A DNA stretch of 64,000 nt, from contig NZ_JH594606.1 of the NCBI RefSeq assembly GCF_000243235.1, positions 1,513,304 through 1,577,303 of the forward strand, read 5' to 3'. Below are positions 1 through 64,000 of the stretch, piece after piece. The position numbers were made by a program, and so were the translations under genes. The notes under the pieces were generated by a model, which had not been told where the DNA came from, ran no database searches, and saw nothing but the letters and a program-made list of their open reading frames with translations. Every line of letters starts with the position of its first letter. The first letter of the stretch is position 1. Source of the stretch: Gillisia limnaea DSM 15749. GTDB lineage: Bacteria > Bacteroidota > Bacteroidia > Flavobacteriales > Flavobacteriaceae.

Positions 1-269
1 GGATTCTTCCTCGCCCAAAAGCTCGTTCAGAATGACAGTAAGAACAAAAGTTTTTCTGTTTTCCCTTTAGCGTTTAGGCGGTAGGCCTTTTTTTGCATAT
101 AGCTTATAGCTTTAGGCTTATTGCTTTTTCAGGCTGTAGGCTGTGGGCTGTAGGCTTTCTTTTTGCTTATAGCTTACAGCTTAAGGCTTATAGCTTTTTT
201 GGCTGTAGGCTGTGGGCTGTAGGCTTTCTTTTGCTTATAGCTTACAGCTTAAGGCTTATAGCTTTTTTT

Positions 270-456
270 GGCTGTAGGCTGTAGGCTGTAGGCTGTAGGC
301 TGTAGGCTGTAGGCTGTATGTAGGCTGTAGGCTGTAGGCTGTAGGCTGTAGGCTGTAGGCTGTAGGCTGTATGTAGGCTGTAGGCTGTAGGCTGTAGGCT
401 GTAGGCTGTAGGCTGTAGGCTGTAGGCTGTAGGCTGTAGGCTGTAGGCTGTAGGCT
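270..456. repeat. Tandem heptamer array (GGCTGTA)n
   Basis: About 26 copies of GGCTGTA lie head to tail. The phase is broken twice by a 4-base insertion that gives GTATGTAGGC. Degenerate copies (GGCTGTAGGCTGTGGGCTG) at 129-150 and 200-222 are separated by blocks of GCTTATAGCTTACAGCTTAA, which looks like a diverged form of the same unit. The 7-bp period is not a multiple of three. Both interruptions keep the repeat but shift its register, as expected of replication slippage. Confidence 0.9.
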
Positions 457-499
457 TTCTTCCTTCGTTGCACTCAGGAAGACAAAAACTCCCCGGCTT

Positions 500-692
500 G
501 TCATTCTGAACGCAGTGAAGAATCCCACTTACTACCAGGGCGAATCATGTTTGAAAGACGATACAATTTTCAGTGCTCATCTTCCTCTCCCCTCGTCTCT
601 ACGTCCCACTTTCCTTTCGTCTCCTCTTTGTTTTTTATACTTCACCCACACCGTAGGGATTCTTCCTCGCCCAAAAGCTCGTTCAGAATGAC
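500..692. repeat. Isolated copy of the 152-bp nested inverted-repeat element
   Basis: It begins GTCATTCTGAACGCAGTGAA and ends CGTTCAGAATGAC, the same outer arms as the units arrayed at 22620-24457. The inner part is about 40 bp longer than an array unit and carries a pyrimidine-rich stretch (CTTCCTCTCCCCTCGTCTCT) not found in the array. A right-hand half copy lies at 1-36. The element is therefore dispersed in this genome. Confidence 0.8.
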
Positions 693-822
693 AGTAAGAA
701 CAAAAGTTTTTCTGTTTTCCCTTTAGCGTTTAGGCGGTAGGCTTTTTTTTTGCATATAGCTTATAGCTTTTTTTGGCTGTAGGCTGTATCTAAGCTATGG
801 GCTTTTTTTGGGAGGGACCTGT

Positions 823-866
823 CTTTTCCCGCTTTACCCCTGCCCTATAAAGGGTGGCGGGAAAAG
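823..866. repeat. Strong hairpin with perfect 10-bp arms
   Basis: CTTTTCCCGC at 823-832 pairs perfectly with GCGGGAAAAG at 857-866. Inside the loop, ACCC pairs with GGGT and CCCT with AGGG. It lies downstream of the minus-strand UpxY gene and could act as a transcription stop or attenuator, but no long U run follows. It may equally be another dispersed repeat. Confidence 0.6.
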
Positions 867-906
867 TGTTCTAACAAAAAAATATGTGGATATTAACTAT
901 ATCAAA

Positions 907-930
907 CTCCCCCTTAGGGGGCTGGGGGGC
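907..930. repeat. GC-rich palindrome with G tract, related to the leuS insert borders
   Basis: The sequence is CTCCCCC-TTA-GGGGG followed by CTGGGGGGC. It has the same design as the three motifs inside leuS (59529-59552, 61207-61227, 61604-61633): a C-run/TTM/G-run palindrome, a short CT- or TAG-containing spacer and a second G tract. Here it is intergenic, about 25 bp beyond the stop of the UpxY-like gene. Confidence 0.65.
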
Positions 931-955
931 CGGCTTGGGGCGGGGGGCTTTACAA

Positions 956-1435
956 TTAACCTTCCAGGGCTTCGCTTAGCTTCACATTCACCACAAACCC
1001 CATGGAACTTAGAACAAGACGAAGTCGTTTGTTCCCTATTTCTTTAATAACGGCCTCCTGGCCTTTAAAGTTTCCGGTTGCGATGGTGATTTGGTCCCCG
1101 GGTGTAAGATGCCCGGTTTCAATTTCTTCTACCCTGCCATTATCAAGCCAATGCTTTAAAGTTTCAATTTCGGCATCGCGAACAACAGCGGGTTTGCCCA
1201 ACCAGTATAGAAACCGTATCACTCCGTGAACCTGGAATACCTTGTCGCGACTCGCGGCAGGGAGCCTTACAAATACGTAGGATTTAAAGAGCGGGGTTTC
1301 GACCTTCTTTTTGCGATCGCTCCATTGCCGCACTTCGGTGATCACAGGACAGTAGGCCTCGATCTCCAATTCTTCAATTTCCCGGCATACCCTCTTTTCC
1401 CACCGGGGTTTTGTATAAATAACATACCACTGCAT
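956..1435 (-). CDS. UpxY/NusG-family transcription antitermination protein
   Basis: This 159-residue protein has the NusG N-terminal fold (starts MQWYVIYTKPRWEKRV, with FKSYVFVRL at about 50-58). A KOW segment follows (about 110-140, PGDQITIATGNFKGQEAVI). Length and opening match the specialised NusG paralogues of Bacteroidota (UpxY), which ride with RNA polymerase to allow read-through of long surface-polysaccharide operons. Such genes normally sit first in the operon they control. Here the downstream side (below 956) holds only repeats and hairpins within the window, so the target is unseen. Family assignment is firm; the role is inferred from the family. Confidence 0.88.
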   Translation of the reverse strand: MQWYVIYTKPRWEKRVCREIEELEIEAYCPVITEVRQWSDRKKKVETPLFKSYVFVRLPAASRDKVFQVHGVIRFLYWLGKPAVVRDAEIETLKHWLDNGRVEEIETGHLTPGDQITIATGNFKGQEAVIKEIGNKRLRLVLSSMGFVVNVKLSEALEG

Positions 1436-1594
1436 AAAATTTGTCTTGCTAAAGTTGCATTTATATCACGGTGAATTCCGAAGTAGGGTAAACACAAAAT
1501 GGTTGTGCCGGAAAAGTACGACCGGATACTAAAATTAGATCAAGGTCAAATTTATAATAAATTAGACTGAAAACCCGATGCACTCCACAAAAAT

Positions 1595-1978
1595 TTAAGA
1601 TTTTTCCCCTAGCTCCCTGAGCTTGGCTACGCTTAGTGGCTTGCTAATAAATCCAGAAACCTCGGGAATGGCTTCGGCTTTGTCCCTGTCTGAAAACGAA
1701 ATGGAAGAAGTTACTATATAAATGCTGGTTTCACTGCCTAGTTGAGGACGGTGCTCTTTGAGTTTGCTCAAAAATTCCCAACCATCCATCCCGGGCATAT
1801 TGATGTCCAAAAGGATCAAATTGGGAAGCGGTATCTCTGGGTCCTTAAGTTCTTCCAAAGCTTTATAAGCATTTTCATAGCACAGCACATTTTCAAATAT
1901 TCCGGCCATGGAAATCATCTTCTTTACAATGATCTGGTAGATCTGGTCATCATCTATTACACAAATACTTCTTGTCAT
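1595..1978 (-). CDS. Single-domain response regulator (CheY-like receiver)
   Basis: A 127-residue receiver domain with no output domain. The acidic pocket is D9-D10-D11, the phospho-acceptor is D58 in LLDINMPGMDGWEF, the Thr/Ser switch lies in IVTSS, and the conserved Lys lies in FISKPLS. Its ATG overlaps (ATGA) the stop codon of a histidine-kinase remnant directly upstream, so it was originally translationally coupled to a sensor kinase now lost. It may accept phosphate from another kinase or be on the way to loss. The AraC gene lies upstream on the same strand. Confidence 0.9.
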   Translation of the reverse strand: MTRSICVIDDDQIYQIIVKKMISMAGIFENVLCYENAYKALEELKDPEIPLPNLILLDINMPGMDGWEFLSKLKEHRPQLGSETSIYIVTSSISFSDRDKAEAIPEVSGFISKPLSVAKLRELGEKS

Positions 1979-2120
1979 ATAAAATACACTTTAACTGTGG
2001 TACCTTTTTCCGGTTGGCTTTCAATCGCTATTCTTCTATTCGTGCATCGATTTGATTTTTGTTCATAAAGAGGCCAGCCTTAGATTTCGTTCCTCCAGCT
2101 GCGGAGCAAATTCCTCAATA
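1975..2120 (-). pseudogene. Remnant of a sensor histidine kinase, 3' end
   Basis: Reading the minus strand towards the response regulator gives RIAIESQPEKGTTVKVYFI and then a stop, the typical last strand of a HATPase_c domain (G-R-I-x-I-x-S-x-x-x-x-G-T-T-x-x-V). Just before it, other frames give fragments such as LEERNLRLASL and TKIKSMHE. These resemble the coiled coil and the 'TKxIVxMHxG' segment of hybrid-type kinases. At least two frame changes and an internal deletion are needed to join them. No start codon or complete domain remains. Confidence 0.65.
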
Positions 2121-2122
2121 CC

Positions 2123-3142
2123 CTAGTCTTCAGGTTTTTTTGTTTTCAAAAAATACTTCGGATTAACCCCATATTTTTCCTTGAAGATCTTGGAAAAATA
2201 ACTTCGGTTGTTTAGTCCTATTGCCAAAACGATCTCTGAAATATTCTTTTCTGAAGCTATTAGCATTTCCTTGGCAGCCTCCAGTTTTTGATGTTGAATA
2301 TATTTGTTCACCGTAAGGTCATAAACATATTTAAAACCTTCCTGAAGCTTGTTAACGTTGGTGCCTGCTTCTTTGGCCAGACTTTCAACCGTTAGATTGG
2401 TGGACAGATCACCCTGAATTCTTTTGGCGACATAATCCACTTTTTGAATGTCTGATTTTCGTAAAATTTTAGGCAATTTTTCTACCGATTCATCATCCTG
2501 GTATTGCGCGATTTGAATAACAAGCATGTGATAGGATCTCCCTTCCAGATAAACCGATCTCAGGAAACCGGTGAATTCTTTGGTGTTGATATCTTCCATA
2601 ATATCTGCTGCCTTCAAACTATAATTTCCCTGATAGAAAAATTGCTTCTTGGATACTTCATCCTTAAACAATTCCTGCAAGGTAGGATCCAGATCCATAA
2701 AGTTATAATTGGTACGATGCGAAAAGGAAGACCTTATTATTTCGAGACTGGAAACATGAGTTTGAACATATGCTTTAAATTGTAGCACATGCCCGTTATA
2801 ACCACTGCTTGAAACTATAATGTTTTGAAAAGCATCCATGGGATGCAGGATCTCATCCTCCTGGAAGTAGTGGGTCACTGTCCCTTCTGAACAAAAAATG
2901 AATTTAAGCGGATGTATGGTGTTTAAAGAAAAATAGATCTCTACATCTTCTTTAAACTTGCAGCAATACGATATTATACCCATTCCCGAGTCGAAGCTTG
3001 AACCTCTTATAAAACCCTCCCCAAATTCTTCGGGGATTAGAATGGTAAGTTCTCCACTTTCATCTCTAACAGGTGTGTCCAGTTTAACTGATATATCCTG
3101 AATAATATCCTTAATAGGTAAGGTATTTACATCAATTCGCAT
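2123..3142 (-). CDS. AraC-family transcriptional regulator
   Basis: 339 residues. The last hundred form the AraC double helix-turn-helix: LTVESLAKEAGTNVNKLQEGFKYVYDLTVNKYIQ, then ISEIVLAIGLNNRSYFSKIFKEKYGVNPKYF. The N-terminal 230 residues match no ligand-binding domain I can name. They lack the usual N-terminal cupin motifs and have no signal peptide, so the protein is cytosolic. It lies upstream of the decayed kinase and response regulator on the same strand. Its stop is less than 5 bp from the kinase remnant, which suggests the deletion that destroyed the kinase ran up to this gene. Confidence 0.88.
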   Translation of the reverse strand: MRIDVNTLPIKDIIQDISVKLDTPVRDESGELTILIPEEFGEGFIRGSSFDSGMGIISYCCKFKEDVEIYFSLNTIHPLKFIFCSEGTVTHYFQEDEILHPMDAFQNIIVSSSGYNGHVLQFKAYVQTHVSSLEIIRSSFSHRTNYNFMDLDPTLQELFKDEVSKKQFFYQGNYSLKAADIMEDINTKEFTGFLRSVYLEGRSYHMLVIQIAQYQDDESVEKLPKILRKSDIQKVDYVAKRIQGDLSTNLTVESLAKEAGTNVNKLQEGFKYVYDLTVNKYIQHQKLEAAKEMLIASEKNISEIVLAIGLNNRSYFSKIFKEKYGVNPKYFLKTKKPED

Positions 3143-3517
3143 AGAAATAAGGTTCCTGGTTTAAACAAACGGTTTGATTTTCAATTTTAAGAATTGCCAA
3201 AATTAAACCCTCTTTTATCATAATTAAAGTTTTTACTCACAATATATGCAAACAAAATATGCAAAAGGTGTTTTTTTATAGATAAAGTAGAACCTCCACT
3301 CTCTTTAAAAGAGGTGCATTTTTTTTAATAAGCGTAAGATAAATTTGAATAGCGGTAAACCAATTTGATTAATAGTAAGTTATTTACCATTCGATACTAA
3401 GTATTGATTTATTCGAGCTTCTATTGGAAATGAATTACCTCTTAGTAAACTCAGGAGGTTTCAAAAAGGAAAAAAAAATCTAAAATCGAAATCCAGGTAA
3501 CGGGGAATTAATTCCAG
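3143..3517. other. AT-rich intergenic region upstream of the AraC gene
   Basis: No gene is seen. On the minus strand TAATTTTG (3198-3205) fits the Bacteroidota -7 box TAnnTTTG and could drive the AraC gene, but I find no TTG at the proper distance. A short CTCTTT-A-AAAGAG hairpin with a downstream T run lies near 3300-3330. There is no upstream plus-strand gene for it to terminate. Confidence 0.4.
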
Positions 3518-3646
3518 ATGGTATTAAAAGAATTGATTATGGAAATTTTATTTATAGCACTGGGACTGGAAATCATTTTGGTTATTTTTCTTGGGATCTT
3601 TTTTTTCAGAAAATTCATCAAGACCCGCAAAGACAGAAAACGATAA
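3518..3646 (+). CDS. Small membrane protein, 42 residues
   Basis: An ATG-initiated frame of 42 codons: a hydrophobic helix (about 10-31, FIALGLEIILVIFLGIFFF) followed by a strongly basic tail, RKFIKTRKDRKR. One span with a positive cytosolic tail is typical of real small membrane proteins and unlike chance translation of AT-rich DNA. A second in-frame ATG at 3539 would give 35 residues. The function is unknown. A second small membrane protein follows 95 bp later on the same strand. Confidence 0.45.
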   Translation: MVLKELIMEILFIALGLEIILVIFLGIFFFRKFIKTRKDRKR

Positions 3647-3741
3647 TTCCAATTTCCAAACCACCTGCTTTGTTTGTTAAAATGATTCTTTTTAATTTCT
3701 TAACTTTATAATTCTGGTTATTGAAACTTAAAATTAGAATC

Positions 3742-3921
3742 ATGAGTAAAGAAAGCGATAAATCGACTCCGGTACCAACTGCGCACGAGAAGGAACATCG
3801 CAGAAATCAATCTACGGAAACTAAAAGGTATAAGCCAAAATTCAATCTCCTTATAATTCTGGTATTTGCCATTATAGCTTTATTGATTATCGCTGCTTTT
3901 GCTGGTTTGTTAAAATTTTAG
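3742..3921 (+). CDS. Small single-pass membrane protein
   Basis: 59 residues from ATG 3742; the frame can be extended to a TTG at 3721, which is less likely. A polar, charged N-terminal half (SKESDKSTPVPTAHEKEH) leads into a basic stretch (KRYKPKF) and one membrane helix (about 36-57, NLLIILVFAIIALLIIAAFA). The basic residues before the helix suggest N-in topology. I recognise no family. It lies between the regulators and the arsenosugar genes, with no evidence that it belongs to either. Confidence 0.55.
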   Translation: MSKESDKSTPVPTAHEKEHRRNQSTETKRYKPKFNLLIILVFAIIALLIIAAFAGLLKF

Positions 3922-4206
3922 TTTCTACCTTCCAAATAAATTCCGGCTCTTTTCTTAATTGATTATAACCAATTATTATATTATGGGATTTTTTTTGTAG
4001 AAGAGTCTCCCCGAAATGGAATTAGGAGCATAGCATTTAAAGATAATTCTTCATCCTTTATTTTTAAAAAACACCTGAAATCGAACAAATTCCACCTTTT
4101 TTTTCCATCCTATTATTTTACCTTTAGCCTCATTTTAAAACCAAAACCACCTTTATACCGTAAGTTTTATGGAGGTGTACCGATTAACAATAAATAAACC
4201 TTTACT

Positions 4207-4542
4207 ATGTCTAAACCTTATTACGACCCTGCCGATCTTAGAAAATTTGGAAATATCACCGAATGGAGCGAAGAACTTGGAACTAAATTTTTTGATTATT
4301 ACGGAAAAGTATTTGAAGAAGGGGCGTTAAGTGCGCGCGAAAAATCCCTGATAGCCTTAGCCGTTTCCCACGTGGTGCAGTGTCCTTATTGTATAGATGC
4401 CTATACAAAAGATGGATTGCAACGCGGGATAGCCAAGGAAGAGATGATGGAAGCAGTGCATGTAGGTGCCGCCATAAAAAGTGGTGCAACCCTGGTTCAC
4501 GGGGTTCAAATGATGAATAAATATGAAAAGTTATCTATGTAG
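4207..4542 (+). CDS. Arsenosugar biosynthesis-associated AhpD/carboxymuconolactone-like protein
   Basis: 111 residues with the AhpD-like core: SAREKSLIALAVSHVVQCPYC, redox pair C59-x-x-C62, then a helix ending in GAAIKSGATLVHG. AhpD-type proteins reduce peroxides or relay electrons through this CxxC. The N-terminus (MSKPYYDPADLRKFG) is typical of the subgroup found next to arsS. The arsS gene starts 92 bp downstream, so this is read as the first gene of the cluster. The exact chemistry in arsenosugar formation is not settled. Confidence 0.88.
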   Translation: MSKPYYDPADLRKFGNITEWSEELGTKFFDYYGKVFEEGALSAREKSLIALAVSHVVQCPYCIDAYTKDGLQRGIAKEEMMEAVHVGAAIKSGATLVHGVQMMNKYEKLSM

Positions 4543-4634
4543 GCAGCTTCTAAAAGTTAGGAATTACTCATGTAGAAGTCGGTTATCACCACGCATAGGG
4601 AGAAACCTGGTAAAAATTTTGAATTAAATAAAAT

Positions 4635-5696
4635 ATGGCTTTATTAAAATCGTTGGCAGCAAGAGAAGATGATCTTTCCAAACCTGCCAATCAACTTAAA
4701 TTTTTAAGCAATGGAATTTTTAAGGAAGGTGGACTTCCTTTCTTCAAAGACAAGATCGCCCAAACCGGGAACTTTCCATTAAAACCTAAAAAGCTTGAGA
4801 TCCTTCAGTTAAATCTTGGTTATATGTGTAACCAGGTTTGCTCACATTGCCATGTAGATGCCGGCCCGGATAGGAAGGAAATCATGACCATTGAAACCAT
4901 GCAGCAATGCCTGGAAGTGATTAAAAATACCGGCGCCCATACCCTGGACCTTACCGGGGGAGCTCCGGAGATGAACCCTAATTTTAGGTGGTTTGTAGAA
5001 GAAGCTTCCAAAGCCGGAATAAAAGATTTTATCGTTCGCTCCAACCTCACCATTATTTTAGCCAATAAAAAATACCACGATCTTCCTCAGTTCTTCAAAA
5101 AACACAAGGTACACGTGGCCTCCTCGTTGCCTTATTACAAACGCGAGAAGACAGATAAACAGCGCGGTAGTGGTGTTTTTGATAAATCCATCAAGGCGCT
5201 ACAAATGCTTAACGATGTAGGTTACGCCCAGGAAGGAACAGGTTTAAAACTGGATTTGGTTTATAACCCCTCGGGAGCGTTTTTGCCAACGAACCAGGCA
5301 GAGTTGGAACAGGATTTTAAGGTTGCCCTAAAAGAGGATTTCAATATCGATTTTAATAGCCTTTTTGCAATTACAAATTTGCCCATTAGCAGGTTTCTGG
5401 AATATTTGATCGCCTCTGAAAATTATGAAGATTATATGTACTCTCTTGTAGAGGCCTATAATCCAGCGGCGGTAGAAAATGTAATGTGCACCAATACCAT
5501 TTCTATAAGCTGGGATGGATGGTTGTATGATTGTGATTTTAACCAGATGTTGGGATTAAAAGTGGACAGCAAAGTGCAACACATTAGCGATTACAATGAA
5601 GACCTTTTAAACAACCGAAACATTATCATTTCCCAACATTGTTACGGATGTACCGCTGGTGCAGGAAGTAGTTGCCAGGGAGCTGTAGCAGAATAA
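4635..5696 (+). CDS. arsS: Arsenosugar biosynthesis radical SAM protein ArsS
   Basis: 353 residues. The radical-SAM cluster motif C65-x3-C69-x2-C72 lies in GYMCNQVCSHCHVDAGPDRK, and the GGAPE segment follows at about 105-110. The C-terminal half has the DUF3641-type Cys-rich end (HCYGCTAGAGSSCQG), expected to hold a second cluster. ArsS is known to transfer the 5'-deoxyadenosyl group of SAM to dimethylarsenite, giving a dimethylarsinoyl-adenosine. The match is specific in both halves. The methyltransferase ArsM that supplies dimethylarsenite is not in the window. Confidence 0.95.
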   Translation: MALLKSLAAREDDLSKPANQLKFLSNGIFKEGGLPFFKDKIAQTGNFPLKPKKLEILQLNLGYMCNQVCSHCHVDAGPDRKEIMTIETMQQCLEVIKNTGAHTLDLTGGAPEMNPNFRWFVEEASKAGIKDFIVRSNLTIILANKKYHDLPQFFKKHKVHVASSLPYYKREKTDKQRGSGVFDKSIKALQMLNDVGYAQEGTGLKLDLVYNPSGAFLPTNQAELEQDFKVALKEDFNIDFNSLFAITNLPISRFLEYLIASENYEDYMYSLVEAYNPAAVENVMCTNTISISWDGWLYDCDFNQMLGLKVDSKVQHISDYNEDLLNNRNIIISQHCYGCTAGAGSSCQGAVAE

Positions 5697-5821
5697 CTAT
5701 GCCCCGATACAATTTTGTTTTAGGATTTTTTAAATTTATTTAAAACTCTTAGCTACAAAAAGCACTTGGCAAACTTAGGCTTGGAGCACAACGAAAAATT
5801 TAGAATTTGGAATTTTAAATA

Positions 5822-6505
5822 TTGAATAACAGTACCGCCATACTCATTTTTGCCAATTCGGGGCAGCAGGAAGGAATTTCTAAACCTTTCCAGAGCTCTC
5901 AATTGCTTTTTGACGAACTGAACCGCAAAACCATTGCGAAGGTTGAAAAAACAGGGCTGCCTTATTTCCTATTTTCTGAAAATGAGCAGGTTGGAAATAG
6001 CTTTGGTGAGCGTTATACCAATGCAATCCAGGCTATTTATGATAGAGGATATGAGAATGTAATCACTATTGGTAATGACACACCACAGCTACAAGCAGGC
6101 CAATTACTTAAAACTGCCAGGCTTTTAGAAACTAAAAAAATTGTCTTGGGACCTTCTAAAGATGGTGGGTATTATTTGATGGGGTTACATAAATCTCAAT
6201 TTAATGTACAAACATTTTTAAAACTGCCCTGGAAAACATCCCGCTTAACACAGCGCATCGCACGACTATTTTCAGCAAAAAACATACAGGCCGTTTTTTT
6301 GAAAGTACTTCAGGATATAGATACGGTTTCGGATGTTAGATCATTATTGAATAGCTTCCGAAAACTCACTAAAACCTTACTTTCAATTTTGCGAACCGTC
6401 GTTTCTGAAAGCTCGCAAATCTTTTCAGAATATTTATTCTTTTCATCTTCATTTCAGAAGAGAAGTCCCTTCAACAAAGGGTCTCCCCTATTGCTTCCTA
6501 TTTAA
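5822..6505 (+). CDS. TIGR04282-type glycosyltransferase, first copy
   Basis: 227 residues from a TTG start. It shows the DUF2064 pattern: TAILIFANSGQQEG, GNSFGERYTNAI, GYENVITIGNDTPQL with the Asp of the DxD-like site, and LGPSKDGGYYLMGL. Members are cytosolic GT-A nucleotidyl/glycosyltransferases tied to arsenosugar clusters. A second, more standard copy is at 14197. After about residue 180 the tail (SILRTVVSESSQIFSEYLF and onward) leaves the family and runs into repeat-like DNA with CCCTTCAACAAAGGG. The original stop was probably lost and the end is foreign. Confidence 0.82.
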   Translation: MNNSTAILIFANSGQQEGISKPFQSSQLLFDELNRKTIAKVEKTGLPYFLFSENEQVGNSFGERYTNAIQAIYDRGYENVITIGNDTPQLQAGQLLKTARLLETKKIVLGPSKDGGYYLMGLHKSQFNVQTFLKLPWKTSRLTQRIARLFSAKNIQAVFLKVLQDIDTVSDVRSLLNSFRKLTKTLLSILRTVVSESSQIFSEYLFFSSSFQKRSPFNKGSPLLLPI

Positions 6506-6607
6506 AACCAGATGTATGTCCCCCCGAGCGCAGTCGAGAGGTCATTTAAATTTCCTACTATTTCAGGGAGTTCCCTATTGCGTCTAAACAAACAATTTAT
6601 AGATTAA
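6506..6607. repeat. Short dispersed palindrome upstream of susC
   Basis: GTCCCCCCGAGCGCAGTCGAGAGGTC near 6519-6543 is one form of the CGAG-CGnAG-TCGAG repeat. A sister copy (ATCGAGCGGAGTCGAGATGC) lies near 56095-56114. Nothing else is recognised in this gap apart from the start region of the SusC gene. Confidence 0.5.
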
Positions 6608-9600
6608 ATGAAGCAATTATACATTGCCGTATTGCTGTTGTATTCAGCCATCGCTTTCTCACAAATCACGGTTACAGGTACTATAAAAAATGCCGTAACC
6701 AACGAACCTATCCCCTTTGCCAATGTGGTAGAAGCAAAAACCGCCAATGGAACCACATCCGACGGCGATGGAAATTTTAGCATTGAGATTTTGAACAAAA
6801 ATGCTGTTTTACAATTTTCAGCCATTGGGTTTACCAGCCAAAATATTACTGTTGGTACTAGCACCCAAATCTTTGTACAACTTACGGAAAGTTCTGAGGG
6901 TCTGGACGAAGTTGTTGTGACAGCCCTGGGTATTAAACGCGAAGAAAAAGAATTGGGCTACGCGGTGCAATCCTTAAAAGAAGGAGAAATTAACGATGTA
7001 AAATCCGTGAACTTTTTAGATAACCTTTCGGGGAAATTAGCTGGAGTTTCAATTTCACAAGGCGCTACGGGCGTTGGATCTTCTTCTAAAATAACCATTA
7101 GGGGAGAACCTTCTTTTAGTAATAACAATCCGTTATTTGTTGTAGATGGCGTGCCTATCAACAACCAAACAGTCTTCAATTTCACCAATGAAGCCGCTGC
7201 AGGTTTTCAGGAAATAGACTTTGGAAACGGAGCGATGGAAGTAAATCCGGACGATATTAAAAGTGTCACAGTCCTTAAAGGCCCTAGCGCCGCCGCACTT
7301 TACGGAACACGTGCCTCCAACGGGGTAATTGTTATTGAGACAAAAGATGGCCAAAATAGTAAAGGACTAGGAATAAGTATCAATTCCTCTCTATTTGTTG
7401 ATACAGCCTTTAAATTACCTGAATTTCAAAACGAATTCGGGCAAGGAAACTCTGGCCAATTTGCCTATGTAGACGGACTTGGCGGTGGTTTAAATGACAA
7501 CATCACCTATTCCTGGGGACCACGATTGGATGTTGGGAATTTGGTCCCACAGTTTGACAGCCCTGTTACTTTACCGGATGGGACGGTGGTTCGCGGTGGG
7601 GACACATCGTTGTACAACGGTTTGCCTATTACTCCCACCCCTTTTAACTCGCATCCCGATAATCTGAAAGATTTTTATCAAACTGGAATCACAACCATCA
7701 ACAACGCATCGGTTTCTAATGGTTTCGGAAATGGAAATTACCGCCTGTCTTTCACCGATTTGCGAAGTGAATCTATTATTCCCGGTGTGAATCTAGACCG
7801 TCAAACGGTGAGCACTAAACTCCATTTTGAACCAACCGATTTAACCGAGGTAAATGCCTCGATTAGCTATATAAATTCAGGCAGTGACAACCGTCCGTCC
7901 AACGGCTACGGAAGTGAAAATGTAAATTATTCGTTAGTAGCCTGGGGGCCTCGTTCTTTAAACATTGATAACTTGCGAAACTACTGGCAGCCCGGTTTAG
8001 AAGGTATTCAGCAGTATTCCTTCAATTATACGTTTTTTGACAATCCCTACTTTATTTTGTTGGAAAACCGAAACAGTTTTGAGCGTGACAGGGTATTTGG
8101 AAATATAGCTGTAAAACAAAAAATCTCTCCAGAATTGAGTATTACCGTTAGAACCGGGATGGACTATTCTTCTGAAAAAAGACGACTCCGCAGAAACTTC
8201 AGTAGCAACCGTTTTCAGCGCGGTGGTTATGCAGAGCACGATGTGTTTTACAGGGAAATAAACACAGATTTCTTACTAAATTACATCAAAGATCTCGGGG
8301 ATTTCAGTTTGGATATTTCAGCAGGCGGAAATAGATTAGACCAAACCGCTTCCACCAAACAATCCCAAACGGTGAATTTGGCGCAGCCAGGAATTTTCAA
8401 CTTGAATAACGCTGCTTCCCCCATTGAAGTCTTTCAATTTGACTCCAAAAAACGAATCAACTCCCTTTACGGAGTCGCGAAATTTAGCTACAAAGATTTC
8501 CTTTTCTTAGACATTACGGGTCGTAATGACTGGTCTAGCGCTTTGGCAACGCCTTTTTCGGCAGATGGGGCTTCCTTCTTCTATCCTTCGGCTTCTACAA
8601 GTTTTGTATTGTCTGAACTTGCCGAATTACCTTCGGCTATTTCATTTGCAAAACTACGTGCCAGTGTTGCACAAGTTGGAAACGATACGGGAGCTTACCA
8701 AACTTCGGGTGCTTTTGTTTCTCAAACACCATTTTTGGGACAACCTACCTTTAGTGATCAAAACTTGATTCCGAATGCCAATTTACGTCCCGAACAAGTA
8801 ACCTCGTACGAAATTGGTGCAGACATTCGCTTCTTTAGAAGCAGATTCAATTTTGATGTAACCTACTACAATGCGTTAACAGAAGACCAGATTATCTCAT
8901 TGCCCATCGCAGTTTCTTCGGGATACAAACAGCAAGTTGTAAACGGAGGAAAAGTACGTACCCAAGGGGTAGAAATAGTAACAGGAATCACACCTGTGAG
9001 AACTAATAATTTTACTTGGAATTCTACTTTTAATTTTAGCACAAACCGATCTGTGGTGGAAAGCTTGCCACAATCTGATGGCCGATTGACGCTAGCCTTC
9101 AGCCGAATTTACGACAGTGCCAACCAAACCGTTTGGTTTCAAGTGGAAGAAGGTGGCCAAGTGGGCGATATCTATGGAACCGGTTATTTGCGTAACGAAA
9201 ACGGCGATTTCATTGTAAATTCTGAAGGAAAATATATCGCCAATAACGAACTACAGAAATTAGGGAATTACAATCCAGATTTTATGCTGGGTTGGAACAA
9301 TGAATTTCAATACAAAGAATGGGATCTAAGCTTTTTGTTAGATTGGAGACAAGGCGGCGAAATCGTGTCTAGAACAAGCGCTTTGGGTAACGTAGGAGGA
9401 CAATTAGCCGAAACCGCTAACCGACCTTTTTCAGGAATTGTAGCGCAAGGGGTTGTAAATGTTGGTACTGCTACAAATCCTCAATATACACCCAATACAA
9501 CGGCAGTTTCCGCCGAGAGCTATTACCGCCAATTTTACGATAGAAATCACGAGGAGAATACTATTTACGATGCATCTTATTTAAAGTTGCGCCAGTTCTC

Positions 9601-9823
9601 CATAGGCTATTCTTTCGATATCAAAAAGGGCATTTTGGGATTAAAAGAGGGAGCAGATTTAAAAGTCTCGATTATTGGTAGAAACTTATTTGCGATTACT
9701 GAAAACCCGCATTTCGACCCAGAACAATTGGCCGTGCAAGGCACTGGTTTTGTAAGTGGCGTTGAAGATATGAGCTATGCAACCAGCAGAAGCATAGGAA
9801 TTAAAGCAGGGTTAAATTTTTAA
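6608..9823 (+). CDS. SusC/RagA-family TonB-linked outer membrane transporter
   Basis: 1071 residues. A signal peptide (MKQLYIAVLLLYSAIAFSQ) is followed by a carboxypeptidase-like beta-sandwich (about 21-100, ITVTGTIKNAVTNEPIPFANV). Next come a TonB-box-like stretch and a plug domain (LAGVSISQGATGVGSSSKITIRG, PLFVVDGVPI, VTVLKGPSAAALYGTRASNGVI). A long beta-barrel ends in an aromatic residue (AGLNF). It imports a substrate across the outer membrane with energy from TonB and pairs with the SusD homologue downstream. The substrate cannot be read from sequence. Placement inside the arsenosugar cluster suggests a nucleoside-, sugar- or arsenosugar-like ligand. Confidence 0.95.
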   Translation: MKQLYIAVLLLYSAIAFSQITVTGTIKNAVTNEPIPFANVVEAKTANGTTSDGDGNFSIEILNKNAVLQFSAIGFTSQNITVGTSTQIFVQLTESSEGLDEVVVTALGIKREEKELGYAVQSLKEGEINDVKSVNFLDNLSGKLAGVSISQGATGVGSSSKITIRGEPSFSNNNPLFVVDGVPINNQTVFNFTNEAAAGFQEIDFGNGAMEVNPDDIKSVTVLKGPSAAALYGTRASNGVIVIETKDGQNSKGLGISINSSLFVDTAFKLPEFQNEFGQGNSGQFAYVDGLGGGLNDNITYSWGPRLDVGNLVPQFDSPVTLPDGTVVRGGDTSLYNGLPITPTPFNSHPDNLKDFYQTGITTINNASVSNGFGNGNYRLSFTDLRSESIIPGVNLDRQTVSTKLHFEPTDLTEVNASISYINSGSDNRPSNGYGSENVNYSLVAWGPRSLNIDNLRNYWQPGLEGIQQYSFNYTFFDNPYFILLENRNSFERDRVFGNIAVKQKISPELSITVRTGMDYSSEKRRLRRNFSSNRFQRGGYAEHDVFYREINTDFLLNYIKDLGDFSLDISAGGNRLDQTASTKQSQTVNLAQPGIFNLNNAASPIEVFQFDSKKRINSLYGVAKFSYKDFLFLDITGRNDWSSALATPFSADGASFFYPSASTSFVLSELAELPSAISFAKLRASVAQVGNDTGAYQTSGAFVSQTPFLGQPTFSDQNLIPNANLRPEQVTSYEIGADIRFFRSRFNFDVTYYNALTEDQIISLPIAVSSGYKQQVVNGGKVRTQGVEIVTGITPVRTNNFTWNSTFNFSTNRSVVESLPQSDGRLTLAFSRIYDSANQTVWFQVEEGGQVGDIYGTGYLRNENGDFIVNSEGKYIANNELQKLGNYNPDFMLGWNNEFQYKEWDLSFLLDWRQGGEIVSRTSALGNVGGQLAETANRPFSGIVAQGVVNVGTATNPQYTPNTTAVSAESYYRQFYDRNHEENTIYDASYLKLRQFSIGYSFDIKKGILGLKEGADLKVSIIGRNLFAITENPHFDPEQLAVQGTGFVSGVEDMSYATSRSIGIKAGLNF

Positions 9824-9917
9824 AAAATATAGCGCTGTCCGTTCGAGTGCCTGCCAGCCCGAAAGAAATTCCATTTTGGCGGGCGCTCAACCGGACATAG
9901 TGAATAAACCTAAAATA

Positions 9918-11366
9918 ATGAAAACAATACAAAAACTATACTGCCTACTTTGCCTAATGATCGTGACGTGTGGCTGTACCAAAGATTTTGAAGAAATAAA
10001 TACGAATCCCAATAATCCAAACAGCGTACAACCTGGCTTCCTGCTGCGCCAGGTGATTTATAATTTTGGGGATGAAATGAGCTTTGAAGGCTTTGTAGCT
10101 GGCGATCTATTATCGCAACATCGCACCGCTTTAGACTTTAACCTATTTGACCGTCACGCGTTAAAATCGCCGCAATTGGGCGGCAACCCGTGGCCCATAT
10201 TTTACACCAATTTGCGCGACAACGAAATTATTCTAACACAGTCGCGCGAGGTGCAAACCTTTGCTGTTTATGAAGGTCCTGCACTTATTTTGAAAGCATA
10301 TATGGCCGCAGGACTCACAGATTTGTTTGGCGATGTTCCCTATTCCGAAGCTTTTAATGGCGTAGCCGGTTCTGTAACTCCAAAATACGATTTGCAGTCG
10401 GCCATATATATGAATGAAGGCGGGATTTTAGACAACCTGGACAAAGGAATTGCAGCAATAAATAATTACGACGGCATCATTGGTTTGGAAGGAGATATTT
10501 TGTTTGGCGGTAATTTAGATCAATGGGTGACTTTTGCCAATTCGTTAAAAATAAAAGCATTGCTTCGTATTTCGAATAAAGTAAATGTTTCATCTAAAAT
10601 GCAAGCCGTATTCAACACGGGTAATTATTTTAAGGAAAATTCGCAAAACGCCGTTTTCAACTTTACCAATACAGACCCCAATAGTTTTAGATTGGCACAA
10701 TTGCGTATTGGCGATTTTAACAACTTTGTGTTGTCAACAACCATGGAAGACGTTCTAAAAGCCTTGAACGACCCAAGGATTACCGAATTTTTCCGCCCTA
10801 CTGAAAGCAGCATGGGAATCGAATTTAAAGGTTTAATAAACGGAATTGACGCATCCAGCACATCTGTAGAGTTAGCTGAATTATCATTAGCAGGAACCTC
10901 ATTTCGTGAAGACACCTCAACCCTGGATGCCAATTTTCTCACTGCCTGGGAAACGGCTTTTAATCTGGCCGAAGCAGCCGAAAGAGGATTGATTTTGGCA
11001 GATGCACAAAGTTTATACGAAAAGGGAGTAACTCTGGCATTTCAATATTGGCAAACCGAGTTACCTGCAGATTACCTATCCGGGCCCGCGGCTTACGATG
11101 CACCTGGGACCACCCCAATTCAGCAAATCCTTACTCAAAAATGGATCGCAAACATCATAAATAGTTACGAAGGTTGGGTAGAATGGCGCCGTACAGGCTT
11201 TCCAGAATTTTTACCCATAGCGGCGAGCCTCAACAATGGATTAATACCAGTAAGAATGCCCTACCCTGCAGAAGAAGAAGCATTGAATGCAGAAAATTAC
11301 CAACAAGCCGCTAACGCAACCAACGAAAACGATGTGAATGCACCTGTTTGGTGGGACCAAAATTAA
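9918..11366 (+). CDS. SusD/RagB-family surface lipoprotein
   Basis: 482 residues from ATG 9918. This start gives a proper lipoprotein signal (MKTIQKLYCLLCLMIVTCGC) with the acylated Cys at residue 20; the longer frame from 9876 would bury it. The mature N-terminus (FEEINTNPNNPNSVQPGFLL) and the TPR-like helices match the SusD-like group often annotated as starch-binding outer membrane lipoprotein. It forms the lid of the SusC pore at 6608-9823 and lies 94 bp downstream of it. Ligand unknown. Confidence 0.92.
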   Translation: MKTIQKLYCLLCLMIVTCGCTKDFEEINTNPNNPNSVQPGFLLRQVIYNFGDEMSFEGFVAGDLLSQHRTALDFNLFDRHALKSPQLGGNPWPIFYTNLRDNEIILTQSREVQTFAVYEGPALILKAYMAAGLTDLFGDVPYSEAFNGVAGSVTPKYDLQSAIYMNEGGILDNLDKGIAAINNYDGIIGLEGDILFGGNLDQWVTFANSLKIKALLRISNKVNVSSKMQAVFNTGNYFKENSQNAVFNFTNTDPNSFRLAQLRIGDFNNFVLSTTMEDVLKALNDPRITEFFRPTESSMGIEFKGLINGIDASSTSVELAELSLAGTSFREDTSTLDANFLTAWETAFNLAEAAERGLILADAQSLYEKGVTLAFQYWQTELPADYLSGPAAYDAPGTTPIQQILTQKWIANIINSYEGWVEWRRTGFPEFLPIAASLNNGLIPVRMPYPAEEEALNAENYQQAANATNENDVNAPVWWDQN

Positions 11367-11384
11367 AAAGGAACCAGGAATCAA

Positions 11385-11492
11385 ATGAAACAAGACTCAT
11401 CATTAACCTTTAACAAAACACATATTGTATTGATTCATGGTTCGTGCATAAAGCAAAGCGAACGGTTGTGGGTCCTTTCAGTCTTTTTTTGA
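11385..11492 (+). pseudogene. Short frame resembling the start of an alpha/beta hydrolase
   Basis: A 35-codon frame (MKQDSSLTFNKTHIVLIHGS...) contains HIVLIHGS, the usual first beta strand and oxyanion turn of alpha/beta hydrolases, and stops after WVLSVFF. It fills the gap between susD and the symporter. A frame of this size could be chance or a real small protein. The motif makes a decayed or deleted hydrolase gene plausible, but nothing later in the gap continues the fold. Confidence 0.3.
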
Positions 11493-11502
11493 ATACTACT
11501 AT

Positions 11503-12837
11503 ATGAACGTACAACTCTGGCAATGGATGTTAATCATCGTATCAAGTTTGATACTGTTTTTACTATCACCATACGCCAAGAATACAGACCAGTTTTTTAA
11601 GGCGACACATAATAAAAAAGCTCCGAGCGCACTTTGGCTCACTGGAAGTTTGATTATTTCCTGGATATTTGCCAAAAGCATTACCAACGCTGCTAACCTC
11701 GGGCTGGATTTTGGAATTGTGGGTGGTGTTGCCTACGCAGGATATTATCTTTCGTTTGCTGTAGCGGGAATCTTGATTTATCAGCTACGGGTAAAAGGTG
11801 GTTTTAAGAGTATACATCATTTTTTGACCAGCAAATTTGGGAAAGGAGCGATGGCCTTGTTTTCAATATTGATTGCCATCAGGCTTTTTAATGAAGTTTG
11901 GAGTAACACTATTGTTATTGGCACCTACTTTGGTGAGCAAGGAAGTGATCCTTATTATTGGTCCATTTTGGTATTTACGGCATTAACATTAGCCTACGCT
12001 TTAAAAGGCGGCTTGAGCAGTTCTATTTTTACAGATGTGATTCAAATGGTTTTGTTTTCGGTATTGCTAGTTATTATTTTAGGAGCCATTTTTTCCACGG
12101 AAGAATTCACGGTGAAACAAGCAGCAACTTCTGGAGTTTGGAGTTTTGAATTGGGTCTCAATTTATTTTTTGCAGCAATTATCCAATCATTCAGCTATCC
12201 GTTTCATGATCCCGTGTTAACCGATAGAGCCTTTTTAAGTTCCCCAAAAGTAACCCGAAAGAGCTTTTTATGGGCAAGTTTATTAGGTGGGATTTGTATC
12301 GTGCTTTTTAGTTTGATAGGGGTATATGCGCAAAGTCAGGGAATGAACGGTCAGGCTGCGGTGGAAGTGGGGAAAGCCTTTGGGGTGATTGTTTTATTGG
12401 TTATTAATTTTATTATGATCACTTCAGCAGCCTCTACTTTGGACAGTACGTTTTCATCTTTTTCAAAGTTACTATCAGTAGATCTTAAAATGGGAACTAA
12501 CCTTAGGTTTGGTCGTGCTGCAATGGCGGGAATAGCTATTATTGGCACGATACCCGTTTTTTTAGAAGCAGAAATACTAAGTGCCACTACCATTTCGGGA
12601 ACCATGGTAATTGGCTTGACGCCCGTTTTTCTATTCTGGAATAAAAAAGCACCCAAAATCAGCTTTTATTTAAGTGTTATCTGTGGCTTGGTTTTTGGTT
12701 TTTTATTAGTCTTCGATGTTTTTCCAAAAACCTTTATTTTTACTGAAGGTAAATACGCAGACCTGCTTTGGGTGAACGTGTGGGGCATTTTAAGTTGTAT
12801 CATTTTATACCTAATACCGTCGTGGATAAGAAAATAA
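11503..12837 (+). CDS. Sodium:solute symporter (SSS family)
   Basis: 444 residues with about 12-13 membrane helices. Family marks include FKATHNKKAPSALWLTGSLIISWIFAKSI near the N-terminus, the long helix 'GGLSSSIFTDVIQMVLFSVLL', and SAASTLDSTFSSFSKLLSVDL (about 305-325), which matches the sodium-site helix of SSS carriers. It would bring a small solute over the inner membrane using the sodium gradient, fitting as the inner partner of the SusC/D pair. The end overlaps the start region of the next gene, so the two are coupled. Confidence 0.9.
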   Translation: MNVQLWQWMLIIVSSLILFLLSPYAKNTDQFFKATHNKKAPSALWLTGSLIISWIFAKSITNAANLGLDFGIVGGVAYAGYYLSFAVAGILIYQLRVKGGFKSIHHFLTSKFGKGAMALFSILIAIRLFNEVWSNTIVIGTYFGEQGSDPYYWSILVFTALTLAYALKGGLSSSIFTDVIQMVLFSVLLVIILGAIFSTEEFTVKQAATSGVWSFELGLNLFFAAIIQSFSYPFHDPVLTDRAFLSSPKVTRKSFLWASLLGGICIVLFSLIGVYAQSQGMNGQAAVEVGKAFGVIVLLVINFIMITSAASTLDSTFSSFSKLLSVDLKMGTNLRFGRAAMAGIAIIGTIPVFLEAEILSATTISGTMVIGLTPVFLFWNKKAPKISFYLSVICGLVFGFLLVFDVFPKTFIFTEGKYADLLWVNVWGILSCIILYLIPSWIRK

Positions 12838-13649
12838 AAAATATAGGCTCGATTTCAGGAAAAGTGCTGCTTTTTGGCGGTGTGTATAGCAATTTACAGG
12901 CCTTGGAGAAATTGAAGTCTATTGCCGAAAATTTAAATATTTCGCCAGAAAACTGCATCTGTACTGGCGATATTGTTGGCTATTGTGCCCAACCCGAGGA
13001 AACGGTGCAGCTTTTTAAATTATGGGGGGCGCAGAGTATTTTGGGCAATGTTGAAATACAGTTACGGGAGGGTGCGCAAGATTGTGGCTGCGATTTTAGG
13101 GAAGGCTCCCGTTGCGATGGTTTTTCGCAATTATGGTATCCATATGCGCAAAGCAAACTTTCAAAAAGCTCCATCGGGTTTATGGCGGGTCTGCCAAATC
13201 ATATTCAGTTTGACTATGCTGGTGAAAAAGTGGTGGTGTTACACGGCGGGTATGAAAATGTTTCAGAGTTTATATTTAAATCGACACCTTGGGAACGAAA
13301 GCTAATCAATTTTGAAACGACTCAAAGCGATGTGATAGTAGCTGGCCATTGCGGAATCCCATTTCATCAAACAAAAGATGCTAAAACCTGGATTAACCCA
13401 GGTGTGATTGGGTTGCCCGCGAACGATGGAGAACCTCATGTTTGGTATGCTATTTTGAATGACGATGGAGGAAAATTAGGTTTTGAGCATTTCAGTTTTG
13501 ATTATAACCATAAATTAACGAGTAAATTGATGCAAAACGGACTATTACCCGAAGAATATTCCCGGACCATTATCACAGGAATTTGGGACAATACAGAAAT
13601 TTTACCACCCGTGGAAAGCGGTTTGCAAGGGTTTGGTATCCAATGGTAA
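12822..13649 (+). CDS. Metallophosphoesterase-like protein lacking the first DxH motif
   Basis: 275 residues if started at GTG 12822, inside the end of the symporter gene; a longer in-frame ATG at 12768 overlaps more. Calcineurin-like blocks are present: CICTGDIVGYCAQPEE (GD motif), ILGNVEIQL (GNxE in place of GNHD/E), VVLHGG and VAGHCGIPF. The usual first motif DxH is replaced by LLFGGVYSNLQAL, so the Asp and His are missing. Related proteins with GG-x-YSN and the Cys-rich insert (DCGCDFREGSRCDG) exist, so this is a variant subfamily rather than a local mutation. A phosphatase step on a phosphorylated sugar is a guess from context. Confidence 0.8.
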   Translation: MDKKIKNIGSISGKVLLFGGVYSNLQALEKLKSIAENLNISPENCICTGDIVGYCAQPEETVQLFKLWGAQSILGNVEIQLREGAQDCGCDFREGSRCDGFSQLWYPYAQSKLSKSSIGFMAGLPNHIQFDYAGEKVVVLHGGYENVSEFIFKSTPWERKLINFETTQSDVIVAGHCGIPFHQTKDAKTWINPGVIGLPANDGEPHVWYAILNDDGGKLGFEHFSFDYNHKLTSKLMQNGLLPEEYSRTIITGIWDNTEILPPVESGLQGFGIQW

Positions 13650-13676
13650 GTTCGTTATGTCTGAAACATTAAAAAT

Positions 13677-14174
13677 TTGAAAAATCTGCTCTACATAGTA
13701 TTATTTATTTCCTCGTTTCAGAGTGTTGCTCAAAAAACGTTGGATGAGCTGTTGCAGCAATACAACACCAGAAGTATTCCCTATATTTCTGTTGAAGAAT
13801 TAAAAATGTTTCAGCAAAACAAGGATCTCGTGCTACTGGACGCCAGGGAACCGGAAGAATTTAAGGTAAGCCATATCAAAGGGGCTGTTTTTTCAGGATA
13901 TTCCAATTTTTCTGCGGAGGCGATTTCCCAATCGATCAAAGATAAATCTGTCCTAATCGTAGTCTATTGTTCCCTCGGAATTCGTTCCGAAAAAATTTCA
14001 GAAAAACTCAAAGCCGAAGGATATTCCAATGTCCGGAATTTATACGGCGGTATTTTTGAATGGAAAAACAAGGGTTTTGCTGTGTTTGATTCTGAAGGAA
14101 AGGAAACCGAAAAAGTCCACGCCTATTCCAAAAACTGGTCTAAATGGCTCACAAAAGGCGAGAAGATCTATTAA
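13677..14174 (+). CDS. Secreted rhodanese-like protein
   Basis: 165 residues from a TTG start. A signal peptide (MKNLLYIVLFISSFQSVAQ) is followed by one rhodanese domain: VLLDAREPEEFKVSHIKGA and the active-site loop YCSLGIRSE with the catalytic Cys at residue 98. Rhodaneses pass sulfane sulfur or reduce oxyanions; some act on arsenate. The protein is predicted periplasmic. Its 3' end is followed at 23 bp by the next glycosyltransferase, and it belongs to the same run of genes as arsS. Confidence 0.88.
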   Translation: MKNLLYIVLFISSFQSVAQKTLDELLQQYNTRSIPYISVEELKMFQQNKDLVLLDAREPEEFKVSHIKGAVFSGYSNFSAEAISQSIKDKSVLIVVYCSLGIRSEKISEKLKAEGYSNVRNLYGGIFEWKNKGFAVFDSEGKETEKVHAYSKNWSKWLTKGEKIY

Positions 14175-14196
14175 AACCTCAACCAAAAATATACCC

Positions 14197-14811
14197 GTGA
14201 ATACTAAAACCAAAGACCTTCTTATAATATTTACCAGAAATCCAGAATTAGGCAAGGTAAAAACCCGACTTGCAAAAGATGTGGGAGATGAGTCCGCACT
14301 GGAGATCTATAAGTTTTTACTGAAACATACCGTTTTGATAACCAGCGACCTGGACGTCCATAAGGAGGTATGGTTTTCTGAAGAAATTGGTAAGGACCAT
14401 CTCTGGGACTCTTCGGTTTATTCTAAAAAACTTCAAAAGGGAAAAGATCTTGGAGCCAGAATGCAGTATGCATTTGAAGCAGGTTTTGATAACGGGTTCA
14501 GGAATATAATTATTATTGGCAGTGATATGTACGATCTGGAAACCGAAGACCTGGAAAATGCTTTCAGGATTCTGAAAAACAAGGAATACGTTATTGGCCC
14601 GGCAGCAGATGGAGGGTATTATTTGCTGGGAATGCGCAATCCCGAACCAAAGATCTTTAAGAACAAGCAATGGGGAACTTCTTCGGTACTCCGGGAAACT
14701 TTAAATGACCTGAAAGGAAAAAATATAGCTTTAACCGATTTGCGCAATGATGTAGATCTTTATGAGGACATAAAAGAACACGAAGATTTTCAGAAATTTT
14801 TCAAAAAATAA
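14197..14811 (+). CDS. TIGR04282-type arsenosugar biosynthesis glycosyltransferase, second copy
   Basis: 204 residues from GTG 14197; the frame extends to 14029 but that start lies deep in the rhodanese gene. It has the classic opening LLIIFTRNPELGKVKTRLAKDVG, IIIIGSDMYDLETEDLENAF with the metal-site Asp, and VIGPAADGGYYLLGMRNPEP. This is a soluble GT-A fold enzyme of the arsenosugar type and lacks the foreign tail of the copy at 5822. The PNP gene begins 4 bp after its stop, which implies coupled expression. Confidence 0.92.
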   Translation: MNTKTKDLLIIFTRNPELGKVKTRLAKDVGDESALEIYKFLLKHTVLITSDLDVHKEVWFSEEIGKDHLWDSSVYSKKLQKGKDLGARMQYAFEAGFDNGFRNIIIIGSDMYDLETEDLENAFRILKNKEYVIGPAADGGYYLLGMRNPEPKIFKNKQWGTSSVLRETLNDLKGKNIALTDLRNDVDLYEDIKEHEDFQKFFKK

Positions 14812-14814
14812 ACT

Positions 14815-15627
14815 ATGCTAAACGAATTACAGGAAACCACTAAATATCTAAAAGCAAAGGGTTTCGACAAGCCCGAAATAGGGATTATCCTGGGCACAGG
14901 ACTGGGACAATTAATAGGTGAAATTGAAATTGAAGCGGAAGTTAGCTACAACCACATCCCCTACTTTCCTACTGCCACGGTAGAATTCCATAAGGGCAAG
15001 CTCGTTTTTGGAACACTGGCAGGAAAAAAGGTGATCGTAATGCAGGGGCGTTTTCATGTGTACGAGGGTTACACGATGCAGGATGTAACCTATCCTGTGC
15101 GGGTTATGCACCAACTGGGAATTAAAAAACTGTTGGTTTCCAACGCTTCCGGCTCTGTAAACCTCAATTATAAAAAAGGAGAATTGATGCTTCTTGATGA
15201 TCATATCAATTTAATTGGAGGTTCCCCTTTGGCTTTTAAGGGAGTGGAACACATGGGAGAACGCTTTGTGGATATGAGCGTCCCATATGATAAGCCTATG
15301 AACGATCTATTTGAAAAAATCGCCAAAAAACAGGATATCATACTGCATAAAGGAGTCTATGCAGCAGTCCTGGGACCTCAGCTGGAAACCCGGGCAGAAT
15401 ATAGGTATCTTAAAATAATTGGGGCAGATGCAGTAGGAATGAGCACCGTACCGGAGGTAATTGTAGCGAATCACTTAAAGCTTCCTGTTGCTGCGGTTTC
15501 TGTAATTACCGATGAGGGAAACCCGGATGACCTAAAACCCGTAGATATACAGGAGATCATCGCCATAGCTCAAAAAGCCGAACCTCAAATGATCCTCCTT
15601 TTTAAAGAATTGATCAAATCGATTTGA
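14815..15627 (+). CDS. punA: Purine-nucleoside phosphorylase
   Basis: 270 residues of the trimeric PNP/MTAP family: GIILGTGLGQLIGEIE (phosphate loop), MQGRFHVYEGYTMQDVTYPVRV, NASGSVN, the base-site segment AVLGPQLETRAEYRYLKIIGADAVGMSTVPE, and VITDEGNPDD. It splits purine nucleosides with phosphate into the base and ribose-1-phosphate. In this setting it may cleave the adenine from the arsenic-bearing adenosine made by ArsS, as MTA phosphorylase does for a thio analogue. That role is inferred from position only; ordinary purine salvage is the alternative. Confidence 0.93.
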   Translation: MLNELQETTKYLKAKGFDKPEIGIILGTGLGQLIGEIEIEAEVSYNHIPYFPTATVEFHKGKLVFGTLAGKKVIVMQGRFHVYEGYTMQDVTYPVRVMHQLGIKKLLVSNASGSVNLNYKKGELMLLDDHINLIGGSPLAFKGVEHMGERFVDMSVPYDKPMNDLFEKIAKKQDIILHKGVYAAVLGPQLETRAEYRYLKIIGADAVGMSTVPEVIVANHLKLPVAAVSVITDEGNPDDLKPVDIQEIIAIAQKAEPQMILLFKELIKSI

Positions 15628-15708
15628 AGAAATTGTTTTAACCCTGCCAATAGCATCCCTTTTTGGGGCACTAGGCTTTCTATTATTAACAACATTAAAT
15701 ATCCACTT

Positions 15709-16524
15709 ATGAAAAAATTTCTTTTAAGCGCCGGTGCTCTCCTTATTATAGGAATCGCCTTTTTTGCTTTTAATGGATGTACACTTTTATCGGCTGCAGG
15801 ATTGAGCAGCAAAGGGCTTTCTGCCAAGGAAGCTCCCCGGCAACTCACTTCCACCACCGCAAATTCATCTGTAAATCTGGATCATAGCGGCTGGACTAAA
15901 TTGCTTCAAAAATATGTGGATAGCAATGGAGATGTAAATTATAAAGCTTTTAAAAATGACCGAAAGGAACTGGATAAATATTTGAATATGCTTTCTAAAA
16001 ATATACCCGACAACACCTGGTCTGTTCAGGAACAGCTGGCGTACTATATCAACCTTTACAATGCCCATACGGTAGCGCTCATTCTGGATAATTATCCGTT
16101 AAAAAGTATCAAAGACCTGAGCGGCCCCTGGACCAAAGCCATAGTACCAGTTGGGGACGTAAAGATGTCTTTAGGGGGAATTGAGAACAGTATTCTAAGA
16201 AAAATGAACGAACCACGAATACATTTTGCTATTAATTGTGCTTCAATATCCTGTCCAAAATTATTAAATGAGGCCTATACAGCAAGAAAAATAAATGAAC
16301 AATTAGACAGGGTAACGAGGGAGTTTATCAATTCAGACAAGAATAACATCAAGGAAGGATCGGCTCAAATTTCATCAGTTTTTGACTGGTATAAAAAGGA
16401 TTACCTGGTACACGGGGTAGGTTCTGTACGGGAATATGTAAATCAATATTCAGACATTAAGATCAAAGAAGGAGCTACAATCACCTTTAAGGATTATAAC
16501 TGGAATTTGAACGAACAAAAATAA
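15709..16524 (+). CDS. DUF547 lipoprotein, first copy
   Basis: 271 residues. A lipoprotein signal (MKKFLLSAGALLIIGIAFFAFNGC) places the acylated Cys at residue 24. The DUF547 domain fills the rest: YINLYNAHTVALILDNYPLKSIKDL, GGIENSILRKMNEPRIHFAINCASISCPKLLNEAY, and a tail with YNWNLNEQ. The conserved Cys and His residues give a papain-like look, but no activity is established. A second member is at 18235, and DUF547 genes recur in arsenosugar clusters. It is followed 7 bp later by the TIGR04283 gene. Confidence 0.88.
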   Translation: MKKFLLSAGALLIIGIAFFAFNGCTLLSAAGLSSKGLSAKEAPRQLTSTTANSSVNLDHSGWTKLLQKYVDSNGDVNYKAFKNDRKELDKYLNMLSKNIPDNTWSVQEQLAYYINLYNAHTVALILDNYPLKSIKDLSGPWTKAIVPVGDVKMSLGGIENSILRKMNEPRIHFAINCASISCPKLLNEAYTARKINEQLDRVTREFINSDKNNIKEGSAQISSVFDWYKKDYLVHGVGSVREYVNQYSDIKIKEGATITFKDYNWNLNEQK

Positions 16525-16531
16525 GCGGAAG

Positions 16532-17218
16532 ATGATAAGTATTATCATACCCGTATTAAATGAAGAGGCGCAAATTTTAAAGCTTTTAACGCTCCTTGGG
16601 GAACATTCTTCTAAATTTATTCATGAAACCATTGTAGTAGATGGAGGAAGCAGCGATAGAACTGCACAACTCGTTGAAGAAAAATCTCAGGTAATCCTCA
16701 TCAATTCTGAAAAAGGCCGTGCCAGGCAAATGAATGCAGGCGCTAAAATTGCAACTGGAAAGATCCTGTATTTCCTTCATGCAGATTCTGTTCCGCCGAA
16801 GGATTTTGATCTTTTTATCACGGAAGAATACAGGAATCTAAATAAAGCCGGTTGTTTTTGCATGAAATTTGACAAGGATCATTGGTTGCTTAATTTGATG
16901 GGGTGGTTCACAAAGATCAATCATAAGGCTTGCCGGGGTGGGGACCAATCCCTGTTTGTAGAAAAACAACTGTTTGATGAAATAGGCGGTTTTGATGAAT
17001 CCTTTATCGTGTATGAAGACAATGATCTTATTGAAAAATTATATCGAAAAAATCAGTTCGTGGTTATAAAACAATGGCTTACAACCTCCGCCCGCCGGTA
17101 TGAAGAATACGGGGTTTGGAAGGTGAACTACCTGTTTTTCAGGATTCACTTAAAAAAATGGTTTGGAGCCGGACCGGAGGAATTGCATTCCTATTATCAA
17201 CAAAAAATCAATTCCTGA
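16532..17218 (+). CDS. TIGR04283-type arsenosugar biosynthesis glycosyltransferase
   Basis: 228 residues, GT2 fold. It opens IIIPVLNEEAQILKLL, has ETIVVDGGSSDRTAQLVEE, then GRARQMNAGAKIATGKILYFLHADSVPP with the HAD triad of this subfamily in place of DxD. Further marks are RGGDQSLFVEKQLFDEIGGFDE and RRYEEYGVWKVNYLFFRIHLKKWFG. It probably joins a sugar or head group in the late pathway. No signal or membrane helix is seen. Its 3' end overlaps by 11 bp the end of the converging GH113-like gene. Confidence 0.92.
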   Translation: MISIIIPVLNEEAQILKLLTLLGEHSSKFIHETIVVDGGSSDRTAQLVEEKSQVILINSEKGRARQMNAGAKIATGKILYFLHADSVPPKDFDLFITEEYRNLNKAGCFCMKFDKDHWLLNLMGWFTKINHKACRGGDQSLFVEKQLFDEIGGFDESFIVYEDNDLIEKLYRKNQFVVIKQWLTTSARRYEEYGVWKVNYLFFRIHLKKWFGAGPEELHSYYQQKINS

Positions 17219-18245
17219 GCAGGCCGCCGTAAAATAGTTTCACTACGCTTTCTGCAGGTTTATTTTGAGGGGTAAATTGATTGTTTTCAAGGCCTCCCGC
17301 AAGCTCATGATCGTGATGCCATTTCCATAAAAAGCCTCCCGCAAACCAGGGTTCAAACCAAAATTCGGCATACAATGCTTCCAATGCATCTGCCTGTAAT
17401 TCGTTATTATTCCCGGCAATATCCCTGGAGGAATCCCAGGGTGCCTTTGTAGCAAAATCAATATTTCTATAGCCGTATTCTGTAAATAAAATGGGTTTAT
17501 CTACCGTTTTGGATAGATTTTTCAAGACTGATTTGTGCGGAGCCCAGGCTGTTCTTAACTCCGACAAAGAGGGGGATTTCCCCTCATTTAGTGGAAAATA
17601 GGCATCCACTCCAATAAAATCCAGCGATTTCCAAAATGGAACCTCCTCAATTTTATCCCAATTTTCGGCATAGGTTAAATTTCCTTTATAAATAGTCCTG
17701 ATTTCAGCGATTAAAGCAATCCAGAATTCAGGTCGTGTCTTTACAAAACCGTGCAGTTCTGTACCTATTGAAAAATAGTCAATTTGCTGCTCCTGTGCCA
17801 GGGATGCAAACAACATTATAAAATCTCTATAATACTGTTCAAAAAGCACCCAATCCTTTTCCGATGACATATTAATAGCACCTGTAAATTCACCTCTCCG
17901 TATCCAAATCTGGGGTTTTAACATCACCTTGAGTCCGGAATTTTGAAGTAATTGAATGGCCTCCCTGGCACCCTCCCGGCGTTCCCCATACCATTGCAGC
18001 TCCAGGTTAAATTTTAAATCGGGGCTACTTAAACCTTCCAGAAAAGCAAATGGCATTACCGCCACGGTATTAGCGTTTACATTCAAAATTGGCGTAATAT
18101 CCTGGGAGGTAATTTTATCTCTGGATGCCACCAGGCTTATCCCATTTATTTTTTCTGAAGGCGCTTGTGCCTGACACGATGTTAAGATCTTAAAGACAAG
18201 AAACATCAGCAAAATATATTTCCAATCACTTCTTCTAATACTCAT
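17208..18245 (-). CDS. GH113-like glycoside hydrolase lipoprotein
   Basis: 345 residues from ATG 18245, chosen because it gives a lipoprotein signal (MSIRRSDWKYILLMFLVFKILTSC, Cys 24) and overlaps the end of the upstream DUF547 gene. The TIM-barrel marks fit family 113: NTVAVMPFAF, GLKVMLKPQIWIRRGEF, DYFSIGTELHG with the probable acid/base E163, LDFIGVDAYFPL, ILFTEYGYR with the probable nucleophile E256, and FLWKWHHDH. Characterised relatives act on beta-mannosides. The natural substrate here is unknown. It acts in the periplasm or at the membrane surface. Confidence 0.82.
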   Translation of the reverse strand: MSIRRSDWKYILLMFLVFKILTSCQAQAPSEKINGISLVASRDKITSQDITPILNVNANTVAVMPFAFLEGLSSPDLKFNLELQWYGERREGAREAIQLLQNSGLKVMLKPQIWIRRGEFTGAINMSSEKDWVLFEQYYRDFIMLFASLAQEQQIDYFSIGTELHGFVKTRPEFWIALIAEIRTIYKGNLTYAENWDKIEEVPFWKSLDFIGVDAYFPLNEGKSPSLSELRTAWAPHKSVLKNLSKTVDKPILFTEYGYRNIDFATKAPWDSSRDIAGNNNELQADALEALYAEFWFEPWFAGGFLWKWHHDHELAGGLENNQFTPQNKPAESVVKLFYGGLLRN

Positions 18246-18942
18246 TAAGTTCCCAATTGTAGGTATAAAATCCAATCTCCATAGTTTTAGGGATCGCGGT
18301 TTTTCGGTATTGATTCACATAATCTATCAATGATTTTCCGCCTTTGGTGAAATCATCATTAAACCATTTCATGATCTCAGAAAAGAGGACCTTATCATTT
18401 TTAAGCTGAATAAATTCAGGATTATTAAGCGTTTTTTCTGTTTGACGCTGAAGTTGCTTTTCTAAAGTTTCCGTTTTATAAGCTTCCGGAATTAACGGTG
18501 GACAACTTTTTGCAGCACATACCAAAACAAAATGAAAGCGGGATTCCGCCGGGAAATTTCCAAAAAGGATCTTATGTTCAACCTCATCTAAAGTTACCGA
18601 CTGCTGACCCAGACTATGCTTCTGCACATCAAAAAATCCCTTTACATCCAAAGGAGATGTTACAGGATAATTTTTTATAATACCGTCAATCACTGCAAGG
18701 TTGTAGGCATTGATCCAAAAGGCCTTAAATTCCTGTTCGCTATAAGGAGAAATTTTTATTTTTTTTGCTTCTGCCAGCAATTCATTTAAAAGCTTGGGAT
18801 TCTTCTCGATTTCTGCGTACTTTACCTTTCCATTTACCACATAGGCACTAAAAAAAACATCGGCTTTGTTAAAAAAAGAGGTGCTATTTTGAGCGCACAT
18901 TGTGAAAGGAATTAACAAGAGAAGGAGGATTAGTTTCTTCAC
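18235..18942 (-). CDS. DUF547 protein, second copy
   Basis: 235 residues. The N-terminus MKKLILLLLLIPFTMCAQNS is a signal peptide. The Cys could be a lipobox (TMC-A), though cleavage after CAQ is also possible. Domain marks are FWINAYNLAVIDGIIKNYPV, DEVEHKILFGNFPAESRFHFVLVCAAKSCPPLIPEAY and the closing GFYTYNWELNEY. It is a clear paralogue of the protein at 15709, minus the longer N-terminus. Its stop overlaps the start of the GH113-like gene, so the two form a minus-strand pair divergent from the flavoprotein gene at 19059. Confidence 0.88.
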   Translation of the reverse strand: MKKLILLLLLIPFTMCAQNSTSFFNKADVFFSAYVVNGKVKYAEIEKNPKLLNELLAEAKKIKISPYSEQEFKAFWINAYNLAVIDGIIKNYPVTSPLDVKGFFDVQKHSLGQQSVTLDEVEHKILFGNFPAESRFHFVLVCAAKSCPPLIPEAYKTETLEKQLQRQTEKTLNNPEFIQLKNDKVLFSEIMKWFNDDFTKGGKSLIDYVNQYRKTAIPKTMEIGFYTYNWELNEY

Positions 18943-19058
18943 AATTGATTTTTTTTATAAGGTTATAAATAAAACGGCGACCAAACGCACATCGCTTAAG
19001 TCGAATAAACTTTTTTTTACTAACCTGTTCAGCTTATTTTTCCAAAAATAGATAAAAT

Positions 19059-20363
19059 ATGGAGCATATTGTAATTATTGGGAACGGTATATCGGGAATA
19101 ACCGCTGCAAGGCATATCCGGAAACATTCCGATAAAAAGATTACCGTAATTTCTGCCGAAAGCGACTATTTCTTTTCCCGTACCGCCTTAATGTATGTAT
19201 ATATGGGCCATATGAAATGGGATCATCTTAAACCTTACGAAGACTGGTTTTGGAAAAAAAACAGATTGGAATTGAAAAAAGCCTATGTTTCAAAAATTGA
19301 AACCGATACTAAAACGCTTCATTTCCAAGAAGGCGGTAGTATGACATACGATAAGCTTATTATTGCTTCCGGATCCACCACCAACACCTTTGGTTGGGAA
19401 GGTTTGGAAAGTAAAGGTGTGTTGGGGATGGTGACCAAACAAGACTTGGAGCAGATTGAAACATACGCCCCAAACAATAAGGAGTGTCCACGAGCAGTGC
19501 TCATTGGAGGCGGTTTAATAGGCGTAGAACTAGCCGAGATGCTACGCACCCGAAATATTGAAGTCACCTTTTTAATTCGTGAAGAGAATTTTTGGGATGC
19601 CGTACTCCCCGAAGGTGAAGCGGCGATGATTTCCCGTCATATAGAATCGCACGGGGTTGACCTTAGAAACAATACTAACCTCGACAAAATTATAGCTAAT
19701 GATGAAGGCAAAGTGCGCGCTATTATCACTAAGGAAACTGGCGAAGAGATATCCTGCAGTATGGTGGGTATTTGCACCGGGGTAAAACCAAACATTACCT
19801 TTTTAGAAGGTAGCGGCATTGAAACAGACCGGGGTATTTTAGTAAACAGAAAACTAGAAACCAATATACAAGACATCTACGCCATTGGCGATTGCGTCCA
19901 ACAACGGGAAGCCATTGGCAACCGTAAACCAATAGAAGCTGTTTGGTATACTGGAAGGATGATGGGAGAAACCGTAGCGCAGACTTTATGCGGCAATCCG
20001 TTTGAATACAATCCTGGCCATTGGTTTAACAGTGCCAAGTTTTTTGATATCGAGTACCAAACCTACGGATGGGTTTTTTCAGACAAAAAAGAATATGAAG
20101 CTCATTTTCACTGGCGTCATCAAGATGATACTAAATGCATCACGATTGCCTACAATAAAGATACCCATGAGTTTTTAGGCATTAACACCTTCGGAATACG
20201 AATGAAGCACGAAGTTTTTGACCGCTGGCTGAGTGAGCATCAAAAAGTAGATTTCGTTATAAGAAATTTAAAACAAGCCAATTTCGATCCCGAGTTTTAT
20301 AAACACTACGAAAAAGATATCTTTAACAGCTTTAAGGAAAACCTTCAACAGCCCCAGCTATGA
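19059..20363 (+). CDS. NAD(P)/FAD-dependent oxidoreductase
   Basis: 434 residues of the pyridine-nucleotide disulfide oxidoreductase fold. The FAD loop GNGISG is at 8-13 in HIVIIGNGISGITAARHI. A second dinucleotide site (AVLIGGGLIGVELAEMLRTRNIEVT) lies near 150-175, and IYAIGDCVQ closes the FAD domain near 275. There is no CxxC redox pair. The gene is coupled by an ATGA overlap to a membrane Fe-S protein, so it probably feeds electrons from NAD(P)H into that partner. The actual substrate is unknown. Confidence 0.85.
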   Translation: MEHIVIIGNGISGITAARHIRKHSDKKITVISAESDYFFSRTALMYVYMGHMKWDHLKPYEDWFWKKNRLELKKAYVSKIETDTKTLHFQEGGSMTYDKLIIASGSTTNTFGWEGLESKGVLGMVTKQDLEQIETYAPNNKECPRAVLIGGGLIGVELAEMLRTRNIEVTFLIREENFWDAVLPEGEAAMISRHIESHGVDLRNNTNLDKIIANDEGKVRAIITKETGEEISCSMVGICTGVKPNITFLEGSGIETDRGILVNRKLETNIQDIYAIGDCVQQREAIGNRKPIEAVWYTGRMMGETVAQTLCGNPFEYNPGHWFNSAKFFDIEYQTYGWVFSDKKEYEAHFHWRHQDDTKCITIAYNKDTHEFLGINTFGIRMKHEVFDRWLSEHQKVDFVIRNLKQANFDPEFYKHYEKDIFNSFKENLQQPQL

Positions 20364-21937
20364 GTAAAATAGAACATAATATGTCCATGACCGGAGATGC
20401 CCCGGCTTCAGTTTCCACAACTCAAAAAATAGCTTCGGCTCTAGGCCTGCTGGGATTATTCATTCTTTTATTGGCTCTTACCAATGTCGATTTTCCCAAT
20501 AAAACCCTGTTTCTTAGTCTATCCCTGGGGCTCATTGCCGCAGGAACCATCGTTTTTGCAAACGATGCATATAGGGGAAAACACGCGGGTATTAAAAACG
20601 ATGGAGTCTGGCTTAAAGCATTTACAAATCGTGGATTATCGGCCTGGGTTATAGGGATTGGGCTTACGCTTTTTTATATAGTTCTTTATTGGTTTCCAGA
20701 GTATCTGGGATTAAATAGCGAAGGAGGAAACACAGGTGTTATTTCCCTTTTTGACCCCCTTAGCAAGCTTATAAATGGTAATCCGGCCAGCCAGTGGTTT
20801 GTTTACGGAACGCTCTACACGCTTGCCATACTCGTATTTGGCTATAAATTTATCCTGAAATACCGCCATAATAACTACGAGATTTTAAGGACATTTTCTG
20901 TCATGTTCTTTCAGCTGGGATTCGCATTTTTAATTCCGGAGATCCTTATCCGTTTAAATCAGCCGTATTTCAATCCCGCGAATCTCTGGCCCCTGAACTA
21001 TGACCTGTTTGCAGGATATAAAATAGATGAATTCTTTTCTTCCGGTACTTTAGGTTTGATGATGTTCGCATTTGGAATACTTTCAATATTTGTGATCTCC
21101 CCTATTTTAACCTATAAATACGGAAAACGCTGGTATTGTTCCTGGGTTTGCGGTTGCGGCGGACTAGCGGAAACCGCCGGGGACCCGTATAGACACTTAT
21201 CAGATAAATCGCAATTTGCCTGGAAAGTAGAACGTTGGGTGATCCATAGTGTATTGGTTTTTGTGGTGGTTATGACCATTGCGGTGGTATACTCCTTTCT
21301 GGGAGATGACTCCAAAGATACCTGGCTCACACAAGATGTTTTCCTGTGGGGAGCGGCAGGATTTCTAACCTTGGTTTTTGCACTTATTATGATCTTTAAA
21401 AGACAGGAACTTGCCAAAGATGCTAAATATGGAGCCATTGGATATTTTGTGATCATTACCGCTATTATTGGGATGAACTATTTTAGCGGGAACAATCAAA
21501 TTTTCTTTTTCCAGGGATACCAGTTACGCTCGTGGTACGGCTTTTTAATAGGAGCAGCATTTTCCGGGGTGATTGGGGTTGGTTTCTATCCCATTTTTGG
21601 CAACAGGGTGTGGTGTAGATTTGGATGCCCAATGGCAGCAGTTTTAGGAATGCAGCAACGCTTATTTTCAAAATTCAGAATTACTACCAACGGCGGACAG
21701 TGTATTTCCTGCGGAAACTGCTCTACTTATTGCGAAATGGGAATCGATGTGCGGGCGTATGCTCAAAAAGGGGAAAATATAGTGCGTTCCAGTTGTGTTG
21801 GTTGCGGAATATGTTCTGCGGTTTGTCCACGGGGTGTTCTGAAACTTGAAAACGGATCCCAGGATGGAAGGATCAATTCTGAAGAAGTTCTGCTGGGAAA
21901 TGATGTGGATCTTATGGATTTTCTCAATCAGAAATAG
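20360..21937 (+). CDS. NapH/CcoG-like membrane-bound 4Fe-4S protein
   Basis: 525 residues with about 8-9 membrane helices and many Cys clusters. Two NapH-type pairs occur in the membrane part (WYCSWVCGCGGLAE and VWCRFGCPMAAVLG). Near the C-terminus are two 4Fe-4S motifs: CISCGNCSTYC and CVGCGICSAVCPRG. Such proteins move electrons between quinone or soluble donors and periplasmic or cytosolic partners. It starts within the stop codon of the flavoprotein gene, which argues for a joint electron-transfer unit at the end of the cluster. The partner reaction is not known. Confidence 0.85.
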   Translation: MSKIEHNMSMTGDAPASVSTTQKIASALGLLGLFILLLALTNVDFPNKTLFLSLSLGLIAAGTIVFANDAYRGKHAGIKNDGVWLKAFTNRGLSAWVIGIGLTLFYIVLYWFPEYLGLNSEGGNTGVISLFDPLSKLINGNPASQWFVYGTLYTLAILVFGYKFILKYRHNNYEILRTFSVMFFQLGFAFLIPEILIRLNQPYFNPANLWPLNYDLFAGYKIDEFFSSGTLGLMMFAFGILSIFVISPILTYKYGKRWYCSWVCGCGGLAETAGDPYRHLSDKSQFAWKVERWVIHSVLVFVVVMTIAVVYSFLGDDSKDTWLTQDVFLWGAAGFLTLVFALIMIFKRQELAKDAKYGAIGYFVIITAIIGMNYFSGNNQIFFFQGYQLRSWYGFLIGAAFSGVIGVGFYPIFGNRVWCRFGCPMAAVLGMQQRLFSKFRITTNGGQCISCGNCSTYCEMGIDVRAYAQKGENIVRSSCVGCGICSAVCPRGVLKLENGSQDGRINSEEVLLGNDVDLMDFLNQK

Positions 21938-22102
21938 TCATAAAACATTCGAAGCTGTTTATATCCTATTTGAAAGTCTCCTGGTTTTTGCAGAACGTTT
22001 CCTGTGGCTTAGGTTTACCTTTACCCAATAATTATAATTGAATGCAACAAAATATAAAACAAATTATGGGTTCAAGGTTTAAAATTTTGAACCTTGAACT
22101 TT

Positions 22103-22492
22103 TCACTTTTTTGAAGTTGATCCTGATGTAATGAAATTCACCCAGATCGAACAGATCAAAGCGACAAGTGTTAAGGATAAGGTTAATATTTCAACTAAAT
22201 TTTCATCTGGCATCCAACCGGAAAAGGTTTTAATTAAAAAAGCTATATAGCTGTTTGGCATTTCGGTTTCTCCCAGTTTCCTGAGAACGTCGTAATGCCA
22301 ATCGGTAAGAAAACAATAGCCAAAGCCTTTCCAGAATCCCAGGACCACCCAGGAAAAAAGTGTGATGACCAGACTAAAAAAATGAAGCTTCCTGGTCTTT
22401 GGAAAGATCCATCCAAACAAATTGAACAGCACAAGCAGGCTGTGAAAAGTAAAAAAGAAATAGTTAAGAAGTTTGAGCAGAAATAATTCCAT
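22103..22492 (-). CDS. DUF2784-like membrane protein
   Basis: 129 residues from ATG 22492 (the frame can be extended to 22528). Three to four membrane helices are seen: LLKLLNYFFFTFHSLLVLFNLFGW, FFSLVITLFSWVVLGFWKGFGYCFLTDWHYDVLR and a C-terminal helix, LTLSLTLVALICSIWVNF. The segment 'GYCFLTDWHYDVLRKLG' corresponds to the CPLTxxExxLR signature of DUF2784. It is flanked by the Fe-S protein (converging) and the repeat array. Function unknown; expression context is solitary. Confidence 0.6.
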   Translation of the reverse strand: MELFLLKLLNYFFFTFHSLLVLFNLFGWIFPKTRKLHFFSLVITLFSWVVLGFWKGFGYCFLTDWHYDVLRKLGETEMPNSYIAFLIKTFSGWMPDENLVEILTLSLTLVALICSIWVNFITSGSTSKK

Positions 22493-22619
22493 TTTCAAAG
22501 GTACCTTAAACACTAAAAAGATAATCAATTCAGGGAAATTCTCTACTTATATAAAAAAGAAGAACTCAATTTATATTGAATTTATGTGGATTATCCCTTG
22601 ATAATTTTGATGAAAATTT

Positions 22620-24457
22620 TGCAGGATTCTTCCTCGCCCAAAAGCTCGTTCAGAATGACAAAAACTCCCCGGAATGTCATTCTGAACGCAGTCAAGAATC
22701 CTGAGTATTCATTGGGCGAATCATATTTGAAAGGTGATAAAAGTTTCAATACTCCTACCATCGCCCAGGCCGTAGGGATTCTTCCTAGCCCAAAAGCTCG
22801 TTCAGAATGACAAAAACTCCCCGGAATGTCATTCTGAACGCAGTGAAGAATCCTGAGTATTCATTGGGCGACTCATGTTTGAAAGACCATAAAAGTTTTA
22901 ATACTCTTACCATCGCCCAGGCCGTAGGGATTCTTCCTCGCCCAAAAGCTCGTTCAGAATTACAAAAACTCCCCGGCATGTCATTCTGAACGCAGTGAAG
23001 AATCCTGCGTATTCATTGTGCGAATCATATTTGAAAGGCCATAAAAGTTTTAATACTCGTACCATCGCCCAGGCCGTAGGGATTCTTCCTCGCCCAAAAG
23101 CTCCTTCAGAATGACAAAAAGGGGGGATTGCTTCTTCAGAAAAACAACACAAATGGAATGGCTCGTATACAATTACAAAAACTCCCCGGCATGTCATTCT
23201 GAACGCAGTGAAGAATCCTGAGTATTCATTGGGCGAATCATATTTGAAAGGTGATAAAAGTTTCAATACTCCTACCATCGACCAGGCCGTAGGGATTCTT
23301 CTCTCGCCCAAAAACTTCCTTCAGAATGACAAAAAAAGGGGGGATTGATCGTTCAGAAAAACAACACAAATGGAATGGCTCGTATACAATTACAAAAACT
23401 CCCCGGTATGTCATTCTGAACGCAGTGAAGAATCCTGCGTATTCGTTGGGCGAATCATGTTTGAAAGGCCATAAAAGTTTCACTACTCATACCATCGCCC
23501 CGGCAGTAGGGATTCTTCCTCGCCCAAAAGCTCGTTCAGAATGACAAAAAATTCCCGGCATGTCATTCTGAACGCAGTGAAGAATCATGCGTATTCATTG
23601 GGCGAATCATGTTTGAAAGGCCATAAAAGTTTCAATTCTCTTACGCTCGCCCAGGCCGTAGGGATTCTTCCTAGCCCAAAAGCTCGTTCAGAATGACAAA
23701 AAATTCCCGGAATGTCATTCTGAACGCAGTGAGGAATCCCGCGTATTCATTGGGCGAATCATATTTGAAAGGCCATAAAAGTTTCAATACTCGTAACATC
23801 GCCCAGGCCGTGGGGATTCTTCCTCGCCCAAAAAGCTCCTTCAGGATGACAAAAAATTCCCGGAATGTCATTCTGAACGCAGTGAAGAATCCTGCGTATT
23901 CATTGGGCGAATCATGTTTGAAAGACCATAAAAGTTTTAATACTCGTACCATCGCCCAGGCCGTAGGGATTCTTCCTCGCCCAAAAGCTCCTTCAGAATG
24001 ACAAAAACTCCCCGGAATGTCATTCTGAACGCAGTGAAGAATCCTGAGTATTCATTGGGCGAATCATATTTGAAAGGTGATAAAAGCTTCAATACTCCTA
24101 CCATCGCCCAGGCCGTAGGGATTCTTCCTCGCCCAAAAGCTCCTTCAGAATGACAAAAACTCCCCGGAATGTCATTCTGAACGCAGTGAAGAATCCTGCG
24201 TATTCATTGGGCGAATCATATTTGAAAGGTGATAAAAGCTTCAATACTCCTACCATCGCCCAGGCCGTAGGGATTCTTCCTCGCCCAAAAGCTCCTTCAG
24301 AATGACAAAAACTCCCCGGAATGTCATTCTGAACGCAGTGAAGAATCCTGCGTATTCATTGGGCGAATCATGTCTGAAAGGCCATAAAAGTTTCACTACT
24401 CGTACCATCGCCCAGGCCGTAGGGATTCTTCCTCGACCAAAAGCTCGTTCAGAATGG
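22620..24457. repeat. Tandem array of 152-bp units with nested inverted repeats
   Basis: Eleven left ends (GTCATTCTGAACGCAGTGAA) start at 22676, 22828, 22980, 23193, 23410, 23562, 23714, 23867, 24019, 24171 and 24323. The spacing is 152-153 bp except around two units carrying an extra 61-65 bp. Each unit pairs with itself in three tiers: GTCATTCTGAACG with CGTTCAGAATGAC, AAGAATCC with GGATTCTT, and TGGGCGA with TCGCCCA. The centre is less conserved. Frames across it (HSEGAFGRGRIP...) are repeat translations, not genes. Related single copies lie at 1-36 and 500-692. Confidence 0.92.
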
Positions 24458-24618
24458 ACAATAAAAAAGACCCAAAATTACCATAGAAAATTTTTTGTTT
24501 CTTCATGTTAGTACACCCGATAAATAACGTCTTATATTTAACGATTGAAGCAAAGCGCAAATCTCAATATTTCTGTTCCAGGAAATTAAATAAGGTAAGC
24601 CTGAAGTTAAAGTTTTAA

Positions 24619-25311
24619 ATGAGTTTTATAATAAAAGTAATTATCCCGGCATATAACGAAGAAGCATCCATAGGGAAAGTTATAAAGGAAATTCCTTCAT
24701 TTGTTTCAGAAATCATTGTGGTAAGCAATAATTCTACAGATCAAACCTCCCAGTTTGCCCAACAAGCCGGCGCTACCGTTTTACACGAATCAAAAAAAGG
24801 ATATGGATATGCCTGCCTGAAGGGAATGCACTATATAGCAAACCAAGATTCCAAACCGGAGATCATCGTTTTTCTGGATGGGGATTACAGCGACTATCCG
24901 GCAGAAATGTATAAAATTATCGCCCCAATCATAGAAGATGATATGGATCTTGCAATTGGAGCAAGGGTAAAACACCTGCGGGAAAAAGGATCTATGACCT
25001 TCCCTCAAATTTTTGGAAACTGGCTGGCAACGTCCTTAATGAAATTATTTTTCAGTGCAAATTTCACGGACCTCGGGCCTTTTCGTGCCATGAAATACGA
25101 AAAGCTACTCGCCTTGAATATGGAAGACAAAACATACGGCTGGACGGTAGAAATGCAATTAAAAGCAATTAAAAAAAATTATAAATACGTGGAAGTTCCC
25201 GTTCATTACAAAAACCGGATTGGGACGTCAAAAGTTTCAGGAACAGTAAAAGGGGCTATCTTTGCCGGAGTGAAAATTTTAAGTTGGATTTTTAAATATA
25301 GTTTCAAATAA
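24619..25311 (+). CDS. Family 2 glycosyltransferase (dolichyl-phosphate mannosyltransferase-like)
   Basis: 230 residues, GT-A fold: IIPAYNEEASIGKVIKEIP, IIVVSNNSTDQTSQFAQQAG, the metal-site DGDYSDYP (about 89-96), and RTSKVSGT-like IGTSKVSGTVKGAI near the end. This matches small DPM-type transferases that load a sugar onto a polyprenyl phosphate. There is only a weak hydrophobic end, so it is probably peripheral to the membrane. It shares a one-base stop/start junction with the next glycosyltransferase, and the two are surely co-translated. Confidence 0.85.
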   Translation: MSFIIKVIIPAYNEEASIGKVIKEIPSFVSEIIVVSNNSTDQTSQFAQQAGATVLHESKKGYGYACLKGMHYIANQDSKPEIIVFLDGDYSDYPAEMYKIIAPIIEDDMDLAIGARVKHLREKGSMTFPQIFGNWLATSLMKLFFSANFTDLGPFRAMKYEKLLALNMEDKTYGWTVEMQLKAIKKNYKYVEVPVHYKNRIGTSKVSGTVKGAIFAGVKILSWIFKYSFK

Positions 25312-26783
25312 TGGATCTTGCGATTATCATAATCTACACCCTCGCATTGTTGCTGATTTTCATTTACAGCATTTCTCAATTGAGCCTTCTTGTGAACTAC
25401 CTGCGATCCAAAAAGCAGGAAGACACCTCGGTTAAATATAATCTCAATAATCCCCGGGAGATTCCTTTGGTTACAATTCAATTACCCTTATACAATGAAC
25501 TTTATGTCACGGAACGCCTTCTGGAAAATATTTCCAAAATGGAGTATCCACGGGAAAAACTGGAAATCCAGGTGCTTGATGATTCTACAGATGAATCCCT
25601 TGGAAATACCGCTGCCCAGATCCTGAAATTACAAAAAACAGGATTGGACATACAGCATATTTGCCGCACGAAGCGTCTGGGCTTTAAAGCCGGGGCCCTA
25701 AAAGAAGGTTTGGAAACAGCAAAAGGAGAGTTCATAGCTGTTTTTGATTCCGATTTTCTCCCTAAGAGGGACTGGTTGTTACAAACCGTTCCCTATTTTA
25801 AAGATCCTGAAATAGGCGTGGTTCAAACCCGCTGGGGGCATATCAACCGAAACTATTCCATGCTTACCAAAATTCAGGCTTTTGCGCTGGATTTTCACTT
25901 TATCCTGGAACAAACCGGAAGGAATTTTGGCAAGCATTTCATCAATTTTAACGGTACCGCAGGCATATGGAGAAAAGAGTGTATTTTGAATGCCGGCAAC
26001 TGGAGCGGAGATACTTTAACCGAAGATCTGGATTTGAGCTATCGCGCCCAGATGAAAAAATGGAAATTTAAATACCTGGAAGATGTAGAAACCCCTGCAG
26101 AACTTCCGGTGGTGATAAGCGCAGCAAGATCTCAGCAATTTAGGTGGAATAAAGGCGCAGCAGAGAATTTTCAGAAAAATTATTCCCGGCTTTTATTTGA
26201 TAAATCCCTGACTTCCGGAACAAAATTTCATGGTTTTTTTCACCTTTTAAATTCCAGTATGTTCCTGCTTATATTGCTTTTAGCAGTATTAAGCGTTCCT
26301 GTATTGTATATCAAAAATTCCAATCCGCAATTTAGCGGGTACTTTAATATAATTGCCTTTTTTGCGCTAAGCACCCTAATCTTCTTTTTCTGTTACTGGA
26401 TCACCTACAAAAAGATCCATGGTAAGGGAGTAAAAAATTTCTTTGGATTTATTGTGATGTTCATCACCTTTTTCTCTGTAGCTATGGGATTTTCAGTACA
26501 TAATTCTATGGCTGTTCTGGAAGGGCATTTTGGAAAAAAGAGCGAATTTATTCGTACACCAAAATTCAATATTCACAGCCTCAAAGATTCCTGGAAAGGC
26601 AATAAATACCTTACTAAAAATCTGTCGTTCAATGTCCTTATAGAAACTGGCCTCTGGCTGTATTTTGGTTTTGCTATTTATAGTGCCTTTGTTTTAAAGG
26701 ATTTTGGCCTATTGATATTTCACCTGATGCTGTTTGCAGGTTTTGGATTTGTAGTATTTAAATCCCTGAGTGCAAAAGCTTAA
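25311..26783 (+). CDS. Membrane family 2 glycosyltransferase, cellulose-synthase-like
   Basis: 490 residues. An N-terminal helix (about 2-24) is followed by a GT2 domain: VTIQLPLYNE, QVLDDSTDES, FDSDFLPKRDWL (DxD), GTAGIWRKECI, TLTEDLDLSYRAQMKKWK (TED) and the QQFRWNKG form of QxxRW. Four or five C-terminal helices follow from about residue 305. That order is typical of processive or glucosylceramide-type synthases. Together with the upstream transferase it suggests synthesis of a glycolipid or short surface glycan. The product is not predictable. Confidence 0.85.
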   Translation: MDLAIIIIYTLALLLIFIYSISQLSLLVNYLRSKKQEDTSVKYNLNNPREIPLVTIQLPLYNELYVTERLLENISKMEYPREKLEIQVLDDSTDESLGNTAAQILKLQKTGLDIQHICRTKRLGFKAGALKEGLETAKGEFIAVFDSDFLPKRDWLLQTVPYFKDPEIGVVQTRWGHINRNYSMLTKIQAFALDFHFILEQTGRNFGKHFINFNGTAGIWRKECILNAGNWSGDTLTEDLDLSYRAQMKKWKFKYLEDVETPAELPVVISAARSQQFRWNKGAAENFQKNYSRLLFDKSLTSGTKFHGFFHLLNSSMFLLILLLAVLSVPVLYIKNSNPQFSGYFNIIAFFALSTLIFFFCYWITYKKIHGKGVKNFFGFIVMFITFFSVAMGFSVHNSMAVLEGHFGKKSEFIRTPKFNIHSLKDSWKGNKYLTKNLSFNVLIETGLWLYFGFAIYSAFVLKDFGLLIFHLMLFAGFGFVVFKSLSAKA

Positions 26784-26852
26784 ATAGATGTTTCATCTAG
26801 TAAAAAAGCAAGTGCTAAAAATTAATAAAATATGCGGCCTTAATAATATATT

Positions 26853-27854
26853 ATGGATTCAATTACCCAAATAGTACTAGGAGCCGCTGTTGGCGAAGCC
26901 GTATTAGGGCGAAAAGTGGGAAATAAGGCCATGCTTTACGGAGCGATAGCCGGTACGATTCCCGATCTGGATACTTTTGCAACGCTTTTTACAGATACGG
27001 TTTCGGCCATAGAAATCCATCGCGGATTCACGCATTCCATCGTTTTTTCCATTCTTTTTGCGCCGTTGTTTGGCTGGCTAATTTCGAAACTTGAAAAAAG
27101 ATCCGTTGCGGGGTGGAAAGACTGGTCATGGTTGATGTTTTGGGGATTTTTCACACATCCTATCCTCGATTCCTTTACCACCTGGGGTACCCAGCTTTTC
27201 TGGCCGTTTGATCTCCGAATAGCTTTTAAGAATATCTTTGTGATAGATCCTCTTTATACACTTCCTTTCCTCCTCTTTCTTATCCTGGCCATGCGTTCCA
27301 AAAGAGGCAGTAAAAGAAGAAGAAAATTCAACAATCTCGGACTTATAGTTAGCAGCTCATATCTTGTTATCACCCTTATTTTAAAGGGAGTTACCTATTT
27401 CCAATTCAAAAATGCATTGGAAGAACAAGGCTATGCATATAGTCAAATTGAAACCAAACCGGCTCCATTCAATTCCATTTTGTGGACCGCTAATGTAGAA
27501 CTGAAAGATGCATATTTGATTGGGGATTATTCCTTATTCGACTCGAAACCCATTGTATTTAAAAGTTATTTCAAGAATCATGAATTGCTGGGCACCTTAA
27601 GAAATGAGGATAAAATAAACAGGCTGATCGATATTTCAAATGGTTGGTTTATCATTTCTGAAGAAAAAGGACTGTTATATTTTAATGATCTGCGGTTTGG
27701 GGTTCTGGACACCTCTACGGAAAAACCCAATTTTGTATTCAGCTATAGATTACTCCCAACAAAGGATGCGCTTAAAGTAGAAGAGGTAGAAAGAAACCCT
27801 GAAGAAGCTAAAAAACTAATGATGGGTTTAGGAAACAGAATCCTGGGAAATTGA
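26853..27854 (+). CDS. Membrane-bound metal-dependent hydrolase (YdjM/DUF457 family)
   Basis: 333 residues opening MDSITQIVLGAAVGEAVLGRKVGNKAMLYGAIAGTIPDLDTF. Next come HRGFTHSIVFSILFAPLFGW, FFTHPILDSFTTWGTQLFWPF and several membrane helices. The conserved DxD, HRG-x-THS and TH-PxxD residues are the metal ligands of the YdjM family. The C-terminal 150 residues lie outside the membrane and are poorly conserved in general. It stands 69 bp after the glycosyltransferases on the same strand. Substrate unknown. Confidence 0.85.
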   Translation: MDSITQIVLGAAVGEAVLGRKVGNKAMLYGAIAGTIPDLDTFATLFTDTVSAIEIHRGFTHSIVFSILFAPLFGWLISKLEKRSVAGWKDWSWLMFWGFFTHPILDSFTTWGTQLFWPFDLRIAFKNIFVIDPLYTLPFLLFLILAMRSKRGSKRRRKFNNLGLIVSSSYLVITLILKGVTYFQFKNALEEQGYAYSQIETKPAPFNSILWTANVELKDAYLIGDYSLFDSKPIVFKSYFKNHELLGTLRNEDKINRLIDISNGWFIISEEKGLLYFNDLRFGVLDTSTEKPNFVFSYRLLPTKDALKVEEVERNPEEAKKLMMGLGNRILGN

Positions 27855-27953
27855 GACTTAAGACGTAAAAACGAGCCCGAACTGCTTCAAAGCTCCTGAA
27901 ATTGTTGTGTTTATTATTAATCTTATCTTTATAACTTAACAACAAACATTTAT

Positions 27954-29669
27954 ATGGATTTCAGCAAAACCCTCCTTCTGATATTGATAAGTCTTTCCTC
28001 GATCAACATCAGTTCAGCCCAGAACGAATCAGCAAAACTTCAGGAAGTAATCACACAGGTTCAGGATCATAAATCCTATGACAGGGAGAAATTTCCGCTT
28101 GGTTTATATACCGCAGAATTTTACCGGAGGGAAGCTTTTTTTGCAAAGGAAAAGTTGAAAGAACTTGAAGTTATCCAGAAAGACAGCTTAAACCCGTCGG
28201 AAAAGATCTCGGCAGAACTTTTAAAATTCAAATTAAAAGAGACCGTAGATTTTTATGAATATGATGCTTATTTGAATCCGCTGCTTTCCGATGCCGGCTT
28301 TCACGTAAGTCTACCTTATCATGTGCGCGATCTTGCAAATTACGATCAGGTAAAAACCTACCTCAATAAACTTAACGCGATCCCGGTCTATGTAGATCAG
28401 CATCTCGTGCTTTTAAGGGAAGGCATCCAAAAAGGAATTACACAGCCCCGGGTGATCTTTAAAGGTTATGACGTAACTTATAATGACCAAATTGTAAAAG
28501 ATCCAAAAGAGAGTTATTACTATTCCCCTTTTAAAAATTTGCCTTCTTCGCTCTCTGCTCATCAAAAGGATTCTGTTTTAGCAGCTGCAGAACTTGCTGT
28601 AAAAGAAAAAGTTATTCCGCAGTTTAAGCGAATCAAGAAATTCTTTGATACCGAATATTTACCAAAAGCCAGGGAAAGTGTTGGTGTTTCTGAAATTCCA
28701 AACGGCAGGAATTATTACCAAAACCGACTGAATTATTACACCACCCTGGATCTTAGCGCAGAACAGGTTCATCAAATAGGATTGGATGAAGTAAGCCGAA
28801 TCAATTCTGAAATGAAAAAGATTATTGCTGAAGTGAAATTTGAAGGCAGTTTTGAAGATTTTATTCAGTTCCTGCGAACAGATAAGCAGTTTTATGCCGC
28901 TACTGCAGAAGAATTGTTGAAGGAAGCCCGTAATATTTCCAAGAAAATAGATGCACAACTTCCCAGATATTTCAAGAAATTACCCAGAAAGCCTTACGGA
29001 GTTGCACCAGTTCCCGATGCCATCGCTCCCAAATACACCACGGGAAGATATATTTCTGCACAAAATGAAACCCAACCGGGTTATTACTGGGTTAATACCT
29101 ACGATTTACCCAGCAGGCCTTTATATGTTTTACCATCCCTAACCGCCCATGAAGCAGTACCGGGACATCATTTACAAATCTCCCTCAACGGGGAGCTGGG
29201 AGACAGCATCCCTGCTTTTCGAAGGAACTTCTACCTGTCGGCATTTGGGGAGGGCTGGGGATTGTATTCAGAATTTTTAGCCGAAGAAATGGGAATTTAT
29301 ACCACTCCTTATGAAGTATTTGGAAAGCTCACCTATGAACAATGGCGGGCATGCAGATTGGTAGTAGACACCGGAATACACGCTTTGGGCTGGACCCGTG
29401 AGCGGGCAGTTGAATATTTGAGATCCAATACAGCGCTATCCTTGCATGAAATAAATACAGAAATTGACCGCTATATTTCCTGGCCGGGCCAGGCGGTTTC
29501 CTATAAGATCGGGGAGATCAAGATTCGGGAATTAAGGAAAAAAGCAGAAGAAGAAATGGGCGATAAATTTAATATTCGTGATTTTCACGAAGTCATCCTG
29601 GGACAGGGAACGGTTACTTTGGAGATTATGGAGGAGCTGGTGAATGAGTATATTAAAAATGAAAGCTAA
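27954..29669 (+). CDS. DUF885 family secreted metallopeptidase-like protein
   Basis: 571 residues with a signal peptide (MDFSKTLLLILISLSSINISSAQ). The DUF885 signature is intact: LTAHEAVPGHHLQ near residue 399 gives the HExxxGHH zinc site, and GEGWGLYSEFLAEEMG supplies the third ligand Glu about 40 residues later. The C-terminus (INTEIDRYISWPGQAVSYKIGEIKI) is typical. The likely role is hydrolysis of peptides in the periplasm. It ends one base before a REP repeat cluster, so the stop is close to the insertion point of those elements. Confidence 0.88.
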   Translation: MDFSKTLLLILISLSSINISSAQNESAKLQEVITQVQDHKSYDREKFPLGLYTAEFYRREAFFAKEKLKELEVIQKDSLNPSEKISAELLKFKLKETVDFYEYDAYLNPLLSDAGFHVSLPYHVRDLANYDQVKTYLNKLNAIPVYVDQHLVLLREGIQKGITQPRVIFKGYDVTYNDQIVKDPKESYYYSPFKNLPSSLSAHQKDSVLAAAELAVKEKVIPQFKRIKKFFDTEYLPKARESVGVSEIPNGRNYYQNRLNYYTTLDLSAEQVHQIGLDEVSRINSEMKKIIAEVKFEGSFEDFIQFLRTDKQFYAATAEELLKEARNISKKIDAQLPRYFKKLPRKPYGVAPVPDAIAPKYTTGRYISAQNETQPGYYWVNTYDLPSRPLYVLPSLTAHEAVPGHHLQISLNGELGDSIPAFRRNFYLSAFGEGWGLYSEFLAEEMGIYTTPYEVFGKLTYEQWRACRLVVDTGIHALGWTRERAVEYLRSNTALSLHEINTEIDRYISWPGQAVSYKIGEIKIRELRKKAEEEMGDKFNIRDFHEVILGQGTVTLEIMEELVNEYIKNES

Positions 29670-29785
29670 GCACGGATCGCAGATCCGCGCTATCGTTGGG
29701 ATCGCAGATCCGCGCTAACGGGGCACGGATCGCAGATCCGCGCTAACGGGCGGGGCTGGCGCGGATCTGCGATCCGTGCCTACGA
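29670..29785. repeat. REP cluster upstream of the RAYT gene
   Basis: Four copies of a palindromic unit with core GGATCGCAGATCC followed by GCGCTAAC. Three are direct (from 29670, 29700 and 29723) and one is inverted (29759-29779). The last two form a perfect 21-bp inverted repeat (arms GCACGGATCGCAGATCCGCG+C) around a 15-bp spacer, which is a BIME-like pair. The elements lie between the DUF885 stop and the transposase start at 29808. Confidence 0.88.
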
Positions 29786-29807
29786 CAATCTTATTAAACT
29801 TATAAAA

Positions 29808-30362
29808 ATGTCTACCAAATACAAAGCGACGGAGCCCGAAGGGGTATACTTTGTTACCATTACAGTGGTGGGGTGGATTGATGTTTTTACCCGGGAAAGT
29901 CAAAAAAAGGTACTGATTGAAAGTCTGAAATATTGCCAGAAAGAAAAAGGACTGGAGGTCTATGCGTATTGTATTATGACCAATCACATCCATATGATTT
30001 GTAAAGGGGCTGGAGAAATTGGCCTTGCGCAGATTATTCGTGACTTTAAAAAATTCACTTCCAAAAGGATCATAAACATCATCGAAGAGGAGCCGGAAAG
30101 TCGCAGAAAATGGATGCTTAATTACCTTGAAGACGTTTGCAAACACCTTAAAAGGGACCAGAAGTATAAAGTCTGGAAGGACGGGTACCACGCTGAAATT
30201 TTATATTCCCGAAAATTCCTTCTTCAAAAACTGCATTATATTCATAATAATCCGGTAAAAGCGAGAATTGTAGATAAGCCAGAACATTATCTTTTCAGTT
30301 CAGCCAGGAATTATGCAGGTTTGGATGAGGAGCTGGAAGTTGTTTTGATCGATCTTTTTTAA
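29808..30362 (+). CDS. REP-associated tyrosine transposase (RAYT, Y1/HUH family)
   Basis: 184 residues, close to the usual RAYT size. The HUH metal site is H60-I-H62 in AYCIMTNHIHMI. The probable nucleophile Tyr144 lies in LHYIHNNPVKARIV, and the WKDGYHAE segment precedes it. The ends YKATEPEGVYFVTITVVGW and PEHYLFSSARNYAG are typical. RAYTs nick single-stranded REP hairpins and are thought to spread them. REP repeats stand on both sides (29670-29785, 30370-30520), and further copies at 33383-33535 show spread in trans. It is a single-copy domesticated-type gene with no IS ends of its own. Confidence 0.92.
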   Translation: MSTKYKATEPEGVYFVTITVVGWIDVFTRESQKKVLIESLKYCQKEKGLEVYAYCIMTNHIHMICKGAGEIGLAQIIRDFKKFTSKRIINIIEEEPESRRKWMLNYLEDVCKHLKRDQKYKVWKDGYHAEILYSRKFLLQKLHYIHNNPVKARIVDKPEHYLFSSARNYAGLDEELEVVLIDLF

Positions 30363-30369
30363 AATTGTA

Positions 30370-30520
30370 TTAGCTCGGATTGCAAATCCGCACTAACAGA
30401 AAATCGGCACTAACGGATGGTGCGGATCTAAGATCCACGACAGTTTTCTGTCCTGCCAAACGATTGAATAGCGCGGATTGCAAATCCGCACTAACAGAAT
30501 TACAAATCCGCACTAACAGA
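30370..30520. repeat. REP cluster downstream of the RAYT gene
   Basis: At least four units with core GGATTGCAAATCC, flanked by GCACTAACAG. The full palindrome is GCGGATT-GCA-AATCCGC. One inverted GCGGATCTAAGATCC-type copy lies near 30421. The core differs from the upstream cluster (GGATCGCAGATCC) by compensating changes on both arms, so base pairing is kept while sequence drifts. Confidence 0.85.
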
Positions 30521-30521
30521 A

Positions 30522-30557
30522 AAAGCTTCTGAAGTAATAATCCGGAAGCTTTTTTTT
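30522..30557. terminator. Bidirectional intrinsic terminator
   Basis: AAAGCTTCTG (30522-30531) pairs with CGGAAGCTTT (30543-30552) over 10 bp with one T-G wobble, followed by an unbroken T run to 30557. On the other strand the hairpin is followed by five Ts. It can end transcription of the RAYT gene on the plus strand and of the M56 gene (stop at 30580) on the minus strand. Confidence 0.8.
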
Positions 30558-30579
30558 GAAATTACACTGTCAATTTATG

Positions 30580-32253
30580 CTAACAACCGCCCAATATTAC
30601 ATCTGGGTATTTACTAACATCAATTGAAATTTCATTTGTGCTTTTTTTCACCATTTTTATAGCTTCTTCTGGGCTATATTTATGCGGTCCAATATAAAAA
30701 TTTGCTCCTCGCTTTGCCAATTCCTTTATATATTCTAATGTGTTTGAATTTGGTGGTGGTGGAGACTGTGCCGCCGTATATAAATTTCCATTTTCCGCTG
30801 AAGGAGTTTTAGGAGGTGCCGGCGGTGGTGGGACAGCATCCTTAAATTCCAATGTTACAGTTGTTTTATTTTTCCCATTTTCTCTAATGGAGACAGTTAA
30901 TTTCTTACCCATTGTAATAATTAGTTCAATGGCTTCTTCTGTTGAAATAATTTTTCCTTCGAGATAAATCTTTGAATTATCAGTAAGATAATCTTCCATT
31001 TTTGGTGATGCAGGAGGGGTATCTGGTATCATAGAGTTGAGCGACCCAGATCGGGGTATGTATGATGAATTGCTTACAGAAGCTTTTGCCATATTTGTTT
31101 TTCTAAATTCCGCATTTATTTTATCAATAAAAGAATTCTCAACACTCTCTCCTACTTTAATTTCCAACCCATAAAGATCAAAATCTTCCTTTTTCCAGTC
31201 TCTTGTAATTTCATTAATAGTTTTAGCAAAATCTTTTAAATTGGTAATCTTACCATTCACAATAATTATCTTTTCCTCAATGTGCAATGTGAGTTTCTTG
31301 TCTGGAACGGTATCCTGAAATGTATAAGGAGCAGCTACCGCATCCTTAACCACAACTGCCTTATCGCTGAATCCATAAAATAATAATGCCATTAATGGCA
31401 GTAATAATAAGCTCCTAACCCAAAATGATGTTCTTGATGTGTGTGTTTTCATAACTTTAAATCGTTTTTTGACCTGCCCGAATTTTCCAAAACTAAATGT
31501 CTTCCCAAATACGGTAAGGCGGGTGGATGAATAATTAAAGGCGTTAGCCAACTTGCTTGGTTGGGCATTGGATGAAAATGCCAACAAGGTCTTTTGATAA
31601 TTTGATGCTCCCATACCATTCTTAATAACTGCCTGGTCTGCGAGAAATTCATGATTTAATTTTATCGCGTTCTTTCCCAAATAAATAAGTGGATTAAACC
31701 AGAATACAATTTGCAAGATTTCCATTAATAGGATATCCAAACTGTGAAGTTGTCTGGAGTGTGCTTCTTCATGCATTATGACTTCGGGAGGTATTTGTTT
31801 GTTAATGAACTCCTCTTTATTAAAGAACAAGTAATTAAAAAAAGTGTGTGGAGCTAGTTTATCTCTTAAAAGCACATTGATATAGTTCTTGTTTTTAAGC
31901 TTCGGATTCTGCCGGATTCTTATAATTAGCTTTATCAAATTTGCTGAAAATTTAATACTGAATATCAACACACCAATTCCATAGATTCCCCAAAGAATTA
32001 GACTCCAATTAAATGAGGAAGCAGTTTCTGTTTCAGAAATTAAAATTGAAGAGCCAGAGAATTGTTGAAGCGAATCTGGACTTACCTCGATATAGGTTTT
32101 AAAGGTGATAAAAGGAATTACAAAGGCTATAAAAACAGAACCTAATAAATAGAATCTTTTAAACTGATGAATGGTTTCATTTTCCAATAGCAATTTATAG
32201 AAAAACAACAATATGGCTAAGCAGGCTGCGGAATTCACTAAATACATATCCAT
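30580..32253 (-). CDS. BlaR1/MecR1-like M56 family membrane metallopeptidase
   Basis: 557 residues. Helices at about 2-22, 36-52, 84-110 and 285-300 surround a cytosolic M56 domain with H161-E-E-A-H165 and the third-ligand segment KLNHEFLADQAVI. In place of a penicillin-binding sensor, the C-terminal 250 residues carry two weakly related halves (VNGKITNLKDFAKTI and EGKIISTEEAIELI) and Pro-rich spacers. It is co-transcribed with the BlaI-type repressor two bases upstream. The model is signal, zinc protease activation, then cleavage of the repressor. The signal is unknown. Confidence 0.88.
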   Translation of the reverse strand: MDMYLVNSAACLAILLFFYKLLLENETIHQFKRFYLLGSVFIAFVIPFITFKTYIEVSPDSLQQFSGSSILISETETASSFNWSLILWGIYGIGVLIFSIKFSANLIKLIIRIRQNPKLKNKNYINVLLRDKLAPHTFFNYLFFNKEEFINKQIPPEVIMHEEAHSRQLHSLDILLMEILQIVFWFNPLIYLGKNAIKLNHEFLADQAVIKNGMGASNYQKTLLAFSSNAQPSKLANAFNYSSTRLTVFGKTFSFGKFGQVKKRFKVMKTHTSRTSFWVRSLLLLPLMALLFYGFSDKAVVVKDAVAAPYTFQDTVPDKKLTLHIEEKIIIVNGKITNLKDFAKTINEITRDWKKEDFDLYGLEIKVGESVENSFIDKINAEFRKTNMAKASVSNSSYIPRSGSLNSMIPDTPPASPKMEDYLTDNSKIYLEGKIISTEEAIELIITMGKKLTVSIRENGKNKTTVTLEFKDAVPPPPAPPKTPSAENGNLYTAAQSPPPPNSNTLEYIKELAKRGANFYIGPHKYSPEEAIKMVKKSTNEISIDVSKYPDVILGGC

Positions 32254-32255
32254 AA

Positions 32256-32621
32256 CTATTTTCTTTTGATTTCTTGATCTATAATTTTCTTAAGCTCCTC
32301 CAACTCTTTTTTACTTAAATTGGTTTCTTTGGTGAAAAAAGAGGCAAACTGAGAGGCCGAGTCATTAAAGAAATCCCTGATTAATCCGTTTACCTGCTTA
32401 GAAAAATAATCCTTCTTTTTTACTAAAGGGAAATATTCCCGGGATCTTCCTAACTGTATATAGTCTACAAATTTCTTATCCTGCATTCTTTTCAACAAAG
32501 TGGCCACGGTAGTGGTTGCCGGTCTAGGCAATGGATAAGCTTCAATAAGATCCTTCATTAAGCCTCTTTCCTGTTTCCATAGAATTTCCATCAATTGTTG
32601 TTCAGAATTAGATAACTGCAT
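32256..32621 (-). CDS. BlaI/MecI/CopY-family transcriptional repressor
   Basis: 121 residues from ATG 32621. The frame runs on to 32681, but that stretch holds the operator sites, so the internal start is preferred. The winged helix is clear: LSNSEQQLMEILWKQERGLMKDLIEAY, then PRPATTTVATLLKRMQDKKFVDY. The rest is the dimerisation helix (FASFFTKETNLSKKELEELKKII). It represses its own operon and is inactivated through the M56 protease downstream. The two genes are 2 bp apart. Confidence 0.92.
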   Translation of the reverse strand: MQLSNSEQQLMEILWKQERGLMKDLIEAYPLPRPATTTVATLLKRMQDKKFVDYIQLGRSREYFPLVKKKDYFSKQVNGLIRDFFNDSASQFASFFTKETNLSKKELEELKKIIDQEIKRK

Positions 32622-32643
32622 TTTATAGACATGTATTTGATCT

Positions 32644-32684
32644 TCTACAAATGTAGAATAATATTTTAATTCTACAAACATAGA
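32644..32684. promoter_or_regulatory. Twin BlaI-type operators upstream of the repressor
   Basis: TCTACA-AA-TGTAGA (32644-32657) is a perfect 6-bp dyad containing TACA-n2-TGTA, the half-site pair of BlaI/MecI operators. A second, imperfect copy TCTACA-AA-CATAGA lies at 32671-32684, 27 bp centre to centre. Both are immediately upstream of the repressor start, as expected for autoregulation. No other copy near another gene was noticed in this window. Confidence 0.7.
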
Positions 32685-32803
32685 GCAACTTTATTTTTAA
32701 CAATCAAATTTTATGCATTTCCCTACACCAGTAGTTCTGTGCAGATTAAACTGGCTAAGTATTAAAAGGTTTCTTATACCTTTACCACATAAAATTATTT
32801 ATA

Positions 32804-33379
32804 ATGAGCCTGGAACAAGAATTATTTCAAAGAAGCAACTCCCAATGTGAACTATGCACCTCCAATGACGACCTTAACATATATGAAGTCCCCGATTCTC
32901 CCAAAGGGGCCCAAAAAAGCATCCTGATATGTGCGACCTGCAGGGAACAGATAGAAAATCCTGATAAAACTGACCCCAATCACTGGCGATGTCTAAACGA
33001 TAGCATGTGGAGCCCTGTTCCTGGCGTACAGGTTGTGGCCTGGAGAATGCTTACGAGATTAAAAAGGGAAGGCTGGCCACAGGATTTACTCGATATGATG
33101 TACATGGAAGAGGATGTTAAAGAATGGGCCAAAGCCAATCAGGTTGCAGATCCTTCTGCAAAATCTATTGTGCACAGAGACAGCAATGGGGTTATTCTGG
33201 AAGCGGGTGACAATGTTGTTTTAATAAAAGACCTTAAAGTAAAGGGAAGTAGCATGGTTGCAAAACAAGGTACGGCCGTGAGACGTATTTCTCTTGATAA
33301 TGAAAATGAAGAATATATAGAAGGAAAAGTGGACGGACAACAAATTGTGATCATCACAAAATATGTGAAGAAGATTTGA
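32804..33379 (+). CDS. yjdM: PhnA/YjdM family zinc-ribbon protein
   Basis: 191 residues. The N-terminal zinc ribbon uses C15-x2-C18 and C43-x2-C46. The C-terminal PhnA domain begins DSNGVILEAGDNVVLIKDLKVKGSS and ends KVDGQQIVIITKYVKKI. Between them is a conserved linker (NHWRCLNDSMWSPVPGVQVVAWRML). Despite the old name, the family is not established in phosphonate breakdown, and its true role is unclear. A REP cluster begins 4 bp after the stop. Confidence 0.88.
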   Translation: MSLEQELFQRSNSQCELCTSNDDLNIYEVPDSPKGAQKSILICATCREQIENPDKTDPNHWRCLNDSMWSPVPGVQVVAWRMLTRLKREGWPQDLLDMMYMEEDVKEWAKANQVADPSAKSIVHRDSNGVILEAGDNVVLIKDLKVKGSSMVAKQGTAVRRISLDNENEEYIEGKVDGQQIVIITKYVKKI

Positions 33380-33382
33380 TCT

Positions 33383-33535
33383 GGCACGGATCGCCCGGAT
33401 CTGCGATCACGGATCGCCCGGATCTGCGATCCGTGCACGGATTTCAAATTTTGAGAAACAGTAGCGCGGATTGCAAATCCGCGCTAACTAGGGATAGCAA
33501 ATCCGCGCAAACTAGTTGCGAATCCTCGCTAACTA
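33383..33535. repeat. REP cluster distant from the RAYT gene
   Basis: Both REP subtypes occur here. The GATC form (GCACGGATCGCCCGGATCTGCGATC, with two overlapping copies) covers 33383-33438. The GATT form follows near 33474-33533 (GCGCGGATTGCAAATCCGCGC, GATAGCAAATCCGCGC and a decayed GTTGCGAATCCTCGC). The block sits between the converging yjdM and M20 genes, a usual landing place for REPs. It lies about 3 kb from the transposase. Confidence 0.85.
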
Positions 33536-33540
33536 CAGTT

Positions 33541-34935
33541 TTATTCCTGTTGTTTTAATTTAGTGAAGTGTTTGTAGAAAAGTGGAATGGTTTCAATTCC
33601 TTTGAGATAATTCCAGATCCCGAAATGCTCGTTAGGGGAATGGATCGCATCGCTGTCCAGACCAAATCCCATTAAAATGGTTTTGCTATTTAGTTCCTTT
33701 TCAAAAAGGGAAACAATTGGGATACTTCCCCCGCTTCTTTGTGGGATTGGGGCTTTGCCAAAAGATTCTACATAAGCATCATTTGCAGCCTGGTATTCCA
33801 AAGTGTCAATTGGCGTAACATATGCTTGTCCGCCGTGATGAGGTTTCACCTTCACTTTTACGCCCTTTGGTGCCAGATTCTCGAAATGTTTCTTAAAAAG
33901 TGCTGTAATCTCCTCCCAGTCCTGATCCGGAACCAGACGCATGGAGATCTTTGCATAGGCTTTACTGGCGATTACCGTTTTTGCTCCTTCCCCGGTATAT
34001 CCACCCCAAATTCCGTTGACATCCAAAGTTGGACGAATGGAATTCCTTTCATTAGTAGAATAGCCCTTTTCACCATAAACGTCTTCAATATCCAATGCTT
34101 CCTTATATTTTTCCAGGGAGAATGGAGCTTCGGCCATCTTAGACCGTTCGATATCACTTGCTTCTACTACCTTATCATAAAATCCGGGAATGGTGATATG
34201 ATTATTCTCATCGTGCAAAGCAGCGATCATTTTTGCCAGCACATTGATAGGATTTGCAACCGCGCCTCCATACAATCCACTGTGCAAATCACGATTTGCC
34301 CCTGTTACTTCCACTTCCACATAGCTAAGTCCGCGCAATCCGGTGGTGATAGAAGGAACATCTTTTGCGATCATTCCGGTATCGGATATCAGGATTACAT
34401 CATTGGAAAGTTTTTCCCTGTTCCTTTCAATAAACCAGCCCAGGCTACCACTTCCAATCTCTTCCTCCCCTTCGATCATGAATTTTACATTGCAGGGTAG
34501 CGCATCATTTTTGATCATATACTCCAAAGCCTTCACATGCATATACATCTGCCCTTTATCATCACAGGCGCCACGGGCAAAAATAGCGCCCTCGGGATGT
34601 ATCTTTGTCTCTTTGATCACCGGTTCAAAGGGTGGACTGGTCCATAGATCCAGCGGATCTGGTGGTTGGACATCATAATGGCCATATACCAAAACCGTAG
34701 GAAGGCTTTTATCGATTATCTTTTCACCAAAAACGATTGGGTTTCCTGGGGTTTCGCAAATTTCTACCGTGTCGCAGCCTGCCTCCTGAAGTCGTTTCAT
34801 AACCGCATCGGCGGTTTTTAAAACATCGTTTTTATAGGCCGGATCTGCACTTATTGAAGGAATTTTAAGCAATTCAACAAGTTCATTGATGAATCTTTCG
34901 CGGTTTTCCACCACATATTTTTTTATATCACTCAT
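33541..34935 (-). CDS. M20 family dipeptidase
   Basis: 464 residues of the M20/CNDP type: VLVYGHYDVQPPDPLDLWTSPPFEP (metal His and Asp), IFARGACDDKGQMYMHVKA, MIEGEEEIGSGSL (catalytic and metal Glu), ISDTGM, DLHSGLYGGAVANP in the dimerisation domain, and a final His in DSDAIHSPNEHF. It is a cytosolic di-zinc enzyme that cleaves dipeptides. It appears monocistronic and converges on yjdM across the REP block. Confidence 0.92.
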   Translation of the reverse strand: MSDIKKYVVENRERFINELVELLKIPSISADPAYKNDVLKTADAVMKRLQEAGCDTVEICETPGNPIVFGEKIIDKSLPTVLVYGHYDVQPPDPLDLWTSPPFEPVIKETKIHPEGAIFARGACDDKGQMYMHVKALEYMIKNDALPCNVKFMIEGEEEIGSGSLGWFIERNREKLSNDVILISDTGMIAKDVPSITTGLRGLSYVEVEVTGANRDLHSGLYGGAVANPINVLAKMIAALHDENNHITIPGFYDKVVEASDIERSKMAEAPFSLEKYKEALDIEDVYGEKGYSTNERNSIRPTLDVNGIWGGYTGEGAKTVIASKAYAKISMRLVPDQDWEEITALFKKHFENLAPKGVKVKVKPHHGGQAYVTPIDTLEYQAANDAYVESFGKAPIPQRSGGSIPIVSLFEKELNSKTILMGFGLDSDAIHSPNEHFGIWNYLKGIETIPLFYKHFTKLKQQE

Positions 34936-35110
34936 TCTGTTTGATTTGAAAAATTACGTAAAGGTAAGAAAATCAAGTGGTGTGGTGAAGAGGAGGCAAA
35001 AATTCTAAAACATCAAGGCGCCTTAGATTCAGGTATAAGAAAAAGGATATCAACAAGACGGATTCAAATAAATAGCAGAAAGAATTAATTAATAATTTTT
35101 TCCAGAGTCA

Positions 35111-35140
35111 TTTGAAAATTGAAACATTTATGTATATTTG
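35111..35140 (+). promoter_or_regulatory. Bacteroidota-type promoter of the tRNA-Leu gene
   Basis: TTTG (35111-35114), an 18-bp spacer and TATATTTG (35133-35140) match the TTTG-N19-TAnnTTTG consensus of the Bacteroidota primary sigma factor. It ends 94 bp before the tRNA. It is the best-formed promoter in the window. The rest of the 34936-35234 gap shows nothing else. Confidence 0.75.
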
Positions 35141-35234
35141 CAGCCGCTTACCAAGGTAAGTAGTTTTACAATGTCCTAAGAGTTGTAAAATTTAAAAACA
35201 GCCTGCCATTCGAAAAGCAGGTTAAATAATAGAA

Positions 35235-35316
35235 GCGGGCGTGGTGGAATTGGTAGACACGCTAGACTTAGGATCTAGTGCCGCAAGGTGTGGAGGTTCG
35301 AGTCCTCTCGCCCGCA
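35235..35316 (+). tRNA. tRNA-Leu (anticodon UAG)
   Basis: Acceptor GCGGGCG pairs with CGCCCGC, discriminator A. The D arm contains TGGTAGACAC, the anticodon stem CTAGA/TCTAG frames the loop CTTAGGA (anticodon TAG), a long variable arm is present as in type II tRNAs, and the T arm reads GGTTCGAGTCC. Length 82 nt. CCA is not encoded (CAAA follows). The tRNA reads CUA and, by wobble, CUN leucine codons. Confidence 0.96.
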
Positions 35317-35321
35317 CAAAG

Positions 35322-35353
35322 AAAAAGCTTCAGAGAAATCTGAGGCTTTTTTT
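35322..35353 (+). terminator. Intrinsic terminator of tRNA-Leu
   Basis: AAAAAGCTTCAGA pairs with TCTGAGGCTTTTT around a GAAA tetraloop (13 bp, one T-G wobble), followed by more Ts. A copy of the same hairpin lies at 35470-35499. Confidence 0.9.
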
Positions 35354-35668
35354 ATGGATAGAATTTTATTGAGATACATAAGGCGAGAGGATGAGAAGTT
35401 TATCCTGAGCGACAGTCGAAGGAAGTCCTATCGCCCGCACTTCGGCAAGCTCAGTGCAGGCCAAAAAGGAAAAGCTTCAGAGAAATCTGAGGCTTTTTTC
35501 ATTCCATATTTTTTTGAAAGTAAAAGAGAAGAACAAGAAGTTTATCCAGAGTGAAGCCATTCCGGAAGTCCTGCCGTCCGCATTAAACGAAAAATTCTTC
35601 GTGAATAAAGCGAATTTTTAGTATTATAAATTTTCCTTAAGGCTTGATTCAACTATACATTATTAAGC

Positions 35669-35689
35669 TAAATTTGTTTTTCGATATAG
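35669..35689 (+). promoter_or_regulatory. -7 box and 5' leader shared with the HipA-like gene
   Basis: TAAATTTG fits the TAnnTTTG -7 box and is followed by TTTTTCGATATAG. The same 21 bp occur at 37745-37765, upstream of the HipA-like gene. In both places the ATG lies 6-7 bp after the block and the gene begins ATGGAAGAA. A TTG 22 bp upstream of the box is a little too far for a standard -33 element. Confidence 0.6.
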
Positions 35690-35695
35690 AAAAAA

Positions 35696-36043
35696 ATGGA
35701 AGAAGAAAAAAAACATATCTACCAAACCGCCGATGTGATCTTACTTATCATGAAATATGAAGGCGAGATTGAAGATATCATTGAATATCCTATGGAATTT
35801 GAGCCCGCTTATAAGGAATTGCTTGATTACAGGATCATCAAAAAAGGGGAGGAAAAATATCTGCCTGATATAAATTTCAATAAAGCCTGTGAACTTGGTT
35901 TCAGCAAATATGTAGAAAAAATCCAGAAACCCTCAAAGTTCAAACAATACATTACCAGTAAACCTGCATTGGGCGTTATGGTGGGAGCTGTTTTACTTAC
36001 TGCAGGGTATTTGATGAAAACTGAAAAAAAGTTCAATCACTAA
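35696..36043 (+). CDS. Hypothetical protein with C-terminal membrane anchor
   Basis: 115 residues. The first 85 are charged and soluble (MEEEKKHIYQTADVILLIMKYEGEIEDIIEYPMEF, then a helical stretch). One membrane helix (about 91-108, PALGVMVGAVLLTAGYL) precedes a short basic end. I recognise no family. Codon use looks normal and the start is placed 6 bp after a promoter block that recurs upstream of the HipA-like kinase, so it is probably expressed. Confidence 0.6.
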   Translation: MEEEKKHIYQTADVILLIMKYEGEIEDIIEYPMEFEPAYKELLDYRIIKKGEEKYLPDINFNKACELGFSKYVEKIQKPSKFKQYITSKPALGVMVGAVLLTAGYLMKTEKKFNH

Positions 36044-36164
36044 ATTTGCTCATTTCTCCCGCTTTTAACAAGCCACACTAATCTTTAATACCCTTATTTT
36101 TAAACAATCAATTACCACGAAGCAGTTCACGAACTACATAAAATGAAGAGATTTTCAAAATCTC

Positions 36165-36899
36165 CTAAAATTCAATCCTGCTTCTAAAAACATATTCTTC
36201 CATAGCTACCGGGTTTAATTCATATTGGGTAAGTCCGCTTTTACCTATAAGGAACAAATCATTATTCCTAATTATCAGGTCAAAAGCATCTTCCTCTATT
36301 CCTCCTACCAAATCTGGCTGAGACGGGTCGGTTACATCAAAGATTCGCACTACATTCTTATCGGTTACCAGTAAATAATTCCCATAAAGACCCAATCCAA
36401 TTGGGCGATCTAAGCTAAGGGTTACCAATAGTTCCGGCCTTAAAAGGTCTTTGGTGTTATAAATTTCCAGCTGGTTCACATTTCCCATACAACTCGCATC
36501 TGTATGCAGGGTTACATAAGTAAAATCCCCCGAAGAAACAACAGGGTCACAGCTTCGCACGTGTTCTACTTTTGAAAGTTGAAGCGGAAATTTGGGATCG
36601 GATATGTCAAAAATATACATCCCAAGCTCGCTTCCCACAAATAAATATTCATCTAAGGAATACAAGGTTTCGATATCAAAGCCAATAAATTTTTCTCCTG
36701 AAAAAGTTGGCACCGCAGGATTAGAAACATCAAAAATGCGAAGGGATTGATCGTCTACAGTATATAAATATTCTCCTACTAGGGAGAAACGTGCAAGAGA
36801 ACCTCCTATCCCGTCTCCGGAATTAACGCTTGCAGAATCGCTCTCGGCATTACAACCAGCAAGAGCAACTATTATGAACATTGCGATTATTTTTTTCAT
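36165..36899 (-). CDS. LVIVD-repeat lipoprotein
   Basis: 244 residues. The lipoprotein signal MKKIIAMFIIVALAGC has the acylated Cys at 16. The body is built from beta-propeller-like LVIVD units, each with a 'LYTVDDQSLRIFDVSNPAVPTF' pattern: LFVGSELGMYIFDISDPKFP and LLVTDKNVVRIFDVTDPSQPDL. It is exposed at the cell envelope. Binding function is likely but unproven. It lies 94 bp after a second, related lipoprotein gene on the same strand. Confidence 0.85.
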   Translation of the reverse strand: MKKIIAMFIIVALAGCNAESDSASVNSGDGIGGSLARFSLVGEYLYTVDDQSLRIFDVSNPAVPTFSGEKFIGFDIETLYSLDEYLFVGSELGMYIFDISDPKFPLQLSKVEHVRSCDPVVSSGDFTYVTLHTDASCMGNVNQLEIYNTKDLLRPELLVTLSLDRPIGLGLYGNYLLVTDKNVVRIFDVTDPSQPDLVGGIEEDAFDLIIRNNDLFLIGKSGLTQYELNPVAMEEYVFRSRIEF

Positions 36900-36993
36900 G
36901 TGTAGAAAGTTATTGTTCTTTTATTGGGCATATGTTATTCGCATAGCTTCATAGGTGTTTGAATCGTATCTCCGTTATGTTAGTTTCACCGGT

Positions 36994-37497
36994 TTAATTT
37001 TCCAATTGATAACCCAAAACGATATTTCCTTCGGCAACGCCATAATGTTCAGGACCCAAACCATCCGGAGATTGCAGTTCCGGGAAAACATTTCTTTCCC
37101 TATGCAAAATAACCAGGCGATTATTAGATACAGAATAAGAAAAAGAGACCAGGTCTACTGCATGATGCACATACAGTATATCATTGCGAATAGCGAGATC
37201 TGTTGCAAGAGGAATTTCCAAAAAAGCGAGGGGTTGAGGATTCTCAGGATCTGAATTATCTAAAATATGAAAGCCCTTTCCCAACTCATTGAGATAAATT
37301 AGATCATCCTTCACGTAAATTTTTCCTGAAGTCATTATTTGTTGGGCTTCCTTTAAAACAATGGTTTTCTCAAAATCTGCTCTGCTTTGAGTAATAGGTT
37401 TATACATACTTCTGTAAGGCTCATCATCATCTACCCCCGTGTACCAACAGGACTGAAATAGAAAAATCAGGATTAAATAAAAGGCAGCATTCTTCAT
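36994..37497 (-). CDS. Lipoprotein with degenerate LVIVD unit
   Basis: 167 residues with a lipoprotein signal (MKNAAFYLILIFLFQSC, Cys 17). The central part holds one recognisable unit, DLIYLNELGKGFHILDNSDPENPQPLAFLEIP, with the I-L-D-x-S-x-P-x-x-P pattern. The rest is unique. It precedes the 244-residue LVIVD lipoprotein and is probably its operon partner. Confidence 0.75.
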   Translation of the reverse strand: MKNAAFYLILIFLFQSCWYTGVDDDEPYRSMYKPITQSRADFEKTIVLKEAQQIMTSGKIYVKDDLIYLNELGKGFHILDNSDPENPQPLAFLEIPLATDLAIRNDILYVHHAVDLVSFSYSVSNNRLVILHRERNVFPELQSPDGLGPEHYGVAEGNIVLGYQLEN

Positions 37498-37559
37498 TTA
37501 AACATTTTATTAGAGAACAAGATTGAACATATCGGGAAAAGTTACGAATTTTCTTGTTA

Positions 37560-37672
37560 ATTGCTCTATTACTAATCAATCATGAAATTTACCCCGAAAA
37601 TATAAAAGAAAGCGGATTTTCAAAAGATGAATTACACGAACCCGATTTTAATGAAATTTTCAAAGAATTATA
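37560..37672 (+). pseudogene. Possible 3' coding remnant
   Basis: One frame reads NHEIYPENIKESGFSKDEL, continues HEPDFNEIFKEL and then stops. Composition and heptad-like charge look protein-like, but there is no proper start and the preceding codons are simple hydrophobics. It may be the end of a deleted gene or chance. I recognise no family. Confidence 0.25.
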
Positions 37673-37744
37673 AATCTAAAAAACTTCGTCATTGCGCCTT
37701 ATCGGGTTTTTACAGTAAGCTTCATCCCCTATTAAATATTCGCT

Positions 37745-37765
37745 TAAATTTGTTTTTCGATATAG
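37745..37765 (+). promoter_or_regulatory. -7 box and leader of the HipA-like gene
   Basis: TAAATTTG followed by TTTTTCGATATAG, identical to 35669-35689. The ATG of the HipA-like gene is 7 bp further on. Confidence 0.6.
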
Positions 37766-37772
37766 CATACCT

Positions 37773-38567
37773 ATGGAAGAAAAATATGAGTTACGACGCG
37801 TAACGGTTACCAGGTACATCACGCCTCTGCGGGAAGGAGGTTCCCTTCCAGCGCTGGCTGAAGCCGATGATGATTTTAAATACGTGCTCAAATTTAAAGG
37901 TGCCGGTCATGGGGTAAAAGCCTTAACCGCAGAATTGATAGGCTCTGAGATCGCCCGGGCACTGGGGATGAAGGTTCCGGAGCTTGTATTTGCAGAATTG
38001 GACGAGGCCTTTGGAAGAACCGAAGCCGATGAGGAAATTCAGGATTTGCTTAAGACAAGTCAGGGATTGAACCTGGCATTGCATTTTTTATCGGGAGCAA
38101 TTAATTTTGACCCGGTTGTGACCCAGGTAGAGCCAATGCTTGCTTCCAAAATTGTTTGGCTGGATTCCTATATCACCAATGTGGACAGGACCTTCAGAAA
38201 CACCAATATGTTGATTTGGCATAAGGAATTATGGCTTATTGACCACGGAGCTTCCTTTTATTTCCACCATTCCTGGACCAATATGGAAAAACAAGCCAAA
38301 ACCACTTTCAGTCTTATTAAAGATCACGTTTTATTACCGGTGGCATCCCAAATTGAAGAAGCCAATGCGATTTGTAAAAGGCTTCTTACTGAAGAAAAAA
38401 TACGTGAAATCGTTGCTCTAATTCCTGACGAATGGCTTGACTGGGAAGGAAATGATCAAAGTTTTGAGGAATTAAGAGAAACCTATGTTCAGTTTTTATT
38501 GGTAAGGCTGGCCAATTCAGAAATATTTATAAAAGAAGCACAAAATGCACGACAGACATTTATATGA
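37773..38567 (+). CDS. HipA-like kinase domain protein
   Basis: 264 residues related to the kinase lobe of HipA: YVLKFKGAGHGVKALTAELIGSEIARALGMKVPE (ATP-lobe Lys and helix), then WLDSYITNVDRTFRNTNMLIWHKELWLIDHG. The last segment carries the catalytic NVDR-x-x-x-N and the metal-binding IDHG. It lacks HipA's N-terminal domain and has no HipB-like antitoxin gene; instead a DUF3037 gene overlaps its end by 23 bp. The pair recurs in many bacteria, and its role (kinase plus unknown partner) is not established. Confidence 0.82.
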   Translation: MEEKYELRRVTVTRYITPLREGGSLPALAEADDDFKYVLKFKGAGHGVKALTAELIGSEIARALGMKVPELVFAELDEAFGRTEADEEIQDLLKTSQGLNLALHFLSGAINFDPVVTQVEPMLASKIVWLDSYITNVDRTFRNTNMLIWHKELWLIDHGASFYFHHSWTNMEKQAKTTFSLIKDHVLLPVASQIEEANAICKRLLTEEKIREIVALIPDEWLDWEGNDQSFEELRETYVQFLLVRLANSEIFIKEAQNARQTFI

Positions 38568-38928
38568 ATATGCAGTAATCCGGGTTTTACCAAGGGTAGA
38601 ACGGGAAGAATTCCTAAATGTAGGCATTATCCTGTTTTGTAAAAAAGAGAAATTCCTTAAGGTACTGTATCAACTCGATGAGCAACGTTTAAAATGTCTT
38701 GCTGAAGATTTTGACCTTGGGCAAATCCGGAAAAATCTGGAATCTTTCGAAAAAATTTGCCTTGGTGAAAAAAATGGCGGTCCAATAGCACAGCTCGATG
38801 TGCCTTCCAGATTTCGTTGGCTTACCGCGGTGCGAAGCTCGGTGATCCAGACTTCCCGACCTCATCCAGGATTGTGTTCTAATCTTGATGAAACATTGAA
38901 AAGATTATTCAAGGAACTGGTACTTTGA
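38545..38928 (+). CDS. DUF3037 protein
   Basis: 127 residues opening MHDRHLYEYAVIRVLPRVEREEFLNVGIILFC and ending PHPGLCSNLDETLKRLFKELVL, both typical of DUF3037. It is soluble with no signal. It overlaps the HipA-like kinase gene by 23 bp, so the two are translated together and probably act together, perhaps as a kinase and its substrate or regulator. That is inference from the fixed pairing. Confidence 0.85.
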   Translation: MHDRHLYEYAVIRVLPRVEREEFLNVGIILFCKKEKFLKVLYQLDEQRLKCLAEDFDLGQIRKNLESFEKICLGEKNGGPIAQLDVPSRFRWLTAVRSSVIQTSRPHPGLCSNLDETLKRLFKELVL

Positions 38929-39019
38929 TAAAAATGTGTGTAAAATTTAAGACCCCGAAATTTTTCATACTTTTAAAGGCATCTTCAACGAAACTTTAAC
39001 TAGAAAAAATAACTTTAAA

Positions 39020-39736
39020 TTGGAAATATTTCTTCATTTCGACACCTGGATAGCTCTGCTCACTTTAACCTTCATGGAGATCGTCCTGGGGATAGACAAC
39101 ATAATATTTATTTCTATAGTAGCCGGAAAACTTCCGGAAAATCAGCAAAAAAAGGCCAGAATTACCGGATTGTCCCTTGCCTTAATCATGCGAATTTTAC
39201 TGTTGCTTAGTATTACCTGGATCATTGGATTAACGGCACCTGTTTTAACTATCTCCGATTTTGAACTTAGCTGGAGGGATATAATTCTGGCAGCTGGAGG
39301 TGGATTTTTACTGGTGAAATCCATTTTAGAAATCCATCATAAAGTTGAAGGAGATGAACAGGAAATGGTGGCTAAAAATGTACGTACTTTTGGGTATGCA
39401 ATAATGCAGATTGTGCTTTTGGACATTATCTTTTCTTTTGACTCCATTCTTACTGCGATAGGTCTTACAAACGAACTTATATTAATGATAATAGCTGTTA
39501 TTGTTTCTATTATAATAATGATGATTTTTGCAAGGGCCGTGAGCGATTTTGTAAATAAATATCCAACAGTTCAAATCCTGGCATTATCCTTTTTAATCCT
39601 TATTGGGTTTATGCTTATTATTGAAGGGTTTCATTATCATGTGCCTAAGGGATACATCTATTTCGCAGTATTCTTTTCCCTGATAATTGAAATGCTCAAT
39701 ATTAGGTATCGAAGCAAACGAACAAAAACAACTTAA
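39020..39736 (+). CDS. TerC family integral membrane protein
   Basis: 238 residues from a TTG start, seven membrane helices. It opens EIFLHFDTWIALLTLTFMEIVLGIDNIIFISIVAGKLP, where the acidic E and D in 'EIVLGIDNI' are the conserved pair. The second half repeats the pattern in MQIVLLDIIFSFDSILTAIGL. TerC/Alx-type proteins are linked to metal (manganese, calcium) export at the membrane. Its end is 5 bp from the converging DUF1989 gene. Confidence 0.9.
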   Translation: MEIFLHFDTWIALLTLTFMEIVLGIDNIIFISIVAGKLPENQQKKARITGLSLALIMRILLLLSITWIIGLTAPVLTISDFELSWRDIILAAGGGFLLVKSILEIHHKVEGDEQEMVAKNVRTFGYAIMQIVLLDIIFSFDSILTAIGLTNELILMIIAVIVSIIIMMIFARAVSDFVNKYPTVQILALSFLILIGFMLIIEGFHYHVPKGYIYFAVFFSLIIEMLNIRYRSKRTKTT

Positions 39737-39741
39737 GATAC

Positions 39742-40320
39742 CTACAGGATCTCGTAATGTATAGGTTTAAAGCTACCGTTGTTACTATCCTCGGCAGAGC
39801 AGGCGGTTAATGCAACTATGAGATCCATTTTTGCTTGAAAAAGCACAAAATCACCCGGCTTGCTGGTTGGAGGGTCTACGCTCAGTTTTCCATTTGGCTG
39901 AAATTGAACGTTCATGAAGATATTGAAGGCGGTGGGAACATCATCCGGTTCAATCCTGTAAGGTGCCAGGTTTGTGTAAAGATTCTCAAAGCAACTGGGA
40001 TGATATTTGGGATTTTTATACATTATCTGAAAAGTTTCGGGACTACAGGGAGCAAGTAAAAAATCGTTTCTTCCATTTGTATCCTCCAGGATTTCTATCA
40101 TTTTTCTGCTCCGGTTACTCCACAAAAAATTTCCCTTTGTAATAAGCAGGTTTTCTTCAAAATCCAGTGTTTTTCCCGAAGAGATCTTCTCCCTAACATC
40201 GTTTGCATTAAATAAAACCATATCGCTTACCTGCTCTCCTTGTGGATCAATCACCTTTAAATTTTGTCCTTTTTTTAAGATAAATGCAACCCCTGTTTGC
40301 TTTTCAATTTTACAAACCAT
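39742..40320 (-). CDS. DUF1989 (urea carboxylase-associated) family protein
   Basis: 192 residues: GVAFILKKGQNLKVIDPQGEQVSDMVLF, FLLAPCSPETFQIMYKNPKYHPSCFENLYTNLAPYRIEPDDVPTAFNIFMNV, and a closing ALTACSAEDSN. The conserved Cys/His set (C in APCS, H in YHPSC, C in TACS) binds a metal in this fold. It is the gene after the GntA-like N-hydroxylase on the same strand, a pairing common in bacteria. This suggests action on a guanidino or amino compound. The exact reaction is unknown. Confidence 0.85.
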   Translation of the reverse strand: MVCKIEKQTGVAFILKKGQNLKVIDPQGEQVSDMVLFNANDVREKISSGKTLDFEENLLITKGNFLWSNRSRKMIEILEDTNGRNDFLLAPCSPETFQIMYKNPKYHPSCFENLYTNLAPYRIEPDDVPTAFNIFMNVQFQPNGKLSVDPPTSKPGDFVLFQAKMDLIVALTACSAEDSNNGSFKPIHYEIL

Positions 40321-40404
40321 GTTTTTTCAATTTTTTCACTGTATAATAACAAAGTTGCTGATAATTTGAGGATTTTTAAATACTCCAAAATATGATAAGG
40401 ATCT

Positions 40405-41115
40405 TTATTCCTGCTTTTTGTCTGAAAGAAATGGACATTTCCACTCTTCTCCAACATTTCTACCACTATACTGCCTGGCTTCACTGGTTTCTCCAAAATC
40501 TTCCAGCATTGGGTTATTGCTTCCCTGTAATTCAAGATCCCTTTCCCTAATTTTCTCCCTTACATTAGCATAAGCCCCCATTTGCCGCAATTTCTCAAAC
40601 TGCCAATGAAGGTTAAAAGCGATGGTTGGTAAAGGACTTTGCCGGGCTTTTCTGGAACTGTTAGGATGTAAACCTACCATATAAAAAGCTTTCCCTCCTA
40701 TACTAAAACTAAAATTTGGATTTGCCGGATCACTGCTTACCGTGGGATCCCATGGTTGATCATCTACTTCGTGTAAAAACTGTAATTGCTTCCATAATAA
40801 AGCTTCAAACTGATCTTCTGTAAAATCCTTTCTACCCTCAAAAGCGGCTATAAAAGTGAAGAAATCGGGTGAATCAAAATCGTATTTAGCGATGTAAGAT
40901 TTGAGATCCCTTAACAATGCGACTGCAGTTTGTTTCGAACCAAAATTTTCATAGACCCGAAAGTCTACCTTATCCATACTAAAAACAGTTTGTGCCATTA
41001 CACAAGGGTGATCTTCCTCAAGTATGAAATCGGTAAATCTTTCTTTTATCTTCTCTTCTTCAATCTGGATTTCCGACTGGTGTTTAATCGAATTTATTTC
41101 AAGTTCAGGAATCAT
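40405..41115 (-). CDS. GntA-like (YqcI/YcgG family) heme-dependent N-hydroxylase
   Basis: 236 residues. Family blocks: FTDFILEEDHPCVMAQTVF (H36), PDFFTFIAAFEGRKDFTEDQFEALLWKQLQFLHEVDDQPWDPTVSSDPANPNFSFS, AFYMVGLHPNSSRKARQSPLPTIAFN and the end GEEWKCPFLSDKKQE. GntA itself N-hydroxylates L-enduracididine-type substrates with a heme iron. The natural substrate here is open. A scrap of a second gntA lies at 43015-43069. Confidence 0.85.
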   Translation of the reverse strand: MIPELEINSIKHQSEIQIEEEKIKERFTDFILEEDHPCVMAQTVFSMDKVDFRVYENFGSKQTAVALLRDLKSYIAKYDFDSPDFFTFIAAFEGRKDFTEDQFEALLWKQLQFLHEVDDQPWDPTVSSDPANPNFSFSIGGKAFYMVGLHPNSSRKARQSPLPTIAFNLHWQFEKLRQMGAYANVREKIRERDLELQGSNNPMLEDFGETSEARQYSGRNVGEEWKCPFLSDKKQE

Positions 41116-41297
41116 TTTCTGGTAATTTCTATAAAAGTAGACAGGTCATAATTCAACCAAAAGAGATTTAAGACCATCTTCTGAATAAATTAAAACACTT
41201 TAACATCCTAATTTGAAATGGGTTAATTTTTAGAAGTAATACCGTTAATAGGGGAAATAAAAAATCGTAATTAACCAATTGATAAGTACGAAAAGTT

Positions 41298-41819
41298 TTA
41301 TCTCATAACTCCCTCTATCAACCAGTCTTCTAATTCTACGTTTACATCTTTAGAATGTAAAACAGAAATATCGCCAGTAGCTTCAAACACCACCGCCCTA
41401 ATTTGGGAGAGTTCTAATACGTTAGCTTCTCTTAATTTCGATTTTAAATCTGCTTCTGTAACTCTTGCACTTTTGAGGTTTTCGTACAATATTTTGGTTC
41501 CATCCATCAACATCAACGGTGTGTTATCAACAAGTTTTTCTACATTTGAAGATCGCCTTAAAGTAGCCACAGAGAGTTGAAGTATATAAACCATTGCAAG
41601 TCCAACTACACCATCTGTAAGACTTACAGATTTTGAAAGAATTGTAGTCGCAATAATAGAACCTATTGCTACAGTCATTGCAAAATCAAAACTAGACATT
41701 TTAGAAAAACTACGTTTCCCTGCCAATCTTGTAAAGATTATTACTGCCAGATAAATTCCAATTGTCGTGATACAGATTGCTATAACAGATGTCCAGGATG
41801 ATTCAAACCACTTCTCCAT
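41298..41819 (-). CDS. DUF421 (YetF-like) membrane protein
   Basis: 173 residues with three N-terminal membrane helices (SVIAICITTIGIYLAVIIFTRLAG, FAMTVAIGSIIATTIL, LAMVYILQLSVATL). A soluble YetF/DUF421 domain follows: LVDNTPLMLMDGTKILYENLKSARVTEADLKSKLREANVLELSQIRAVVFEATGDISVL. The order and length fit the family. Function unknown; membrane-associated. The next gene upstream on the strand is a decayed glycosylase. Confidence 0.88.
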   Translation of the reverse strand: MEKWFESSWTSVIAICITTIGIYLAVIIFTRLAGKRSFSKMSSFDFAMTVAIGSIIATTILSKSVSLTDGVVGLAMVYILQLSVATLRRSSNVEKLVDNTPLMLMDGTKILYENLKSARVTEADLKSKLREANVLELSQIRAVVFEATGDISVLHSKDVNVELEDWLIEGVMR

Positions 41820-41831
41820 AATTTATAAATT

Positions 41832-42232
41832 TTAATATTCTAAGTTAATTTCCTTCTCAAAGACACTTTTTAATTCCTTTTCTGAAAGTTCACCGACTTT
41901 GGTAAATGGATAAAATTTTGAATGATAGAGGATCTCGTCTGAATACCCATTTCCAATTCCGGCCAGTATTTTTTGATTCCGATTTTTATAATAATTCAAA
42001 CTCCCGGTCTTTCCAAAGTGCATCATAAGGGTTTCTTCCCTGTCCAACTGAATGAACCAATACTTCCCATGGTTGCCTGAAACGTCCCGCCTTTCATCCG
42101 CATTTGAAAAGAACACGAACTCATATTTACAAGGATTTCTTCATCAAGCACATCTACCTCTGCCACCTTTTTATTTAATGCAGTCGCATTGAAATATTGT
42201 TTAAAAACCTCAACATCCGGCAATTCAGGCAT
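41832..42232 (-). pseudogene. Broken formamidopyrimidine/endonuclease VIII-type DNA glycosylase
   Basis: The start MPELPDVEVFKQYF (with the catalytic Pro2-Glu3 of the family) is in one frame and runs out in foreign sequence after about 55 codons. A second, overlapping frame resumes with SGNHGKYWFIQLDREETLMMHFGKTGSLNYYK. It then jumps directly to ILAGIGNGYSDEILYHSKFYP, which in intact proteins lies about 100 residues further on. The C-terminal part stops soon after. So one frameshift, one internal deletion and a missing C-terminal zinc finger are visible. Product surely inactive. Confidence 0.85.
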
Positions 42233-42366
42233 AAAAATCCAATTGAATTAAAGCAGTAAAATTTACCGCTTCAATTTATATTTTATTTATCTTCAAATCA
42301 AAACCTTATCGTTTTTTTAACCCTGCTAGAAAGTTGATCTCAGCATAATTACAGATTAAGAGAGGA

Positions 42367-43011
42367 TTATTCTTCTGAAGAAATCAAAGGCACGTATGAA
42401 GTTTCATTTTCCCTTTTTATGTCTTTACTCAATGATGAAGCCATGGGACACTGTTGATCTTCCAGATGTCTTACAACTTCTGAAACATCTTCCTTTCCAT
42501 ATCCCTGATGCAACTTTGCCACCGCCTCAGTTTTAAAAGGCTTACACCAAAATCCGGTGATAAGAGGCAGGTGATCCTCCAGCATTTTTTGGGGAATATC
42601 TTTATAATACAATGGCTGCTGTTGATTTTTTTCGAATTTTTCAACCAGGTTTTCAAGAGAGGTTTCCAGTTCCTTTCCGGACTGAATTTTCAGTTTTACA
42701 TTTATATGCACCGCAGAATAATCCCAGGTGCTGATGTCCTTTTCCTTATACCACGAGGAAGAAACATATCCGTGAGCTCCCTGGAAGATAAGCAAAGCTT
42801 CTGCTCCATCTTTTAAATAGGACAACTGTTCATTGTGATTGGCAATGTGGGAATACAAAATGAATTCGCTCGCATTTCCCTCAATAAGCACAGGAATATG
42901 AGTTGCCAGAATCCTGCTTCCATTTAAAATGAAGGTTGCGAAAGGATGCGCTTTTATAAAATCATAAATGTACTGAGGGTCTTTCTTTTTATATTTCTTA
43001 GGCTGATACAT
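42367..43011 (-). CDS. PaiB-family FMN-binding protein
   Basis: 214 residues. It opens MYQPKKYKKKDPQYIYDFIKAHPFATFILNG and has THIPVL, YSHIANHNEQ, FQGAHGYVSSSWYKEKDISTWDYSAVHINVKL and a closing ITGFWCKPFKTEAVAKLHQG, all diagnostic. PaiB proteins have a split-barrel flavin fold and are described as negative regulators of sporulation/protease genes in Bacillus; in Bacteroidota an enzymatic role is as likely. Its start lies 3 bp after the stop of a gntA 3' remnant. Confidence 0.9.
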   Translation of the reverse strand: MYQPKKYKKKDPQYIYDFIKAHPFATFILNGSRILATHIPVLIEGNASEFILYSHIANHNEQLSYLKDGAEALLIFQGAHGYVSSSWYKEKDISTWDYSAVHINVKLKIQSGKELETSLENLVEKFEKNQQQPLYYKDIPQKMLEDHLPLITGFWCKPFKTEAVAKLHQGYGKEDVSEVVRHLEDQQCPMASSLSKDIKRENETSYVPLISSEE

Positions 43012-43014
43012 GAG

Positions 43015-43069
43015 TCAGAATTTCTCCGAAAGAAACGGACATTTCAATTCTCTTCCAACTTTTCTTAAG
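43015..43069 (-). pseudogene. 3' remnant of a second gntA-like gene
   Basis: On the minus strand the frame reads LRKVGRELKCPFLSEKF then stop. The intact GntA-like protein at 40405 ends VGEEWKCPFLSDKKQE, so the last 15 codons of a paralogue are preserved here. Upstream DNA (43070-43273) shows no further similarity by eye. The stop lies 3 bp before the PaiB start, as in an operon. Confidence 0.65.
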
Positions 43070-43273
43070 TTAGATTGACAGTTTACCTGTGTTTTAAAGG
43101 GATCTAATGGTTTAGATTTAACTTCTTAAAGCGCTCTTAATAATTAATACGAATTAGTTCTAAGGCTATTTCAATATATTTACAAAATGAAACATCCATT
43201 AGAAAAATTTTCTTTCACAGGGGAATAATTATATGGTTGTTACATATATCCGCTAAAAGAATATAAAAAACAT

Positions 43274-43984
43274 ATGACACAGCCACAGAAGATTGGTCAT
43301 CGGGGCGCCAAAGGCCATTTGGCTGAAAACACTTTAGAAAGTATAACTCTGGCTTTGGAATTTGGGGTCGATGCAATTGAAATAGATGTTCATAAATGCA
43401 AGTCCGGGGAGCTGGTGGTGATTCATGATTTTACCCTGGACAGAACTACCGATGGCCAGGGTGAGGTTGCGTCAAAGTCTTGGGAAGAGCTGAAAATGCT
43501 GAAAGTAAACAAAAAATTCAAAATTCCTTTACTTACCGAGGTTCTGGATCTAATTCAGGGAAAATGTTGGATCAATATAGAATTGAAAGGATTGAATACC
43601 GCTGCTGAAACCTGCAGGATCATTCAGCATTATATCAAAAAGCTTAACTGGAATCAGGAAGATTTTATAGTGTCCAGTTTTCAAAAAAACGAGTTATTTG
43701 AGGTTTATAAAACAGATCCCGATATACGAATAGGTGTTTTAAGCAAAGCCAGCGTAAAAGAAGCGCTGCAACTGGGAAAAATGCTAAACGCAAAAGCCAT
43801 TCATCCCTCTTTGGGAATTATAACCCGTGAAAATGTAAAACAAGCCAAAACGGCCGGATTCAAAGTCAATGTATGGACAGTTAATGAGCGGGAAGACATT
43901 TTGAGAATGAAGGATTTTGGGGTAGATGGTGTCATTTCAGATTTCCCGGATCTGCTTAATATAGATTTGAGACAAGAAAAATAA
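43274..43984 (+). CDS. Glycerophosphodiester phosphodiesterase
   Basis: 236 residues, GDPD TIM barrel: IGHRGAKGHLAENTLESITLALEFGVDAIEIDVHKCKSGELVVIHDFTLDRTTDGQG. This holds the catalytic His pair, the metal-site E-x-D and HD. Later blocks are CWINIELKG, VSSFQKNELF and VNVWTVNERED. No signal peptide, so it is cytosolic and splits glycerophosphodiesters to glycerol-3-phosphate and alcohol. Confidence 0.93.
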   Translation: MTQPQKIGHRGAKGHLAENTLESITLALEFGVDAIEIDVHKCKSGELVVIHDFTLDRTTDGQGEVASKSWEELKMLKVNKKFKIPLLTEVLDLIQGKCWINIELKGLNTAAETCRIIQHYIKKLNWNQEDFIVSSFQKNELFEVYKTDPDIRIGVLSKASVKEALQLGKMLNAKAIHPSLGIITRENVKQAKTAGFKVNVWTVNEREDILRMKDFGVDGVISDFPDLLNIDLRQEK

Positions 43985-44116
43985 CGTAGCGTGGAGAATT
44001 TCAAGTAAAAAAGAAAAACATTCGTGTATTCGAGGCGAGAAACAAACAATAAAAAAGGCAAATAAAAGAGTGAACGAGTCCCGATTTAACGAATTAACGA
44101 ATACTGAATTAACGAT

Positions 44117-45340
44117 TTGAGCAAATACGATATCATAATAATAGGAGGAGGCGCGGCAGGATTTTTTGCAGCGATCAATGCTGCAGAAATGGAAAGAGAA
44201 GCTAAGATTCTTATCCTGGAACGTGGGAAGGAAGTTCTTACAAAAGTACGTATTTCGGGTGGTGGGCGTTGCAATGTTACCCATGCCGAGTTTATTCCTA
44301 ATTATCTTACCAAAAATTACCCGCGCGGAGAAAAAGAACTGCGTGGGCCATTTCATACTTTTATGACGGGAGATACCATTGCCTGGTTTGAAAAGCGTGG
44401 TATCGAATTGAAAATTGAAGCAGATGGCCGGATGTTCCCGGTTTCAGATTCTTCAGAAACCATCATAGATTGTTTTCTTGAGGAATCACAACGATTGGGG
44501 ATTGAATTATTAAAAAATCATTCAGTTCAAAATATTGAAAAGCTTGCAGATTCCTGGAAGATTTTTACCAATCACGGGGATTTTTCAGCAAAAAAGATCC
44601 TGATTGCAACGGGTAGTAATCCAAAGATCTGGAATTTGATGGAAAAATTGGGCCACAGTATCGAACCTGCTGTTCCGTCGCTTTTTACATTCAACATCAA
44701 AGATGACCGAATAAAAGACCTGCCGGGGCTGGCAACAAATGCTGTAGTAAAAATAACTTTAAAAAATACCGCCAAATTAATAAGTGAAGGCCCGTTGTTA
44801 GTCACCCATTGGGGATTAAGCGGTCCCGCGATCCTAAAACTTTCAGCCTGGGGCGCCCGTCAATTAAACGATGTGGATTATAAATTCCAAATCCAGGTAA
44901 ATTGGGTGCCCAATTTTACTTCTGAAGAAATTCTGGAAAAACTTACCGCCTTAAAATTTGATCACGCAAAACAACAAACCTCAAAATATGCCCAGTTTGA
45001 ACTTCCCAAACGGTTATGGCAAAGTTTGGTGAATGCATCCGGAATTGAAGAATCTGCAATTTGGGCCGACCTGAATAAGTATCAGCTCCTGGATCTAAGG
45101 GAACAGTTGGTAAACAGTACGTTTAGCGTGGACGGGAAAAGCACCTTTAAAGAAGAATTTGTCACGGCAGGTGGCGTTCATTTAAAGGAAGTGAATTTTA
45201 AGACTTTTGAAAGCAAAATTGCTGAAAATCTCTTTTTTGCAGGCGAAGTTTTAAATATAGATGCCATTACCGGAGGTTTTAATTTTCAGAATGCGTGGAC
45301 CGGCGGTTATATTTCGGCAAAAGCTATGACTTCTAAGTGA
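44117..45340 (+). CDS. HI0933/YhiN-family NAD(P)/FAD-dependent oxidoreductase
   Basis: 407 residues from a TTG start. FAD loop GGGAAGFFAAI near the N-terminus, then the family signature KVRISGGGRCNVTHAE, ILIATGSNPKIW, THWGLSGPAILKLSAWGAR and the end FFAGEVLNIDAITGGFNFQNAWTGGYIS. All are hallmarks of the HI0933 flavoproteins, whose substrate is unknown. Cytosolic. It is preceded by short GAATTAACGAA repeats with no clear promoter. Confidence 0.92.
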   Translation: MSKYDIIIIGGGAAGFFAAINAAEMEREAKILILERGKEVLTKVRISGGGRCNVTHAEFIPNYLTKNYPRGEKELRGPFHTFMTGDTIAWFEKRGIELKIEADGRMFPVSDSSETIIDCFLEESQRLGIELLKNHSVQNIEKLADSWKIFTNHGDFSAKKILIATGSNPKIWNLMEKLGHSIEPAVPSLFTFNIKDDRIKDLPGLATNAVVKITLKNTAKLISEGPLLVTHWGLSGPAILKLSAWGARQLNDVDYKFQIQVNWVPNFTSEEILEKLTALKFDHAKQQTSKYAQFELPKRLWQSLVNASGIEESAIWADLNKYQLLDLREQLVNSTFSVDGKSTFKEEFVTAGGVHLKEVNFKTFESKIAENLFFAGEVLNIDAITGGFNFQNAWTGGYISAKAMTSK

Positions 45341-45374
45341 TGTTGACTTCCAACTATGGCACGCTGAAATCAAA

Positions 45375-45860
45375 TTAATTTAAATAATTAAGACGCCAAA
45401 TCTCGAAATTAAGCGCTGCCGCATAAAGCACACATATTGCATAAGGGATGAGCAGGTAAGCAGCTGTATTGCTTATAATTTTAAACCATTTGATGGTTAA
45501 AAGTATCACTATAAATAAGGAAATAATATTGAGAAGCGCCCAAAAAGGTTCTTTCAGTCCAAAAAATAACAGCGACCAAAACCCGTTGAGCAATAGCTGG
45601 AAACCAAAATGATAAAGCGCGGTTTGCACCCATACATGGTAAAAACCTTTGCTCCAAACTATTCCCGCCGAAATGCCCATTAAAATGTATAAAACAATCC
45701 AAACAGGGCCAAAAAGCCAGTTGGGAGGCGTAAAAAAAGGCTTTTCAAGAGCAGGATACCAGTCATCAATCCCGGCCTGGGTAGCAACACCGCCCAAAAA
45801 ACCAAAAAAAAGACAAATAACAATGGCTATGGAACTGCGAAAAAGGAGTTTCTTGCTCAT
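45375..45860 (-). CDS. tspO: TspO/MBR family membrane protein
   Basis: 161 residues from ATG 45860. The frame continues to 45926, but the shorter form has the family's usual length and begins with the first helix. Five helices are seen. Signature residues include GGVATQAGIDDWYPALEKPFFTPPNWLFGPVWIVLYILMGIS, LLLNGFWSLLFFGL and YAICVLYAAALNFEIWRLN. TspO binds porphyrins and other tetrapyrroles or hydrophobic ligands. It is divergent from mvaD. Confidence 0.93.
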   Translation of the reverse strand: MSKKLLFRSSIAIVICLFFGFLGGVATQAGIDDWYPALEKPFFTPPNWLFGPVWIVLYILMGISAGIVWSKGFYHVWVQTALYHFGFQLLLNGFWSLLFFGLKEPFWALLNIISLFIVILLTIKWFKIISNTAAYLLIPYAICVLYAAALNFEIWRLNYLN

Positions 45861-46026
45861 TTTTTTATTGATTGAACTACTAAAATAGTCAATCGAAAAC
45901 CTCGGGGCAAGCCTAAAAGTTATCAATTGAAAAATACTTTTAAAAATTGCAGGTAAAGATCAGGGAATAAAACCCTCAATGAGGGATTAATTTGAAACCA
46001 TGATTCCTTCCCTGTAAACTAAAAAA

Positions 46027-46034
46027 GTATATTT
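46027..46034 (+). promoter_or_regulatory. -7 box upstream of mvaD
   Basis: TATATTTG matches TAnnTTTG. It directly abuts the GTG at 46035, which would be at the transcription start. This favours ATG 46053 as the true start of mvaD. Confidence 0.55.
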
Positions 46035-46052
46035 GTGGAAAGTTCCTTTAGC

Positions 46053-47141
46053 ATGACCGAAAAAGATTTTTTACCTCAACCCTATACCAAAGTAGTTAAC
46101 AAGGGAAGTATAACCTGGCAGGCTCCAAGCAATATAGCACTTGTAAAATACTGGGGGAAAAAAGAACATCAAATTCCGGCCAATCCTTCGGTAAGTTTTA
46201 CCTTGAACAATTGCAAGACCACCACTACATTAAATTACGAAAAAAAGAAATCTCCCTCGCAGGATTTCGATTTCGAACTTTATTTTGAAGGAAAGATCAA
46301 GGAAGATTTTAAACCGAAAATAACGACATTTTTTAAAAGAATTGAGCATTATTGTCCATTTCTAAAAGAGTATCACCTTACCATAAAAACCGAAAATTCT
46401 TTTCCCCATAGCAGTGGTATTGCATCTTCCGCAAGCGGAATGAGCGCCCTGGCACTTTGTGTAATGAGCCTGGAAAAAGAATTGGATCCGGGAATGGCAG
46501 AAGAGTTTTTCAATAGAAAAGCTTCCTTTCTTGCAAGATTGGGATCCGGCAGTGCATGCCGAAGTATAAAAGGGAAAATAGTAGTTTGGGGGAAACATGA
46601 TGGAATAGCATCCAGCAGTGACCTTTTTGGGGTGGAATACCCCGGGAAAGTTCATGAAATATTTCACAATTATCAAGACACTATTTTATTGGTGGATAAA
46701 GGCACAAAACAGGTAAGCAGCAGTGTTGGTCACAACCTGATGCACGGACATCCTTTTGCGGAAGCACGATTTAAACAAGCACATAAAAATTTGGAGGCAC
46801 TAACCAATGTTTTTCAAACAGGTGACCTGGATGATTTTATGGAGCTGGTGGAAAGCGAGGCCCTGACGCTTCATTCGATGATGATGAGCAGCAGACCCTA
46901 TTTTATCCTTATGAAGCCAAATACGCTGGAAATCATCAACAAAATATGGGAATACCGGGAGCGTACAGGAATGCCCATTTGCTTCACCCTGGATGCGGGC
47001 GCCAATGTACACGTGCTATACCCTGAAAAACATTCAGAAATAATTTTAGAATTCATTAAGAATGAGTTGGTTGCGTATTGTGAAAATGAACAGTATCTTT
47101 GTGATCGTATTGGCGATGGAGCGAGAAGGATTGAAAATTAG
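46053..47141 (+). CDS. mvaD: Diphosphomevalonate decarboxylase
   Basis: 362 residues from ATG 46053; an upstream GTG at 46035 lies against the promoter. GHMP family: the segment GSITWQAPSNIALVKYWGKK, substrate-site PANPSVSFTLN, and PHSSGIASSASGMSALAL (the phosphate loop of this enzyme). Then FLARLGSGSACRSIKGKIVVWG and CFTLDAGANVHVLYP with the catalytic Asp. It makes isopentenyl diphosphate, the last step of the mevalonate pathway. The next gene encodes the related kinase, so the two form a pathway operon. Confidence 0.95.
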   Translation: MTEKDFLPQPYTKVVNKGSITWQAPSNIALVKYWGKKEHQIPANPSVSFTLNNCKTTTTLNYEKKKSPSQDFDFELYFEGKIKEDFKPKITTFFKRIEHYCPFLKEYHLTIKTENSFPHSSGIASSASGMSALALCVMSLEKELDPGMAEEFFNRKASFLARLGSGSACRSIKGKIVVWGKHDGIASSSDLFGVEYPGKVHEIFHNYQDTILLVDKGTKQVSSSVGHNLMHGHPFAEARFKQAHKNLEALTNVFQTGDLDDFMELVESEALTLHSMMMSSRPYFILMKPNTLEIINKIWEYRERTGMPICFTLDAGANVHVLYPEKHSEIILEFIKNELVAYCENEQYLCDRIGDGARRIEN

Positions 47142-47271
47142 AAGGTGCCCGCTTCAAAAAAAGAAATGATGGACTATTCCATTTCCCCCGGTGGATTTGG
47201 AGTACACTGGAAGAAGGCAGATCTTCCCATGGAATGCTTAACCACAACCGGGATTTAAATACACTATCTCA

Positions 47272-48210
47272 ATGAAAGGACCTTTATTCTATTCAAAAAT
47301 ATTACTCTTCGGGGAATACGGAATCATTAAAGATTCTAAAGGTTTATCAATTCCTTATAATTTTTATAACGGCGCATTAAAAGTGGATAAGATTCCTTCA
47401 GAAGAAGCTATCAAATCCAACCAAAGTCTGTTACGATTTGCCAAATACCTGGAAGAGCTTCAAATAAGCAATCCTTCACTGGTGAAATTTGACCTGGAAA
47501 CTTTAAAGTTCGACATCGAAAGAGGCATGTACTTTGATTCCAGTATTCCGCAGGGATATGGCGTAGGAAGCAGTGGTGCTTTGGTTGCAGCTATCTATGA
47601 TGAATATGCACAAGATAAGATCACCGTTTTGGAAAATCTCACCAGGGATAAATTGTTAAAACTGAAGAAGATCTTTGGTGAAATGGAATCTTTTTTTCAC
47701 GGAAAATCTTCCGGTTTGGATCCTTTGAACAGCTATTTAAGCATCCCAATCCTTATCAATTCCCAGGATAATATTGAACCTGCAGGAATTCCTTCACAAA
47801 CAGAAAACGGAAAAGGCGCTGTGTTTTTACTTGACAGTGGCTCCATTGGGGAAACTGCTCCTATGGTGCATATTTTTATGGAAAACATGAAACAGGAACC
47901 TTTCAGAAAAATGCTGAAAGACCAATTTGTAAAACATACCGATGCTTGTGTAGATGATTTTTTACAGGGCGATGTGAAATCGCTATTCGGGAATATCAAG
48001 AAACTTTCTCATGTTGTGCTAAACAACTTTAAACCGATGATCCCTGCTCAATTTCATAAATTATGGCAAAACGGAATTGACACAAACGATTATTATCTAA
48101 AACTTTGCGGTTCCGGCGGCGGAGGTTATATCCTTGGGTTTACCGAAGATTTTGACAAGGCCAAGAAAGCCCTCAAAGATTATCGCTTAGAGATCGTTTA
48201 CAACTTCTAG
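47272..48210 (+). CDS. GHMP kinase, mevalonate kinase-like
   Basis: 312 residues: YSKILLFGEYGIIKDSKGLSIPY at the N-terminus, phosphate loop GYGVGSSGALVAAIYD, KIFGEMESFFHGKSSGLDPLNSYLS, and LKLCGSGGGGYILGFTE near the end. The order is that of mevalonate or phosphomevalonate kinases of Bacteroidota. It lies between mvaD and a UbiA gene, so a step in mevalonate phosphorylation is most likely. I cannot choose between the two substrates by eye. Confidence 0.88.
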   Translation: MKGPLFYSKILLFGEYGIIKDSKGLSIPYNFYNGALKVDKIPSEEAIKSNQSLLRFAKYLEELQISNPSLVKFDLETLKFDIERGMYFDSSIPQGYGVGSSGALVAAIYDEYAQDKITVLENLTRDKLLKLKKIFGEMESFFHGKSSGLDPLNSYLSIPILINSQDNIEPAGIPSQTENGKGAVFLLDSGSIGETAPMVHIFMENMKQEPFRKMLKDQFVKHTDACVDDFLQGDVKSLFGNIKKLSHVVLNNFKPMIPAQFHKLWQNGIDTNDYYLKLCGSGGGGYILGFTEDFDKAKKALKDYRLEIVYNF

Positions 48211-48223
48211 ACTCCCCTTTTTA

Positions 48224-49129
48224 ATGGCGGCAGCTAAAAACAAACGTTTATTGCTTAAAATGCTGAGTTTGTTTTCAGTGATTCGCGGCTACAATATTTT
48301 GATACTGATCCTGGCTCAGTACCTTACTTCTGCTTTTATTTTAGCGCCCGCATTACCGCTAAGTGATGTGATCTTTGACCCTAATTTATTTTTCCTGATA
48401 CTTTCTTCTGCAACAGTGATCGCTTCGGGTTATATCATAAATAATTTTTACGATAGCGAGAAAGATCTCATAAACCGGCCTAAAAAAACAATGCTCGACA
48501 GGTTTGTGAGTCAGCGCACTAAATTATCGGTTTATTTTATCCTCAATTTTGCAGCTATTTTCTTTGCCAGCTATGTTTCCTTTAGAGCGGTTGTATTCTT
48601 CTCCATTTACATATTTGTTATCTGGTTTTATTCCCACCGTTTAAAAAGAATTCTTTTTGTTGGCAATCTGGTAGCATCGATTTTAGCGATCATTCCATTT
48701 TTTGTGGTTTTTATATACTACAAAAATTTCGAAACAGTTATTTTTATACACGCCACATTCTTATACCTGATGATCGTTATGCGTGAACTGGTAAAAGATC
48801 TTGAAAACCTAAAAGGGGATCTCATCCTTAATTATAAAACCATTCCGGTTGTTTACGGGGAAAAGTGGAGCAAATTTTTTCTTTCTGTTTTAACCGTTTT
48901 ATCCGTGATCCCAATTTTGCTGCTTACAACAAAATTTGATACCGGGATGATGGACTACTATTTCTATGTAAGCCTGGTATTACTGGTTTTCTTTGTTTTA
49001 TTTCTTTATTTCAGCTCTGCAAAATGGCAATATTTATTGCTCCATAACATCCTTAAATTCATCATTGTTGCAGGGGTTTTTAGCATTTTGCTTATCGACC
49101 ACGCCGAGGTTTTTACCCGGGTATTTTAA
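48224..49129 (+). CDS. UbiA-family prenyltransferase
   Basis: 301 residues, eight to nine membrane helices. The first Asp-rich motif is NNFYDSEKDLINRPKKTML (about 81-99). The second is reduced to MRELVKDLENLKGDLILNYKTIPVVYG, with D-x-x-x-x-x-x-D. The family includes geranylgeranylglycerol-phosphate, menaquinone and heme prenyltransferases; Bacteroidota homologues are often annotated as the first type. It follows the mevalonate genes by 14 bp, so its prenyl donor is likely made by the same operon. Confidence 0.88.
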   Translation: MAAAKNKRLLLKMLSLFSVIRGYNILILILAQYLTSAFILAPALPLSDVIFDPNLFFLILSSATVIASGYIINNFYDSEKDLINRPKKTMLDRFVSQRTKLSVYFILNFAAIFFASYVSFRAVVFFSIYIFVIWFYSHRLKRILFVGNLVASILAIIPFFVVFIYYKNFETVIFIHATFLYLMIVMRELVKDLENLKGDLILNYKTIPVVYGEKWSKFFLSVLTVLSVIPILLLTTKFDTGMMDYYFYVSLVLLVFFVLFLYFSSAKWQYLLLHNILKFIIVAGVFSILLIDHAEVFTRVF

Positions 49130-49353
49130 AATTTTCCAGAGTTCGGAACCTTCCTAATTATATACAGAGTGCTACTATACTAAGATTGGTAATACATGTC
49201 CGCCCCTGAATCCATTTAACAAGAGGCAACCAAGCATTGAAAAAACCTCATTAATTATCCCAGCTTTATAAAAAGTATAAGAAAGCTTAATCCTGAGAAA
49301 TATTTCATCACAAATCTTTAAAAAATAACTTAGTCACATCTTAATCAATAAAG

Positions 49354-49361
49354 TATCTTTG
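49354..49361 (+). promoter_or_regulatory. -7 box upstream of the pseudouridine synthase
   Basis: TATCTTTG matches TAnnTTTG, 14 bp before the ATG at 49376. The upstream -33 element is not evident. The rest of the 49130-49375 gap holds nothing I recognise. Confidence 0.5.
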
Positions 49362-49375
49362 CAAAAAATATTGGT

Positions 49376-50251
49376 ATGAGCAGAAATGAAAAATCTTCGG
49401 GGAAATCCTCAAGTTCAAGACAAGATGGCGGAGACCGCAAGAAATCTAGTGCCCGTGGGAATGCCCCTATAAAAAAGCAATCTAAAGGAAAACCGGAAGC
49501 AAAATCCACATCTAAAGTTGTCTCTAAAGCCGCTCCAAAAACTGATGGAATCCGGTTAAATAAATATATCTCCAACTCCGGCATGTGCTCACGTAGAGAT
49601 GCCGATATTTTTATAGCCGCCGGAAACGTGACCGTGAATGGAAAACCTGTAACCGAAATGGGTTACAAAGTTAAATTAAGCGATGATGTAAAGTTTGACG
49701 GAATTAAGGTGAATCCTGAAAAACCGGAATATATTGTATTGAATAAACCAAGAGGTTTTTATACCACCGGAAGTTTGGAAAAAGGTTCCAAAACCGTGAT
49801 GGACCTCATCTCTAAAGCTACCAAAGGAAAAGTTGTTCCCGTTGGAAAACTGGACAGACAAGCCAGCGGACTTTTATTGTTCACCAATGATGGTACTCTT
49901 GAAAAACAATTGGGAAAACCAAAAAACGGTATACGGCAGATCTACCATGTAGAACTTACAAAGCCCGTACAACCAGAAGATCTTGATAAAATACGAAATG
50001 GAATTACCCTTGAAGACGGGAAAGTAAAAGTTCAGGAAGTAAGCTTTATTGAAAACCGGCCTCACAATGAAGTTGGAATTGAAACCAACAGCGTTAAACC
50101 TCATGTGGTTCAAAGAATTTTCAAAAGCCTTGGTTATGAAGTGGAAAAACTGGATCGTGTTGTATTTGGCGGTTTAACAAAAAAAGATTTGTCCCGCGGC
50201 AACTGGAGAGTGCTTACAAAACAGGAAATAATCAACCTAAAAGCTTTATAA
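49376..50251 (+). CDS. RluB-like 23S rRNA pseudouridine synthase
   Basis: 291 residues. The first 58 are a basic, Ser/Lys-rich low-complexity tail (DGGDRKKSSARGN...KGKPEAKS). An S4 domain follows (IRLNKYISNSGMCSRRDADIFIAAGNVTVNGKPV). The catalytic domain has VPVGKLDRQASGLLLFTNDG with the nucleophile D160, and GGLTKKDLSRGNWRVLTKQE at the end. The tail is typical of Bacteroidota homologues. It modifies a uridine of rRNA, probably in the 50S peptidyl-transferase region. Confidence 0.92.
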   Translation: MSRNEKSSGKSSSSRQDGGDRKKSSARGNAPIKKQSKGKPEAKSTSKVVSKAAPKTDGIRLNKYISNSGMCSRRDADIFIAAGNVTVNGKPVTEMGYKVKLSDDVKFDGIKVNPEKPEYIVLNKPRGFYTTGSLEKGSKTVMDLISKATKGKVVPVGKLDRQASGLLLFTNDGTLEKQLGKPKNGIRQIYHVELTKPVQPEDLDKIRNGITLEDGKVKVQEVSFIENRPHNEVGIETNSVKPHVVQRIFKSLGYEVEKLDRVVFGGLTKKDLSRGNWRVLTKQEIINLKAL

Positions 50252-50627
50252 AACAACGGATCGCTTTTATAAAATAATAACACTAATTTTTTTATATTTT
50301 TGTTCTTTACGGGAATCATTTATCCTGTGAAATATCCAGATTTTCGATGAAAGGATATAGATGGGATTAAAAGTAGTAAGGTTTTTTTTTAAGAATTCGA
50401 TTTATTTTATCCAATTTTTCAAATAACAGGTTGATAAATTCAATTATTTTTATTGATCAAATCCTTCAGATTTACTTCTGCAAGGCTGTTGGTGGTATTC
50501 AAAAAAACCACTTAAACTTCAGGAAATCTTTCAATAAATTTTATCTTAACAATAATTTACCAAACAAATCTTTTGATCCATTGATATAAACCCTAATTTT
50601 TCATTTTTAATTTTATAAAATAAAGCA
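50252..50627. other. Long leader region of the polyamine operon
   Basis: 376 bp without a gene. TATTTTTG (50295-50302) fits a -7 box; transcription from it would leave about a 320-nt leader before speA. Inside are a hairpin ATATCC/GGATAT (near 50331-50357) and GTGGT/ACCAC (near 50491-50511). No known riboswitch pattern is recognised. Confidence 0.35.
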
Positions 50628-52031
50628 TTGAATACTAAATACAGCGATTTAATACATCAAACCTATTATTTCCCGCAGGAAGAGTTTAAATTGGAGGACA
50701 ATGAGCTTCAGTTTCACGAAATAGATTTGATGGCATTGGTAGAAAAATATGGTGCTCCATTAAAATTCACGTACCTGCCAAAAATTTCAGAAAACATTCA
50801 CAGAGCAAAAACCTGGTTCAATAATGCTATAAAAAAGCATAATTATAAGGGCAACTACAATTACTGTTACTGCACAAAAAGTTCCCATTTTGAACATGTA
50901 CTCAATGAAGCGCTTAAAAATGATATACACATTGAGACCTCTTCAGCTTTTGATGTTAACATCGTACAAAAATTAAAACTTACAGGAAAGATCACCGATG
51001 ATACCTACGTGATCTGCAATGGTTTTAAGCGCGACCAGTATATTACCAACATCGCCAATTTGATCAATAAAGGTCATAAAAACTGTATTCCTATAATCGA
51101 TAATTACGAAGAGATCGACCTTCTTTCCGAAGAGATTAAAGCCCCTTATAAGATCGGGATCAGGATCGCTTCTGAAGAAGAGCCGAAATTTGAATTTTAC
51201 ACTTCCAGATTAGGGATTGGATACAAGAATATTGTGCCCTTCTACAACAAAAAGGTGAAGGAAAACCCGGACGTTGAATTGAAAATGTTGCATTTCTTTA
51301 TCAATACCGGGATTAGGGATACCTCGTATTACTGGAATGAATTAAATAAATGCCTGCAGGTTTATATCAATCTTAAAAAAGTATGTCCTACGCTGGACAG
51401 CCTTAACATTGGCGGTGGATTTCCCATAAAAAATTCCCTGCATTTTGAATATGATTATGAGTATATGGTAGATGAAATCATCAACCAGATAAAACTTACC
51501 TGTGAAGAGGCAGAAGTTGATACTCCGCATATTTTTACGGAATTTGGTTCGTTTACCGTTGGAGAAAGTGGGGGTGCCATTTATGAGATCCTTTATCAGA
51601 AACAACAAAATGACCGTGAAAAGTGGAATATGATAAATTCTTCATTTATCACCACGCTTCCAGATACCTGGGCAATTAGTAAAAAGTTTGTGATGCTGGC
51701 CATCAACCGATGGAATGATGAATATGAAAGGGTTTTACTGGGAGGGCTTACCTGTGATAGTGACGATTATTATAATTCTGAACAAAATACCAACGCAATC
51801 TACCTTCCGAAGTATAAAAAGGACAAACCTTTATATATAGGGTTTTTTAATACCGGAGCGTACCAGGAAACCATTGGTGGCTTTGGCGGACTTCAGCATT
51901 GCCTTATTCCACAGCCTAAACAAATACTTATAGATAAGGATGAAAACGGGAATATAAGCACCCGCCTTTTTAGTGAACAACAAACCTCTGAAGATCTTTT
52001 AAAGATATTAGGTTACAGTCCAAATAATTAG
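50628..52031 (+). CDS. speA: Biosynthetic arginine decarboxylase
   Basis: 467 residues from a TTG start. PLP fold type III: YNYCYCTKSSHFEHVLNEAL (the PLP-binding Lys region), CNGFKRDQYI, IGIRIASEEEPKFEFYTSRLGIGY, LNIGGGFPI and FTEFGSFTVGESG, with GGLTCDSDDYY near the end (the active-site Cys-Asp). This shorter form is the one usual in Bacteroidota. It converts arginine to agmatine. The agmatinase gene follows after 60 bp, giving arginine to putrescine. Confidence 0.93.
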   Translation: MNTKYSDLIHQTYYFPQEEFKLEDNELQFHEIDLMALVEKYGAPLKFTYLPKISENIHRAKTWFNNAIKKHNYKGNYNYCYCTKSSHFEHVLNEALKNDIHIETSSAFDVNIVQKLKLTGKITDDTYVICNGFKRDQYITNIANLINKGHKNCIPIIDNYEEIDLLSEEIKAPYKIGIRIASEEEPKFEFYTSRLGIGYKNIVPFYNKKVKENPDVELKMLHFFINTGIRDTSYYWNELNKCLQVYINLKKVCPTLDSLNIGGGFPIKNSLHFEYDYEYMVDEIINQIKLTCEEAEVDTPHIFTEFGSFTVGESGGAIYEILYQKQQNDREKWNMINSSFITTLPDTWAISKKFVMLAINRWNDEYERVLLGGLTCDSDDYYNSEQNTNAIYLPKYKKDKPLYIGFFNTGAYQETIGGFGGLQHCLIPQPKQILIDKDENGNISTRLFSEQQTSEDLLKILGYSPNN

Positions 52032-52091
52032 GTCAAAAAAAAATTATAACTTTAGCCATATTTTTTAAACCAAAAATTTCAAACTTAAGTA

Positions 52092-52967
52092 ATGAACAAA
52101 AATAATTACGCCGGGATACCAGATAAGTATGCACGCATAGACGAAGCACAAGTGGTATTAATCCCTGTTCCTTATGACGGAACAAGTTCCTGGCAAAAAG
52201 GCGCAGATAAGGGCCCGGAAGCTTTCCTGGAAGCTTCAGCAAACATGGAGCTTTTTGACATCGAAACCCGCACCGAGGTTTACAGAAGAGGAATTTACCT
52301 CGCTCCTCCTGTTACTGAGAACTCTTCTCCGGAGAAAATGGTAGAAGCGGTTCACAAAACCACTAAAAACTACATCAAACAAGATAAATTTGTAACCGTT
52401 TTTGGAGGTGAACATTCTGTGTCTATAGGAACAATTCGTGCTTTTAATGAAGCTTTTGAAGATCTTACCGTAGTCCAGATAGATGCTCATGCGGATTTAC
52501 GTCCGGAATATGAAGGCTCTTCCTGCAATCACGCCTGTGCTGTTCACGAAGCCAGCAAAATTGCCAACCTTGTACAGGTAGGAATTCGTTCTATGGATGT
52601 TTCTGAACTGGATCATATGGATGAGAATCAGGTTTATTTTGCACATAATCTATATGAAGACTGGATGGATGATGCCATTGGGCAAATGACTCCAAATGTG
52701 TTTATCACTATAGATCTGGATGCTTTTGATCCTTCTATTATGCCATCTACAGGAACTCCAGAACCGGGAGGGTTGTTTTATTACGAAACCCTGGAATTTC
52801 TAAAAATGATGTTCAAGAAAAAAAATGTGGTAGGTTTTGATATCGTAGAGCTTTGTCCCAATGATGTGGATAAATCTTCAGATTTCCTTGCCGCAAAATT
52901 ATACTATAAAATGTTGAGCTATAAGTTCAAATATTTAAATCATACCCCAGAAGACGACGATGAGTAA
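52092..52967 (+). CDS. speB: Agmatinase
   Basis: 291 residues of the ureohydrolase family. The metal-binding motifs are complete: TVFGGEHSVSIG, VVQIDAHADLRPEYEGSSCNHA and ITIDLDAFDPSIMPSTGTPEPGG. It splits agmatine to putrescine and urea. The reading frame overlaps the next gene by 8 bp, so the deoxyhypusine-synthase homologue is co-translated. Confidence 0.94.
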   Translation: MNKNNYAGIPDKYARIDEAQVVLIPVPYDGTSSWQKGADKGPEAFLEASANMELFDIETRTEVYRRGIYLAPPVTENSSPEKMVEAVHKTTKNYIKQDKFVTVFGGEHSVSIGTIRAFNEAFEDLTVVQIDAHADLRPEYEGSSCNHACAVHEASKIANLVQVGIRSMDVSELDHMDENQVYFAHNLYEDWMDDAIGQMTPNVFITIDLDAFDPSIMPSTGTPEPGGLFYYETLEFLKMMFKKKNVVGFDIVELCPNDVDKSSDFLAAKLYYKMLSYKFKYLNHTPEDDDE

Positions 52968-53931
52968 AGGAGCGATTTCACAATTTATTGAAAAATATTA
53001 TTTACATTTTAATTCTGCCGCGCTTGTAGATGCCGCAAAAGGGTACGAGAAGCAACTTCAGGATGGCTCAAAAATGTTGGTTTCCCTTGCCGGAGCGATG
53101 AGCACTGCCGAGCTCGGAAAGATTTTTGCTGAAATGATCCGTAAGGATAAAGTACAAATCATTTCCTGTACCGGGGCAAATCTGGAAGAAGATGTGATGA
53201 ACCTTGTGGCGCATTCACATTACAAACGCGTTCCTAATTACAGGGATCTTACTCCACAGGACGAATGGGATTTGCTGGAAAAAGGATTAAACCGTGTTAC
53301 AGATACCTGCATCCCCGAGGAAGAAGCTTTCAGAAGGATTCAGGAGCATATTGTGAAGATATGGAAAGATGCTGAAGCTGCCGGTGAGCGTTATTTACCG
53401 CACGAATATATGTACAAGTTATTGCTTTCCGGAGTGCTGGAAGAACATTATGAAATAGACCTTAAGGATTCCTGGATGTACGCCGCTGCCGAAAAAAATC
53501 TCCCAATGGTTGTTCCCGGATGGGAAGACAGCACTATGGGGAATATTTTTGCTTCCTATGTTTTAAAAGGAGAATTAAAGGCAAGTACCATGAAATCCGG
53601 GATCGAATATATGACTTTCCTTGCCGACTGGTACACCCAAAATTCTAAAAGCGGAATAGGCTTCTTCCAGATTGGCGGAGGTATCGCAGGGGATTTCCCA
53701 ATATGCGTAGTGCCAATGTTGTATCAGGATATGGAACGAACAGATACTCCGTTCTGGAGCTATTTCTGCCAGATCTCAGATTCTACTACGAGTTACGGTT
53801 CCTATTCGGGAGCAGTACCAAATGAAAAGATCACCTGGGGAAAACTGGACATCAACACACCAAAATTTATTATCGAAAGCGATGCAACCATAGTAGCGCC
53901 GTTAATTTTTGCCTATCTTCTGGATATGTAA
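52960..53931 (+). CDS. Deoxyhypusine synthase family protein (probable polyamine enzyme)
   Basis: 323 residues with the NAD-dependent DHS fold: LVSLAGAMSTAELGKIFAEMIRKDKVQIISCTGANLEED, the substrate segment FQIGGGIAGDFPICVVPM, and the active-site motif ITWGKL with the catalytic Lys at residue 295. DHS transfers the butylamine part of spermidine to eIF5A, which bacteria lack. Bacterial relatives can transfer it to putrescine, giving homospermidine. Position in an arginine-agmatine-putrescine operon supports a free polyamine as acceptor. The exact product is open. Confidence 0.9.
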   Translation: MSKGAISQFIEKYYLHFNSAALVDAAKGYEKQLQDGSKMLVSLAGAMSTAELGKIFAEMIRKDKVQIISCTGANLEEDVMNLVAHSHYKRVPNYRDLTPQDEWDLLEKGLNRVTDTCIPEEEAFRRIQEHIVKIWKDAEAAGERYLPHEYMYKLLLSGVLEEHYEIDLKDSWMYAAAEKNLPMVVPGWEDSTMGNIFASYVLKGELKASTMKSGIEYMTFLADWYTQNSKSGIGFFQIGGGIAGDFPICVVPMLYQDMERTDTPFWSYFCQISDSTTSYGSYSGAVPNEKITWGKLDINTPKFIIESDATIVAPLIFAYLLDM

Positions 53932-53952
53932 TAAAGAATAAAATAAAAAAGT

Positions 53953-53980
53953 AGAAGGGCTGTTTTAACAGCCCTTTTCT
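53953..53980 (+). terminator. Intrinsic terminator of the polyamine operon
   Basis: AAGGGCTGTT pairs perfectly with AACAGCCCTT around a 2-base loop (real loop likely 6 bases) and is followed by TT-CT. It lies 22 bp beyond the stop of the DHS-like gene. Confidence 0.85.
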
Positions 53981-54026
53981 ATTGACTCTTTTAAGTGATT
54001 TTAAATTTGGTTAATTCTGAACTTTT

Positions 54027-54650
54027 ATGAGCAACTGGTTAATTTATGGGATTGGATTTCTTGCGCAGCTTTTATTTTCAGTCCGGTTAATAAACCAATG
54101 GTTCCTCTCTGAAAAGGCAGAAAAAGTAAAAACCCCCAGGCTGTTTTGGAAATTGAGCCTGTTTGGATCAATGCTGCTGTTTATCTACGGCTATTTACGA
54201 AACGATTTAGCTATTATGCTTGGACAATTCCTTGTGTATGCGGTTTATTTCCGGAATTTGCACTTGCAAAATGAATGGAAAAGTTCCAATATCATTTTAA
54301 AATTAACCGTGATTGGTGTTCCTATACTCATCGCAGCCTATTTGATCTTTCTGAGTGAATTGAAGTTGCAGGATCTGCTCGATGGTGAAAATATTGCTGC
54401 CTGGCTGATAGTGCTTGGCATCCTCGGGCAAATTGTGTACACCTCCAGGTTTTTTTATCAGTGGATCTATTCTGAACAGCATGAAAAATCGTCTTTGCCC
54501 CTGGGATTTTGGATACTTAGTTTAGCCGGATCCACCATCATCTTCATCTATGCTATCTTCAGAAGAGATCCAGTGCTTTTGGCAGCTCATTTTTTTGGTG
54601 GGATGGTATATATCAGGGATTTATTTCTGCTGAAGAAATCAAAGAAATAA
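54027..54650 (+). CDS. Membrane protein with two LAB_N (lipid-A biosynthesis N-terminal) repeats
   Basis: 207 residues, six membrane helices built from two copies of one unit. First: GFLAQLLFSVRLINQWFLSEKAEKVKTPRLFWKLSLFGSMLLFIYGYLRND. Second: GILGQIVYTSRFFYQWIYSEQHEKSSLPLGFWILSLAGSTIIFIYAIFRRDP. LAB_N units occur alone or fused to LpxB. Stand-alone forms accompany lipid or glycan transfer. Its end overlaps the converging membrane transferase-like gene by 12 bp. Confidence 0.88.
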   Translation: MSNWLIYGIGFLAQLLFSVRLINQWFLSEKAEKVKTPRLFWKLSLFGSMLLFIYGYLRNDLAIMLGQFLVYAVYFRNLHLQNEWKSSNIILKLTVIGVPILIAAYLIFLSELKLQDLLDGENIAAWLIVLGILGQIVYTSRFFYQWIYSEQHEKSSLPLGFWILSLAGSTIIFIYAIFRRDPVLLAAHFFGGMVYIRDLFLLKKSKK

Positions 54651-56006
54651 ATCTGTCTTCTTCCTGTTTTCATTTAGTATCTGATAAATAAACATTCCAA
54701 TTACCACTATATATTCCAAAGCCACCAGCCACAAATTCTCCCGGAAAACAACATCGCTATAGGCAGCATAGCTAAAAATGACCACAAACGACCAGATTAC
54801 AGCAAACCTGTACCGCGTAAAAACAGAGAGCAACAAAGGAGTGGCGATATACCAGGGATGCACCGTGGTTGAAAGGAAAAAATAAATAGAAACTCCCAGA
54901 AGCATTGTTGTTATAAGACGCTGTGGGGAATTATTTTTCCTAAAAATAGCTAAGCCCGCTAAAATAAGGATAACGATAACAGGTAGCACTTTCCCGGCGG
55001 TTTCAATAATATTGTAACCCTTTACCTGAAAACCAACCCACCGGATGAGATAGTAAATACTCGCATTGAATTCAAATTTCTGAAACCAGAGGCCTATGCT
55101 CGCCGAAAAATTTGAAATAAAAGCGGAAGATAAAAAAGGCAGAAAACTAAAAATTACCAAAACAACAACTATCAAATAATATAAGCACAGCTTCCAAAAA
55201 TTCAATTTGTTTTGGGAATTTTCAGCTGTAAAATACCTCAATAACAGGGGTAAAAAAAGAAGGGGAACTAATTTCAGGGAAACAGAAGCTGCAAAAACAA
55301 TCGCACTCAGGATCCATTTTTTCTTGTGTAAAAGATAGAGAGACCAAATCAGAAAAAACAACATTACGCCCTCAAAATGTAGGTTTCCGGTGAGTTCTAT
55401 AATTATAAATGGATTGAGAATATACCAGAAGATCCTATTGACCGGCAAATTTAAGTTCTCTAGCAGTTTCTTTCCGAAGTAAAGGACTCCGAAATCGGCA
55501 GCAATGATAACGACACGCATTACGACTATAGAACCCAGAATGCTTTTCCCTGCGAATAACCCTGCAAGCGCAAAGATAAATTGATTGAGCGGCGGATAAT
55601 TGGTGTAATTACTTCCGCTTAATTCCCCCATTCCTTCATAAAGTTTTGAAGCCTGGGCAACGGTTACAGTTCCTTCTTTTATGAGATTTTCCGGTAAATG
55701 CAAATAGGGGTTCCAACCTTCAAGGATCATTCTTCCATCCCATATAAATCTGTAAAAATCCTGCGAAAGATTCGGGATTGCACCAAAAAAAATCAATCTC
55801 ATCAACAGGGCAACTCCGGCAAGGAACCAGAAATTCCTTTTTTCGATCTTATAAATATTCCAACTTAAATAAAAAACAGCCGAGTAAAGCCCGATTAGTT
55901 TTATAAGATCATACCTTTCCAAATCGTACCCAAAAGACAAGTAAAATGCAGCTGTAATTGCAATTAGCAAAAGCGACACTTTATGCATTTGGAAAAAGTT
56001 CTTCAT
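54639..56006 (-). CDS. Polytopic mannosyltransferase-like membrane protein (GT-C type)
   Basis: 455 residues with about 11 helices. The first large loop holds LSQDFYRFIWDGRMILEGWNPYLHLPENL. In it, the D in QDFYRFIWDG fits the acidic catalytic loop of GT-C enzymes such as the GT87/DUF2029 group. A further loop contains YTNYPPLNQFIFALAG. Such proteins transfer mannose or similar sugars from polyprenyl phosphate. The neighbouring DPM-like gene at 24619 would supply such a donor, though the two are far apart. Confidence 0.78.
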   Translation of the reverse strand: MKNFFQMHKVSLLLIAITAAFYLSFGYDLERYDLIKLIGLYSAVFYLSWNIYKIEKRNFWFLAGVALLMRLIFFGAIPNLSQDFYRFIWDGRMILEGWNPYLHLPENLIKEGTVTVAQASKLYEGMGELSGSNYTNYPPLNQFIFALAGLFAGKSILGSIVVMRVVIIAADFGVLYFGKKLLENLNLPVNRIFWYILNPFIIIELTGNLHFEGVMLFFLIWSLYLLHKKKWILSAIVFAASVSLKLVPLLFLPLLLRYFTAENSQNKLNFWKLCLYYLIVVVLVIFSFLPFLSSAFISNFSASIGLWFQKFEFNASIYYLIRWVGFQVKGYNIIETAGKVLPVIVILILAGLAIFRKNNSPQRLITTMLLGVSIYFFLSTTVHPWYIATPLLLSVFTRYRFAVIWSFVVIFSYAAYSDVVFRENLWLVALEYIVVIGMFIYQILNENRKKTDLFL

Positions 56007-56177
56007 TTAAGGAAAATAAATATTTACAAAAATGGATTTTTTTTTAGATTCTGTAACGAGTTAAGACTTGCGTGATTACAATTTCCAATGTTACATCGAG
56101 CGGAGTCGAGATGCTTCGAAAGACTCAGAAAGACATGAAAATCGATCTTCAAATAGTATAGATGTCAAAATGATGTC

Positions 56178-57947
56178 CTAATCTACAATATTCATTTTCT
56201 TCAGAAGAAAAGATGCATTCATATTCTGGCAAATTCCTTCTTTAAATTTATAGTCGAAAAACAATTCATCATTCACGATCTCTGCATCAAAATAATGATT
56301 TTCCACTTGTGGTAATTCATCTGAAACCTCACATAAACTAAGATCGTGTGTGGCTATGATCCCGGTAGATTTCGATTTCACAAGTTTTTGAATGAATTTC
56401 CTGGAACCAATTGCTTTATCGGTGCTATTGGTGCCTTTTAATATTTCGTCCAGAATAATAAAATATTTATCGGTTTCAATCTCCCCAACGATGTACTGTA
56501 AGCGCTTCAATTCTGAAAAGAAATAAGACTCATCATCGCTAAGCGAATCTGTAGTCCGCATGCTTGTGATAAGTTTTATTGGAGAATACTCACTTTTTTC
56601 AGCACAAACTGGTAAACCAATATTTGCCATTACAATATGCAAGGATACCGTTCTTAAAAAGGTGCTTTTCCCGGCCATATTAGCACCGGTGATAATAAAA
56701 AACTGTTCATTTTCTATCTTAAAATCGTTCGCGATAACTTTTTCAGGATCGAGCAAAGGATGTGCAAGATTCTCTGCCTTCACAACCAATCCGGATTGAG
56801 AAAGTTTAGGGAAAACATAATTGGGATGATTGAATGCGAAATTTCCAAGGCTGTTGAAGGCATCGGTAAACTCAATTACTTCAAACCAATCCTTTACATT
56901 TTGATGCGACGCTTTTATCCAGGATTCGAGTTTATAGGACTTGTGTACATCCCAAAGCAGGAATCCATTTAACAGAACACCCAAAAGAAAATTATTGCGT
57001 TGATCTAATGCGTCTATCGCTTTTGAAAATTCCTTGAAAATGGCTGAAGCTTTACTGCCTTCCGACCTTATTTTTTCCTTATTTTCTTTCAATATTTTTG
57101 AAGAAAATTCTGTATTCTCAAGCATTGCCAGCAATTGATGGTATTGATGGAACGTATCCTGAACCTTACTTACACTACCGGAGAGTAAATTCACTTTTTT
57201 AAGGTAGATCCCGGAATATAACAATCCAGCCAGGAACCATAAAAAAAGCTGTATTCCGGTTACATTTTCCGTGAAATAACCAATCACTAATAGGATAGAA
57301 ACCACAGAAAATAATGGCGATAACCAAATAATATACCTGGGGGAAAAGCTTATATACTTATTAAACCAGTTTAAAACCTGATCTGATTCCGTTTCGGTTT
57401 TCACCAGGTGTGCCACCGCAGTAAATTCCTGTCGCCATTTTACTTTTTCAGCTAATTCTTTAATGGCTTCCTGCTTTTCGGGAATTTCTTCAATTGAATT
57501 TTCTGTGAGAAGATGTGCAAGTCTTCTTTTTCCTTCTTTCAAAGAAGTTCTGTTCAAATACTGAAAGAAAGACCCTTTTCCAAACAAGTCGATATCCTGA
57601 CTAAAGGCATGCAAGGGATCTTCAAATTCATTTCCTGTTGGCAGATCTGAAAATTTCCGTTGTAAAACTCTTAATTCCAATTCATTGATCTTTACAAGTT
57701 CATCAATTTTATTGCGCTTGTATTTAAGATCTGTATGGCGGGAAACAAGAATCAAAAAAATCACTATTGCAACCGCCCCAATGGCACCTGAGATCTTAAT
57801 TTCACTGAAAAAATAATAGATCCCGAAGGCTGCGAGTAGAAAAACCAATAAACGTATGAAGCTTGAAATATTGAGGTTTTTGTTGGCTTGTGCCAAAAGA
57901 TGCTCCTTATGTTCCTTTTCTTTTGTATAAAACCCGAATGCTGTCAT
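56178..57947 (-). CDS. MutS-related ATPase with N-terminal membrane helices
   Basis: 589 residues. Two hydrophobic helices (about 29-47 and 50-66) and another pair at about 205-245 come before a MutS-type core. Walker A is ITGANMAGKSTFLRTV (near residue 420), Walker B FIILDEILKGTNSTDK, and a signature FSELKRLQYIV lies between. The mismatch-recognition domains of MutS are absent. Family members are annotated as DNA mismatch repair proteins in Bacteroidota, but the membrane helices make a classical repair role doubtful. Confidence 0.88.
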   Translation of the reverse strand: MTAFGFYTKEKEHKEHLLAQANKNLNISSFIRLLVFLLAAFGIYYFFSEIKISGAIGAVAIVIFLILVSRHTDLKYKRNKIDELVKINELELRVLQRKFSDLPTGNEFEDPLHAFSQDIDLFGKGSFFQYLNRTSLKEGKRRLAHLLTENSIEEIPEKQEAIKELAEKVKWRQEFTAVAHLVKTETESDQVLNWFNKYISFSPRYIIWLSPLFSVVSILLVIGYFTENVTGIQLFLWFLAGLLYSGIYLKKVNLLSGSVSKVQDTFHQYHQLLAMLENTEFSSKILKENKEKIRSEGSKASAIFKEFSKAIDALDQRNNFLLGVLLNGFLLWDVHKSYKLESWIKASHQNVKDWFEVIEFTDAFNSLGNFAFNHPNYVFPKLSQSGLVVKAENLAHPLLDPEKVIANDFKIENEQFFIITGANMAGKSTFLRTVSLHIVMANIGLPVCAEKSEYSPIKLITSMRTTDSLSDDESYFFSELKRLQYIVGEIETDKYFIILDEILKGTNSTDKAIGSRKFIQKLVKSKSTGIIATHDLSLCEVSDELPQVENHYFDAEIVNDELFFDYKFKEGICQNMNASFLLKKMNIVD

Positions 57948-57962
57948 GAAATTAGTGCTTAT

Positions 57963-58325
57963 TTATTCCAGACTTTCCAGGTCCTTTTGCAGCCTTTTAG
58001 GCAGTCCCTGAATTACCCGATTATAGGAATGGTCTGTGAGGCCGAAGATAAGGGAATTTGGAAGAAATCCATCCAGCACGAGGGTATTCCAGTGCTTTTT
58101 ATTCATATGATATCCGGAAAAAATGCTATTGGAATGTTCCTCCCTTAAAGTGATTGCCTGTTCCGGATCACACTTTAAATTTACCCTCAACGGAATTTCA
58201 TCCAGGGAAGCCAGAGCAAAAATTTTTCCCATCACTTTAAACACAAGGGCATCCGGGCCAAATGGAAGATCTTCAGCAGCGCCTTTTTTCGACAGGCAAT
58301 AATTTCTGAAAGTTTCTATATCCAT
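57963..58325 (-). CDS. MmcQ/YjbR family protein
   Basis: 120 residues: MDIETFRNYCLSKKGAAEDLPFGPDALVFKVMGKIFAL, NLKCDPEQAITLREEHSNSIFSGYHMNKKHWNTLVLDG, and a final DHSYNRVIQGLPKRLQKDL. It has the CyaY-like fold of the family, thought to bind DNA; no enzymatic role is known. It is followed after 15 bp by the MutS-like gene on the same strand. Confidence 0.92.
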   Translation of the reverse strand: MDIETFRNYCLSKKGAAEDLPFGPDALVFKVMGKIFALASLDEIPLRVNLKCDPEQAITLREEHSNSIFSGYHMNKKHWNTLVLDGFLPNSLIFGLTDHSYNRVIQGLPKRLQKDLESLE

Positions 58326-58363
58326 AAGCCACCTGCCTTACACTCTTAAATGGTGAGAGGATT

Positions 58364-58981
58364 TTAACGCAGTTTTTGTTGATCTTTTATATTTTCTTCC
58401 AGGGCCGTATAATCGAGTTTCCAACCGATGGTTTCTACGATTTTCTCAATTAGCAGAATAGTTTCCAAAGCCTCTTTGCGTGCTTTTTCCAGCAAGCCGC
58501 TTTGGGGTATCTTATCCACAATATGTTTTTTGGCATCGTGGCTTATATCGGTGAGATCGGAAGTGGTAAAAGGATTTGCCCACCCTTCACGTTTATCGTA
58601 ATATTTAAAATCGGTCTCTACGGTAAGCAATTCCGGATCTGGAAAATTTGTGAGAATTATCCTTTTAGTTTCACTATCACCGGACATCTTAATCTTGGTA
58701 AGATCAAAACCTATATGGGCTTTTGCACTAATTAGCACAATGGCTTTCTTCTTTCCCAAAAGCAAACTCACATATTTTTCCTTTAGATTTTCATAATGGT
58801 AGATCTCCGAAAAATCGCCTTCCACGGTAATAAATTTACAAACGCTTTTGATCTTATCAATCAAAATCACGGATTGCTCATCGGCTCGCTCCTTACTGCG
58901 ATATTTGTTAAACCTCGCAAAAATAAAATATGCGAGAACGGCTCCGGCCGCAAGTCCTATAAATAGATATTCCATACTCAA
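58364..58981 (-). CDS. DUF4230 protein with N-terminal membrane anchor
   Basis: 205 residues. One helix (about 4-22, YLFIGLAAGAVLAYFIFARF) and then the DUF4230 body: LIDKIKSVCKFITVEGDFSEIYHYEN, KKAIVLISAKAHIGFDLTKIKM, RIILTNFPDPELLTVETDFKYYDKREGWANPFTTSDLTDISHDAKKHI. It is probably exposed at the periplasmic side. Function unknown. It lies between leuS and the yjbR gene on the same strand. Confidence 0.85.
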   Translation of the reverse strand: MSMEYLFIGLAAGAVLAYFIFARFNKYRSKERADEQSVILIDKIKSVCKFITVEGDFSEIYHYENLKEKYVSLLLGKKKAIVLISAKAHIGFDLTKIKMSGDSETKRIILTNFPDPELLTVETDFKYYDKREGWANPFTTSDLTDISHDAKKHIVDKIPQSGLLEKARKEALETILLIEKIVETIGWKLDYTALEENIKDQQKLR

Positions 58982-59028
58982 ATATAAAGAAAAGCAGCTA
59001 TAAAATTACCTCAACTGCCTTTTGCTGA

Positions 59029-62000
59029 TTATCCAACGATATTTACAATTTTTCCCGGAACTATGATCACCTTTTTAGGCGTTCTTCCTTCCAGTTGTTT
59101 TTGTGTTCTTTCATCTTCCATCACAGTTTTTTCGATCTCCTCTTTACCCATATCCAGGGGTAATTCCAAGGTAAACCTCATTTTCCCATTGAAGGAAACC
59201 GGGTATAATTTAACGCTTTCCACCAAATATTTTTCTTCATAAATAGGATAGGCCGCAGTACTAATAGATCCTGAATACCCGAGTTTTTCCCATAGCTCCT
59301 CTGCAATATGCGGCGCGTAGGGCGCTATTAAAACAGCCAATGGCTCCAGAATTTCCCGATTATCACATTTTTGAGCAGTAAGCTCATTCACACAGATCAT
59401 AAAAGTAGAAACCGAAGTATTAAAGCTGAAAGCCTCGATGTCTTCTGTTACTTTTTTAATGGTTTTATGCAGGGTTTTTTGAGAATCTGCCGAAGCTTTT
59501 TCATTTGAAACCTGAAAAGAAGAGTCTGCTCCTTCGGGGGAGTTAGAGGGGGAATGATACAGTTTCCATAATTTTTTCAAAAAACTATGCACTCCGGACA
59601 TTCCTGCGGTATTCCAGGGTTTCGCCTGTTCCAGAGGCCCAAGAAACATCTCGTACATTCGCAAGGTATCTGCCCCATATTGTTTACAGATCTCGTCCGG
59701 ATTTACCACATTGTACTTGGATTTGGACATTTTTTCGACTTCGCGATGAACAATATATTTGTCATTTTCCTTAAAAAATATAGCGTCTTTAAATTCTTGA
59801 TTTAAAGGGTGATTTTTAAAAGCTATAATATCTAATTCGTCTGATGCATTTACAAAATTAACATTAACATGAATTTTTTGGACTTCTAAACTAATACCGT
59901 TGAATATATATTTAATCGTCGGGAATTTTTTTGAAAGTTGTTTTTCAATTTCTGGAAAGTTCGATCCAATACTTAATTGGCCTTGGCCAAAATCACCTTC
60001 TGGAAACATTTTATTTCTTAGAAGCCTTTTAGGAACAAATATTTTATTATCATATTTCTGAATAAATTCCTCTATTTTAGTTTCTTGTTCTATCGAAAAA
60101 TGCAAATCATCAGACAAGGCAGATAGAGTTCTTGAAACGTTTATAAACCTTAATCTATATATAAAAGCGCTTGTCCCTAATATCATCCCTTGGTTAATCA
60201 GCTTTTTGAAGGGCTCTTCAACACTAACCATTTTACGGTCATAAAGGAATTTTGTCCAGAAACGGGAATACAACAAATGTCCTGTTGCGTGCTCGCTTCC
60301 ACCTATGTATAGATCGACATTTTCCCAGTATTTCTGGGCTTTTTCAGAAACAAATTCAGCGTCATTGTGGGCATCCATATACCGGAACCAGTACCAGGAA
60401 CTGCCTGCCCAACCCGGCATGGTATTCAATTCCAGGCCCCCTCCATCCCCAATGGGGGAACTTTCAAATTCCTCTTTGGAAACTACCTGTTTCTTTTCCT
60501 GGTCCCAATACCATTTTTCTGCTCTTCCCAAAGGTGGTTCCCCTTCTTCGGTTGGGAGGTATTTCTCAACCTCCGGCAAACGCAATGGCAAATGCTCTTT
60601 AGCTATCATTTGCGGTAAGCCATTTACATAATACACAGGAAATGGTTCTCCCCAATAGCGCTGTCTCGAAAACACTGCATCTCGTAATCTATAATTTGTT
60701 TTCCCTTTTCCCAGACCAATTTTCTCAAGTTCTTCGATAGCCTTATTCAGCGCCTCTTTGTAGGGTAGTCCTGTTAGAAAATTGGAATCGGTGATAACGG
60801 TTCCCTCTTTTCCTGAAAAAGCTTCTTCAGAAATATCTATTCCTTCAAAAATGTTCGGAATAGGTAATCCAAAATGCTTGGCAAAATCATAATCCCGCTG
60901 ATCTCCACAAGGAACTGACATTACTGCACCCGTACCATAACCTGCCAATACATAATCCCCGATCCAAACAGGGATTTTCTCTCTACTTAACGGGTGAAGA
61001 GCATAAGCACCGGTAAATACTCCGGAAATTGTTTTAACATCGGCCATACGCTCACGTTCGCTACGCTTAGCCGATTTTTCAATATAGGCCGAAACTGCCT
61101 CTTTTTGTTCTGAGGTAGTTATTTCCTTAACCAATTCATGCTCGGGAGCAAGCGTCATAAAGCTAACTCCAAAAATAGTATCTGGTCTGGTGGTAAAAAC
61201 CTTAATCCCCCTAACCCCCGAAGGGGGAATTACATCTTGCTGTAATTGAATTTTAATTTGTTCAAGGACAAAATCAATATTACCTATAATTTCCTCATTT
61301 CTAAACCTAACCACTCTAAAGCCTAAATTATTAATAATTTTAGTTCGTTCCTCATCCTTTTCTTGCTGGGAGTCGTGTATATTTCCGTCGACTTCAATTA
61401 CCAATTTCTTAGACAAACAAACAAAATCTACTATAAAATCACCTATTAAATGTTGTTGTCTGAATTTGTAGCCTAATTTTTTAGATATTAAACAATCCCA
61501 CAGCAACTTTTCGGCTTGTGTAGAATTACTTCTCATTTGTTTTGCTTTATCAATCAATAAATGAGAATTATTACCACCCGTCATATAACCATATTTCTGT
61601 TTTCCTTCCCCTTCGGGGAAGGCTAGGATGGGGAATTTCACCAAAGCCCCTTTAGATCTTCCAATCCAGTTAGTTTGGGAATCTTTAAGGGGTTGTGGCC
61701 AGTCGATGCTTGAAAGACCATCCAATAAACGTTGTGCATAGGCAGAAATACGCATGCTCCACTGGGTCATTTTTTTGCGAACCACAGGAAAACCGCCACG
61801 TTCTGAAACGCCGTTCACGATCTCATCGTTTGCCAGTACGGTTCCCAGTTGCGGGCACCAGTTCACTTCGGTTTCAGCTAAATAGGTAAGTCTGTATTGT
61901 AATAATATTTTTTGTTGTTCTTCTGATGAAAAAAAATTCCACTCTTCTGCAAGAAAGGCGATAATATCATCATCACAAGCCGCTTTTACCCTGGTATTCC

Positions 62001-62502
62001 CTTCCGCAGAAAAAATCTTTATCAATTCGGAGATCGGGCGGGCTTTATCGGCCTTCACATCATACCATGATTCAAAAAGTTCAATAAAGATCCACTGTGT
62101 CCATTTATAATAATTTGGATCACTGGTGCGTACCTGCCTGCTCCAATCGAATGAAAACCCGATTTGGTCCAGTTGCTCCCGGTATCGTTTTATATTTTCT
62201 TCGGTAGTTAGTGCCGGATGCTGCCCGGTTTGAATGGCATATTGCTCTGCCGGCAATCCAAAACTATCATAACCTTGTGGATGCAGCACATTAAAACCCT
62301 GATGCCTTTTGTATCGTGCATAAATATCACTCGCGATATATCCCAGGGGATGCCCAACGTGCAACCCGGCCCCAGAAGGATATGGAAACATATCCAGCAC
62401 ATAAAATTTCTCTTTTGAGGAATTATTGGATGCCTTAAAAGTTTGATTTTTGGCCCAGTATTCCTGCCATTTGGTTTCAATCTCGTTAAAATGGTAACTC
62501 AT
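59029..62502 (-). CDS. leuS: Leucyl-tRNA synthetase with an in-frame DUF559 nuclease domain in the editing region
   Basis: 1157 residues, about 200 more than usual for Bacteroidota. Class I marks: PYPSGAGLHVGHPLGY (HVGH at 48-51) and EKMSKSKYNVVNPDE (near 924). The CP1 editing domain keeps TTRPDTIFGVSFM and GTGAVMSVPCGDQRD. The domain is interrupted after WIGRSKGALVKFPI: residues about 288-431 form a DUF559 domain. IKVFTTRPDT then continues. A second lineage-specific expansion (about 785-875) precedes the KMSKS segment, and a 12-residue insert SPSNSPEGADSS lies near 982-993. No stop or frameshift interrupts the frame. Confidence 0.95.
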   Translation of the reverse strand: MSYHFNEIETKWQEYWAKNQTFKASNNSSKEKFYVLDMFPYPSGAGLHVGHPLGYIASDIYARYKRHQGFNVLHPQGYDSFGLPAEQYAIQTGQHPALTTEENIKRYREQLDQIGFSFDWSRQVRTSDPNYYKWTQWIFIELFESWYDVKADKARPISELIKIFSAEGNTRVKAACDDDIIAFLAEEWNFFSSEEQQKILLQYRLTYLAETEVNWCPQLGTVLANDEIVNGVSERGGFPVVRKKMTQWSMRISAYAQRLLDGLSSIDWPQPLKDSQTNWIGRSKGALVKFPILAFPEGEGKQKYGYMTGGNNSHLLIDKAKQMRSNSTQAEKLLWDCLISKKLGYKFRQQHLIGDFIVDFVCLSKKLVIEVDGNIHDSQQEKDEERTKIINNLGFRVVRFRNEEIIGNIDFVLEQIKIQLQQDVIPPSGVRGIKVFTTRPDTIFGVSFMTLAPEHELVKEITTSEQKEAVSAYIEKSAKRSERERMADVKTISGVFTGAYALHPLSREKIPVWIGDYVLAGYGTGAVMSVPCGDQRDYDFAKHFGLPIPNIFEGIDISEEAFSGKEGTVITDSNFLTGLPYKEALNKAIEELEKIGLGKGKTNYRLRDAVFSRQRYWGEPFPVYYVNGLPQMIAKEHLPLRLPEVEKYLPTEEGEPPLGRAEKWYWDQEKKQVVSKEEFESSPIGDGGGLELNTMPGWAGSSWYWFRYMDAHNDAEFVSEKAQKYWENVDLYIGGSEHATGHLLYSRFWTKFLYDRKMVSVEEPFKKLINQGMILGTSAFIYRLRFINVSRTLSALSDDLHFSIEQETKIEEFIQKYDNKIFVPKRLLRNKMFPEGDFGQGQLSIGSNFPEIEKQLSKKFPTIKYIFNGISLEVQKIHVNVNFVNASDELDIIAFKNHPLNQEFKDAIFFKENDKYIVHREVEKMSKSKYNVVNPDEICKQYGADTLRMYEMFLGPLEQAKPWNTAGMSGVHSFLKKLWKLYHSPSNSPEGADSSFQVSNEKASADSQKTLHKTIKKVTEDIEAFSFNTSVSTFMICVNELTAQKCDNREILEPLAVLIAPYAPHIAEELWEKLGYSGSISTAAYPIYEEKYLVESVKLYPVSFNGKMRFTLELPLDMGKEEIEKTVMEDERTQKQLEGRTPKKVIIVPGKIVNIVG
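59529..59552. repeat. Palindrome copy near the leuS C-terminal coding region
   Basis: CTCC-TTC-GGGGGAG, then TTAGAGGGGG on the plus strand. It is translated (minus strand) as SPSNSPEGAD inside LeuRS, where relatives have a short loop. It is the same motif as at 61207 and 61604, and has the same orientation as the copy at 61604. Confidence 0.7.
61207..61227. repeat. Right-hand (C-terminal) border palindrome of the DUF559 insert
   Basis: On the plus strand CCCCCTAA followed by CCCCC-GAA-GGGGG. On the minus (coding) strand it is CCCCC-TTC-GGGGG-TTAGGGGG and codes for the IPPSGVRG stretch just before IKVFTTRPDT. It is inverted with respect to the copy at 61604-61633. Confidence 0.75.
61604..61633. 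repeat. Left-hand (N-terminal) border palindrome of the DUF559 insert
   Basis: CCTTCCCC-TTC-GGGGAAGG (8-bp perfect arms), then CTAGGATGGGG on the plus strand. Translated on the minus strand as PILAFPEGEGK directly after the conserved ALVKF of LeuRS. Confidence 0.75.
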
Positions 62503-62524
62503 TGCTCTAATTTCTGAATAGCTG

Positions 62525-62532
62525 CAAATTTA
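62525..62532 (-). promoter_or_regulatory. Candidate -7 box of leuS
   Basis: On the minus strand TAAATTTG, 22 bp before the leuS ATG. No TTG at the proper distance was seen, so the call is tentative. Confidence 0.4.
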
Positions 62533-62574
62533 CAATTTTAAACTTCTTACGGGAATCAATCTTCTATAGAAACG

Positions 62575-63501
62575 TTAAAGATTTAGGGCTTTTTGCTCCA
62601 TAGGAAGCAAACATTCGTAAATAAATTTGTTCACCGGAGTTGGAATTCCCAGCCGCGCACCTTCCTGCACTATAAAGCCATTAAAATTTTCAAGCTCTGA
62701 AGGTCTTCCATCCATAAGATCACGTTGCGTGGAAGCTGTGGTTTGAAAAGGTTGGTTTGCTATTGTCTCAAAAACCCTTTTTACGTGCTCCAGGGTCAAT
62801 GGAATTTTTTTAGCATTGGCAACTTCCACGATCTCGCGGGCGGTTTTCTGCATCAAATCAAACAAATAGTCACTTTCCCGGATCTTACCAATAGGAACAC
62901 GGGTTAAACCTCCTATTCCGCTAATAGTTACTATAAACAGGAATTTTTTCCAGACCTCCAGCTCGATTTCTTCCGGGATGGTATTCTGAATGCCGGAGCG
63001 GTCAAAAATTTCTTTTACGGAATGAATTCTTTTGCTTTGTGAATTATCGATCTCACCAAAGATAATTTCAGGTTCAAATGAAGCGTGTTTAATTTTGCCG
63101 GGGCTTTCTATAAAACTAACGATACGACATAATCCCGCGATCACATTTTTTTTAGGAAGCACCTGCAACAACTGTTCTACATTACCGGCTCCGTTTTGAA
63201 GAGGCAAAACGATGGTATCTTCTTTAATAATGGCTTTTAAAGCAGTTGCGGCATCTTTTAGTTGCCAGGATTTGACTCCCAGGATCACCAGGTCTGGCGA
63301 TGAAACATTTTTCAAATCATCGGTTGCAATTTTGGGTACTACTTTAAAATCCCCCTTTATACTTTCTATAAATAATCCGTTTTGCTGAATCGCTTCCAGG
63401 TGTTTCCCCCTGCCAATCATACTAACATCATATCCTGCATTGGCAATCATTCCGCCAAAATATCCTCCAACTCCCCCGATACCATAAATCAAAATTTGCA
63501 T
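62575..63501 (-). CDS. panE: 2-dehydropantoate 2-reductase
   Basis: 308 residues. Rossmann loop GIGGVGGYFGGMIANAGYDVSMIGRG, then LVILGVKSWQL, PLQNGAGNVEQL, the catalytic Lys in EVWKKFLFIVTISG, and the end RPSELENFNGFIVQEGARLGIPTPVN. It reduces ketopantoate to pantoate in pantothenate synthesis, using NADPH. It lies upstream of leuS on the same strand, with 72 bp between, and diverges from ftsX. Confidence 0.92.
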   Translation of the reverse strand: MQILIYGIGGVGGYFGGMIANAGYDVSMIGRGKHLEAIQQNGLFIESIKGDFKVVPKIATDDLKNVSSPDLVILGVKSWQLKDAATALKAIIKEDTIVLPLQNGAGNVEQLLQVLPKKNVIAGLCRIVSFIESPGKIKHASFEPEIIFGEIDNSQSKRIHSVKEIFDRSGIQNTIPEEIELEVWKKFLFIVTISGIGGLTRVPIGKIRESDYLFDLMQKTAREIVEVANAKKIPLTLEHVKRVFETIANQPFQTTASTQRDLMDGRPSELENFNGFIVQEGARLGIPTPVNKFIYECLLPMEQKALNL

Positions 63502-63612
63502 ACTTCTGTTTTCTCAAAGATATTTATAAAAGAATAAAATATAAACTTTGAACGTTTTAAAGAATGAGTATCATTTACTTTCTTATTTTTACACAAAATC
63601 TGCATCTTCGCT

Positions 63613-64000
63613 ATGAGTTCATCTTTTGAAAAGTATCAAAAACGCCGCCTGATATCGTCGTATTTTTCCGTAGTTATCAGTATAGGTTTGGTTCTGTTTT
63701 TATTAGGCCTTTTGGGCCTTTTGGTGTTGAATACCAAAAAAGTTGCCGATCATTTCAAGGAACAAATAGCAATGACGGTTTATTTGAAAGATACCGCCAA
63801 AGATGTTGAGATCGAGCAACTCAAGAAAAGTCTCGCACTGGCGGAATATACAAAATCAACCACCTATGTTTCCAAAGAAGAAGCTGCAGAAGCTCACAGT
63901 AAGGAAATAGGGGAAGAATTTATGGATTTCTTAGGGTATAATCCCCTGCAAAATTCCATAGATCTCTATATGAAAGCCGATTATGTTTCTCCTGAACAAA
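63613..64000 (+). CDS. ftsX: Cell division protein FtsX (5' part only)
   Basis: 129 codons are visible; the gene runs out of the window. A short cytosolic start (MSSSFEKYQKRRLISS) leads into the first membrane helix (about 17-41, YFSVVISIGLVLFLLGLLGLLVL). The extracytoplasmic domain follows: IAMTVYLKDTAKDVEIEQLKKSL, STTYVSKEEAAEAHSKEIGEEFMDFLGYNPLQNSIDLYMK. These are the usual FtsX blocks (V-x-x-V-x-Y-V-S-K-E-E-A). FtsX pairs with FtsE to activate cell-wall hydrolases at the division site. Confidence 0.93.
   Translation, partial: MSSSFEKYQKRRLISSYFSVVISIGLVLFLLGLLGLLVLNTKKVADHFKEQIAMTVYLKDTAKDVEIEQLKKSLALAEYTKSTTYVSKEEAAEAHSKEIGEEFMDFLGYNPLQNSIDLYMKADYVSPEQ

What the first reader, a model, noticed from the sequence alone, without database searches (positions are those of the whole stretch)
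61200..61640. DUF559 nuclease domain inserted in frame into the LeuRS editing domain, bordered by inverted GC palindromes
Seen directly: leuS stays open over 1157 codons. Between ALVKFPI and IKVFTTRPDT, both conserved parts of CP1, lies a complete DUF559 domain with its D, E-x-D and H residues. Its two ends are copies of one motif (C-run, TTC, G-run, TAG spacer, G tract) in opposite orientation. Known: DUF559 belongs to the Vsr-like PD-(D/E)XK nucleases, and CP1 is a surface domain that tolerates insertions. Inference: this is a nuclease-bearing mobile element that spreads by in-frame insertion, like an intein or homing endonuclease but without splicing, since no Hint motifs are seen. I know of no named system of this design.
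Basis: partly seen in the sequence, partly recalled or inferred. Interest (0 to 1): 0.88.

Follow-up and report, generated by a model that had tools for sequence, protein, structure and literature searches.

The report
Nuclease inserts inside essential proteins
A small DNA-cutting protein domain, bordered by inverted short palindromes, sits in frame and apparently unspliced inside an essential enzyme here and inside many other housekeeping proteins of related bacteria, and looks like an unnamed kind of mobile element.

Summary
leuS reads through 1157 codons and carries a complete DUF559 nuclease domain at the start of its editing domain, between inverted C-run/G-run palindromes; no uninterrupted second leuS was found.

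Of 199 family genomes 195 have leuS: 141 have a contiguous (empty) site, 17 carry DUF559. This genome's only other DUF559 is likewise in frame, inside metH, with the same kind of borders. Related DUF559s lie in frame inside RecG, RecJ, other tRNA synthetases, Acs, a UvrD-like helicase and others; all gene-internal ones placed on a tree fall in one supported clade. Catalytic residues are intact in 98 of 98 rows; dN/dS is 0.05-0.24. No intein domain is present. Palindromes flank both sides in 66 of 86 gene-internal cases (0.9% of control pairs).

Two close species have 90-95% identical leuS flanks but 60% identical inserts, and insert and host trees conflict, so inserts move. Palindrome excess is commoner in genomes with gene-internal DUF559 (13 of 25, against 4 of 133).

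Best reading: a palindrome-bordered nuclease element that inserts in frame without splicing and spreads by homing-like exchange. Cleavage and transposition are inferred; no flank co-conversion was seen.

The parts
59029..62502 (-). host gene leuS (leucyl-tRNA synthetase), 1157 codons, carrying the insert
61206..61633 (-). the whole inserted element, palindrome to palindrome, in frame; lies in a loop that is 18-19 aa in the empty-site relatives read
61604..61633 (-). N-terminal-side border: C-run outside, hairpin CCTTCCCCGAAGGGGAAGG inside
61555..61593 (-). N-terminal extension of the nuclease (YGYMTGGNNSHLL); by eye, related forms precede many gene-internal DUF559s
61252..61554 (-). DUF559 nuclease domain (PD-(D/E)XK/Vsr-like), catalytic residues intact
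61206..61227 (-). C-terminal-side border: hairpin CCCCCTTCGGGGG inside, G-run outside
60437..60458 (.). solo copy of a related palindrome inside leuS (reads SPIGDGGG), by eye at the place where other genomes carry a DUF559 insert (L299, L328, L335, L336)
59529..59552 (.). another solo palindrome in frame in the leuS C-terminal region (reads SPSNSPEGADSS)
909..930 (.). solo palindrome copy elsewhere in the window (CCCCCTTAGGGGGCTGGGGGG)

Best explanation
It is a small mobile element made of a DUF559 (Vsr/PD-(D/E)XK-like) nuclease gene between two inverted copies of a genome-wide palindromic repeat. It lives in frame inside host coding sequences, at loops that tolerate extra sequence. It has no stop and no splicing domain; it is translated as a module of the host enzyme. 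Shown: the anatomy, recurrence in unrelated hosts, one common nuclease clade, intact catalytic residues under purifying selection, empty alleles, exchange of alleles between species, and an association with amplified palindromes. Inferred: the nuclease cuts or nicks the empty allele (and perhaps the palindromes), and repair or strand transfer copies the element in, as in homing; an essential host gene then shields it, because only a precise deletion is tolerated. LeuRS must tolerate the module, since no other leuS was found.
For: Own genome: 2 DUF559 domains, both gene-internal (leuS, metH), both with inverted palindromes. Family: 17 leuS, 5 metH and 5 recG inserts; these plus a HisD C-terminal fusion form one clade, 99/93, of 104 rows. 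Named genomes and the phylum scan: further hosts, checked with Pfam by example. Tree of 137 chosen rows: a clade of 105 (100/97) holds every gene-internal row. Palindromes on both sides in 66/86 gene-internal cases after removing duplicates, 82/86 on at least one side; control window pairs 0.9% of 1780. Catalytic D, E-x-D, H present in 98/98 rows; dN/dS 0.05-0.24 in the 13 of 23 pairs where it could be computed. leuS host tree: 20 changes of the insert label, 12 forced by supported branches. Allele swaps in the window's genus: L167/L168 leuS 0.90/0.95 identical, DUF559 0.60; L165/L170 0.85/0.95 against 0.57. L165/L168: third-position identity 109/130 in the insert against 342/509 in the flanks, p=1.5e-4. 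Palindrome excess in 13/25 genomes with gene-internal DUF559 against 4/133 with none or weak, p=2e-9. Fold: nearest solved structures are NGO0050 (3hrl) and the homing endonuclease I-Bth0305I (3r3p).
Against: No flank co-conversion in the one pair with a young exchange (L165/L168). No clear target-site duplication was seen by eye. Part of the leuS history looks vertical: DUF559 and host distances correlate, 0.28, p=0.004; inserts largely group by host site. L166/L167 share an insert type without a significant age difference from the flanks (104/134 against 344/498, p=0.055). Genomes with only free-standing or HemD-type DUF559 show no excess of this palindrome (4/41; rank test p=0.65). Within the genus the counts do not follow gene-internal DUF559: G204 and G202 have inserts but 1 against 0 and 3 against 2, while G208 without one has 26 against 13. 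Two leuS inserts (L121, L126) have a decayed nuclease and, by eye, no palindromes. 20 of 86 gene-internal cases lack a detected hairpin on one or both sides. No cleavage, transposition or protein data exist. One genome per species was available, so within-species polymorphism was not tested.
Confidence: 0.7

Rival explanations
1. The palindromes are the mobile part and a RAYT-type (Y1) transposase moves them; DUF559 is cargo caught between two palindromes (a repeat pair with a passenger gene).
For: Short inserts without DUF559, several of which read like other palindromic repeats, sit in frame in the same leuS loop: 29 of the 30 split leuS given to the reading script were found and had loops of 22-57 aa instead of 18-19. 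The own genome has 11 Y1_Tnp matches.
Against: Five Y1 loci were examined (one of seven equal-scoring IS200-like copies, and four others); by eye they are flanked by other palindromes, and a scan for C-run/G-run hairpins found none in those loci. A pure passenger should decay, yet catalytic residues are intact in 98/98 and one nuclease clade recurs in many hosts. Palindrome excess goes with gene-internal DUF559.
Confidence: 0.2
2. An ancient in-frame insertion in each host gene, inherited vertically and lost many times; not now mobile.
For: Inserts group by host gene and site (recG 100/95; metH mostly); DUF559 and leuS host distances correlate, 0.28.
Against: 20 changes of the insert label on the leuS tree, 12 forced (empty rows were sampled from the family only); host-incongruent alleles in the window's genus; insert younger than its flanks in L165/L168; metH and leuS empty in G111, same genus.
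Confidence: 0.06
3. Domesticated function: DUF559 gives LeuRS, MetH or RecG a regulatory or anti-phage nuclease activity that the cell selects for.
For: Purifying selection on the domain; some hosts act on DNA (RecG, RecJ, UvrD-like, HsdR, Eco57I-type methylase).
Against: Hosts have no common theme (aminoacyl-tRNA synthetases, MetH, Acs, MazG, aminotransferases); most relatives lack it; bordering repeats mark an element.
Confidence: 0.04

Closest known systems
Inteins with a homing endonuclease
   Same: In-frame insert with a nuclease inside essential, conserved genes; patchy; empty alleles
   Different: No Hint/splicing domain found; borders are palindromes; inserts sit in variable loops, whereas inteins favour active-site motifs (recalled)
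Rickettsia palindromic elements (RPE)
   Same: Short palindromic elements inserted in frame in many protein genes (PMC10969869, passages read)
   Different: About 150 bp; no nuclease or other enzyme encoded (recalled); here about 430 bp with a conserved nuclease
REP/REPIN with RAYT (REPtron)
   Same: An enzyme gene flanked by copies of a genome-wide palindrome; some REPs lie inside ORFs (PMC3733652, passages read)
   Different: DUF559 nuclease in place of a Y1/HUH transposase; sits in frame inside essential genes; no GTAG/CGTC tag seen by eye
EDxHD homing endonuclease I-Bth0305I and Vsr
   Same: Similar nuclease fold: 3r3p E 2e-5 by fold, 1.3e-7 by profile
   Different: I-Bth0305I is described with extended DNA-binding regions and a target of nearly 60 bp (PMC3943268, passages); the insert has only the roughly 100-aa domain plus a short extension
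Free-standing DUF559 genes of Bacteroidota
   Same: Same family; palindromes on both sides in 49/70
   Different: Most of those put on the tree belong to other clades (27 of 34); repeat polarity is mixed, with 13 of 49 facing inward; they are not inside a host frame

Membership tests
Intein | Hint/splicing domain | tested here: not met
   No intein or Hint model among Pfam matches up to E=1 for the whole LeuRS
Intein | Insert removed from the mature protein | not testable with these tools
   Needs proteomics
Homing endonuclease gene | Nuclease fold shared with known homing endonucleases | tested here: met
   3r3p I-Bth0305I
Homing endonuclease gene | Empty alleles at the same site in relatives, patchy presence | tested here: met
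   leuS 141 contiguous of 195; most of the metH and recG junctions listed are contiguous (lists truncated); 20 label changes
Homing endonuclease gene | Horizontal exchange of the insert | tested here: met
   Allele swaps
Homing endonuclease gene | Co-conversion of flanking sequence | tested here: not met
   L165/L168: third-position identity 0.52 downstream and 0.67 upstream in the 50 codons next to the insert, no rise; one informative pair only
Homing endonuclease gene | Site-specific cleavage of the empty allele | not testable with these tools
   Needs biochemistry
Rickettsia palindromic element | Palindromic element in frame in coding sequence | tested here: met
Rickettsia palindromic element | Small element without an enzyme | tested here: not met
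   Encodes a full DUF559 domain; that RPEs lack one is recalled
RAYT REPtron | Y1 (HUH) transposase between the REPs | tested here: not met
   DUF559 sits between them; the five Y1 loci examined in the own genome have other repeats
DUF559 (PF04480) | Profile match above cut-off and conserved catalytic residues | tested here: met
   116.9 bits against 20.6; residues intact
EDxHD homing endonuclease family | Own catalytic motif and DNA-binding modules | tested here: inconclusive
   Profile similarity 1.3e-7; motif not compared residue by residue; no additional Pfam domain found in the insert

The most novel reading that the evidence does not exclude
DUF559 is the mobilising enzyme of its own family of palindromic repeats, a nuclease-driven route of spread different from RAYT/HUH transposition, and it has a lineage specialised for life inside essential proteins: it enters coding sequence in frame, is expressed as a domain of the host enzyme, moves itself by homing and seeds solo palindromes in trans.
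Probability: 0.35. Interest if true: 0.93.

Novelty: categorically new. Interest (0 to 1): 0.87.

Why it matters
Selfish elements in essential genes are thought to need splicing (introns, inteins) to be tolerated. Here a nuclease element persists, apparently unspliced, in aminoacyl-tRNA synthetases, MetH, RecG and others, with empty alleles in relatives, so its spread and cost can be tested directly. It would give a family of unknown function (DUF559) a role, a non-RAYT candidate for moving bacterial palindromic repeats, and a natural catalogue of protein loops that accept a folded domain of about 130 residues. It would also mean that such enzyme-DUF559 fusions in Bacteroidota are element insertions rather than new domain architectures.

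Tried and rejected
Second unusual stretch of leuS (59750-60230): a normally variable region, 83-173 aa (motif to motif) among the relatives read; rejected as an insert of this kind.

Whole-LeuRS AlphaFold model: mean pLDDT 52, not usable; the insertion place was taken from the 1H3N sequence alignment instead. The domain model alone is usable, pLDDT 83.

RAYT as the enzyme for this repeat: the five Y1 loci examined carry other palindromes.

Phage or plasmid carriage: 2 phage matches (at most 37% identity) and 39 plasmid records, all under 60% identity (best listed 51%); no sign of this lineage there.

Co-conversion of flanks: not seen. Target-site duplication: looked for by eye on printed borders only, none clear. 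Palindrome count against DUF559 within the genus: no clear link.

Rows left out: one search used a chosen 137 rows, not all DUF559 rows; left out were L120 (frameshifted), L121 and L126 (degenerate), L116 (PLP-enzyme fusion), L022, L077 (apparently the genome of L269), L226, L227, L229, L230 (apparently the genomes of L167, L166, L013, L005), L276, the loci, and many free-standing copies. One search left out 12 distant leuS rows. One search used family rows over 100 bits plus the named rows, so the decayed inserts are not in it; two entries with short flanks were skipped. In some searches the 25 'gene-internal' genomes include the frameshifted and the two decayed leuS cases and the HisD fusion. 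One search was given 30 of the 37 split leuS without DUF559; one of the 30 (L210) was not found by the reading script. The 30 empty leuS read were the best-scoring ones, not a random draw. A1 holds 16 of the 25 insert proteins listed. In the leuS host tree rows from outside the family are all filled.

Literature: ten searches. 14 held papers mention DUF559; by title and abstract start none is about this, and none of them was opened. Subscription journals are mostly missing and the tool says that it holds no bioRxiv preprints (one listed record was a preprint copy in PMC), so 'not in print' is not shown.

Full report
WHAT IS THERE. leuS (window 59029-62502, minus strand) is one open frame of 1157 codons. 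Pfam finds DUF559 at aa 318-420 with E 5e-34, and the LeuRS editing domain from aa 432. Against T. thermophilus LeuRS 1H3N the host alignment stops at residue 236 and resumes at 243, so the insert lies in a short loop at the start of the editing domain; the stretches with the HVGH and KMSKS signatures are present. The insert runs from a C-run plus hairpin (61604-61633) through a short extension YGYMTGGNNSHLL and the nuclease to a hairpin plus G-run (61206-61227). The two hairpins share the exact 11-mer CCCCTTCGGGG in inverted orientation. In 30 empty-site relatives (the best-scoring ones) the loop is 18 aa in 29 and 19 aa in one; it is 18 aa in G111 of the same genus.

IT IS NOT ALONE. The genome (3.97 Mb, 99.99% complete) has two DUF559 matches; the second is in frame inside metH, between the two B12-binding Pfam domains, with inverted palindromes of the same make. 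In 199 family genomes 89 have a DUF559 match. Reading the loci shows it in frame inside leuS (17, of which 1 is frameshifted and 2 are decayed without visible palindromes), metH (5) and recG (5), with terminal fusions to HemD (6; 3 of them scanned with Pfam), a PLP-dependent enzyme (1) and HisD (1). In 80 named loci more hosts appear: IleRS, ValRS, RecJ, a UvrD-like helicase, acetyl-CoA synthetase, DegT-type aminotransferases, MazG, CoA-transferase III, two further MetH places and a second LeuRS place, plus N-terminal fusions to IspF, Gmk, a SpoU methylase and an MG2 protein (examples scanned with Pfam; the IleRS name within the class I synthetases is by eye). The phylum scan with the insert profile has matches in 169 of 395 genomes; 48 of the listed matches, in 42 genomes, lie in open frames of 300 aa or more (my count of a truncated list). 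Among the loci it returned are four more host families confirmed by Pfam: a type I restriction subunit HsdR, an Eco57I-type methylase, methylmalonyl-CoA mutase and an M23 peptidase. That makes 15 protein families with an internal insert by my count. One LeuRS case is on a contig assigned to Paceibacterota, another phylum (L259); misbinning was not excluded.

ONE LINEAGE. In the family tree of 104 rows all gene-internal inserts plus the HisD fusion form one clade of 28 (99/93) apart from 69 free-standing genes, the HemD fusions and the PLP-enzyme fusion. In a wider tree of 137 chosen rows a clade of 105 (100/97) holds every gene-internal row, with terminal fusions and 7 of 34 free-standing rows. 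Host sites cluster (recG 100/95), but there are jumps: IleRS inserts fall in two places, and a leuS insert (L247) groups with the UvrD-like inserts (100/93). The catalytic D, E-x-D and H are present in 98 of 98 gene-internal and fusion rows; this set leaves out the two decayed and the frameshifted leuS inserts. dN/dS is 0.05-0.24 in the 13 of 23 pairs where it could be computed; in the other 10 synonymous sites were saturated. The nuclease is therefore kept, not carried passively.

PALINDROMES BELONG TO THE ELEMENT. With one fixed hairpin rule, both sides carry a hairpin in 66 of 86 gene-internal inserts after removing duplicates, 11 of 15 fusions and 49 of 70 free-standing genes. Random window pairs in the same loci of gene-internal inserts do so in 0.9% of 1780 draws. 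In gene-internal inserts the run faces outward on both sides in 49 of the 66; free-standing genes are mixed: 13 of 49 inward, 8 outward on both sides. End sequence tracks the DUF559 (left 0.38, p=0.001; right 0.21, p=0.01) more than the host leuS (0.16 and 0.08) in 30 leuS inserts, so ends seem to travel with the nuclease. Over 199 genomes an excess of CCCCNWNGGGG over the reversed control is found in 13 of 25 genomes with gene-internal DUF559, 4 of 41 with free-standing or HemD-type only, and 4 of 133 with none or weak (p=2e-9 for first against last); G000 has 48 against 7, G111 without DUF559 has 3 against 5. The genomes are not independent, free-standing DUF559 shows no such excess, and within the genus the link is not clear. 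The Y1 transposase loci examined in this genome carry other palindromes.

IT MOVES. Of 199 family genomes 195 have leuS; the junction is contiguous in 141 and split in 54, and 17 of the 54 have DUF559 (recounted). For metH and recG most listed junctions are contiguous (lists truncated). On the leuS host tree (43 filled, 31 empty, 30 with another short insert) the label needs 20 changes, 12 forced by supported branches. The closest filled/unfilled pair, L253 and L187, has 95% identical leuS, L187 carrying another short insert. In the window's genus the host groups are L165+L170 (96) and L167+L168 (87, SH-aLRT), but the inserts of L165 and L168 form a pair (100/99) inside an Aequorivita/Leeuwenhoekiella lineage (99/92), while those of L166, L167 and L170 form another (100/95). 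L167 and L168 are 90/95% identical in leuS and 60% in the insert. L165 and L168 share an insert that is younger than its flanks (109/130 against 342/509 third positions, p=1.5e-4); for L166 and L167 the difference is not significant (p=0.055). By eye L170 looks mosaic: left end like L165/L168, the rest like L166/L167. There is no rise of identity right beside the insert, so long co-conversion tracts are not seen.

MECHANISM. The domain model (pLDDT 83) matches NGO0050 (3hrl), the homing endonuclease I-Bth0305I (3r3p) and, more weakly, Vsr. The simplest account is a homing-type nuclease that cuts or nicks an empty allele, with the filled allele copied in. The palindromes may be recognised by the same enzyme or be its substrate, which would explain their excess. 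Without splicing, only in-frame insertion into tolerant loops would survive in genes that cannot be lost, which fits the host list. How new sites are first entered is unknown. The same leuS loop carries other short inserts in all 29 split relatives without DUF559 that could be read (of 30 given); several read, by eye, like other palindromic repeats. The window leuS has solo palindromes at two more places, one of them, by eye, where other genomes carry DUF559. So the loop itself is a hot or tolerant spot.

KNOWN OR NEW. It works like an intein or homing gene but fails the intein test (no Hint). It resembles Rickettsia palindromic elements but carries an enzyme, and a REPtron but has no Y1 transposase. 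Passages were read in PMC3733652, PMC10969869, PMC3943268 and PMC10448857; none of these passages describes it, and the listings of ten searches of the held library showed no such report. I file it as a new kind built from known parts, with the drive mechanism unproven.

Noticed in passing
L308 (G200 metH), L120 (G112 leuS): Two gene-internal DUF559 copies with frame changes: in G200 metH the frame differs on both sides of the insert, near the palindromes. Homopolymer sequencing error or real slippage cannot be told apart.
   Followed up: partly
L121 (G113), L126 (G002): leuS inserts at the same site with a decayed DUF559 and no visible palindromes, in frame: apparently a late, dying or domesticated stage.
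   Followed up: partly
L185-L214, leuS loop: Short in-frame inserts at the same leuS loop, several reading like other repeat families (IASEAKQS, SERHSELVSES, NDTLSAVEGS).
   Followed up: partly
window 29883-30092 (L224): A RAYT-like Y1 transposase match flanked by copies of a different palindrome (GCGGATTGCAAATCCGC).
   Followed up: no
window 59750-60230: A highly variable stretch before the KMSKS motif of LeuRS, 83-173 aa among relatives; origin unexplained.
   Followed up: partly
model of the insert: Toxoplasma mitoribosome proteins are among the weak fold matches of this nuclease domain (E 0.006 and worse).
   Followed up: no
L087 (G073), two DUF559 genes with identical proteins about 1.4 kb apart: Duplicate free-standing DUF559 genes close together in one genome.
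   Followed up: no
L259: LeuRS with a DUF559 insert on a contig assigned to Candidatus Paceibacterota, a different phylum.
   Followed up: partly
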